Shown here: positions 1-26,974 of the stretch, piece by piece
How positions within the stretch are numbered: the first letter of the stretch is position 1
Layout of the letters: each line of letters opens with the position of its first letter
Origin: a virus
Direction: 5' to 3' (one strand)
Length of the DNA stretch: 26,974 nucleotides
Virus record (IMG/VR): IMGVR_UViG_3300044858_001994
Location: 1-26,974 of that record
Notes under the pieces: model-generated
Databases searched by the model: none
Seen by the model: the letters and a program-made list of their open reading frames with translations, nothing else
Told to the model about the DNA's origin: nothing
Position numbers and translations under genes: made by a program

Positions 1-39
1 TTTGAAGAACGTTATCAGGGTAATATCGGTTGTTGCTAA
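1..39 (+). CDS. C-terminal end of a gene cut by the window edge
   Basis: Frame 1 is open from the first base and ends at TAA 37-39, giving a 12-residue tail ending ...YQGNIGCC. It is too short to identify. Its place just before a putative tail-completion gene suggests a head-tail connector or neck protein, but that rests on position only. Confidence 0.45.
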   Translation, partial: FEERYQGNIGCC

Positions 40-42
40 AAT

Positions 43-171
43 ATGAGTAAACAAGTAAACATTAAAAACCAAAATAAGCTTAAAGTTTATTTGGCAAAAG
101 AAAAAAAGAATGACATTAAACCAAATAGTCAAAGAACTGACAACGATAGGAAACGCGCACGAACAAATTAA
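43..171 (+). CDS. Possible small basic protein (42 aa), doubtful
   Basis: An ATG three bases after the preceding stop opens a 42-codon frame rich in Lys, Asn and Arg (starts MSKQVNIKNQ, ends RKRARTN). It fills the gap before the next gene but overlaps its first 62 bases in another frame. A short basic frame like this could arise by chance in A-rich DNA. The spacing after the upstream stop fits the dense packing seen elsewhere, so it is listed with low confidence and no function. Confidence 0.35.
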   Translation: MSKQVNIKNQNKLKVYLAKEKKNDIKPNSQRTDNDRKRARTN

Positions 172-559
172 TTTTGTTTATTTTGGTGACGTTTGGGAAC
201 GTTTAAGTAACGGCGAAGTAACTTATCCTGCAATGTTTATGACCTTAACAGGTGCGAATGTTGCTGCAAAGGAAATTAGTTATTCGTTCAGTCTTTATTT
301 TATGGACAGAATGTTAATGGAAGAAACAAACGAAACAGAAGTTTTATCGGATATGACACAGGTTGCCGGTGACATTGTTGCACAGTTGCGTTTTCCAACA
401 GATTATTCAATTGTGACGTGGACATTGAACCAAAATTTACCTGTGACATTTTATACAGAAAGCGACCCGGATTTATTAGCGGGTGTAAAATTAGACGCAA
501 TTTTAACCGTGCCATTTATTAACAACAGGTGTGAAGTACCTTCAAATTATACTTATTAA
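110..559 (+). CDS. Putative tail completion/tail terminator-like protein
   Basis: 149 aa, soluble, no signal peptide or membrane segment. The short alpha-beta pattern (N-terminal helix, then strands around YPAMFMTLTG, a central segment with YSFSLYFMDR, and a C-terminal strand before PFINNRCEVPS) resembles small tail-terminator or neck proteins of siphoviruses. No catalytic motif is visible. It sits directly before the tail fibre gene and its last base is the first base of that gene's ATG, so the two are probably translationally coupled. The role is inferred from size, fold impression and position. It could equally be another connector protein. Confidence 0.5.
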   Translation: MTLNQIVKELTTIGNAHEQINFVYFGDVWERLSNGEVTYPAMFMTLTGANVAAKEISYSFSLYFMDRMLMEETNETEVLSDMTQVAGDIVAQLRFPTDYSIVTWTLNQNLPVTFYTESDPDLLAGVKLDAILTVPFINNRCEVPSNYTY

Positions 560-3177
560 TGGAATCAAAGAAAATTAATCAATTAGCGACAGAACTTGCG
601 CCGGTATTATCAGATTTGACAATTATTGGTGACCCGACAACAGGAATAAGTAAAAAAATTACGCTTTCACAAATGGCGTCTTTGTTTACAGGTACGGTTG
701 AAGAATATCCAAACCTTGCTTCATTTCCTTTGGTTGGTACGGCTGACACTATTTATATTGCTTTAGATACAAATATTATTTACCGTTGGAATACAGGAAC
801 AAATGCTTACGTTGAACTGTCACCAAATATTGTGACTTCATTGGTATTTAACGACGCAAATGGATTTGACGGAACAATTAGTTTGGTTGGTTCAACTGCG
901 ACTTTGACAATTACGACTGCATTAACGCAAGGTTCAGTTCCTTTTATTGGAACTTCAGGCGCTTTAACGCAAGACAATGCAAACTTATTTTTTGACGATA
1001 CCAATAACAGATTAGGAATAAATACAAATGCGCCAACAACTGCATTGGACATTTTCGGTTCAGGAATTATTGGACGTTTAAACGGAACTTCAACTAACAA
1101 CGCATTTTTAGGTTTTGCAAGTGCAGGTTCAAATAAATGGTCAATTGGCAATGTTCAGTCTGACCATAGATTTAGGATTTATAATGACGCAACAACAAGC
1201 GAATTAGTTTCAGTTTTGCAAACAGGCGAATTTGGTATTGGTATTGCAAACCCAACAACAAAACTTCATATTGACGGCGGTGCTTCAGCTTTAATTGCAA
1301 ATTTAGACGCAAATGTTTCTGTTGCAAAAAGTGTTAGTTTTCGTTCTGACAATAGCAATAGAATAAATTTAGAAGTTTCAGGGACAGAATCAGGTTCAAA
1401 TGCAGGTGCAAACTTTTTTATTAGACGTTATTCAGACGCAGGTGCTTTAATTGATACACCTTTAACAATTACGCGTTCAACAGGTATAATTTTAGCGTCA
1501 ACAACAGATTTTAATATTTTAAGCATAACACCAACTTTAAGATTGACAGATAGTGCTGCAACAGGTAATGGCGGAAATGTTTTTTTACGTGCAGAAAAAA
1601 CAGGCACAGGATATAATAATTTAAATTATGTAGGATTTCAACATATTTTTAAGGGTGGGAGTTCTGAATCTACATTTTTAACAATAGATTCAACAGGTAA
1701 TGCAACTTTTAGTGGTATCTTAACTACACCGCAAGTAAAAGCTGCAACAAGTGCAGGATTAAGTATCAATGCAAATAGTGGAACACAGGTGGCAGATTTT
1801 GGTGCAGGTGGTAGTGCTAATATTACTTTCTTTGGAGGATTAAGTGGTACAAGTGCTACGTTTAGTGGTAATGTAGGAATCGGTGCTACTCCAAGTGCGT
1901 GGAGTGATTTTAAAGTTCTTGAATTTGCAAATGGAATTTATCTTGGTACATACACAGCAGGAGGTCAAACGTTGTATCTTGGAGCAAATAATTATTTTAA
2001 TGGTACTGATTATATTTATAAAACTTCGGCTTATGCAACAAGGTATCAACAAACATCAGGATCTCACCAATGGTTTATAAGCACTATTTCAGGAACGGCA
2101 GGTAATGTTGCATCCTTTACCCAAGCAATGACGTTAACAAATGATGGTAACGTTGGAATTGCAACGACAAGTCCTTCAGGTAAATTAGATATTTCATCAG
2201 GTTTAAGAAATGGTACTACAAGTACATTATTTATAGGCGCTGATGCTGATATATCAAGTGGAACACGAACAAACAATACACGCAAATTAGGAGTAATTGC
2301 TACACCTCATTATACAAATGCAAATAGACCTGTATTTGCGATAGCTATGGATAATCAAGTATCTGATAATTTTATTCATATTGGGGGTCAATATTCCGGA
2401 TATAATGCTGCAACAATAATAACTTTTGCTACGGGTGCTACTAATAATACTGAAACGGGTACTGAACGTATGAGAATAAAGTCAAATGGTGATGTACTTA
2501 TTAAAAATGCTTTAAGAATTTCGGATGATACTACTTGGGGATTTTCAATGTATAAATTTTCAACAACAGGTTCACCTATAATTGAATCAGACGGGGGTCA
2601 GGCATTATCTTTTGGATGTGGCGGTGAAAGAATTAGAATAACTTCGCTTGGAACACTTGATGTAAGAGCTAATAACAATAACGTAAACGGAATGTCTGCG
2701 ATTATTTCAAGATTAGGTTCAAACTGCGATAATACAAGTTCTTATGGTTTAATTGTTGAAACAGGTGGTAATAATAGATGTTTTATTTATGGTAATGGTA
2801 ATATTGTAAATACAAACAATAGCTATGGTTCAATATCAGATAATAAATTAAAAGAAAACATTTCAGATGCAACTGAAAAATTATCAGATTTATTAAAAGT
2901 AAAAGTTCGTAATTATAATTTTATTGGGGATAATAAAAAGCAAATTGGTGTTATTGCACAGGAATTAGAAGAAATATTTCCTTCAATGATTGATGAAACT
3001 GAAGATTTTGAAGAAGTTGAAATTACAGACGAAGAAGGTAATATTAATACTGAAAAACAATCTTTAGGTACAACAACAAAATCAGTTAAATATTCAGTAT
3101 TTGTTCCAATGCTTATAAAAGCAATACAGGAACAACAGGCGCAAATTGATGAATTAAAAGCATTAATAAATAAATAA
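559..3177 (+). CDS. Tail fibre/spike with C-terminal S74 intramolecular chaperone
   Basis: 872 aa. Residues 1-100 look like a short virion-attachment part. The body is Gly/Thr/Ser/Asn-rich beta-repeat sequence with recurring units of the form xxGIGxxxPTTKLDI (around residues 153-167, 223-237 and two more near the middle), typical of trimeric fibres. The last 113 residues form a Peptidase_S74 domain: S760-D761 followed by KLKENI, then QIGVIAQELEEIFP and a C-terminal coiled coil (IKAIQEQQAQIDELKAL). In this family the chaperone trimerises the fibre and cuts itself off just before the conserved Ser, using a Ser-Lys pair. Predicted role: host receptor binding. The middle (about bases 1500-2830) differs in base and codon use from both ends. 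Confidence 0.88.
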   Translation: MESKKINQLATELAPVLSDLTIIGDPTTGISKKITLSQMASLFTGTVEEYPNLASFPLVGTADTIYIALDTNIIYRWNTGTNAYVELSPNIVTSLVFNDANGFDGTISLVGSTATLTITTALTQGSVPFIGTSGALTQDNANLFFDDTNNRLGINTNAPTTALDIFGSGIIGRLNGTSTNNAFLGFASAGSNKWSIGNVQSDHRFRIYNDATTSELVSVLQTGEFGIGIANPTTKLHIDGGASALIANLDANVSVAKSVSFRSDNSNRINLEVSGTESGSNAGANFFIRRYSDAGALIDTPLTITRSTGIILASTTDFNILSITPTLRLTDSAATGNGGNVFLRAEKTGTGYNNLNYVGFQHIFKGGSSESTFLTIDSTGNATFSGILTTPQVKAATSAGLSINANSGTQVADFGAGGSANITFFGGLSGTSATFSGNVGIGATPSAWSDFKVLEFANGIYLGTYTAGGQTLYLGANNYFNGTDYIYKTSAYATRYQQTSGSHQWFISTISGTAGNVASFTQAMTLTNDGNVGIATTSPSGKLDISSGLRNGTTSTLFIGADADISSGTRTNNTRKLGVIATPHYTNANRPVFAIAMDNQVSDNFIHIGGQYSGYNAATIITFATGATNNTETGTERMRIKSNGDVLIKNALRISDDTTWGFSMYKFSTTGSPIIESDGGQALSFGCGGERIRITSLGTLDVRANNNNVNGMSAIISRLGSNCDNTSSYGLIVETGGNNRCFIYGNGNIVNTNNSYGSISDNKLKENISDATEKLSDLLKVKVRNYNFIGDNKKQIGVIAQELEEIFPSMIDETEDFEEVEITDEEGNINTEKQSLGTTTKSVKYSVFVPMLIKAIQEQQAQIDELKALINK

Positions 3178-3584
3178 TGACAATATTTTTAACCATAGTT
3201 TTTTTAGTTCACTTAATTAGTTGGGTTTTATACCAAAAGCACCAATTTTTAGAACGTGACCTTTACGCAACAGATTCGCATAATGCATACGAACACAATA
3301 AAAAGTGGCATATTTGGAAGGGAATAAACCATTTGTCAGTTTATGTTTTGGTTTGGTCGCTTTATGGTTTTTGGTCAATGTTTTTATTTGCGACTGCATT
3401 TTGGTTTGGCTTTGATATTCTTTGCAATGTTATTGTTTTAAAAAGACCTGCATTTTATGTTGGTAAAACGGCGCAAACAGATTTATTTATTCGCAAGGTT
3501 GCAGAATTTATAAAAATAAAGCCTGAATATGCTTCGGCATTGATAAAAGTATTAATTTTACTAATATTAATAATTTTAAAATAA
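3177..3584 (+). CDS. Integral membrane protein of unknown function
   Basis: 135 aa with a hydrophobic N-terminus (residues 2-19), two close aromatic-rich membrane segments around residues 52-88 and a very hydrophobic C-terminus (about 121-135). The loop between segments one and two is charged, with several His residues. The start ATG shares its A with the stop of the fibre gene. Placed between fibre and lysis genes, it might modify the envelope or exclude other phages, but nothing in the sequence proves that. No known family recognised. Confidence 0.6.
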   Translation: MTIFLTIVFLVHLISWVLYQKHQFLERDLYATDSHNAYEHNKKWHIWKGINHLSVYVLVWSLYGFWSMFLFATAFWFGFDILCNVIVLKRPAFYVGKTAQTDLFIRKVAEFIKIKPEYASALIKVLILLILIILK

Positions 3585-3589
3585 AAACT

Positions 3590-3733
3590 ATGATTACGCT
3601 AAACGAAGAACAATTAAATGAATTAAACCAATTTTGTCAGGAATTACCAACAAAATATGGTGTTCCATTATTGCAATGGTTTAAGAAAATTCAAGACGAA
3701 CAGAACAAAGAAGAATCTAAAAAAGAAGATTAG
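3590..3733 (+). CDS. Small hypothetical protein (47 aa)
   Basis: Short gene from ATG 3590 to TAG 3731-3733, five bases after the preceding stop and one base before the next start. The peptide (MITLNEEQLNEL... ending EEESKKED-like acidic/lysine tail) is predicted to be mainly helical and soluble. It fits the tight gene packing, and the overlapping longer frame from 3657 has no better claim to this stretch. Function unknown. Confidence 0.6.
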   Translation: MITLNEEQLNELNQFCQELPTKYGVPLLQWFKKIQDEQNKEESKKED

Positions 3734-3734
3734 A

Positions 3735-3914
3735 ATGGCACAACATAGCGACCAAGCGGATTTTGGGGTATTAGTTAGCACAATCGGTGCAATTGTAAGT
3801 ATTACGACGATTCAGCCAATTATTACAATGATTGCGGGTTTGGTCGCTATTGTTTCGGGGGTAATGGCGATTCGCTATTATTACAACGCAACTAAAAAGG
3901 TAAAAAATGACTAA
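3735..3914 (+). CDS. Small membrane protein, holin candidate 1
   Basis: 59 aa from ATG 3735; this start follows the previous stop by one base, whereas the longer frame to 3657 would overlap the previous gene. A short polar N-terminus (MAQHSDQADFG) precedes two hydrophobic stretches (about residues 12-28 and 31-47) and a basic tail (YNATKKVKND). A small protein with two membrane segments and a charged C-terminus, next to an endolysin cluster, fits a holin or holin partner. The last 8 bases overlap the next gene. No sequence family recognised. Confidence 0.6.
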   Translation: MAQHSDQADFGVLVSTIGAIVSITTIQPIITMIAGLVAIVSGVMAIRYYYNATKKVKND

Positions 3915-4449
3915 AAATATAGTAATTGCAATTTTATTGGTTGTGGTTATTCTATTTTTATTTACAAAACCTGTTTATAATAAAGGTTCGGTAACGTTTA
4001 TACACGATACAGTTTACCAACAGAAAACTTTTACGAAGTACAAAAAGGGAAATGATATTTATTCATATATCATAAAAACCGATTCCGTACAGAATTACGT
4101 ACACGACACAGTTAAAATAATATCCGATTATAGCCGTGTTTATGCGTATTCAGATACGATTAATATTGATACGAATAATGTGGTATATGTTCAGGACACA
4201 ATAAGCCAAAACAGAATTTTAGGACGTGGATTTAGTGCCAAATTAAGCGAAAAGACAGTTTACGTTACAAAGACAATACAACCTAAAGACAGAACTGCGG
4301 TTTACTTTGGCTTTTTAGGCGATATGCGACAGGATAACAGACAATTGGGTGTTGGTGTTGGCATAGCAATTAAGACGCCAAAAAAAGGCGTTATAACGGC
4401 AAACGCAACAACAAACGGATATTCTTTAGGATATTATTTAAAGTTTTAA
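3907..4449 (+). CDS. Membrane-anchored periplasmic protein, spanin-like (DUF6808-like)
   Basis: 180 aa. One uncleaved N-terminal membrane anchor (NIVIAILLVVVILFLF, residues 4-19) is followed by an ectodomain with repeated DTV/DTI units (HDTVY, HDTVK, SDTIN, QDTIS) and a Gly-rich C-terminus ending in YSLGYYLKF. Bacteroidota phages often carry such anchored proteins with DTVY-type repeats in lysis clusters, where they are thought to act like inner-membrane spanins or Rz. It overlaps the upstream small membrane gene by 8 bases and lies before the holin candidate and endolysin. Function is inferred from layout and topology. Confidence 0.55.
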   Translation: MTKNIVIAILLVVVILFLFTKPVYNKGSVTFIHDTVYQQKTFTKYKKGNDIYSYIIKTDSVQNYVHDTVKIISDYSRVYAYSDTINIDTNNVVYVQDTISQNRILGRGFSAKLSEKTVYVTKTIQPKDRTAVYFGFLGDMRQDNRQLGVGVGIAIKTPKKGVITANATTNGYSLGYYLKF

Positions 4450-4450
4450 T

Positions 4451-4639
4451 ATGAAACAATTTTTTACAGAAGATAGCGACCGTTTAAGTATGAAACGCCT
4501 TTGTGGGTTTTTATGCACGATTGCGCTTTGTGCTAAATTGATACATACGCCAACAGATGCTTTAGTTTACACCGTTGGCGCTTTGGCAGGTGCGGCATTT
4601 GGATATACAATGGCGGAAAAAATATTTAAAAAGGATTAA
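4451..4639 (+). CDS. Putative holin (candidate 2)
   Basis: 62 aa. A polar start (MKQFFTEDSDRLSMKR) leads into two hydrophobic stretches, residues 17-33 (LCGFLCTIALCAKLIH) and about 38-56 (ALVYTVGALAGAAFGYTMA), and a short Lys tail (KIFKKD). Small proteins of this layout, with an N-terminus like FTEDxxRLS, are common just before endolysin genes in Bacteroidota phages. It starts two bases after the preceding gene and the endolysin starts three bases after it. Role: pore or lesion formation that lets the endolysin reach peptidoglycan. The call rests on topology and position. Confidence 0.6.
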   Translation: MKQFFTEDSDRLSMKRLCGFLCTIALCAKLIHTPTDALVYTVGALAGAAFGYTMAEKIFKKD

Positions 4640-4641
4640 AA

Positions 4642-5148
4642 ATGAAGGACGAAAAAACACTTGAACGAATTAAATTACTTCACCCAAAATTAAGGGACGA
4701 AGCTTTGGAAATTTACGACGAAATTGTTTCTTCATTGTCAGGTTATGCAGCCTGTCGTTTTGCTTATACTTTACGAACATTTGCAGAACAGGACGCATTA
4801 TATGCGCAAGGTCGTACAAAGCCGGGCGCAAAGGTTACAAATGCAAAGGGCGGTCAATCATATCATAATTACGGTTTAGCAATTGATATTGTTTTTTTAA
4901 TTGATAAGGATAAAAACGGGACTTTTGAAACTGCAAGTTGGGACACAAAAACAGATTTTGACAACGACGGCAAAGCGGATTGGATTGAGGTTGTTAATAT
5001 CTTTAAACGATACGGTTATGAATGGGGTGGCGATTGGAAGTTTATTGATATGCCACACTTTCAAAAAACATTTGGGAAGTCAATAAAAGAACTGCAATTG
5101 TTGCACGCCCAAAACAAAGTTGACAAAAACGGATTCGTTCTAATTTAA
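4642..5148 (+). CDS. Endolysin: M15-family zinc peptidase (L-Ala-D-Glu peptidase type)
   Basis: 168 aa; no export signal, so it needs the holin. Residues SYHNYGLAID (73-82) and DMPHF (136-140) give the LAS/M15 zinc site: H75, D82 and H139, with D136 as likely catalytic acid. The N-terminal part (TLRTFAEQDALYAQGRT, 43-59) matches the usual substrate-binding region. It cuts peptide cross-links in host peptidoglycan. Between the two metal motifs lies an insert with an EF-hand-like loop: D105, D107, D109, G110, D113, E116, preceded by a partial one (D88, D90, N92, G93, E96). This suggests calcium binding. It follows two holin candidates and a spanin-like gene. Confidence 0.88.
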   Translation: MKDEKTLERIKLLHPKLRDEALEIYDEIVSSLSGYAACRFAYTLRTFAEQDALYAQGRTKPGAKVTNAKGGQSYHNYGLAIDIVFLIDKDKNGTFETASWDTKTDFDNDGKADWIEVVNIFKRYGYEWGGDWKFIDMPHFQKTFGKSIKELQLLHAQNKVDKNGFVLI

Positions 5149-5155
5149 ACCTAAT

Positions 5156-5902
5156 ATGACAAAAACAAACCTAAAAACAAAACGCCGCAGACTATTTTTT
5201 GACATTGAAACTTCACCCAACATTGGCTTATTTTGGGAAGCCGGTTACAAAAAGAATATTACAACAGACAACATTATTCGTGAACGCGCGATTATTTGTA
5301 TTTGTTATAAATGGGAAGACGAAAAGGAAGTTTATGCTTTACAATGGGACGCCAAACAGAATGACAAAAGAATGTTGGAACAATTTATTGCGGTTGCAAA
5401 TACTGCAAACGAATTGGTTGGTCACAATGGCGACAAGTTTGATTTGGCGTGGATAAGAACCCGTTGTTTATTTCACGGAATTGATATGTTCCCAAATTAT
5501 CAGACAATTGACACGCTAAAGGTTGCCCGTTCTAAATTTCGTTTTCAATCAAATAGGTTAAATTACATTGCTGAATTTTTAGGTTTAGGCGGCAAAATTA
5601 AAACCGAATTTAATCTTTGGAAGGATATTCTGTTGAACAAAGACAAGGTTGCAATGGAAAAAATGATTAAATATTGTAAAAAGGACGTTTCATTATTAGA
5701 AGAAGTTTACAAATTATTAGGCAATCATATTGCACCAAAGACGCATTATGGCGTTGTGTTCGGTCAAGACAGGGGTTCGTGTCCTGAATGTGGGTCAGAT
5801 GAATTAATTAAAAATAATTCAGTTGTAACGGCAACCGGCTTAACACGTATTCAATATAAATGTAAAGTTTGCAATAAATTTCATTCCAAAACAGACAAAT
5901 AA
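5156..5902 (+). CDS. DnaQ-like 3'-5' exonuclease with C-terminal zinc ribbon
   Basis: 248 aa. The three exonuclease motifs of the RNase H-like DEDDy group are present: FFDIET (D16, E18), GHNGDKFDLAWI (D96) and YCKKDVSLL (Y173, D177). A C-terminal CPECG...CKVC unit (C209, C212, C236, C239) should bind one zinc. Proteins of this size with RNase_H_2-type exonuclease domains trim 3' ends of DNA or RNA. It opens the DNA-metabolism run after the endolysin (7-base gap) and its last base is the first base of the next ATG. No polymerase is fused or nearby, so a stand-alone repair, replication or host-DNA degradation role is likely. Confidence 0.85.
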   Translation: MTKTNLKTKRRRLFFDIETSPNIGLFWEAGYKKNITTDNIIRERAIICICYKWEDEKEVYALQWDAKQNDKRMLEQFIAVANTANELVGHNGDKFDLAWIRTRCLFHGIDMFPNYQTIDTLKVARSKFRFQSNRLNYIAEFLGLGGKIKTEFNLWKDILLNKDKVAMEKMIKYCKKDVSLLEEVYKLLGNHIAPKTHYGVVFGQDRGSCPECGSDELIKNNSVVTATGLTRIQYKCKVCNKFHSKTDK

Positions 5903-6108
5903 TGAGTAAAATCCTATATACAATTATTGACGATTTGTTGGCACGTGAAGACAAAGGAATTAAGGAATACGGTACAACAATGGACAGAACAGACCTAACA
6001 GAAATTGATTGGTTACAACACGCATACGAAGAAGCGTTGGACTTGTCAATTTATTTAAAAAAACTTATAAAACTAAAAACAAATGAGAATGCCAAAGGGA
6101 TTCAATAA
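5902..6108 (+). CDS. Conserved small phage protein, possibly NTP-pyrophosphohydrolase-like
   Basis: 68 aa, helical. The pattern KGIxxYGTTMDRTDLTEIDWLQH followed by AYEEALDLSIYLKKL is widespread in small phage proteins. The EEALD helix recalls all-alpha MazG-like nucleotide pyrophosphohydrolases, but the full metal-binding set is not visible in this short form. It overlaps the exonuclease stop by one base and the next gene by 26 bases. I trust that it is a real conserved gene; the enzyme function is a guess. Confidence 0.6.
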   Translation: MSKILYTIIDDLLAREDKGIKEYGTTMDRTDLTEIDWLQHAYEEALDLSIYLKKLIKLKTNENAKGIQ

Positions 6109-6271
6109 GTGGACATTGTCCCAACAGGAAGAATTTTTTACAAAAAAGCTTCAGGAATTATACGACATTGAAAAGGATATTCGCCAAAATTTAGCAAAAA
6201 TTCGTGGCGGCAATAGAATTCAATTCAAGGAAATTGAACGCCCTGACGAAGCAGAATTAAAAGGTTTGTAA
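6083..6271 (+). CDS. Small hypothetical protein (62 aa)
   Basis: Starts MRMPKGFNKWTLSQQEEFF; a second in-frame ATG two codons later (6089) is also possible. The rest is a charged helix (KKLQELYDIEKDIRQNLAKI) that could form a coiled coil. It overlaps the previous gene by 26 bases, and its final A is the first base of the next gene's ATG, so it belongs to the same translational string. No family recognised. Confidence 0.55.
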   Translation: MRMPKGFNKWTLSQQEEFFTKKLQELYDIEKDIRQNLAKIRGGNRIQFKEIERPDEAELKGL

Positions 6272-6705
6272 TGAAGCTTTTAAAAATATATAGCAAAGGG
6301 AAAATTCTAAATATTGATGCTTATATTCAGCTTCAGGAATTAGACCGTACCAACCCAAATTTTAAGGGTTGCGGTAATGAGTTTAAACAAAATCGGGATT
6401 GGTGGGTTATATTAGACAAAAAGAAAACAATTATTGCTTATTGCGGTTCTATTTATACGCAGGGCATTTGTATATTCAACCGCGCGTGGGTTGACAAAAG
6501 GTTTAGAGGTTTAGGCATTCATAAAAAACTTATTAAAATAAGATTAAACGCAGCCAAAGATAGTTGTTATGTTGCGATTACTTACACTACAAAGGACAAT
6601 TACCCGTCCGCAAACAACTTAATTTCCTGTAAATTTAAGTTTTATTTCCCTGAATACGCTTATGGCGGGGACGAAATGTTATATTTCCACAAAGACCTAA
6701 ATTAG
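6271..6705 (+). CDS. GNAT-type N-acetyltransferase
   Basis: 144 aa. Motif A of the GNAT fold is clear: RFRGLGIHKKLI (around residues 78-89), the R/Q-x-x-G-x-G acetyl-CoA pyrophosphate loop, preceded by the beta-strand IFNRAWVD. Later, NYPSANNLISCKFKFY matches motif B, and LYFHKDLN is the final strand. It should transfer an acetyl group from acetyl-CoA to an amine; the substrate cannot be read from the sequence. It is the last gene before the first operator/promoter region, so it probably ends the transcript carrying the lysis and exonuclease genes. Phage GNATs may modify host proteins or virion components. Confidence 0.75.
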   Translation: MKLLKIYSKGKILNIDAYIQLQELDRTNPNFKGCGNEFKQNRDWWVILDKKKTIIAYCGSIYTQGICIFNRAWVDKRFRGLGIHKKLIKIRLNAAKDSCYVAITYTTKDNYPSANNLISCKFKFYFPEYAYGGDEMLYFHKDLN

Positions 6706-6706
6706 G

Positions 6707-6740
6707 TTTACCGTTCATCATTTTATTTTACCGTTCGTCA
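6707..6740 (+). promoter_or_regulatory. Paired operator boxes (copy A), 20-bp spacing
   Basis: Two 14-bp boxes, TTTACCGTTCATCA (6707-6720) and TTTACCGTTCGTCA (6727-6740), differ at one base and are exactly 20 bp apart, about two helix turns. The first is identical to a box at 17640-17653, also one of a 20-bp pair upstream of a promoter. They lie just upstream of the -33 element at 6748, as expected for an activator or repressor site. The binding protein is unknown. Confidence 0.7.
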
Positions 6741-6747
6741 CTTTTTA

Positions 6748-6779
6748 TTTGGTTGCTATGTGCAAAACCTGTATATTTG
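6748..6779 (+). promoter_or_regulatory. Bacteroidota-type promoter A
   Basis: -33 element TTTG (6748-6751), 20-bp spacer, -7 element TATATTTG (6772-6779), matching the Bacteroidota consensus TTG-(17-23)-TAnnTTTG. The spacer includes AAAACCTGT (6764-6772), shared with promoter B. Transcription should begin near 6786, leaving a leader of about 35 bases before ATG 6822. Confidence 0.75.
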
Positions 6780-6821
6780 TTGTATAATAGTTCTTTATTT
6801 ATTATTTCAAAAAACAACACA

Positions 6822-7010
6822 ATGCAAAACGCAACAACGACTTTCAAAGAAGTCAAAAAACTTTGGAACGCACAACCATTCCTTGAAAAACTTTTATTCT
6901 TAATGAATAAACTTAAAATTTCACAGGAAGAAGCTGAAAGGTTGTCAAAATTAGAATTTGATAAAATGGCAATAGCCTATAAATATCAAATTTACTTATT
7001 CTTAAATTAA
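6822..7010 (+). CDS. Small hypothetical protein, first gene after promoter A
   Basis: 62 aa from ATG 6822, the first start after the promoter; the frame's 5' extension to 6753 would run through the promoter and is rejected. The protein (MQNATTTFKEVKKLWN...) is mostly helical, with a hydrophobic stretch LEKLLFLMNKL and a possible helix-turn-helix-like stretch ISQEEAERLSKLEFDKMA, not strong enough to call. Its N-terminus MxNAT matches that of the first gene after promoter B (MKNAT). Being promoter-proximal, it may be made early and in quantity. Function unknown. Confidence 0.65.
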   Translation: MQNATTTFKEVKKLWNAQPFLEKLLFLMNKLKISQEEAERLSKLEFDKMAIAYKYQIYLFLN

Positions 7011-7018
7011 AAAAAAAT

Positions 7019-7041
7019 CAGGGGTGCGACTGTAACGCACA
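7019..7041 (+). repeat. Hairpin repeat, copy A
   Basis: CAGGGGTGCGACTGT followed by AACGCACA. The arms GTGCG (7024-7028) and CGCAC (7036-7040) form a 5-bp stem with a 7-base loop. The same sequence, with two extra loop bases, recurs at 18045-18069. Here it ends 8 bases before ATG 7049, so it could control translation or mRNA processing of the next gene. Confidence 0.65.
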
Positions 7042-7048
7042 AATTTTT

Positions 7049-7237
7049 ATGAATACAGAAACACAAACAACAATAAGCCAACGTGCGGCGGATTATGCCG
7101 GTACTTTGGGATTCAGTCGCGGTTCTTTAACTTTAATTTTACAATATGTAAAAGAAAACAACATTGAACGTATTGAAGAACTTGCGCATTCAGCTTTAGA
7201 AGAAATTGAAAACGTATTTATTAAACACCAATTATGA
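7049..7237 (+). CDS. Small hypothetical protein (62 aa)
   Basis: Starts MNTETQTTISQRAADYAGTL and continues as a helical, acidic protein (YVKENNIERIEELAHSALEEIENVF). No membrane segment or cysteine motif. Its start lies 8 bases after the hairpin repeat, and its last codon overlaps the next ATG by 4 bases, a translational coupling pattern. It begins the run of small genes that lead to the ERF recombinase. Confidence 0.6.
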   Translation: MNTETQTTISQRAADYAGTLGFSRGSLTLILQYVKENNIERIEELAHSALEEIENVFIKHQL

Positions 7238-7482
7238 ATTTAGAATTAAAACTTTTTAAACTTCAGGAAAACGTGCGATATTTCCAATGGTTGTTTGACA
7301 GAAGCAACGGGACAGATGCACGTAAAAAAATGGAAATGTTAAGTTCGGCAAAAGAAAATTTAAAGAACTTTAAAAAGAAACATTATCCTGAAATGTTAGT
7401 TCAACCAAAAAACCCGTTCCCGCCGATACCATTTACGCCAATGTCGGATTGGACAGAAAAATTTGAAGAATACGAATTTTAA
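7234..7482 (+). CDS. Small hypothetical protein (82 aa)
   Basis: A charged helical N-terminal half (residues 1-55, with Lys/Glu repeats such as SAKENLKNFKKKHYPE) is followed by a Pro-rich linker (NPFPPIPFTPMSDW) and an acidic aromatic tail (EKFEEYEF). It overlaps the upstream gene by 4 bases and precedes the ERF gene by 17 bases. Co-transcription with ERF suggests a role in DNA metabolism, but no domain is recognised. Confidence 0.6.
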   Translation: MNLELKLFKLQENVRYFQWLFDRSNGTDARKKMEMLSSAKENLKNFKKKHYPEMLVQPKNPFPPIPFTPMSDWTEKFEEYEF

Positions 7483-7499
7483 AACCAAAAATAAAACCT

Positions 7500-8048
7500 A
7501 TGAACATTTACAAAATTCAGGCGGAATTAAAAGCGCCAAAGGGTCAATTAAACAAGTTCGGCAATTACAGGTACAGAAGCGCCGAAGACATTATTGAAGC
7601 GGTTAAGCCAATATTGGCAAAAGAAAAAACCTGTTTAATAATTAGTGACGAAATTGTGCAAGTTGGCGACAGAATTTATGTCAAAGCAACTGCAACTTTG
7701 ATTACAAACGAAGACAATTCAATTAGTGCGCACGGTTGGGCGCGTGAAGAAGAAGTTAAGAAAGGAATGGATGCCGCACAAATAACCGGGTCAGCTTCTT
7801 CGTATGCGCGTAAATACGCATTAAACGGACTGTTTGCGATTGACGATACAAAAGACGCAGACGCAACCAACGAACACAAAGACGAAGTTGGTGACGATAA
7901 ACGTTTATATTTGCAGACATTATTGGAAAACACGCCGTTTACAGAAGACAAAAAGAATAAAATGGCAATTAAAATTGAATCATTTACAAAAGAAGACGAT
8001 TATAATAAAGCATTTAAAGTATTACAAGCAAACCAAATTAATAAATAA
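7500..8048 (+). CDS. erf: ERF-family single-strand annealing recombinase
   Basis: 182 aa. Hallmarks of the ERF superfamily are all present: KFGNYRYRSAEDIIEAVKPIL near residues 19-40, a beta-sheet region (VGDRIYVKATATLI), and the strongly conserved block MDAAQITGSASSYARKYALNGLFAIDDTKDADAT around residues 95-128. Such proteins form rings on single-stranded DNA and anneal complementary strands during phage recombination and genome circularisation. The variable C-terminal part (after about residue 130) is charged. The stop overlaps the next start by one base. Nearby genes for an SSB-tailed protein, a VRR-NUC nuclease and an exonuclease are plausible partners. Confidence 0.9.
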   Translation: MNIYKIQAELKAPKGQLNKFGNYRYRSAEDIIEAVKPILAKEKTCLIISDEIVQVGDRIYVKATATLITNEDNSISAHGWAREEEVKKGMDAAQITGSASSYARKYALNGLFAIDDTKDADATNEHKDEVGDDKRLYLQTLLENTPFTEDKKNKMAIKIESFTKEDDYNKAFKVLQANQINK

Positions 8049-8443
8049 TGCGCGAATATACCATTGAAGAATTAACGAATAAGGCGGAAAAAATGTTGGA
8101 TTATTTACAGATGCCATTACCTAAAAATGATACGGCGGATTATCACGACGCTTTGATTAAACGATTGGACACGCTAAACGTTGCAATGACACAATCAGGC
8201 GAATACAGAACCGCCGCAGAATATAAGATTGAATGCGTTATTGATATGGAAATTGGCGACAAAATACATGAAATAATGGAAGGTAAATTGGCAACTTCAA
8301 CTGTAAATATGTGGGTTAAAAGCAAGGCGCGTGAATGGTCACGTTTAAAAAACGCGTTTGACAGAATTAACGCTTCTTCAGTTCACCAATTAGACGCCAT
8401 TCGTTCAATTTTAAGTTGGGAAAAAGCCAAAATAAATTTATAA
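8048..8443 (+). CDS. Conserved hypothetical protein next to ERF
   Basis: 131 aa, all-helical and charged: an N-terminal helix MREYTIEELTNKAEKMLDYL, a middle segment rich in Ala, Glu and Arg (YRTAAEYKIECVIDMEIGDKIHEIM), and a C-terminal region VNMWVKSKAREWSRLKNAFDRIN. No catalytic motif visible. Genes of this type often follow ERF in Bacteroidota phages, suggesting a recombination accessory or loader. It is coupled to ERF by a one-base overlap. One of only two CATG sites in the window (8267-8270) lies here. Confidence 0.6.
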   Translation: MREYTIEELTNKAEKMLDYLQMPLPKNDTADYHDALIKRLDTLNVAMTQSGEYRTAAEYKIECVIDMEIGDKIHEIMEGKLATSTVNMWVKSKAREWSRLKNAFDRINASSVHQLDAIRSILSWEKAKINL

Positions 8444-8446
8444 AAA

Positions 8447-8662
8447 ATGAATCAGGAAGTATATCAGGATTACGAAAATGGAATGCAAAATTTGCTACCA
8501 ATGGAACGTCAAATGTTATTAGCTAAAGTTTACCATTATTGTTGGTATTCACCGGAAGCTTATCAGGAATTAAGCGCATTCCTTGCAAAGTGGGAAAATG
8601 AATGTGAATTTAAAGCAGTATTTTTTAATCAGGATTCAGAAGAATCCACAAACCAAATATAA
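8447..8662 (+). CDS. Small hypothetical protein (71 aa)
   Basis: MNQEVYQDYENGMQNLLPME opening, then a Tyr- and Trp-rich helical middle (KVYHYCWYSPEAYQELSAFLAKWENE) and an acidic tail. The 3-base gap to the previous gene and 1-base gap to the next support a real gene. It sits between the ERF partner and a protein with an SSB-like tail, so single-strand DNA handling is possible but unproven. Confidence 0.55.
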   Translation: MNQEVYQDYENGMQNLLPMERQMLLAKVYHYCWYSPEAYQELSAFLAKWENECEFKAVFFNQDSEESTNQI

Positions 8663-8663
8663 A

Positions 8664-8906
8664 ATGTCAGAAGTAAAAAAAGAAAATTGGGGTGCTTGGA
8701 AGCGCCAAACGCCTAAAGGTGAAGTAATTAATTTTGCAATCAATGGTAAAAAGTATTCAATGTGGGTTAATTCTTACAAAACAGACCCAAAACACCCGGA
8801 TTACAAAATTTATGAAGATACTTACGTTGCGCCAACAAATGCCAATAATGCGCCTATAAATGCGCCAATTCAATCTTTAGAAGATAACAACGATTTACCC
8901 TTTTAA
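8664..8906 (+). CDS. Small protein with SSB-like acidic C-terminal tip
   Basis: 80 aa from ATG 8664, one base after the previous stop; the frame's extension to 8583 would overlap that gene by 80 bases. The body (KKENWGAWKRQTPKGEVINF, then FAINGKKYSMWVNSYK) looks like a small beta-barrel with exposed Trp, Tyr and Lys, followed by an Asn/Ala/Pro-rich linker and the tip EDNNDLPF. That end strongly resembles the acidic DxDxPF tail by which bacterial SSB recruits partners. It is too short for a classical OB fold, so it may be a minimal SSB or a decoy of host SSB. Neighbours (ERF, replication genes) agree. Confidence 0.6.
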   Translation: MSEVKKENWGAWKRQTPKGEVINFAINGKKYSMWVNSYKTDPKHPDYKIYEDTYVAPTNANNAPINAPIQSLEDNNDLPF

Positions 8907-8908
8907 TT

Positions 8909-9340
8909 ATGCAAACACTAAAAAGCGATATTTTAGAATTTTACAAGTCACAAAGACAAAATTTACGATTGCTGCATAATATAATGAAAGAAAACAATTT
9001 AATTAAACAGGACGAAGTTATTATTGACCCTGAAGTTTCAAGTGAAGCAAAGAAAATATCTTTGTTGGTTGAAGAAATATTTGATACTAAAATGTCTGTA
9101 AAAAGCCGAACTAAAAACATTGTTGACGCAAGGAAAGCGGCTGCGTATTTAATACGAAAGCATACTAAACTTTCATTAAGCGAAATACGACAGTTTATTG
9201 GAGTTGGCGACCATACAACAGTAATGTATAATATTAATTCAGCAAAGGACTTAATTGACACGGCGGATTGGTTCAGAAATAAAATTGCATTCCTTGAAAA
9301 AAGAATTGAAAAAAGCATTATATTTGCAGACAGGAATTAA
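8909..9340 (+). CDS. DnaA domain-IV-like DNA-binding protein
   Basis: 143 aa. Residues about 62-126 match the C-terminal DNA-binding domain of DnaA: KSRTKNIVDARKAAAYLIRK, then LSLSEIRQFIGVGDHTTV and a following helix. The DHTTV loop-helix is the DnaA signature that contacts the 9-mer box. There is no AAA+ ATPase domain; residues 1-60 are a different helical segment (MQTLKSDILEFYKSQRQNLR). It probably binds DnaA boxes, either to start phage replication or to capture or block host DnaA. It lies 12 bases before the DUF4373 replication gene, which supports a replication role. Confidence 0.8.
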   Translation: MQTLKSDILEFYKSQRQNLRLLHNIMKENNLIKQDEVIIDPEVSSEAKKISLLVEEIFDTKMSVKSRTKNIVDARKAAAYLIRKHTKLSLSEIRQFIGVGDHTTVMYNINSAKDLIDTADWFRNKIAFLEKRIEKSIIFADRN

Positions 9341-9351
9341 ATAAACGCGTT

Positions 9352-10140
9352 ATGGTACAACGCAATTACGAATATATTGGGTCAAAGGATTTTCGGGAAG
9401 TACCATTTCCCGGCGTCCCGCGACCCTTTTTTTATATGAAATATTTTTTACACGATAGCAATGCGTTTGAAGATGAAAAGGTTGCTTTGCTTTTTATGAA
9501 ATACGGATATGAAGGTTTGGGATTATTTTATACAATACTTGAAAAATTAGCTAAACAGGAAAAACCTGTTAATACTGAAGTTTTAAAAATGCAATTAAAG
9601 GTTGGCAAAAAGCTTGAAAAATGTTGGAACTTTATGGAAAGTATTGACATAATATCGTCAAACAATGGTGAAACTTTTAACAAACAATTGCTAAACTTTA
9701 GTGAAAAGTATAAGATAAAAAAAGAAAAAAACCTTAAAAGAATTTCACAATGGCGTGAAAATCAGGACATTGCGGAAAATGTAACGCATTACAAAAGTGT
9801 TCGTAACGACCATAAAGAAAAGAAAAGAAAAGAAAATGAAAGTAAAGTAAATAGTATTATAACTGTTCAACCTACGGTTGACCCACAAACAAATTTTTTA
9901 ATTTTAATTGAACCGTTTAAAAATACTTTGTCAGAATCTTACGAAGAATTTATTGCTTATTGGTGTGAACAATCAAAAAGTGGTAAATTGCGTTATGAAT
10001 CAGAAAAGTTTTTTGACGTAAAACGCCGCGTTAATACGTGGTTACAAAACCGAATAAAATATGGAAATACAAAAAATACTGACCCAACCGCCGCAAGTCG
10101 CAAAAGAATGGAAGGACTATCCGATTGGGTTAATAGCTAA
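9352..10140 (+). CDS. DUF4373-type replication protein
   Basis: 262 aa. From M29 the sequence MKYFLHDSNAFEDEKVALLF and YGYEGLGLFYTILEKLAK matches the DUF4373 (Lin1244/Lin1753-like) winged-helix domain of phage and plasmid replication initiators. The middle is a Lys/Arg/Glu linker (about 125-165), and the C-terminal FDVKRRVNTWLQNR region resembles DnaD-like tails. The start is uncertain: ATG 9352 adds 28 unusual residues (Phe/Pro-rich, encoded by a local GC-rich hairpin), while ATG 9436 begins right at the conserved domain. Role: origin recognition or helicase loading. The last 80 bases overlap the next gene. Confidence 0.75.
   Translation: MVQRNYEYIGSKDFREVPFPGVPRPFFYMKYFLHDSNAFEDEKVALLFMKYGYEGLGLFYTILEKLAKQEKPVNTEVLKMQLKVGKKLEKCWNFMESIDIISSNNGETFNKQLLNFSEKYKIKKEKNLKRISQWRENQDIAENVTHYKSVRNDHKEKKRKENESKVNSIITVQPTVDPQTNFLILIEPFKNTLSESYEEFIAYWCEQSKSGKLRYESEKFFDVKRRVNTWLQNRIKYGNTKNTDPTAASRKRMEGLSDWVNS
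9379..9433 (+). terminator. Nested hairpin plus T-run, possible attenuator
   Basis: GGGTC (9379-9383) pairs with GACCC (9422-9426), enclosing CGGGAA (9394-9399) with TTCCCG (9407-9412) around a 7-base loop, followed directly by seven T (9427-9433). ATG 9436 comes two bases later. GTCCCG (9415-9420) can compete for the CGGGA arm. This fits an intrinsic terminator or attenuator in the leader, but lies inside the longer reading frame. Confidence 0.45.
9814..9833 (+). repeat. Pentanucleotide tract (AAAGA) x4
   Basis: Four perfect AAAGA units followed by AAA in the coding linker of the DUF4373 protein. The unit length is not a multiple of three, so gain or loss of one copy would shift the frame. 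Confidence 0.7.
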
Positions 10141-10804
10141 AGAAGATTTACCAATTGTTGAAGCTTTTAAAGGCGAAAAATTAGCAGTTGTTGACGTGCA
10201 TAATTTGAAAAGCACATTGGCTTATATTTTTACTTTGATTGGCTTAACAAGGTTGCCGGACAAAATGGAATTGGATATTATTGAAGATTATATTCGTACA
10301 ACATACCCGCATTTTACAATAAATGAATTCAGGATTGCATTTAAAATGGCAGTACAAGGTCGTTTTGAATGTAATACAGACCATTTTGAAAAGTTTTCAC
10401 CCAAATACATATCCCAAATAATGAATGCCTATAAAGCCAAAGCAAACGAAGTTCGTAAAAATATTCCGCCGCCACCTGAACCGCCTGTTCCACAATTGAC
10501 AGACGACGAAATTGTTGAATTTACAAAAAATGAATGGCTAAATGGTAAGCGTCAGGACTTTAACAAGGTATTCAATGCGGACAAAGTATTTTTAATTTTA
10601 TTAAAACAGGGCAAATTACAGTTTACACCTGAAGAAATTTTATATACAATCAAAGTTGTACGTGAAGACAATTTACAAAGAATGAATAAAATGCACCCTA
10701 TGGACGCAAAAAAATTCAGCAAAGACATAAAAAATGAAGAATTTATTGAAACACAATGTAAAAAATTAGCTTTAGTTAAATATTTTGAAAATTTATCAAA
10801 TTAA
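10061..10804 (+). CDS. Replication-associated protein, helicase-loader-like position
   Basis: 247 aa. An N-terminal segment (MEIQKILTQPPQVAKEWKDY), a helical domain with PHFTINEFRIAFKMAVQGRF and HFEKFSPKYISQIMNAYKAK, a Pro-rich linker (PPPPEPPVPQ, about residues 145-154) and a C-terminal helical part. The middle pattern, tolerance of a region around FSPxYISxIMNAYK, recalls proteins encoded beside DnaD/DUF4373 genes in Bacteroidota phages, possibly helicase loaders. No Walker motif is visible. The first 80 bases overlap the upstream gene in another frame; the next in-frame ATG is 67 codons later, so 10061 is the sensible start. Confidence 0.6.
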   Translation: MEIQKILTQPPQVAKEWKDYPIGLIAKEDLPIVEAFKGEKLAVVDVHNLKSTLAYIFTLIGLTRLPDKMELDIIEDYIRTTYPHFTINEFRIAFKMAVQGRFECNTDHFEKFSPKYISQIMNAYKAKANEVRKNIPPPPEPPVPQLTDDEIVEFTKNEWLNGKRQDFNKVFNADKVFLILLKQGKLQFTPEEILYTIKVVREDNLQRMNKMHPMDAKKFSKDIKNEEFIETQCKKLALVKYFENLSN

Positions 10805-11000
10805 ATATACGCATTACGGGACAATCAAATATTGTTATACCGATAATTTTACCGACTTTTATGGTTGTTATACTGAAGTTGAACCGAAATTGAATAGGCT
10901 GAAATTTAAAAAAGAATTTTACGAAAAAATATGGACATATCAGCAAACGAACTTACAAAGTGGGCAAAATCAAACCTTGAATACATTGGGTACAGATTAA
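10785..11000 (+). CDS. Small hypothetical protein with TTG start
   Basis: 71 aa if translation starts at TTG 10785, which overlaps the upstream stop by 20 bases. The sequence KIYQIKYTHYGTIKYCYTDN with a Tyr-rich beta pattern looks protein-like and resembles short phage proteins of the form YxIKYxHxxxxxxCYTDNFxxFYxC. There is no ATG or GTG near the N-terminus. The last 70 bases overlap the VRR-NUC gene. Function unknown; the unusual start lowers confidence. Confidence 0.45.
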   Translation: MKIYQIKYTHYGTIKYCYTDNFTDFYGCYTEVEPKLNRLKFKKEFYEKIWTYQQTNLQSGQNQTLNTLGTD

Positions 11001-11245
11001 ACAGGGTTAACAATATTCCATTTGGGAAGCGTAAAGGGACGATTCAAAAAGGTTGGGCGGACTTACAAGGATACACAGAAAAAGGCGTTTATGTTGCGGT
11101 TGAAGTCAAAAAGATTGGTGACCGATTAAGCTTGGAACAAAAAGAAAGGTTAAAAGATATTTACGAATGTGGTGGAATTGTGTATATTTGTACTGAAGTG
11201 GACAATAAACCAACTTTAATTGAATGGTCAAAAATGAAATTTTAG
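10931..11245 (+). CDS. VRR-NUC domain nuclease
   Basis: 104 aa, a stand-alone VRR-NUC (PD-(D/E)xK) nuclease. The active-site residues are visible: D44 in KGWADLQGY, E58 and K60 in VAVEVKK, and Q70 in LSLEQKERL, followed by the Gly-rich CGGIVYICTE strand. This family cuts branched DNA such as Holliday junctions or replication forks and often travels with phage recombination genes. With ERF and the exonuclease it would complete a recombination set. The start ATG 10931 is in the overlap with the previous gene; the end overlaps the next by 22 bases. Confidence 0.83.
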   Translation: MDISANELTKWAKSNLEYIGYRLNRVNNIPFGKRKGTIQKGWADLQGYTEKGVYVAVEVKKIGDRLSLEQKERLKDIYECGGIVYICTEVDNKPTLIEWSKMKF

Positions 11246-11724
11246 CGGAATATTGGGATTCAAAGGAAGTCAACGACGCCTTTGGGAAAATGCAACCTGA
11301 AGAATTGCAGTACGATTTGAAAGCTGAAGTTTTTTTAGTTCTTTGTGAAATGGACGAATCAAAGTTGGTTGGAATGTACCAAAGAAGCGAATTAAAATTT
11401 TACATTGTGCGAATAATGTTAAATATGATTAAAAGCGACAGAAGTACATTTTATAAGAATTACAGGAATTACACGGAATTTGTTGGCAATGAAGTAAACA
11501 AGGAATTGACGCGACTAAACGAAGAACCGACAGAATTGTTTGAAAAACTTGAAAGGAATTTAGAAGATTTACATTGGTACAATAAAGAAATTTTGAAACT
11601 GTATGCGATTGACTTTAAGAAGAACGCAAAAGAATTAAGCAGAAAAACAGGAATTCCTTATATGTCCATTGTCAGAACTATAAACAAAACCAAAAAATTA
11701 ATGAAAACAAATATTAGAAAATGA
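11224..11724 (+). CDS. Sigma-factor-like or HTH transcription regulator
   Basis: 166 aa. Residues about 30-80 are helical with LKAEVFLVLCEMDESKLVGM and FYIVRIMLNMIKSDRSTFYKNYR, like sigma region 2-type segments. The C-terminal part (LHWYNKEILKLYAIDFKKNA followed by ELSRKTGIPYMSIVRTINKT) looks like a region 4-type helix-turn-helix. Phages of Bacteroidota often encode such ECF-like proteins. It could redirect RNA polymerase to late genes or act at the paired operator boxes; both are guesses. It overlaps the nuclease gene by 22 bases and the next by 4. Confidence 0.6.
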   Translation: MVKNEILAEYWDSKEVNDAFGKMQPEELQYDLKAEVFLVLCEMDESKLVGMYQRSELKFYIVRIMLNMIKSDRSTFYKNYRNYTEFVGNEVNKELTRLNEEPTELFEKLERNLEDLHWYNKEILKLYAIDFKKNAKELSRKTGIPYMSIVRTINKTKKLMKTNIRK

Positions 11725-11960
11725 TTTTATCAATTTTAACCGCCGTCTGTGCATCACTATTTTTTAACGATATTCACCAATTACCAATTAAATGGCGAAT
11801 CAATTTCAAGCCTTTCAATTGCGGAAGTTGCTTGGCTTCGTGGATTGCACCAATACACTATTTCGCACCTGAATTAATCCAAAATATTACTTCAACAATT
11901 TTTATTGCAGGATTTTTAGCACCGATTGTTTCAAAATTAATATGGAAATTATGGAAATAA
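11721..11960 (+). CDS. Small membrane protein with CxxC motif
   Basis: 79 aa. Hydrophobic N-terminus (MILSILTAVCASLFF), a central FNCGSCLASWIAPIHYF with a Cys-x-x-Cys pair, and a hydrophobic C-terminus (ITSTIFIAGFLAPIVSKLIW). The pattern F-x-C-x-x-C-x-x-x-W recalls small DUF1360-like membrane proteins. It overlaps the previous stop by ATGA and the next gene by 19 bases. A role in the host envelope is likely from topology; nothing more can be said. Confidence 0.6.
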   Translation: MILSILTAVCASLFFNDIHQLPIKWRINFKPFNCGSCLASWIAPIHYFAPELIQNITSTIFIAGFLAPIVSKLIWKLWK

Positions 11961-12298
11961 AATTAGAACACCGCGATTGGTTAGAAGCCAATATTGGGAA
12001 CTATGAAAGCGCAAAGAATGGTTATATTCGTAACCTTGAATTTGCCGAACTTCAAATGTACGAACATATTTACAGGTTATATTTAGACCCTAATTTTTTA
12101 TTGTCTGTTTGGTGCGGTTCGTGTAAGTACGAAATGATTATGCGTTTGTATAAATGGTACGAGCAACAACCCAAAAGTTTACCAATAGAAAACATTATAT
12201 TTGAAAATAAACCTTCTGAAAATGACCAAAGATTAGGAATTGAATTAAATAAACCTGAACCAAAGAAACGCGGACGTAAACCAAAAGCAAATGGCTAA
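11942..12298 (+). CDS. Hypothetical protein with C-terminal AT-hook
   Basis: 118 aa. A helical, acidic N-terminal domain (LEHRDWLEANIGNYESAKNG, Tyr- and Leu-rich, with the CGSC pair in VWCGSCKYEMI) is followed by a flexible tail that ends PKKRGRKPKANG. KRGRKP is a classical AT-hook core that binds the minor groove of AT-rich DNA, which suits this AT-rich genome. It may be a DNA-bending or packaging-related protein. Start ATG 11942 overlaps the preceding gene by 19 bases; an in-frame ATG three codons on is possible. The end overlaps the acyltransferase gene by 8 bases. Confidence 0.6.
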   Translation: MEIMEIKLEHRDWLEANIGNYESAKNGYIRNLEFAELQMYEHIYRLYLDPNFLLSVWCGSCKYEMIMRLYKWYEQQPKSLPIENIIFENKPSENDQRLGIELNKPEPKKRGRKPKANG

Positions 12299-12773
12299 TT
12301 TTATACACCCAACCGCCATAATTGGCGAAAACGTTATTTTAGGCGACAACAATTACATTGGCGCTTATTGCATTATTGGCGACCCGGCTGAACACAAAAA
12401 GTTTTGGGGTCAGGAAAAAGGGAAGGTTATTATTGGCGACAATAATATAATTACGGGATTGGTTACAATTGACGCAGGTACAGAATACGACACATTTATT
12501 AGAAACAATTGTTTTATTATGAAACACGCGCATATCGGACACGATTGCCGTATTTGGGATAATGTAACAATTTCCTGCGGCGCAAAGATTGGGGGACATT
12601 CAATAATTAAAGAATATTCAAACATTGGATTAAATGCAGTACTTCATCAGTTTAGTATAATTGAACAGGGTTGTATGATTGGCGCAAGTGCTTTTTTTAA
12701 AGGTCAATCAAAAGAATATAGTAAATACGCCGGTGTACCTGCAAAATATCTTTCACCAAATATAAAATTATGA
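12291..12773 (+). CDS. LpxA-like hexapeptide acyltransferase
   Basis: 160 aa made almost entirely of hexapeptide repeats of a left-handed beta-helix (IHPTAIIGENVILGDNNYIG and later coils). The segment IMKHAHIGHDC matches the LpxA active-site HxxHDC, with H84 in the place of the catalytic His. LpxA adds an acyl chain to UDP-GlcNAc in lipid A synthesis; this protein lacks the C-terminal helical domain of the about 260-aa bacterial enzyme, so a different acyl or acetyl donor is possible. It is followed by a methyltransferase and two glycosyltransferases with overlaps, so it likely helps build or alter a glycan. Confidence 0.78.
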   Translation: MANFIHPTAIIGENVILGDNNYIGAYCIIGDPAEHKKFWGQEKGKVIIGDNNIITGLVTIDAGTEYDTFIRNNCFIMKHAHIGHDCRIWDNVTISCGAKIGGHSIIKEYSNIGLNAVLHQFSIIEQGCMIGASAFFKGQSKEYSKYAGVPAKYLSPNIKL

Positions 12774-13390
12774 ACGAATTTGACAAATGGCGTGAACGCT
12801 ACGATACAATGACAATTGATGAGCAAATAACTTATCATAATGAATTAGAAGCACGTTATCCTGAACAAAATCATTATAACTATGATAACGTAAAGGAAGC
12901 TTTATTGTTATGTAATAATGCAGTTGTTTTGGAATTCGGAACTTGGAAGGGCGATTTAGCTAAACAAGCTATGCAAGATTTTAACATATTAGAATGGTAT
13001 GGTATAGAAATTTGCGAAGCTGCAATTCGTTCAACTAAATGTAAAGAAGTTAATTATATTAAGCCTACAAAATTTGATTGGTTTACAGATAAAAGAACAA
13101 TAAAAGCCGATATTATTATTGCAACACATTTTATTGAACATTTAAGCAACGACCATTTTGAACAGTTAGCTAAATATTGCAAAGGGGTTAAATACATTCA
13201 TTTTGAATCACCTTTGACAGACGACGGTAATAATTGGGTTGGTTACGAGGGTACACACAAACTTACAATAGGGTGGAATAAAATAAACGAAATAATGAAA
13301 CAAAATGAATATAGTTTAATTATTGATAAACCCGAAAGCAAAACATATATAAGTTATGAATATAGCCGTAATATTATTAACGCAAAATAG
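12770..13390 (+). CDS. Class I SAM-dependent methyltransferase-like protein
   Basis: 206 aa. VVLEFGTWKGDLAKQAM (around residues 51-67) is the SAM-binding motif I, and ADIIIATHFIEHLSNDHFEQL (about 115-135) carries the usual acidic/His post-motif found in small-molecule methyltransferases. The aligned spacing fits a Rossmann fold. There is no DNA-methyltransferase NPPY or DPPY motif, so the target is more likely a sugar or other small molecule than DNA. It overlaps the LpxA-like gene by 4 bases and the glycosyltransferase by 35, which supports joint work on a glycan. Confidence 0.7.
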   Translation: MNEFDKWRERYDTMTIDEQITYHNELEARYPEQNHYNYDNVKEALLLCNNAVVLEFGTWKGDLAKQAMQDFNILEWYGIEICEAAIRSTKCKEVNYIKPTKFDWFTDKRTIKADIIIATHFIEHLSNDHFEQLAKYCKGVKYIHFESPLTDDGNNWVGYEGTHKLTIGWNKINEIMKQNEYSLIIDKPESKTYISYEYSRNIINAK

Positions 13391-14045
13391 GTCAGACCTA
13401 ACAAAACAAGTTATTGACAGGAATTTTTACAATAGCGGTCACGACGCGCATTGTTATCTTATTGACAATGGAAGCGACGAAGAACAGTTTACCGAAATAC
13501 AAAAATATTACAATTGGCATTATTCAAATTGGTCACTTCATAAAAGGGGTATTGCCGCAGGTGTCAATTTTGGTTTATCCATAACACAGCAATACGACGG
13601 CGTTTGTCTATTGGCAAATGACATACTTTTACCAACCAATTGGTTAAAAAATTGGGTTATGTTTTCAAAACAAGTGTCAAAAACAGGGATTATTGGCATA
13701 CATTGCGTTGAAGAATTGCCGCCATTGGTTGACGGAATTCATAAAACACACGTTCCATTTGGCAATAACTTCTTTACAAGGGAATTAATTGACACGATTG
13801 GCGGTTATAATACCGAATATGACCCGTACGGAATGCAGGACAGGGATTATGCAGAACGCGCAATTATTGCCGGGTTTACCAATTATTATTTACCGGAATT
13901 AAGTTCAGAACATATTGGACACGACGTTGGCAACGGGACAGAATACAGACGTATGAAGGATGAAAGTTTAGCACGTGCGCAATCAGTTTGGGAAAAATAC
14001 CAACCTATTTATCATAATGAAAAACTAATTAAATGCGCATTTTAG
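13356..14045 (+). CDS. Glycosyltransferase, family 2-like (GT-A fold)
   Basis: 229 aa. The N-terminus MNIAVILLTQNRSDLTKQVI with LIDNGS (about 36-41) is the nucleotide-sugar-binding start of GT2 enzymes. GVCLLANDILLPTNWL holds the metal-binding N-D of the DxD-like site, and YDPYGMQDRDYAERA fits the acceptor/catalytic region (ED-type Asp). It transfers a sugar from an NDP-sugar to an unknown acceptor, perhaps virion protein, DNA or host surface polysaccharide. The start is inside the end of the methyltransferase gene (35-base overlap); the match of the first residues to the family supports it. Confidence 0.8.
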   Translation: MNIAVILLTQNRSDLTKQVIDRNFYNSGHDAHCYLIDNGSDEEQFTEIQKYYNWHYSNWSLHKRGIAAGVNFGLSITQQYDGVCLLANDILLPTNWLKNWVMFSKQVSKTGIIGIHCVEELPPLVDGIHKTHVPFGNNFFTRELIDTIGGYNTEYDPYGMQDRDYAERAIIAGFTNYYLPELSSEHIGHDVGNGTEYRRMKDESLARAQSVWEKYQPIYHNEKLIKCAF

Positions 14046-15040
14046 CGATTACGAGCAAAACAAGTGGGGTTGGTTATCATAGGATTATGATGCCGTTGGT
14101 AAATATGAAGAAGGATTATTGTTTAATGACTGACACAGTAAGCGAAGAAACTTTTGAAGGTAATTATGACATTGTTGTTATGAATCGTATGTTAGCAAAC
14201 ATAACGCCCGAACAAATGTCTGAATGGCGCAAAAAGTACGGTTTTAAATTAGTAGTTGACAACGACGATTATTGGAAGCTTGACCCTTCACATATACTTT
14301 ACGAACGATATGTTTTAAACGACGTCCCTGAACAGATAACTAATTGGCTAAAGATTGCCGACCTTTGCACAGTTACGCACGAACGATTGGCTGAAGAAGT
14401 TTACGCATACAATCAGAATGTTGAAATATTACCAAATGCGATTCCATACGGCGAAGAACAATTTAAGGATTACAAAACAGAATCAGACCTTGTTCGTTTG
14501 TTTTGGTCAGGTTCGGGAACGCACGGGAAGGATATGGAAATATTACGTAACCCAATGAAGCGAATCAATTTCCCGGTTAAAACTATAATTGCAGGGTACA
14601 ACGAAGGCGAAAAACCAATTTGGGACGGAATGATTGCGGCATTTACAAACGGATTGAAATTGAATCCTAAAATATACAATTACAATGAAGTGACTTCATA
14701 TATGGCGGCTTATTGCGATTCTGACATTTCAGTTATTCCGTTAATAGATTCAAAATTTAATTCAATGAAGTCTAATTTGAAGGTACTTGAAACTGCGGCA
14801 AAGAAGAACCCGGCAATTGTCAGCAACGTTCACCCTTACAAGGGTTTTTATCCCGCTTGTCACGTCAATAGTCAAAAGGATTGGTATTATTGGATTAAGT
14901 TGTTAACCAAAGACCTTGACGCCCGTAAAAGCTACGGGAACGCGTTGTATGAGTATTGCAATAAGAACTTCAACCTGCACGAAGTAAACAAACGCCGTTT
15001 TGCTATTTACAATAAACTAATTAGCAATGCCGGTAATTAA
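14033..15040 (+). CDS. Glycosyltransferase, family 4-like (GT-B fold)
   Basis: 335 aa. N-terminal MRILAITSKTSGVGYHRIMM is the Gly-rich start of a GT-B enzyme. FKLVVDNDDYWKLDPSHI is a pattern common in phage and Bacteroidota glycosyltransferases. Then ILPNAIPYGEEQF and LVRLFWSGSGTHGKDME begin the donor-binding half, and SNLKVLETAAKKNPAIVSN matches the C-terminal E-x7-E-type nucleotide-sugar site. The donor sugar cannot be read. It overlaps the GT2 gene by 13 bases and the next gene by 14. With the acyltransferase and methyltransferase it forms a four-gene sugar-modification unit. Confidence 0.78.
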   Translation: MRILAITSKTSGVGYHRIMMPLVNMKKDYCLMTDTVSEETFEGNYDIVVMNRMLANITPEQMSEWRKKYGFKLVVDNDDYWKLDPSHILYERYVLNDVPEQITNWLKIADLCTVTHERLAEEVYAYNQNVEILPNAIPYGEEQFKDYKTESDLVRLFWSGSGTHGKDMEILRNPMKRINFPVKTIIAGYNEGEKPIWDGMIAAFTNGLKLNPKIYNYNEVTSYMAAYCDSDISVIPLIDSKFNSMKSNLKVLETAAKKNPAIVSNVHPYKGFYPACHVNSQKDWYYWIKLLTKDLDARKSYGNALYEYCNKNFNLHEVNKRRFAIYNKLISNAGN

Positions 15041-15452
15041 ATGTTCAAACGGGAAATACAGAATTGGGTCAGGTGCTTGTATTTATGATACAGAAGAAAA
15101 GGCAAACAAAGTTTGGGCGGCAATATTAGCTTCAGGCGCTTACGTTGCGGATTCATACACCGATTACCCGGAAGCGGCAACAAACAACGCAAAAAGGGCG
15201 CTAAAATACGCAGAAACAAATGGTTGGGGTGAATGCGGAACACCTGTTGGCAAAGCAAGGGCAAACCAATTGGCAAATAAAGAACCAATTTCACGTGACA
15301 CGATTGCACGAATGGCGTCTTTTCAGCGTCACCAACAAAATAAGGACGTGCCATACGAAGAAGGTTGCGGCGGATTAATGTGGGACGCATGGGGTGGAAC
15401 TGAAGGTATTGAATGGGCGCAAAGGAAATTAAAACAAATTGACAACCAATAA
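15027..15452 (+). CDS. Conserved phage protein with two small domains
   Basis: 141 aa. Residues 1-39 (MPVIKCSNGKYRIGSGACIY plus TEEKANKVW) form a short module widespread in phages. Residues about 45-141 (SYTDYPEAATNNAKRALKYA, CGTPVGKARANQLANKEPIS, RMASFQRHQQN, GCGGLMWDAWGG) are a conserved domain often found attached to phage head or portal-region proteins. No enzymatic site is evident. It lies between the glycosyltransferases and the HNH/terminase genes, so a role near DNA packaging or head assembly is likely but unproven. A rare CATG (15388-15391) is located here. Confidence 0.65.
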   Translation: MPVIKCSNGKYRIGSGACIYDTEEKANKVWAAILASGAYVADSYTDYPEAATNNAKRALKYAETNGWGECGTPVGKARANQLANKEPISRDTIARMASFQRHQQNKDVPYEEGCGGLMWDAWGGTEGIEWAQRKLKQIDNQ

Positions 15453-15634
15453 TGGAATACTTTATTCAATTTTATAACTTCAGGATTTCAATTCATTTAT
15501 TGCCGCGCAACATATTGTTAGGCATAAACATTGGTGAAGCAATTGACGAAAATAAACAATTCCATAATTCAGTTGCAATTGGCTTAATATTTGTCGCATT
15601 TAGTTTTACCCTATTTGATGAAAAATTATACTAA
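15452..15634 (+). CDS. Small hypothetical membrane protein (60 aa)
   Basis: An aromatic N-terminus (MEYFIQFYNFRISIHLLPRN) and a C-terminal hydrophobic segment (SVAIGLIFVAFSFTLF) suggest a single membrane span. It shares its first base with the previous stop and overlaps the HNH gene by 17 bases. Function unknown. Confidence 0.5.
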   Translation: MEYFIQFYNFRISIHLLPRNILLGINIGEAIDENKQFHNSVAIGLIFVAFSFTLFDEKLY

Positions 15635-15872
15635 AATTTATTTGGATTACTTTGGGTACGGAATTGAAGATTTTATTCCGTGTGAAGTATGCGGACAAAA
15701 AGCGGTTGACATTCACCATATTGAAGCAAGGGGAATGGGCGGAACAAAAGAAAAGGACAGGATTGAAAATTTAATGGCGCTTTGTCGATATTGTCACGTC
15801 GTTATGGGGGACACAAAAACACATTTGGAATATTTAAAAGATAAGCATAAAGAAAAATTAAAATATAGTTAG
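15618..15872 (+). CDS. HNH endonuclease
   Basis: 84 aa from ATG 15618; the frame extends to a TTG at 15591, but the ATG gives a normal N-terminus (MKNYTKIYLDYFGYG). The nuclease core is complete: CEVCG zinc knuckle, VDIHHIEARGMGG with the paired His, RIENLMALCRYCHVVM with the Asn and second Cys pair and final His. HNH proteins next to terminase often take part in DNA packaging or cos cutting; they can also be homing enzymes. The gene's last two codons overlap the 5' arm of the tRNA-like gene. Confidence 0.85.
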   Translation: MKNYTKIYLDYFGYGIEDFIPCEVCGQKAVDIHHIEARGMGGTKEKDRIENLMALCRYCHVVMGDTKTHLEYLKDKHKEKLKYS

Positions 15873-15937
15873 TTAGTGTAATGGTAGCACACCCCTTTGA
15901 AACGGGGGGAAGTCAATGTTCAAATCATTACTAACTT
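15867..15937 (+). tRNA. tRNA-like gene, anticodon GAA (Phe) by my folding
   Basis: Acceptor AGTTAGT (15867-15873) pairs with ACTAACT (15930-15936). T8 and A9 are followed by a D arm GTG/CAC with GG in the loop. The anticodon arm is CCCCT/GGGGG with loop TTGAAAC, giving GAA at 15899-15901 after T33. The T arm is AATG/CATT with a normal TTCAAAT loop. The T stem has only 4 bp, as if one base were deleted, and no CCA is encoded. The D arm resembles that of Gln tRNAs. It may be functional or decaying. Confidence 0.6.
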
Positions 15938-15952
15938 CAAAAAAGGCAATAA

Positions 15953-16075
15953 ATGGCAAAGATTAAAGGTGACAGTCAAAAGACTAATTTCGGTAAAAGA
16001 AAGTGCGGACACGCGAAAAAAAGCTTTAACAAACACAATCCACGACCAAAGGCGTACAAAGGTCAGGGAAGGTAA
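15953..16075 (+). CDS. Small basic phage protein (40 aa)
   Basis: ATG 15953 to TAA 16073-16075. The peptide is strongly basic (begins MAKIKGDSQK; middle KRKCGHAKKSFNKH; ends KAYKGQGR). Short proteins with KRxxGxAKKxxNKHxPRxKxYxGQGR are found just before terminase genes in Bacteroidota phages. It lies between the tRNA-like gene and the small terminase (15-base gap). It may bind nucleic acid. Its composition and conservation pattern argue for a true gene despite its size. Confidence 0.65.
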   Translation: MAKIKGDSQKTNFGKRKCGHAKKSFNKHNPRPKAYKGQGR

Positions 16076-16090
16076 AACAAAGGTATTACA

Positions 16091-16471
16091 ATGGCAAAGA
16101 TAGTCAAACAAAAACACGGTGGAACATTAAAGGTGCTTCAGAAAGGTGAAACGGCAAACCCGAACGGGCGACCGCGTAAGTATGTCAGCCTATTAAAAGA
16201 ACAGGGGTACAAATTAGCCGAAATAAACGATTCAATTCAGGTTTTAATGTCAATGACTGACAATGAATTAATAAGCGTTGCGGGTAACCCTGAAGCGACG
16301 GTATTAGAAAAGACAGTTGCAAAGGCAATCATTAAGTCAATGAATAATGGAAGTCTTTATTCAATGGACACGCTTTTGTCACGTGTATATGGCAAACCAA
16401 AAGAACAGGTTGACGTACAACAGGATTCACGAATTGAAGTTGTATTTGTTGACGGCAAAACAATTCTATAA
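16091..16471 (+). CDS. Terminase small subunit-like protein
   Basis: 126 aa. Starts MAKIVKQKHGGTLKVLQKGE and then TANPNGRPRK, the NPNGRP motif typical of small-terminase-like proteins (DUF5681-related) that bind packaging-initiation DNA. The middle is helical and ends with KPKEQVDVQQDSRIEVVFVD, common just before large terminase genes. No base separates its stop from the next ATG (16472). Predicted role: recognise phage DNA and recruit the large subunit for packaging. Confidence 0.75.
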   Translation: MAKIVKQKHGGTLKVLQKGETANPNGRPRKYVSLLKEQGYKLAEINDSIQVLMSMTDNELISVAGNPEATVLEKTVAKAIIKSMNNGSLYSMDTLLSRVYGKPKEQVDVQQDSRIEVVFVDGKTIL

Positions 16472-17623
16472 ATGCGCATTGAATTACCAACGCCACACCT
16501 AAACCAAAAAAAGATATTGGACGCTGAAAAGCGTTTTATCGTTATTATGTGCGGTCGTCGTTTTGGGAAGTCTGAATTGTCGCAAATACTTATAATCAAA
16601 GAAGCATTAAAAGGCGGGAATGTTGCATACATAACACCGACATACGGATTGGCGCAAGTATTTTTTGAACGTCTTACAAAAGTATTACCATTTAAAAGCA
16701 ATATTTCAAAGCTGAAAATCTATTGTCCCAACGAAGGGTCAATTGAATTTTTTACCGGCGAACGATTGGACAACTTGCGCGGTCGTAAATTCCATTTGGT
16801 TATTATTGACGAAGCTGCATTTATTGCGGATTTAGAAGACGGTTGGAATAATAGCATACGCCCGACGCTGACCGACTATGAAGGGAAGGCGGTTTTTCTG
16901 TCAACACCACGCGGCAAAAACTTCTTTTATTCCCTGTTTATGAAAATGGGCGAAAACGATTGGCAAAGCTTTAAATTTAGTACATACGACAACCCGCACA
17001 TTAACCCGCGCGAAATAGACGAAGCACGAATTCAATTACCTGAAGTTGTATTTGAACAGGAATATATGGCGAACCCGTCCGAGAATAGCGCAAACCCTTT
17101 TGGCAACGCATTCATTAAACGCTGCGTCAAACCTATTTCAGCGCAACCAATTGTTTGTTATGGCATTGACCTTGCAAAGTCTGTGGATTTTACAGTTATA
17201 ATTGGATTGGATAAGGACGGCAACGTGGCGTATTTTGACCGCTTTCAAATGGATTGGCATAATACCAAAGAAACAATTAAAAGGTTGCCACCTGCGCCAA
17301 TTGTGGTGGATTCATCAGGGGTTGGCGACCCGATATTAGAAGACTTGCTTCGTGAAGGTTTAAACATTGAAGGTTTGAAGTTTACAAGTCAATCAAAGCA
17401 ACAATTAATGGAAGGTTTGGCTTCAGCAATCCAACAGGGACGAATTGGATTCCCTGAAGGTGTTATTGTTGACGAATTAGACGTTTTTGAATATCAATTT
17501 ACTTCGCACGGCGTAAGATATTCAGCGCCTTCAGGATTTCACGACGATACCGTAATGGCTTTGGCTTTAGCGTGGCAAAACCACAATATCAAACGCGGTT
17601 CAGGGCGTTACGCCTTCGCTTAA
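16472..17623 (+). CDS. terL: Terminase large subunit (packaging ATPase/nuclease)
   Basis: 383 aa with the full TerL layout. ATPase: Walker A CGRRFGKS (G28-S34), Walker B LVIIDEA (D113, E114), coupling motif LSTPRG (S144-G148). C-terminal RNase H-like nuclease: GIDLAKSVDFT (D233), IVVDSSGVGD (D278) and GFHDDTVMAL (D356, D357). It cuts concatemeric DNA and pumps it into the prohead through the portal. It follows the small subunit directly. The stop codon lies inside the first operator box of copy B, so the downstream genes belong to a separately controlled transcript. Confidence 0.95.
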   Translation: MRIELPTPHLNQKKILDAEKRFIVIMCGRRFGKSELSQILIIKEALKGGNVAYITPTYGLAQVFFERLTKVLPFKSNISKLKIYCPNEGSIEFFTGERLDNLRGRKFHLVIIDEAAFIADLEDGWNNSIRPTLTDYEGKAVFLSTPRGKNFFYSLFMKMGENDWQSFKFSTYDNPHINPREIDEARIQLPEVVFEQEYMANPSENSANPFGNAFIKRCVKPISAQPIVCYGIDLAKSVDFTVIIGLDKDGNVAYFDRFQMDWHNTKETIKRLPPAPIVVDSSGVGDPILEDLLREGLNIEGLKFTSQSKQQLMEGLASAIQQGRIGFPEGVIVDELDVFEYQFTSHGVRYSAPSGFHDDTVMALALAWQNHNIKRGSGRYAFA

Positions 17624-17653
17624 CCGTTTATCCTTATTATTTACCGTTCATCA
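17620..17653 (+). promoter_or_regulatory. Paired operator boxes (copy B), 20-bp spacing
   Basis: TTAACCGTTTATCC (17620-17633, overlapping the terL stop) and TTTACCGTTCATCA (17640-17653); the ACCGTT cores are 20 bp apart. The second box is identical to the first box of copy A. Relative to the -33 TTTG the cores lie 38 and 58 bp upstream here, and 18 and 38 bp upstream in copy A, so all fall on one 20-bp lattice. Confidence 0.7.
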
Positions 17654-17680
17654 CAATTTTAGAAAATACTTTGCAAAATG

Positions 17681-17713
17681 TTTGGAAGGTGTATAAAACC
17701 TGTGTTATATTTG
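17681..17713 (+). promoter_or_regulatory. Bacteroidota-type promoter B
   Basis: -33 TTTG (17681-17684), 21-bp spacer, -7 TATATTTG (17706-17713). AAAACCTGT (17695-17703) in the spacer is shared with promoter A. Transcription should start near 17720, with about 17 bases of leader before ATG 17737. Confidence 0.75.
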
Positions 17714-17736
17714 TGGAAACAATAAAACAAAAGGAA

Positions 17737-18033
17737 ATGAAAAATGCAACCTTATCTTTAAATTGGAATGTAAATAAGCTTTCTGAAATTTTAGAATCAA
17801 AAGGCTTTGACTTGTATTTATCAACAAAATCATTGAAGCACGAAGAACGTAATATTGTACACGATATTTATACCTGTACGAATGGTAAGTTTGACGGCGA
17901 AGTTGTTGACGTACATTATAACTTTGAAACAGGTTTAATTCACGACGTGGCAACTTCTTCACAAAGACATACAGAAGACGGCGGAAGTTATGAAACAACG
18001 CCTAAAATTATTAATTATTTTAATACATTATAA
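17737..18033 (+). CDS. Hypothetical protein, first gene after promoter B
   Basis: 98 aa from ATG 17737; the frame's extension to 17572 runs through the promoter and terL and is rejected. It starts MKNATLSLNW, then SEILESKGFDLYLSTKSLK, and a C-terminal beta-rich half (GEVVDVHYNFETGLIHDVAT) with an acidic/His end. No domain recognised. Its place right after a strong promoter and before the second hairpin repeat mirrors the gene at 6822. Confidence 0.65.
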   Translation: MKNATLSLNWNVNKLSEILESKGFDLYLSTKSLKHEERNIVHDIYTCTNGKFDGEVVDVHYNFETGLIHDVATSSQRHTEDGGSYETTPKIINYFNTL

Positions 18034-18038
18034 CCTAT

Positions 18039-18069
18039 CCCCCGCAGGGGTGCGACTGTCCAACGCACA
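18039..18069 (+). repeat. Hairpin repeat, copy B
   Basis: CCCC (18040-18043) can pair with GGGG (18047-18050). GTGCG (18050-18054) pairs with CGCAC (18064-18068) around a 9-base loop. Positions 18045-18069 match 7019-7041 except for two extra loop bases (CC). It ends 16 bases before ATG 18085 and follows the stop of the promoter-proximal gene. Confidence 0.65.
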
Positions 18070-18084
18070 TTTAAAACTTATACA

Positions 18085-18237
18085 ATGCAAAACAGACTAA
18101 AAACACAACAGGACAAATTAAACGAACATTATGCAGCAATGCAAAAGCAATACGCCAAAGAATCTTTGGGTATGGGTTGGTTTTTTGCGATTATTACGGT
18201 AGCTTTATTGTTAACGGCTTTAATTGAAAACTTATAA
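18085..18237 (+). CDS. Small tail-anchored membrane protein (50 aa)
   Basis: MQNRLKTQQDKLNEHYAAMQ forms a charged helix of about 30 residues, followed by one membrane span (WFFAIITVALLLTALI) and a two- to three-residue tail. It begins 16 bases after the hairpin repeat and ends one base before the next ATG. The layout suggests an inner-membrane protein facing the cytoplasm. Function unknown. Confidence 0.65.
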   Translation: MQNRLKTQQDKLNEHYAAMQKQYAKESLGMGWFFAIITVALLLTALIENL

Positions 18238-18238
18238 T

Positions 18239-18391
18239 ATGCCATATTCAACTTGCTGCGGTGCGCACACCAATTACCCTGAAATTGATATTTGCCCGGA
18301 ATGTTTAGACCATTGCGATTGGGAAGAAGAAGACGAAGACGAAGAAGACGCTGACAATCAAATTGAACAGTATAAAATAAACAATTTATAA
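18239..18391 (+). CDS. Small Cys-rich, acidic zinc-binding-like protein (50 aa)
   Basis: MPYSTCCGAHTNYPEIDICP then ECLDHC: a CCG...CPEC..HC pattern that could bind one zinc, followed by an acidic run (EEEDEDEEDAD). Small proteins with this TCCGA...CPEC layout are common in Flavobacteria and their phages. One base separates it from the previous stop. It may bind partner proteins through the acidic tail. Exact role unknown. Confidence 0.65.
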   Translation: MPYSTCCGAHTNYPEIDICPECLDHCDWEEEDEDEEDADNQIEQYKINNL

Positions 18392-18397
18392 ACTTAC

Positions 18398-18467
18398 GCC
18401 GCCTGAAGAATTTTTAATATTAAAAAATAACAAAGATAGTAATTTGGTGAACTTTGGGCGGCTTTTT
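18398..18467 (+). terminator. Long-range hairpin with T-run; possible three-way-junction RNA
   Basis: GCCGCC (18398-18403) pairs with GGCGGC (18457-18462), which is followed by TTTTT. Inside are a perfect A/T inverted repeat TTTTTAATATTAAAAA (18411-18426) and CAAAG (18431-18435) pairing with CTTTG (18452-18456), directly adjoining the GGCGGC arm. It could end transcription of the two upstream genes or regulate the gene at 18480. Confidence 0.45.
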
Positions 18468-18479
18468 AAAACTAACTGT

Positions 18480-18653
18480 ATGTCAAAAAATCAATATTTA
18501 ATGGGTCAGGAATATTTGCTTCGCCTTGAAAACGAATGCTTAATTGAAAAGATTGCAAAGATTGAAAAGGAATTGGGATTAAAAGAAAAGGAAATTAAAG
18601 ATTTAAGAATTCAATTAAAAATGATTAATTTAGCAATGGCAGACGTTTCTTAA
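18480..18653 (+). CDS. Small coiled-coil protein (57 aa)
   Basis: From ATG 18480 (the frame's TTG at 18444 lies in the structured leader). MSKNQYLMGQEYLLRLENEC and KIAKIEKELGLKEKEIKDLR show regular heptads, so it likely forms a dimeric coiled coil. No other domain. It starts 13 bases after the T-run of the preceding hairpin. Function unknown. Confidence 0.6.
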   Translation: MSKNQYLMGQEYLLRLENECLIEKIAKIEKELGLKEKEIKDLRIQLKMINLAMADVS

Positions 18654-18663
18654 AACTTATAAT

Positions 18664-19026
18664 ATGATTAAAAACTTTGAAGATATAACCTGCGAATTGA
18701 CGCCTGACGAAAAGCGTTTAGTTCCTGTAATTATCAGGGGTTTAAACCTGAAAAGCAAAGCCAACCCAATTAAAGGCGCGGAAATAGTCGCAGCAATTAA
18801 CGGGCAAAAAGAAAGGTACGGAATTAAACAATTTTCTGAACCGCGTTTACGTAAAATCGTTAACTTTATAAGGTCAGAAGGAATATTGCCTGTTATTGGG
18901 ACGTCAAATGGTTATTATATATCATACGACGCTGACGAACTAAACGGGCAAATTGAAAGCTTAACGCAACGCGCTGACGCAATTATGTCAAGTGCAAACG
19001 GATTAAAAAAATGGATTACTATTTAG
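18664..19026 (+). CDS. Winged-helix-like putative DNA-binding protein
   Basis: 120 aa. The pattern TPDEKRLVPVIIRGL, PIKGAEIVAAINGQK, FSEPRLRKIVNFIRSEGILP, then VIGTSNGYYISYDADEL is a winged helix with recognition helix near residues 57-70 and a GYY wing, followed by a helix (LTQRADAIMSSANGL). Similar proteins are common in phages of Bacteroidota next to terminase or replication genes. It may regulate phage transcription, and is a candidate ligand of the twin boxes, though nothing links them directly. It overlaps the next gene by 16 bases. Confidence 0.6.
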   Translation: MIKNFEDITCELTPDEKRLVPVIIRGLNLKSKANPIKGAEIVAAINGQKERYGIKQFSEPRLRKIVNFIRSEGILPVIGTSNGYYISYDADELNGQIESLTQRADAIMSSANGLKKWITI

Positions 19027-19202
19027 AAAACGGATTTAAGGTATTTACAGAAGAATATCATTTAAAAAGGGGGTATTGCTGCAAAAATGGTTGTCGGCAT
19101 TGTCCTTATCAGAAAAAAGACTTAACTTTGAATTATGAAATGGAACGAACTGACCCTTTGGCAATACCAACAATTGATGCCAATAATAACAAACCCGAAT
19201 AA
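19011..19202 (+). CDS. DUF5522-like small Cys-rich protein
   Basis: 63 aa. The core YHLKRGYCCKNGCRHCPY matches the short DUF5522-type motif (RGYCCxNGCRHCPY) found in many Bacteroidota genomes; its Cys and His residues probably bind a metal. The final 20 residues are unlike the family and overlap the next gene (68 bases), so the conserved domain ends near residue 37. The host family is of unknown function. Confidence 0.65.
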   Translation: MDYYLENGFKVFTEEYHLKRGYCCKNGCRHCPYQKKDLTLNYEMERTDPLAIPTIDANNNKPE

Positions 19203-19809
19203 GGATTGGACAGAATTGGACAAGGAAGTTAAATTATTGTGCATTGTCACAGGTTTAACAGAATATCAAATTGACAGTTTAGGCATTGAAGACTTAAAAG
19301 AACTGCGCAAAGATTTGGCTTTTTTAGACGAACCAATTGAAGGGAAGCCGGTTGACTATATTACAACCAATGGCAAAAGATACCGTATAAACTACGACAT
19401 TAAAAATATGCCTTCAGCGCGTTATATTGAAAGCAAGGTATTTAGTACAGACACGTTGGGTAATTTGCACAAAATAGCTGCGTCAATGGTTATCCCGCAG
19501 AAAAAAAATTGGTACGGCAAATGGATTGACGACAAGTACGACGCAAGTAAACACGAAGAATATTCTTCGGATATGCAGGAAGCGAATTTTATACACGTTT
19601 ATCATTCGTTGGTTTTTTTTTATCAAGTTTACAGAAATTGGATAGAAGTTACGCGGGATTATATGAAAGCGGAAATGACGACGTCGGGAATGACGAGCCA
19701 ACAAGCGGATTCGGTTCTGTCGCTTTTATGCGAATCTACGGGTGGCATTATACCGCCAAACTTGTTGCCGAACACGAAAATATCAGAACTTCGGAAGCTT
19801 TTGAAATGA
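19135..19809 (+). CDS. Tail assembly chaperone-like protein (gpG analogue)
   Basis: 224 aa, helical. MKWNELTLWQYQQLMPIITN, TGLTEYQIDSLGIEDLKELR and YITTNGKRYRINYDIKNMPSAR follow the pattern of long tail chaperones of Bacteroidota phages: an N-terminal helical domain, then a beta-hairpin after LDEPIEGKPVDY. Position before tail genes and a second overlapping frame agree with a gpG/gpGT pair that loads the tape-measure protein. A 9-T run (19613-19621, codons GTT TTT TTT TAT) allows a -1 slip into the other frame. The normal end is ELRKLLK at TGA 19807-19809. Confidence 0.6.
   Translation: MKWNELTLWQYQQLMPIITNPNKDWTELDKEVKLLCIVTGLTEYQIDSLGIEDLKELRKDLAFLDEPIEGKPVDYITTNGKRYRINYDIKNMPSARYIESKVFSTDTLGNLHKIAASMVIPQKKNWYGKWIDDKYDASKHEEYSSDMQEANFIHVYHSLVFFYQVYRNWIEVTRDYMKAEMTTSGMTSQQADSVLSLLCESTGGIIPPNLLPNTKISELRKLLK
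19613..19621 (+). other. Candidate -1 frameshift site (nine T)
   Basis: In-frame codons GTT TTT TTT TAT contain the slippery heptamer T TTT TTT. Slipping back one base enters the frame that is open from 19551 to 19892 without a stop. No strong downstream pseudoknot was found by eye. Confidence 0.4.
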
Positions 19810-19892
19810 AAACCATTGAGTTTTTGAATACAATGGCATACCTGAAGTCAAAAAATGCTTACGACCGGGAACAGGCGAAGCGGATTAAATAA
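19728..19892 (+). CDS. Second tail chaperone frame (gpT-like), start uncertain
   Basis: 54 aa from ATG 19728: MRIYGWHYTAKLVAEHENIR, then TIEFLNTMAYLKSKNAYDRE. The YGW...AEHEN...EFLNxxAYLK pattern is protein-like and conserved in style with short downstream chaperones. It overlaps the preceding gene by 82 bases in the -1 frame. Three ways to make it exist: a new start at ATG 19728, a coupled start at ATGA 19806 giving only 28 residues, or -1 frameshifting at the T run. The terminator just after it closes the transcript. Confidence 0.5.
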   Translation: MRIYGWHYTAKLVAEHENIRTSEAFEMKTIEFLNTMAYLKSKNAYDREQAKRIK

Positions 19893-19927
19893 GGCAGTTG
19901 TGTTTTTTATTGAAATAAGCGAAATTA

Positions 19928-19953
19928 CCCTGTGTTTTTACACGGGGTTTTTT
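19928..19953 (+). terminator. Intrinsic terminator
   Basis: CCCTGTGT (19928-19935), loop TTTT, ACACGGGG (19940-19947): 8 bp with one G-T pair, followed by TTTTTT (19948-19953). It ends transcription after the chaperone genes and before the tail structural genes; no promoter was recognised between it and 19990, so read-through is likely. Confidence 0.8.
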
Positions 19954-19989
19954 CTGTGGTATTTAGAACCGATTTATCTATTTAAGGTT

Positions 19990-20718
19990 ATGAGTGAAGC
20001 CAAAGCACAGGCAAAAGCATTAAGGGAAGGTTTTTTAAAAACAATCGGTGAACAATACAACGTTATTGACCCGACTGAATTCCCTATTGCCGAACAGATG
20101 CTTATTTTCTACGGTAAACAATTTAACGACGAAGTACAAAAGAACCTGACCAAAAGCGGTTCAATTGCTTCAGGCAAAATTGGCGATTTGGTTGTACCAA
20201 AGGTCACAAAGTTTGGCAATGATTACGAAATGTGGTTGGGTTATGACAAAGACAACCCGGCTGCGGTTTATTATGATTTTGTAAATAAGGGGGTTCGTGG
20301 CGCGGGTGGCAAAAATGCAAAGCCTAAAAAAGTTGCTTCAGATTCACCATATAAATACAAAACTGCGTACCCAAATAAAAAAATGGCAACGTCAATTTTG
20401 CAATGGTACAGATTAGGCAAGGCAAAGAGTATAAACGAAACACAGACAAAGAAGTTAAGCAAGACACAAAGAAAAAGCAAAAAGCTTAAACAAGCGGTCA
20501 ATAAAACGGCTTCATTAAAAACTTTAGCATACGCAACCGCTTCAGCAATAAAAAGGGACGGTTTACGTACAACTTCATATTTTGATAACGCAGTTAAAAC
20601 AGTATTTAATAAGGAATTTTTTACGACAATGGCAGAAGCTTTTGGTGGCGACGTTGCTTTACAAATTAGACAAATTGGAAATAAAATAGAATCAAACAAT
20701 GGCAATAACAATAAATAG
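19990..20718 (+). CDS. Putative tail/virion morphogenesis protein
   Basis: 242 aa from ATG 19990; the longer frame to 19855 crosses the terminator and is rejected. The N-terminal half has FGNDYEMWLGYDKDNPAAVYYDFVNKG-like beta/alpha pattern seen in minor tail or neck proteins. Residues about 145-175 are very basic (KKLSKTQRKSKKLKQAVNKT). The C-terminal TSYFDNAVKTVFNKEFFTTM resembles the end of gp10/virion-morphogenesis proteins. The next gene starts 20 bases before its stop. The structural role is inferred from position and the xxYxDFVNKGVRG pattern. Confidence 0.5.
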   Translation: MSEAKAQAKALREGFLKTIGEQYNVIDPTEFPIAEQMLIFYGKQFNDEVQKNLTKSGSIASGKIGDLVVPKVTKFGNDYEMWLGYDKDNPAAVYYDFVNKGVRGAGGKNAKPKKVASDSPYKYKTAYPNKKMATSILQWYRLGKAKSINETQTKKLSKTQRKSKKLKQAVNKTASLKTLAYATASAIKRDGLRTTSYFDNAVKTVFNKEFFTTMAEAFGGDVALQIRQIGNKIESNNGNNNK

Positions 20719-21913
20719 TCAACCGGCTACGTTCCCAAGTATGCACGACGACCTTTGGTTTGTAGCGTCTTCAACAAATGTTGGGGTTACAAACTTTAAA
20801 TTTGTGTATGATATTTACATAAATGGCGCACAGGTTAGCCGAAACAAAGTATTCCCTTCACCTTCAGCCGACGGAAGTTATGGGGTATTTAATGCGTCAC
20901 CAATTGTACGTGCATACGTGACCAATTATTTTGAACCTTCAGGTACGACGGTTTTAATGGCTTCAAATGACAAAATAAAGGTGGATTATCAGGTTCGTAT
21001 CGGTGAAGAAGTAAGCGGTGCGGTTATTGCTAATTTGGCTTCAGGTTCTTATTCAGCATACAATTATTACGCACCATTGTTCGGTGACATATTCACAGAA
21101 AACGGCGACATTCCTTTGGTATTGTCAAATTACTATGATAATTTATTAATTGAGAATTACACGGACGATTGGTTGTCAGACAGGGATAATTCAGATATTC
21201 CAATTGAATACGGCGACCAATTTTTTATTACATTTTTAAAGATTACAGGCGGCGCATATAAACTTTGGGTTCAACCTGCAAACGAAGACGGAACTTTTGG
21301 AACTGCGGTTAGTGGAAATATTACAATGGCAGGACAATTTAACCTGTTCAATTTTCAGGCTGCGGCAATTAATTCGTTTATTGGTTCTGAAGTTATAACA
21401 CAAAATACTTACGGGTACAACGTTTATATTACTTTAGGCGCTGCGGTGACAAGGGTTTTAAAATTCAGACAAGTTTGCAACCCTAAATACAGACAATACA
21501 ACCTTCATTTTCTTAATAGGTTGGGCGGATATGATACAATGGCGTTCAGATTGGTAAACAAAAGACGAAGCGAATTCAACCGTTCTTCATACAGACGCAA
21601 TCCTTATAAATTGTCAGGCGGTCAAATGAAAAATATTGATGCGTACAACAAATACAATGAAACAACGTATAATTTCGCGATTGAACATACGGATTACTAT
21701 ATGTTGACAAGCGATTGGGTGAACGATATGGATTACGCGTGGTTGGCGCAATTAATAGCGTCACCGATTGTTTATATGGAAGTGCAAGGCGCATTTTTCC
21801 CGGTTACAATAAGAAACAACAATTATCAATATAAATATACAATTGCTGACGGCTTATTTAATTTTGATATTGAAGTTGAAGTTGGTAAATATTTAAACAG
21901 TCAATACAGATAA
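20699..21913 (+). CDS. Tail structural protein (beta-rich, baseplate or distal tail type)
   Basis: 404 aa, beta-rich. The opening (MAITINSQPATFPSMHDDLW, then FVYDIYINGAQVSRNKVFPS, YGVFNASPIVRAYVTNYF) is a known Bacteroidota phage tail pattern. Middle: DYQVRIGEEVSGAVIA and Ig-like strands. The C-terminal half (FLNRLGGYDTMAFRLVNKR, WLAQLIASPIVYMEVQG) looks like an adaptor domain. It is followed with a one-base overlap by another large tail protein and then the tape measure. Expected role: part of the tail tip. The exact place in the virion is unknown. Confidence 0.6.
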   Translation: MAITINSQPATFPSMHDDLWFVASSTNVGVTNFKFVYDIYINGAQVSRNKVFPSPSADGSYGVFNASPIVRAYVTNYFEPSGTTVLMASNDKIKVDYQVRIGEEVSGAVIANLASGSYSAYNYYAPLFGDIFTENGDIPLVLSNYYDNLLIENYTDDWLSDRDNSDIPIEYGDQFFITFLKITGGAYKLWVQPANEDGTFGTAVSGNITMAGQFNLFNFQAAAINSFIGSEVITQNTYGYNVYITLGAAVTRVLKFRQVCNPKYRQYNLHFLNRLGGYDTMAFRLVNKRRSEFNRSSYRRNPYKLSGGQMKNIDAYNKYNETTYNFAIEHTDYYMLTSDWVNDMDYAWLAQLIASPIVYMEVQGAFFPVTIRNNNYQYKYTIADGLFNFDIEVEVGKYLNSQYR

Positions 21914-23991
21914 TGATTAGAACCGAAATTTATATTGAAGACCAATTAATTGATTTGTTGAAGGACATTGGAACAGATTTCACGTACACAATTGACGACG
22001 TGCGCGACTTTGGAAGCCGTAATACTTCGTTCAGTCGTACAATATCAATACCGGCAACCGCAACTAATAATAAAATATTGGGGTTTGCTTTTGATTTAGG
22101 TACTTCAACAGAATATAATGCGGATTTACCAAATGTAAACGCAAACTTTACACCTGCACAGGCTGCAAAATGCGAAGTATTTATTGATAAAATACAGATT
22201 TTTAAGGGTGTAATTAGAATCCTTGAAATTGTTATGAATAAAGGTATTATTGAATACCAATGTGCGGTGTTTGGTGAATTAGGTGGATTTATTACAGAAT
22301 TGGGAAATAGGCGTTTAGAAGATTTGGATTTTAGCGAATACAACCACACGTGGAATGTTACAAGTATAACAAACAGTTGGAACACAATTAACGGTTCAGG
22401 CTATTATTATCCTTTAATTGATTACGGTAATGTTTCAAGCAATAAAGACGATTTTTCAGTAAGCGCATTTAGACCGGCATTATATGCGAATGAATATATT
22501 GAAAAGATATTTGAAGGCACAACATATACTTTGAATTGCGACTTTTTTGAAACAGATTTATTTAAAACCCTAATAATTCCAAACAATAGTCAAACAATTC
22601 AGGGTACAAATGACAGGTTTATTTTAGGCACAATTAGTGCAACAAAAACAATATTAAATTCAAACATACCAACTGCACGAAACATTGATTTACCTTTTGA
22701 TAATACGACTTTACTTAACTTTACAGAAAATGGAAGTAAAAGCGTATTTACTTATACTGACAGTACAAAGACTGTTAGGGCGTTAGCTTCAATAACAGGT
22801 TTGTATCAAACTGACGCCGCTTCTTCAATTACTGCGACTTTATATGTTGCGGGTGTTGCGGTTCAAACTTTAGTTGTAAATACATTTTCGGCAAATAATC
22901 CTTTTACTTTCAATTTTGATTGGACAGGTAATATTGCAAATACAAATACTGTTTACATAAATATAAGCGTTCCCGGAACGGCAAACACATATATTGTCAG
23001 CATTTCAAATGCGAATTTTACATTTACTCAATTGGCTGCGCAATTGGCTTCAGTTGCTTACAATGGTACTGTTTCAATGAATGCTAATTTACCAAAAGGT
23101 ATTTTCCAAAAGGATTTTTTCCTTTCAATATGCAAAATGTTTAATTTGTACGTTTATCAGGATAATATTAACGACAAACAGATTAATATTGCGCCATATA
23201 TTGATTTTTATTCTGACGCAGTAACGAACAGTTTGGATTGGTCACAAAAAATTGACACAGGTTCAACAATGTCAATTAAACCAATGTCACAGTTGAACGC
23301 GCGTTATTATGATTACAAATATTCAGAAGATTCGGATTATTACAATGAAAACTATAAAAAGAAATATGGTCAAACTTATGGTGACTTTATTTATGATTCA
23401 CAATTTGATTTTGTAAAGGACACGGCTTCAACACAGGTTATTTTTGCGCCAACTATTTTAACGCAACCAACTTCACACGGACACGCTGACAAATATTTTT
23501 CTGTTATTTATAAATTATCAAATTATAACACACAGGAAGACCCAATGGATTCTGTAATTAGAATCTTATTTGCTAAAAAATTAAATATTGCGCACACGTG
23601 GCATATTAAAAGTGGTGAAAATGGCGGCGGGTCAAATTTAGCTAATTTAACAACATACGGTTACGCAGGACACTTAAACGACCCAACAAACCCAACATTT
23701 GATTTGAATTTTGGCGCACCAAAGGAATTGCAATTTCCTGCGACAACTTACCCAACAAACAACCTATTTAATACGTACAATTTACCGTACATTTTGGAAA
23801 TTACAGATATTGAATCAAAATTGTTGGCTTGTCGTGTTTATTTAACTGCGGTTGACATATATAATTTAGATTTCAGCAAATACATTTGGATTAATGGCGT
23901 ATTATTTAGATTAAATAAAATTGAATCTTACGACCCAACGGCATACAGGACGACCCTTGTAAATTTATTAAAAGTAATAAACACTAATTAA
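21913..23991 (+). CDS. Large tail protein (baseplate/tail-tip, Bacteroidota type)
   Basis: 692 aa. Opens MIRTEIYIEDQLIDLLKDIG followed by RDFGSRNTSFSRTISIPATA, a pattern seen in large tail proteins of Bacteroidota phages where the first 120 residues form a beta-barrel hub domain. Thr/Asn-rich middle, and a C-terminal part with QKDFFLSICKMFNLYVYQDN (hub-like) and NGVLFRLNKIESYDPTAYRT at the very end. It may be a baseplate hub or tail-associated host-contact protein. It sits directly before the tape measure (one-base overlap), an unusual position for a hub protein in siphoviruses, where it normally follows the tape measure. Confidence 0.6.
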   Translation: MIRTEIYIEDQLIDLLKDIGTDFTYTIDDVRDFGSRNTSFSRTISIPATATNNKILGFAFDLGTSTEYNADLPNVNANFTPAQAAKCEVFIDKIQIFKGVIRILEIVMNKGIIEYQCAVFGELGGFITELGNRRLEDLDFSEYNHTWNVTSITNSWNTINGSGYYYPLIDYGNVSSNKDDFSVSAFRPALYANEYIEKIFEGTTYTLNCDFFETDLFKTLIIPNNSQTIQGTNDRFILGTISATKTILNSNIPTARNIDLPFDNTTLLNFTENGSKSVFTYTDSTKTVRALASITGLYQTDAASSITATLYVAGVAVQTLVVNTFSANNPFTFNFDWTGNIANTNTVYINISVPGTANTYIVSISNANFTFTQLAAQLASVAYNGTVSMNANLPKGIFQKDFFLSICKMFNLYVYQDNINDKQINIAPYIDFYSDAVTNSLDWSQKIDTGSTMSIKPMSQLNARYYDYKYSEDSDYYNENYKKKYGQTYGDFIYDSQFDFVKDTASTQVIFAPTILTQPTSHGHADKYFSVIYKLSNYNTQEDPMDSVIRILFAKKLNIAHTWHIKSGENGGGSNLANLTTYGYAGHLNDPTNPTFDLNFGAPKELQFPATTYPTNNLFNTYNLPYILEITDIESKLLACRVYLTAVDIYNLDFSKYIWINGVLFRLNKIESYDPTAYRTTLVNLLKVINTN

Positions 23992-26273
23992 TGGTAGAAG
24001 AAACTATTGGTATAAACGTCACCACCAACGCCGCACAGGCAGCGCAGGATGTTCAATTATTAGACAAAGCTTTTGACGAAACAGACAAATCGGTTAAAAG
24101 TTTAAGAACGCAATTAAGGGAAGCACAGGCGCAAGTTGGTTTAATGGCTGACAAGTTTGGTGCGACTTCTAAAGAAGCGGTTAATGCTGCAAAACGTGCG
24201 GCTGAATTAAAAGACCGTATTGGTGACGCAAAGGCATTAACAGACGCATTTAATCCTGACGCTAAATTTAAGGCGGTCGCTTCTTCATTGGCAGGTGTTG
24301 CCGGTGGATTTAGTGCGCTTCAGGGTGCAATGGCTTTGTTTGGTAATGAGAATAAAGACGTTGAAAAGGCATTATTAAAGGTAAATGCAGCAATGGCATT
24401 ATCGCAAGGTTTACAGGCGGTTGGTGAAAGTGTGGATTCGTTCAAACAATTGGGCGCGGTTATTAGAAGTACAACCGTATTTCAGGAAGCAAACAATGCA
24501 GCAACTAAAACGGCGGCGGCGGTGCAAAAAGCTTTTGGCATTTCTGTTGACAGTACTTCAAAAGGATTTAATGTTTTAAAAGGTGCAATTGTGGCAACCG
24601 GTATTGGTGCGTTGGTTGTTGCTTTAGGTTTAGTAATAAATAACTTTGACAAAATTTCAAATTGGATTAAAAACAGTCCTTTGGGAAGTTTGGCAAAAGG
24701 TGTTGGGGATTTAGTAACCCAATTTACAGACTTTATTGGGGTTACAAGTGAAGCGGAACGTAATTTAAACAAATTATCAGTTGCGAATGCAAGGGCAAAT
24801 GAAGATATTGAAAACCGTATTAAAGTATTAAAGGCGCAAGGCGGTTCAGAAAAGGAAATTTACGATTTAGGAAAACAAAGGGTTGAAAACGAACTTTCAA
24901 CTTTACGTGAAAGCTTAAAAACTAAAGGTAGTTTAACAGAAGAAGAAGCAAAACAATTCAGAAGTTTAAAGACTGAACAATTGGTTTTGACGGCTGACTA
25001 TAATAAAAAGGTTGCCGACGACAATAAAAAAGCGTCTGAAGATGCTAAAAAGAAACGTGAAGAAGATAATAAACAAGCTATTGCAGACAAAAAGACGGCT
25101 GACAAAATGCTTATTGACCTTCAGAATGAAAAGGCATTAGCTGAAATAACTTCAGAAGAAGACAAGGCAAAGAAACAGGCTGAAATAAATATGAAAGCGC
25201 GTGTTGCTGAAATTGACGCTTTAAAGGTTGACACAAAAACAAAAAACGAATTAAAGAAGGCAACAGAAGAAGCTTATCAATTAGAAGTTAAGGCAATTGA
25301 CGACCAAATAAAAGCTGACCGCGCTGAAAAGGATAAAAAGTTTGAAGAAGATTTACAAGCAACATTATCAGAAGCGCGTGTTGCTAAATTAAAAGAAGGC
25401 AAAGAAAAGGAAATTGCTGCATTGGACGAAGCTTTAGTTGCTGAAACTAAAAAGGTACTTGACAACGCGGATTATACAGAAGAACAAAAGGGTTTAATGG
25501 TTGCCGCTTTACGTGAAAAATATGGCGCTGAAGTTGCTGAAATTGACGCAAAATATGTAAAAGAAGCTGACGACAAAGAACAGGAACGTTTAGATTCTAT
25601 TATTAATAATGAAAACCTTTCATACGAAGCAAGGAAAAAAGGTGTTGACGAAGCTTTGGCATTAAATAAAAAACTTTTTGCAGAAGGTAAAATTGATAGT
25701 ATTGCATACACCAAAACCGAAAAGGAATTGGCTGACGCAAGGGTTGAAATTGGTAAAAAAGAAGCGGCTGCACGTGCAGAAAACGCACAAAAGATTAGTG
25801 CAACATTAAAGAACGCTGCAAAGGCGATTGGTGAACATACAGTTGCCGGTAAAGCGGCTGCAATTGCTGCGGTGACAATTGATACTTATATGTCAGCAAC
25901 GTCCGCATTTAAGTCTTTAGCGGGTATTCCAATAGTCGGTCCGGTTTTGGGTGCGGTTGCTGCGGCGGCTGCGATTGTTGCAGGTTTAAAGAATGTAAAA
26001 GCGATTTTAGCGGTTAAAACGCCTGAAATTCCGGGCGGTTCTTCTGAACCCGGATTTGTTGACATTCCTTCGCCGGGTGTACCTGCAACGGGTGGCGGCG
26101 GGTCAATGCCGTCTTTAGGTGGTGGCGGAACACCGTCTTTAGGTGGTGGCGGTGGTGGTGACACAGGCGGTGGCGGTGGTGGTGGTACAATTCGTGCATA
26201 CGTTGTTGAAAGCGATATTTCAGACGCACAAACCCGTGAAGCTGAAATACAAAACAGGGCGCGTTTTGAATAA
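23991..26273 (+). CDS. Tape measure protein
   Basis: 760 aa. N-terminal coiled-coil segments (about 10-100), a hydrophobic stretch VATGIGALVVALGLVI near residues 200-215, a long Lys/Glu-rich coiled coil (about 260-610) and a second hydrophobic region (GIPIVGPVLGAVAAAAAIVA). The C-terminus is Gly/Pro-rich and ends with RAYVVESDISDAQTREAEIQ, an ending typical for Bacteroidota tape measures. It sets tail length (about 110 nm if 0.15 nm per residue) and later helps DNA pass the envelope. Dense repeats of Gly codons lie at 26091-26187. It follows the hub-like gene by a one-base overlap. Confidence 0.85.
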   Translation: MVEETIGINVTTNAAQAAQDVQLLDKAFDETDKSVKSLRTQLREAQAQVGLMADKFGATSKEAVNAAKRAAELKDRIGDAKALTDAFNPDAKFKAVASSLAGVAGGFSALQGAMALFGNENKDVEKALLKVNAAMALSQGLQAVGESVDSFKQLGAVIRSTTVFQEANNAATKTAAAVQKAFGISVDSTSKGFNVLKGAIVATGIGALVVALGLVINNFDKISNWIKNSPLGSLAKGVGDLVTQFTDFIGVTSEAERNLNKLSVANARANEDIENRIKVLKAQGGSEKEIYDLGKQRVENELSTLRESLKTKGSLTEEEAKQFRSLKTEQLVLTADYNKKVADDNKKASEDAKKKREEDNKQAIADKKTADKMLIDLQNEKALAEITSEEDKAKKQAEINMKARVAEIDALKVDTKTKNELKKATEEAYQLEVKAIDDQIKADRAEKDKKFEEDLQATLSEARVAKLKEGKEKEIAALDEALVAETKKVLDNADYTEEQKGLMVAALREKYGAEVAEIDAKYVKEADDKEQERLDSIINNENLSYEARKKGVDEALALNKKLFAEGKIDSIAYTKTEKELADARVEIGKKEAAARAENAQKISATLKNAAKAIGEHTVAGKAAAIAAVTIDTYMSATSAFKSLAGIPIVGPVLGAVAAAAAIVAGLKNVKAILAVKTPEIPGGSSEPGFVDIPSPGVPATGGGGSMPSLGGGGTPSLGGGGGGDTGGGGGGGTIRAYVVESDISDAQTREAEIQNRARFE

Positions 26274-26307
26274 ACGATAAATATTAAAAAATAAACTATT
26301 TAGTGTT

Positions 26308-26901
26308 ATGAATACAGATTTACCAATTTTTATGTTGGATATTACAGAAGACATAAACGACGACGCACAGGTTGATTTTATTGCATTGGTTGACCGACCT
26401 GCAATCCAAAAGAATTGGAACGCATTTAATAAAAGCCAAAAATTTGAAATTGCAAATGAAGACCGTCGTATTATTAGTGGTGCTATTATGTTGGCTGACA
26501 GTCCTATTTTTCGCAGCGATAGTACATACGGCGATTATTATGTTGCTTTTAGCAAAGATACTATTCTTAAAATTGTTCAGAAGTTTTTTAAGAAGGGTTT
26601 TCAAAGTAACGTTAATTTAATGCACGATTCAAACGCACAATTTGAAGGCGTTACATTATTTGAAAGTTTTATTTCAGACCCTTCGCGTGGCATAATGCCA
26701 ATGAAAGGATTTGAAGACGCACCGGTTGGAAGTTGGTTCGGGTCAATGATTGTTGACAACGAAGAAGCGTGGCAAAAGGTTAAAAATGGCGAAATTGCCG
26801 GGTTCAGCGTCGAAGGATTATTTAACTACAAACCACGTGAAGTAAATAAAGTTGCTTCAATGGTTGAGGAAATCCAAAAAATATTGTCACAGGTTAAGTG
26901 A
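26308..26901 (+). CDS. Prohead protease (XkdF-like)
   Basis: 197 aa. DFIALVDRPAIQKNWNAF, the central NVNLMHDSNAQFEGVTLFES with likely catalytic H106, and NGEIAGFSVEGLF with likely catalytic S167 are the marks of the XkdF-type phage serine protease. PVGSWFGSMIVDNEEAWQKV is the usual link between them. It cuts scaffold and capsid proteins during head maturation. It follows the tape measure after 34 A/T-rich bases and precedes a gene of the scaffold position. Confidence 0.8.
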   Translation: MNTDLPIFMLDITEDINDDAQVDFIALVDRPAIQKNWNAFNKSQKFEIANEDRRIISGAIMLADSPIFRSDSTYGDYYVAFSKDTILKIVQKFFKKGFQSNVNLMHDSNAQFEGVTLFESFISDPSRGIMPMKGFEDAPVGSWFGSMIVDNEEAWQKVKNGEIAGFSVEGLFNYKPREVNKVASMVEEIQKILSQVK

Positions 26902-26938
26902 TAAACATTTTATTTTTTAACTATATAATAAAAAAAGT

Positions 26939-26974
26939 ATGAACGCACAGGAAGCGATTTTAAAAATTAAGGCA
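26939..26974 (+). CDS. Start of next gene, likely scaffold protein
   Basis: Only 12 codons are in the window (MNAQEAILKIKA), cut by the edge. ATG 26939 lies after a 37-base A/T-rich gap. A helical start right after the prohead protease fits a scaffolding protein. This rests on position and a very short sequence. Confidence 0.4.
   Translation, partial: MNAQEAILKIKA

Follow-up and report, generated by a model that had tools for sequence, protein, structure and literature searches.

Two promoters of a Bacteroidota phage are each preceded by a twin box that is probably a LytTR-type operator, through which a LytTR regulator of the host would activate an early operon and a variable cassette behind the terminase gene. 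The DNA analysed, hereafter the window, is the 26,974-base viral record IMGVR_UViG_3300044858_001994. Judged from its -33 TTTG / -7 TANNTTTG promoters and its Erf, terminase and tail genes, it is a Bacteroidota phage.

Twin boxes and promoters of the window

Exact matches to TTWACCGTTYRTCM occur in the window at 6707, 6727, 17620 and 17640, four on the + strand and none on the − strand. They form two pairs, copy A and copy B (Table 1). As the preliminary description had claimed, the sequence at 6707 is repeated exactly at 17640 (TTTACCGTTCATCA in both positions), and the ACCGTT cores have a period of 20 bp in each pair, which leaves a gap of 11 bp between the 9-mers. The distances from the cores to the -33 TTTG are 38 and 18 bp in copy A and 58 and 38 bp in copy B and fall, as proposed, on one 20-bp lattice. 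Measured to the -7 element TATATTTG, they are 62 and 42 bp in copy A and 83 and 63 bp in copy B, off the lattice by one base because the promoter spacers are 20 bp (A) and 21 bp (B) long. The sequence said to be common to both promoters was located in each of them (AAAACCTGT at 6764-6772 and 17695-17703). Copy A ends 9 bp upstream of the -33 element. Assuming the predicted transcriptional starts, the centre of the pair lies at approximately -62 (A) and -83 (B). The promoter consensus of Bacteroidota consists of TTTG and TANNTTTG, approximately 20 bp apart; promoter A (TTTG-N20-TATATTTG) and promoter B (TTTG-N21-TATATTTG) both have the form of a Bacteroidota primary-sigma promoter.

When up to three mismatches were allowed, 40 pattern matches were found in the window compared with 39.9 expected, which is chance level. 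The signal is thus confined to the exact, paired copies, and whether chance could account for them had to be decided by conservation. Conservation in the relatives described below settles this point: the twin-box arrangement is not due to chance.

Table 1. Location of the twin boxes, the predicted promoters and the genes behind them
Feature	Position	Strand	Remarks
Box A1, TTTACCGTTCATCA, core 6710-6719	6707-6720	+	Sequence; 9-mer CCGTTCATC, same as AlgR site at rhlI
Box A2, TTTACCGTTCGTCA, core 6730-6739	6727-6740	+	Sequence; 9-mer CCGTTCGTC, identical to the AlgR sites algD-RB1/RB2
Promoter A: -33 TTTG 6748-6751, 20-bp spacer with AAAACCTGT, -7 TATATTTG 6772-6779	6748-6779	+	Predicted start ~6786
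Small ORFs, start of operon A	6822-7010, 7049-7237, 7234-7482	+	
Erf recombinase	7500-8048	+	PF04404, 7.3e-40
Further ORFs, operon A	8048-8443, 8447-8662, 8664-8906	+	
DnaA-domain-IV protein	8909-9340	+	Bac_DnaA_C, 5.9e-15
Box B1, TTAACCGTTTATCC, core 17623-17632	17620-17633	+	Overlaps the TerL stop codon (17621-17623)
Box B2, TTTACCGTTCATCA, core 17643-17652	17640-17653	+	Sequence
Promoter B: -33 TTTG 17681-17684, 21-bp spacer with AAAACCTGT, -7 TATATTTG 17706-17713	17681-17713	+	Predicted start ~17720
Cassette ORFs behind promoter B	17737-18033, 18085-18237, 18224-18391, 18444-18653	+	
phrog_2113 protein (HTH)	18664-19026	+	End of the B cassette (17737-19026)

According to their order and strand, the genes from 6822 to 9340 presumably form one transcript. 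The cassette behind promoter B is variable, its first gene not being the same across relatives. A Lin1244-type initiator is also encoded in the window. The DnaA-domain-IV protein stands alone, without an ATPase domain, and is found at 39-94% identity in box-bearing and in box-less relatives. The protein at 11224-11724, previously listed as an HTH protein, looks by eye like a small sigma-70-like protein and has no Pfam or PHROG family above the cut-off; homologues are present in the unrelated box-bearing phages G051, G052 and G061. A repeated element, CAGGGGTGCGACTGT-(CCA)ACGCAC, at 7019-7046 and 18045-18072 forms a small GTGCG/CGCAC hairpin directly 5′ of the gene that comes second after each of promoters A and B, and the element behind promoter B also occurs in six other records (G001, G003, G005, G013, G023 and G049). 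The genome further carries a gene for tRNA-Phe (GAA) at 15866-15938.

Conservation and helical phasing in viral genomes

A terminase search yielded 80 relatives, in which pairs after TerL were counted with at most one mismatch per box. The pair follows the TerL stop codon in 54 of them, always at 20 bp, while 26 have none. The GTT form is found in 36 relatives, namely all of the 36 closest, and the ACCGCTTATC form in 18. In these relatives the decamer ACCG[CT]T[TC][AG]TC is nearly confined to the two sites and to the same strand, with one exception on the reverse strand (L067). The copy A pair is kept in G005, G007, G017, G019, G020, G023 and G049, and both pairs were seen in records covering more of the genome, whose map spans approximately 32 kb. 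Relatives of the GCT and box-less groups retain promoter A behind a terminator, without boxes, and some box-less relatives are devoid of the entire B cassette. Since some relatives retain promoters without boxes, the boxes are not indispensable. The prediction that close relatives would carry the boxes upstream of the same genes therefore held for the closest ones, but more distant relatives have the promoters and are boxless at A and sometimes at B. In three relatives (L023, L035, L082), exactly 20 bp are missing between the box and promoter B, so that the helical face is preserved.

Arrays of a unit of approximately 22 bp (TTATGACCGATATTCGGTTCT, TGATTGATAAACGGATCATTTT) lie between the TerL stop codon and the promoter or twin box in some relatives (L019, L020, L022, L024, L026, L029, L047, L058, L061), partly with reversed GATAAACGG half-sites; they are absent from the window and may conceivably be ends of insertion sequences. 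The box-less relatives L042-L044, L048, L049, L051, L052, L057, L065, L071, L083 and L084 carry a TAACTCATTGATTTACAA-like motif after TerL, which in L084 is palindromic in part; the unrelated L186 has one resembling it ahead of its triple box. Among cultured phages, we found no relative of the window at the DNA level, TerL relatives of less than 35% identity at best and, by short BLAST, none with the twin box. Tenacibaculum phage pT24 has the promoter alone in common with the window.

Scanning viral contigs for the pair returned at least 119 stretches, and among the matches listed many encode no protein recognisably shared with it. The same architecture recurs in phages whose overlap with the window in gene content does not go beyond a few genes of the tail, sigma-like or recombination kind; many of these box-bearing records are fragments. 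In unrelated phages, the second core is mostly 42 bp away from the -7 element, as in copy A, and a terminator-like hairpin with a T run often precedes the pair. In one of them (G055, L154), an Erf-type recombinase comes next after the pair, the kind of operon found behind copy A.

Among 164 distinct pairs at the viral loci listed, 156 have a spacing of 20 bp, six of 21, one of 19 and one of 25 bp, a set which the first scan had enriched for 20 bp. The fair scan is therefore the one with a free gap (4-20 bp between the boxes), and here too nearly every pair is spaced at 20 bp. At 132 of the 156 sites, the -7 element follows the second core at 41-44, 50-52 or 60-63 bp only; the remaining 24 have no recognisable -7 element within range. 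For 34 non-redundant promoters, phasing at a 10-bp period gave R = 0.83 (p ≤ 5 × 10−5 against a uniform model). These discrete distances between pair and promoter are helical phasing. The earlier view of one operator type at two sites, on one face of the DNA, is borne out by this, with pairing, 20-bp period and phasing holding in relatives and in unrelated phages.

Boxes in threes or fours, each 20 bp from the next, were seen in L186, L395 and G060 (near 54473, reverse strand), which are two phages and one Saprospiraceae genome. Contig IMGVR_UViG_3300002220_001236 (L164), with Gram-positive-looking promoters, carries two ACCGTTCGTC pairs with periods of 19 and 20 bp and -10-like hexamers approximately 62 and 52 bp past the second core. 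Given these phased hexamers, phased twin LytTR-type sites may extend beyond phages of Bacteroidota.

Relation to LytTR sites and the candidate reader

The general LytTR consensus is reportedly [TA][AC][CA]GTTN[AG][TG] (Nikolskaya and Galperin, in 2002), and the 9-mers of the boxes presumably fit it. Moreover, CCGTTCATC is identical to the published AlgR site at rhlI, and CCGTTCGTC to the footprinted AlgR sites RB1 and RB2 at algD (PMC4064291). LytTR proteins bind two direct repeats approximately 12 bp apart (PMC4064291); more generally, the repeats are 11-13 bp apart with a bias toward 10 bp upstream of -35 (PMC6193735), and those of AgrA are centred near -60 (PMC4227749). The 11 bp between the phage 9-mers and their position just upstream of a promoter, in helical phase with it, agree with this geometry. 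The preliminary description had stated that no described protein was known for the box, a statement at odds with these identities.

The resemblance to known systems is nevertheless partial. AlgR of Pseudomonas aeruginosa belongs to the LytTR family, but its sites often occur singly, at long distances from one another or in inverted orientation, whereas the phage boxes come strictly as direct pairs with a 20-bp period and sit at Bacteroidota promoters in a genome without a regulator gene. Promoters of the AgrA/ComE/HdrR type likewise have two direct repeats 11-13 bp apart, adjoining the promoter and centred near -60; they use Gram-positive variants instead of the phage core ACCGTTYRTC, and differ from the phage in its core-to-(-7) distances of 42, 51 and 62 bp and in its having no encoded reader. 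Phages with quorum-sensing genes are known, as shown by the agr genes of phiCDHM1 and LytTR proteins in Pseudomonas phages (PMC11945551). These also link a phage to LytTR signalling, but they carry signalling or regulator genes, whereas here the operator alone is carried and the regulator is apparently that of the host. In the open-access literature, we found no paper linking LytTR sites to promoters of Bacteroidota phages.

No LytTR domain (PF04397) was detected in 46 phage records comprising the phage itself, related and unrelated phages, and a custom LytTR profile gave no match among the ORFs of 16 phage records. A LytTR gene in the phage, as expected of a phage-encoded LytTR regulon, was thus not found. 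Hence, the boxes are most likely read by a LytTR response regulator or a stand-alone LytTR protein of the host, although the phage may encode a LytTR fold too divergent to be detected by HMM. LytTR genes are plentiful in the Flavobacterium family, with 3-37 in 20 of 21 genomes, a family that may not be the phage's own host.

The alternative that a phage protein reads the boxes in a phage-only regulon, be it the DnaA-domain-IV protein, the sigma-like protein at 11224-11724 or the phrog_2113 protein, seems unlikely to us. It would account for the frequency of exact pairs in phages and their scarcity in chromosomes; several candidate DNA-binding proteins are indeed encoded, and genes 7049 and 8048 are found together with copy A. 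However, no protein family is common to all box-bearing phages (the best, Erf and a terminase, reach 6 of 13 groups), and the site has a LytTR signature, yet no LytTR protein is encoded. The candidates fare no better individually. A DnaA box, of which TTATC is a part, was rejected as the target of the DnaA-domain protein, which does not track the boxes: DnaA_C occurs in G036 and G050, which have no boxes, whereas of 20 other records with boxes that were checked G063 alone encodes it; the 19 without it include the near-full-length G055 and G065. The HTH protein at 18664, named earlier as a candidate, was rejected as well, its gene being found in box-less relatives too. The phage regulator originally envisaged is therefore improbable.

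We also scanned cellular genomes, one per species, for ACCGTTCATC pairs and obtained 80 loci (0.57 Mb), many of which are coding repeats, as are many of the chromosomal matches with a spacing of 21. In 11 of the 80 loci, a LytTR profile identified a total of 12 LytTR ORFs, each 20-2508 bp from the pair; this is an enrichment over the approximately 1.7 that 0.57 Mb should contain at the rate of a LytTR-rich family (231 in approximately 76 Mb). Two of the LytTR-bearing loci, L327 and L371, resemble near-copies. By position alone, the occurrence of the whole set of 12 within 2.6 kb has p = 0.0015, for a cut-off picked after the data had been seen. According to Pfam, the pair is flanked in L321 by a stand-alone LytTR gene on either side and lies just behind a LytTR response regulator in L328 and before one in L369.

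Exact pairs were found in one of 396 Bacteroidota genomes and in one of 61 Saprospiraceae genomes, in both cases the seed itself. Pairs of this kind being almost absent from chromosomes, no host regulon could be listed. With a profile built from the phage sites, none of 30 strong LytTR genes of Flavobacteriaceae was found to have a pair next to it, and autoregulation by these top genes was rejected. Both results count against a host reader. Possibly, sites in hosts are weaker or differently spaced, or the true hosts are unsampled.

Predicted mode of action and its meaning

If the boxes are read by a host LytTR protein, the two direct ACCGTTYRTC repeats of each twin box, 20 bp apart, would accommodate two subunits of this LytTR-domain factor. 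Located a discrete number of helical turns upstream of the promoter, on the DNA face of RNA polymerase, the factor would most likely activate transcription in a class-I-like manner, an argument made from geometry. Copy A would thereby serve the early operon for recombination, with the Erf recombinase, and replication, whereas the variable cassette that follows the terminase gene would be served by copy B. As each copy would start a unit, two phage transcription units would answer one host signal.

It is improbable, in our opinion, that a host LytTR protein acts at these sites as a repressor or silencer, holding the phage promoters down until a signal changes. AlgR does repress rhlI from its CCGTTCATC site (PMC4064291), box-less relatives retain similar-looking promoters, and the good -33 and -7 elements in the window may need no help. 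Yet the boxes are phased upstream of the -33 element and not over it, which is the usual place of a LytTR activator, and conserving sites for a host repressor would presumably gain a lytic phage little.

We consider it very improbable that the repeats are iterons for a replication initiator, with incidental proximity to a promoter. Iterons would be in line with direct repeats of 20 bp, with the DnaA-domain protein and the Lin1244-type initiator encoded, and with the longer arrays of approximately 22-bp units beside copy B in many relatives. An array of several repeats tied to an encoded initiator was not found, however: there are just two copies per site and two sites per genome, always directly upstream of a phased promoter, and the DnaA-type initiator and the boxes are not distributed alike among the phages. 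Iterons were rejected for this small number of copies and their phasing to promoters.

Activation by a host LytTR regulator has a wider implication. The standard promoter module consists of two ACCGTTYRTC repeats at 20 bp, 42, 51 or 62 bp before the -7 element. By means of it, unrelated Bacteroidota phages could well have wired their early operons convergently to one kind of host LytTR protein, a proposal to which we give an even chance. LytTR repeats and phages with agr or LytTR genes were already known; what appears to be new are LytTR-type sites at promoters of Bacteroidota phages. If the convergent wiring is true, lytic expression would read the signalling state of the host without any sensor or regulator encoded by the phage. 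Little is known about the timing of genes in Bacteroidota phages, and a recurrent, recognisable operator makes direct testing possible. Once the reader is found, one LytTR regulator out of the many in Bacteroidota would have a binding site assigned to it, and phage genomes would be a source of near-consensus sites for regulators of their hosts.

Follow-up and report, generated by a model that had tools for sequence, protein, structure and literature searches.

Here, we identify a near-identical 26-letter RNA pseudoknot that is spread over hundreds of unrelated bacterial viruses and is nearly absent from bacterial genomes. Judged from comparisons among related phages, the element marks the border between an exchangeable plug-in first gene and the operon to which this gene is added: the element tracks the presence of the first gene, first genes are swapped freely, and the version of the element tends to stay with the downstream site. 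We tentatively suggest that it functions as an RNA insulator that would uncouple the first gene from the operon, most likely as a boundary for mRNA decay or processing.

Results

Two copies of the element in two transcription units

The window, i.e., the whole stretch of 26,974 nucleotides analyzed here, which comes from an IMG/VR virus record, contains two copies of the element on the plus strand (7018..7041 and 18044..18069), both supported by covariation and cmsearch. A preliminary description had reported a duplicated hairpin, and the motif is indeed present twice, as CAGGGGTGCGACTGTAACGCACA (7019-7041) and CAGGGGTGCGACTGTCCAACGCACA (18045-18069), with the 5-bp stem GTGCG/CGCAC kept in both copies and loops of 7 versus 9 nt. 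Window-wide, the exact nonamer GTGCGACTG occurs only at the two copies, and the covariance model of the family returns only two significant sites, with E-values of 2.2e-7 and 2.7e-6 for cores that were both in the training set.

As also described before, both copies lie 3′ of the first gene behind a twin-box promoter, and the next ATG follows after 7 and 15 nt, respectively. The promoter boxes have the pattern ACCGTT(C/T)(A/G)TC, present twice at a distance of 20 nt (exact or one-mismatch matches): ACCGTTCATC and ACCGTTCGTC in unit 1 (6710..6739, plus strand; box starts 6710 and 6730) and ACCGTTTATC and ACCGTTCATC in unit 2 (17623..17652, plus strand; box starts 17623 and 17643). Downstream of the boxes lies TATATTTG (plus strand, 6772..6779 in unit 1, where relatives conserve it at the same place, and 17706..17713 in unit 2, also conserved in relatives), which we take to be a −7 element of the Bacteroidota type with the consensus TAnnTTTG. 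Unit 1 runs from a promoter near 6780 through genes for an Erf-like annealing protein, a replication initiator-like protein, and a glycosyltransferase to the terminase gene. Its first gene (6822..7010, plus strand; 62 aa) matches no known family and is exchangeable or optional, being absent in relatives without the element, while its second gene (7049..7237, plus strand; 62 aa) lies directly 3′ of the promoter in most relatives. Unit 2 starts near 17720 and includes structural genes, among them that for the tape measure protein. Here, the first gene (17737..18033, plus strand; 98 aa) also matches no known family, and the second gene (18085..18237, plus strand; 50 aa, MQNRLKT...) is the anchor gene of the slot, based on relatives at this site.

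Unit 1 also contains a tRNA gene (15867-15937; Rfam tRNA, 50.6 bits). The IMG/VR contigs 3300043436_001856 (63 kb) and 3300002835_000289 (50 kb) each carry the same gene region twice, with the related copies ∼31-33 kb apart. This spacing suggests genomes of ∼31-33 kb, in which case the 27-kb window may be incomplete.

The element folds as an H-type pseudoknot

The preliminary description took the element for a simple hairpin. Because the 5′-flanking bases of the stem form pairs with the loop, the fold is instead an H-type pseudoknot of 24-31 nt with the consensus N3G-GG-GYGCG-(C)A-YN3'-N0-7-AA-CGCRC-A, in which the leading (G/U)CAG forms the knot helix with CUG(U) of the loop. In copy 1, helix S1 pairs 7019-7021 with 7030-7032 (CAG/CUG), loop L1 is GG (7022-7023), helix S2 pairs 7024-7028 with 7036-7040 (GUGCG/CGCAC), and A7029, AA 7034-7035, and A7041 are unpaired. 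In copy 2, S1 pairs 18044-18047 with 18056-18059 (GCAG/CUGU), L1 spans 18048-18049, S2 pairs 18050-18054 with 18064-18068, and A18055, AA 18062-18063, and A18069 are unpaired.

Several lines of evidence support this fold. First, the bases before GGGG change together with those in the loop, e.g., CAG/CTG, CGAG/CTCG, CAAG/CTTG, ATAG/CTAT, and CCGG/CCGG. Second, in a set of 352 places, in which some variants stem from scans that left out the common base at one of the two positions or at both, with the partner free to match or not, the first such knot pair is C-G 228 times, G-C 69 times, A-T 32 times, T-A 18 times, and T-G 3 times and is unpaired twice; in the same set, stem pair 2 is T-A at 188 places, C-G at 163, and A-T at one. 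Knot pair 2 occurs as C-G, G-C, A-U, and U-A and stem pair 2 as U-A, C-G, and A-U. Third, 48 distinct cores show covariation at the knot pairs and at stem pair 2, with pairing in 98.4% of the cells, and the covariation score is 0.385 compared to 0.107 after shuffling and at most 0.060 for slid structures. Variants of stem pair 3 were found in 15 stretches, which is near chance by a rough estimate, and we therefore take this pair as invariant. Among the unpaired bases, loop 1 (GG), the AA that precedes the second strand, and the A that follows this strand are invariant. In a second type of core, CAU replaces the junction AC and the pairing is retained.

Helix S2 alone contributes only about −5 to −6 kcal/mol and helix S1 is weak; the element is therefore no brute thermodynamic barrier. 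Rather, the strict, near-invariant sequence points to recognition by a specific partner over brute stability, and such recognition would also fit RNA polymerase, S1/30S, or a ligand. The strict conservation of the L1 GG, the junction A, and the 3′ AA/A, together with the position between the first gene and the operon, would also be compatible with a self-cleaving ribozyme or an RNase processing site at which the polycistronic RNA is cut between the two, and the phage context near tRNAs resembles that of theta ribozymes (PMC10879173). However, most of the conserved bases are paired, and no Rfam ribozyme matches the element. At only 26 nt, it is also below the size of known self-cleaving ribozymes, of which, to our knowledge, none is this short. 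We regard cleavage of this kind as highly improbable.

In some loci, additional structures lie next to the knot. Just upstream of the CAU-type cores (L254, L256, L308, L319, L367, and L368), there is a conserved hairpin, CCGGCAGC-CTGTT-GCTGCTGG-GGACTC, and because of this hairpin, a larger RNA may include the knot in those loci. In a GC-rich phage clade (L258, L252, L256, L288, and L353), the stop codon and the element are separated by another, distinct H-type pseudoknot, such as CGCC-C-GGATGG-GGCG-AATA-CCATCC, and/or by a hairpin whose loop resembles GAGGAAUAC, adding 25-60 structured bases before the knot; the pairs of these upstream structures appear to covary.

The element is spread over phages and nearly absent from cellular genomes

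The preliminary description had tied its reading to conservation in relatives, and the element is clearly conserved there. In IMG/VR, a scan for the exact core yielded at least 119 stretches and two disjoint scans for variants at least 120 each, giving at least 359 places altogether. By contrast, of 84,980 species genomes, only 4 contain the exact core, and among 396 Bacteroidota genomes, the covariance model was positive in a single one, which is the seed itself. Named carriers, with one to four copies each, are a Microviridae sp. of 5.8 kb, the Escherichia coli phages phAPEC8 and phi92, Microbacterium phage Pumpernickel, the Corynebacterium phages PSonyx, BFK20, and phi674, and the Bclasvirinae mycobacteriophages LilMcDreamy and Godines; the Corynebacterium glutamicum plasmid pCGR1 carries the element as well. 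Partial BLAST hits in Pseudomonas N4-like phages, in Gordonia capsid genes, and the like lie mostly in coding genes or lack the full fold; these were taken as chance matches and not counted. The copy number among near-relative phages of 28-34 kb ranges from zero to two, and the element is therefore dispensable for the phage.

Plasmid pCGR1 of C. glutamicum R has two copies (L389, 401 and 3482), one of which lies ∼10 nt 3′ of the promoter-like sequence TTGCAT-N17-TAACAT. This plasmid may be phage-derived.

At gathering score, Rfam 15 recognizes only the tRNA in the window, and around copy 1, matches with E-values up to 10 are at chance level. Similarly, ten other loci gave tRNA only, and the extended GC-rich form gave no match. 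A search of open-access PMC full text for the letters of the motif returned no relevant paper. Thus, as far as these tools see, the RNA class is new within Rfam 15 and open-access PMC text, and its function may still turn out to be a familiar one. Relatives could be present in a catalogue of candidate structured RNAs from human microbiomes (PMC8040213).

The element follows the stop codon of first genes

The element has the sense orientation and follows the first cistron, mostly 4-10 nt after its stop codon when one place per upstream gene cluster is counted. These gaps fall into all three phases (40/29/50). A readthrough or frameshift pseudoknot was rejected because of this absence of a frame preference; in addition, one place precedes a tRNA. 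The upstream gene is usually the first of its transcription unit: at 40% of the places, a gap of at least 80 nt precedes the first upstream gene, compared to 10%, 7%, and 5% with the second, third, and fourth upstream gene, respectively. In addition, the 1 kb upstream is enriched in intrinsic terminators that belong to the preceding unit (0.18 for the 500 nt upstream compared to about 0.02 per 500 nt). In actinophages, some copies are located deeper inside operons.

The 15 nt after the knot are G-poor (5.5% G compared to 23% overall) and vary in sequence (ATTTAAAAC, CAACTCTCC, AATGCCC...). The preliminary description held that the element is no classical terminator, and we agree: the stem resembles a terminator weakly at most, the stretch 3′ of it varies without a uniform U run, and a gene of the same unit usually comes next. 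Other features can take the place of this gene. In Pumpernickel, a tRNA starts 2 nt 3′ of the knot; in L088 and L089, a new twin-box promoter lies directly 3′ of the element; and in phAPEC8, a terminator lies 54 nt beyond it. The copies in L088 (11135) and L089 (712 and 1165, minus strand) form tandem cassettes of gene plus element, with the next twin-box promoter right behind the first element. In the rv5-like E. coli phages phAPEC8 and phi92 (L127, 2501; L391, 3001), the element follows a large tRNA cluster in place of a clear ORF.

The flanking genes fall into 149 upstream and 122 downstream clusters that are unrelated and have no gene in common. This diversity bears on a riboswitch or a phage-protein operator that would control the operon; the preliminary description had raised an RNA operator. 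Compact ligand-binding pseudoknots such as preQ1-I and guanidine-III exist, and they would provide a precedent. So would the operator pseudoknot in the T4 gene 32 mRNA (PMC3014915). However, the lack of any common gene among the flanking clusters and the presence of the element in a 5.8-kb microvirus make a protein operator unlikely, and a riboswitch would also have to be reconciled with the near absence from cellular genomes. Gene-specific control was rejected on the gene diversity, there being no association with a single pathway and nearly no presence in host genomes; the chance that we leave to a riboswitch or operator is very remote.

The element tracks an exchangeable first gene

Relatives were gathered via the genes standing behind each window copy. 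At both sites together, 40 distinct loci have a first gene with the element, two have a first gene without it, 26 have neither, and none has the element without a first gene. Thus, the element is present in 40 of 42 loci with an extra first gene and absent from all 26 loci in which the operon abuts the promoter, an association with p about 1e-16 that is overstated because the loci are related. Among 18 more site 2 loci without a called promoter, 13 have the element and five do not. At site 1, the 62-aa gene at 7049 abuts the promoter in loci without the element and follows a first gene in loci with it; the twin boxes lie directly 5′ of the promoter in relatives of both kinds. The 50-aa gene at 18085 behaves in the same way at site 2. 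Where the first gene is missing from a relative, the same second gene starts 25-32 nt behind the promoter. A third site, in the GC-rich clade, is partly resolved, in that several loci without the element have the anchor gene 1-8 nt after another operon gene. The first genes are mutually unrelated, with 19 clusters at 36 places at site 2 and 15 clusters at 35 places at the third site, and most match no known family. The covariation, the recurrence at first junctions, and the presence only with an extra first gene fit the part of the preliminary description in which an RNA element separates the first gene from the rest.

Cores are identical in 38.6% of pairs with the same downstream and different upstream genes, in 21.1% of pairs with the same upstream and different downstream genes, and in 2.7% otherwise. 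Hence, the version of the element tends to stay with the downstream site more than with the upstream gene, and the idea that it moves as a fixed cassette with its gene is only partly true. One could imagine a border at the DNA level, attC-like or a homology anchor, at which first genes are exchanged and the fold acts as single-stranded DNA; units of gene plus element with many different cargos do appear and disappear between the promoter and the operon, and tandem cassettes are found in L088/L089. However, the 5′ border of the first genes has no matching sequence, no common recombinase is known, and the strict sense orientation behind stop codons fits an RNA. Integron attC sites in particular were rejected, as there is no conserved 5′ border and there are no arrays, with at most two elements in a row. 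We give a DNA border little credence.

That the element version follows the downstream gene would suit a pseudoknot that binds the ribosome (S1/30S) and thereby provides a separate translation start for the operon when a gene has been inserted in front of it. Ribosomal protein S1 binds H-type pseudoknots, as documented by SELEX, with nanomolar affinity, and for tmRNA, rpsO, and tisB (PMC7708055), and an internal start would be unneeded without a first gene, when the downstream gene starts 25-32 nt behind the promoter. Three observations speak against this possibility: the next feature is a tRNA in Pumpernickel and a promoter in L088/L089, the ATG follows some knots after only 5-8 nt, which places these knots within the 30S footprint, and later operon genes lack such an element. 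We find ribosome recruitment quite doubtful.

An internal terminator persists in relatives without the element

Unit 2 contains a strong internal intrinsic terminator (19927..19954, plus strand; also delimited as 19927-19948) 35-42 nt before the ATG at 19990 of a structural-module gene, and the space between the two is too short for a promoter. Relatives retain the terminator whether or not they have the element: it lies 42-45 nt before the corresponding ATG in all 63 relatives with at least 3 kb of upstream sequence and is formed by at least six unrelated stems (L393-L471).

Such a terminator would fit a put-like antiterminator or anti-pausing RNA, in which the nascent knot would bind RNA polymerase or block Rho and downstream termination would be resisted. 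In HK022, putL lies directly behind the promoter and putR ∼270 nt after the promoter start (PMC9378689); this anatomy is matched by the window copies, about 230 and 325 nt behind the promoter start, and by the pCGR1 copy, which a promoter-like sequence closely precedes. The near-identity across phyla would also be expected of an RNA with a conserved target such as RNA polymerase. On the other side, in 26 of the 63 relatives with the terminator, cmsearch detects no recognizable element within 5 kb, which implies that passing the terminator at 19927 does not require the element. For a strict antiterminator of this terminator, the prediction thus failed. Moreover, several relatives of 28-34 kb lack any element, loss of the first gene is always accompanied by loss of the element, and a single 26-nt knot contrasts with the ∼70 nt and two stem-loops of put (PMC9378689), an RNA that contacts the β′ zinc-binding domain directly. 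These comparisons weaken the case for antitermination, and the relatives may pass the terminator by other means; we consider an antitermination role, the chief competitor of the insulator reading, possible but rather unlikely.

Discussion

Because the element tracks the plug-in gene, is dispensable, is indifferent to the gene that follows, and has G-poor, probably unstructured flanks, we lean toward the RNA insulator, without regarding it as probable outright. We suggest that conserved host machinery would recognize, or be halted by, the knot, so that the fate of the plug-in gene's RNA would be uncoupled from that of the operon behind it. Endonucleolytic cuts might occur in the unstructured, G-poor stretch 3′ of the knot. 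The message of the first gene would then end at the knot, which would slow 3′-to-5′ decay, and the message of the operon would start anew downstream of it. Which host factor takes part, and in which direction the effect goes, are guesses. That the next feature can be a tRNA, a promoter, or a terminator favors an effect on the upstream message; in Pumpernickel, cleavage by RNase P at the tRNA would leave an upstream mRNA ending at the knot. Several findings, however, argue against a decay boundary. The low stability of S2 and a near-invariant sequence that also fits other partners are two of these; further, the element version follows the downstream site more than the upstream gene, the GC-rich clade has its extra structured bases before the knot, and the E. 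coli phage copies follow tRNA genes.

Like HK022 putL/putR, the nearest analogue in terms of function, the element is an untranslated phage cis-RNA of low copy number close behind a promoter that presumably acts on conserved host machinery; it differs in being a 26-nt pseudoknot and in that relatives without it keep the operon and the internal terminator. Like lambda nutR behind cro, it is an untranslated RNA site right after the stop codon of the first gene, but we see neither a boxA/boxB arrangement at the element nor a common phage protein. Among intercistronic mRNA stabilizers, REP hairpins of the malE-malF type likewise lie behind the stop codon of a promoter-proximal gene, and the element would similarly set the fate of messages apart; however, REP stabilizers are long GC hairpins, whereas the element is a weak, sequence-conserved, phage-specific pseudoknot spread over phyla. 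With viral xrRNAs, the element shares the idea of a small, tightly conserved, pseudoknotted roadblock, and one clade adds a second pseudoknot directly upstream; there is no sequence or Rfam match, though, and xrRNAs resist eukaryotic 5′-to-3′ exonucleases. The T4 gene 32 operator and the S1-binding pseudoknots of tmRNA, rpsO, tisB, and SELEX RNAs are also H-type and act in mRNA, a likeness of topology alone, and no gene is shared with them. Finally, integron cassettes also place an exchangeable gene behind a promoter and a structured element (attC) after its stop codon. The element described here differs from attC in lacking a matching 5′ border, in occurring once or twice instead of in arrays, in having no known recombinase, and in covarying in the RNA sense.

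Because the RNA is near-identical across the phages of several phyla and yet almost absent from cells, it must meet a conserved, probably central host machine. We consider it an evenly balanced proposition that the element is a cross-phylum phage RNA part that defines plug-in slots, in which a host component conserved among Bacteroidota, Actinomycetota, and Enterobacteria would let any new gene sit directly behind the operon promoter while the operon stays undisturbed, and the element would mark exchangeable accessory genes. The identity of the partner could expose a general control point of phages at the level of RNA polymerase, the ribosome, or RNA decay. The knot also provides a search handle that flags first-gene slots; these hold many small genes that match no known family and are a plausible source of early takeover or counter-defence genes.
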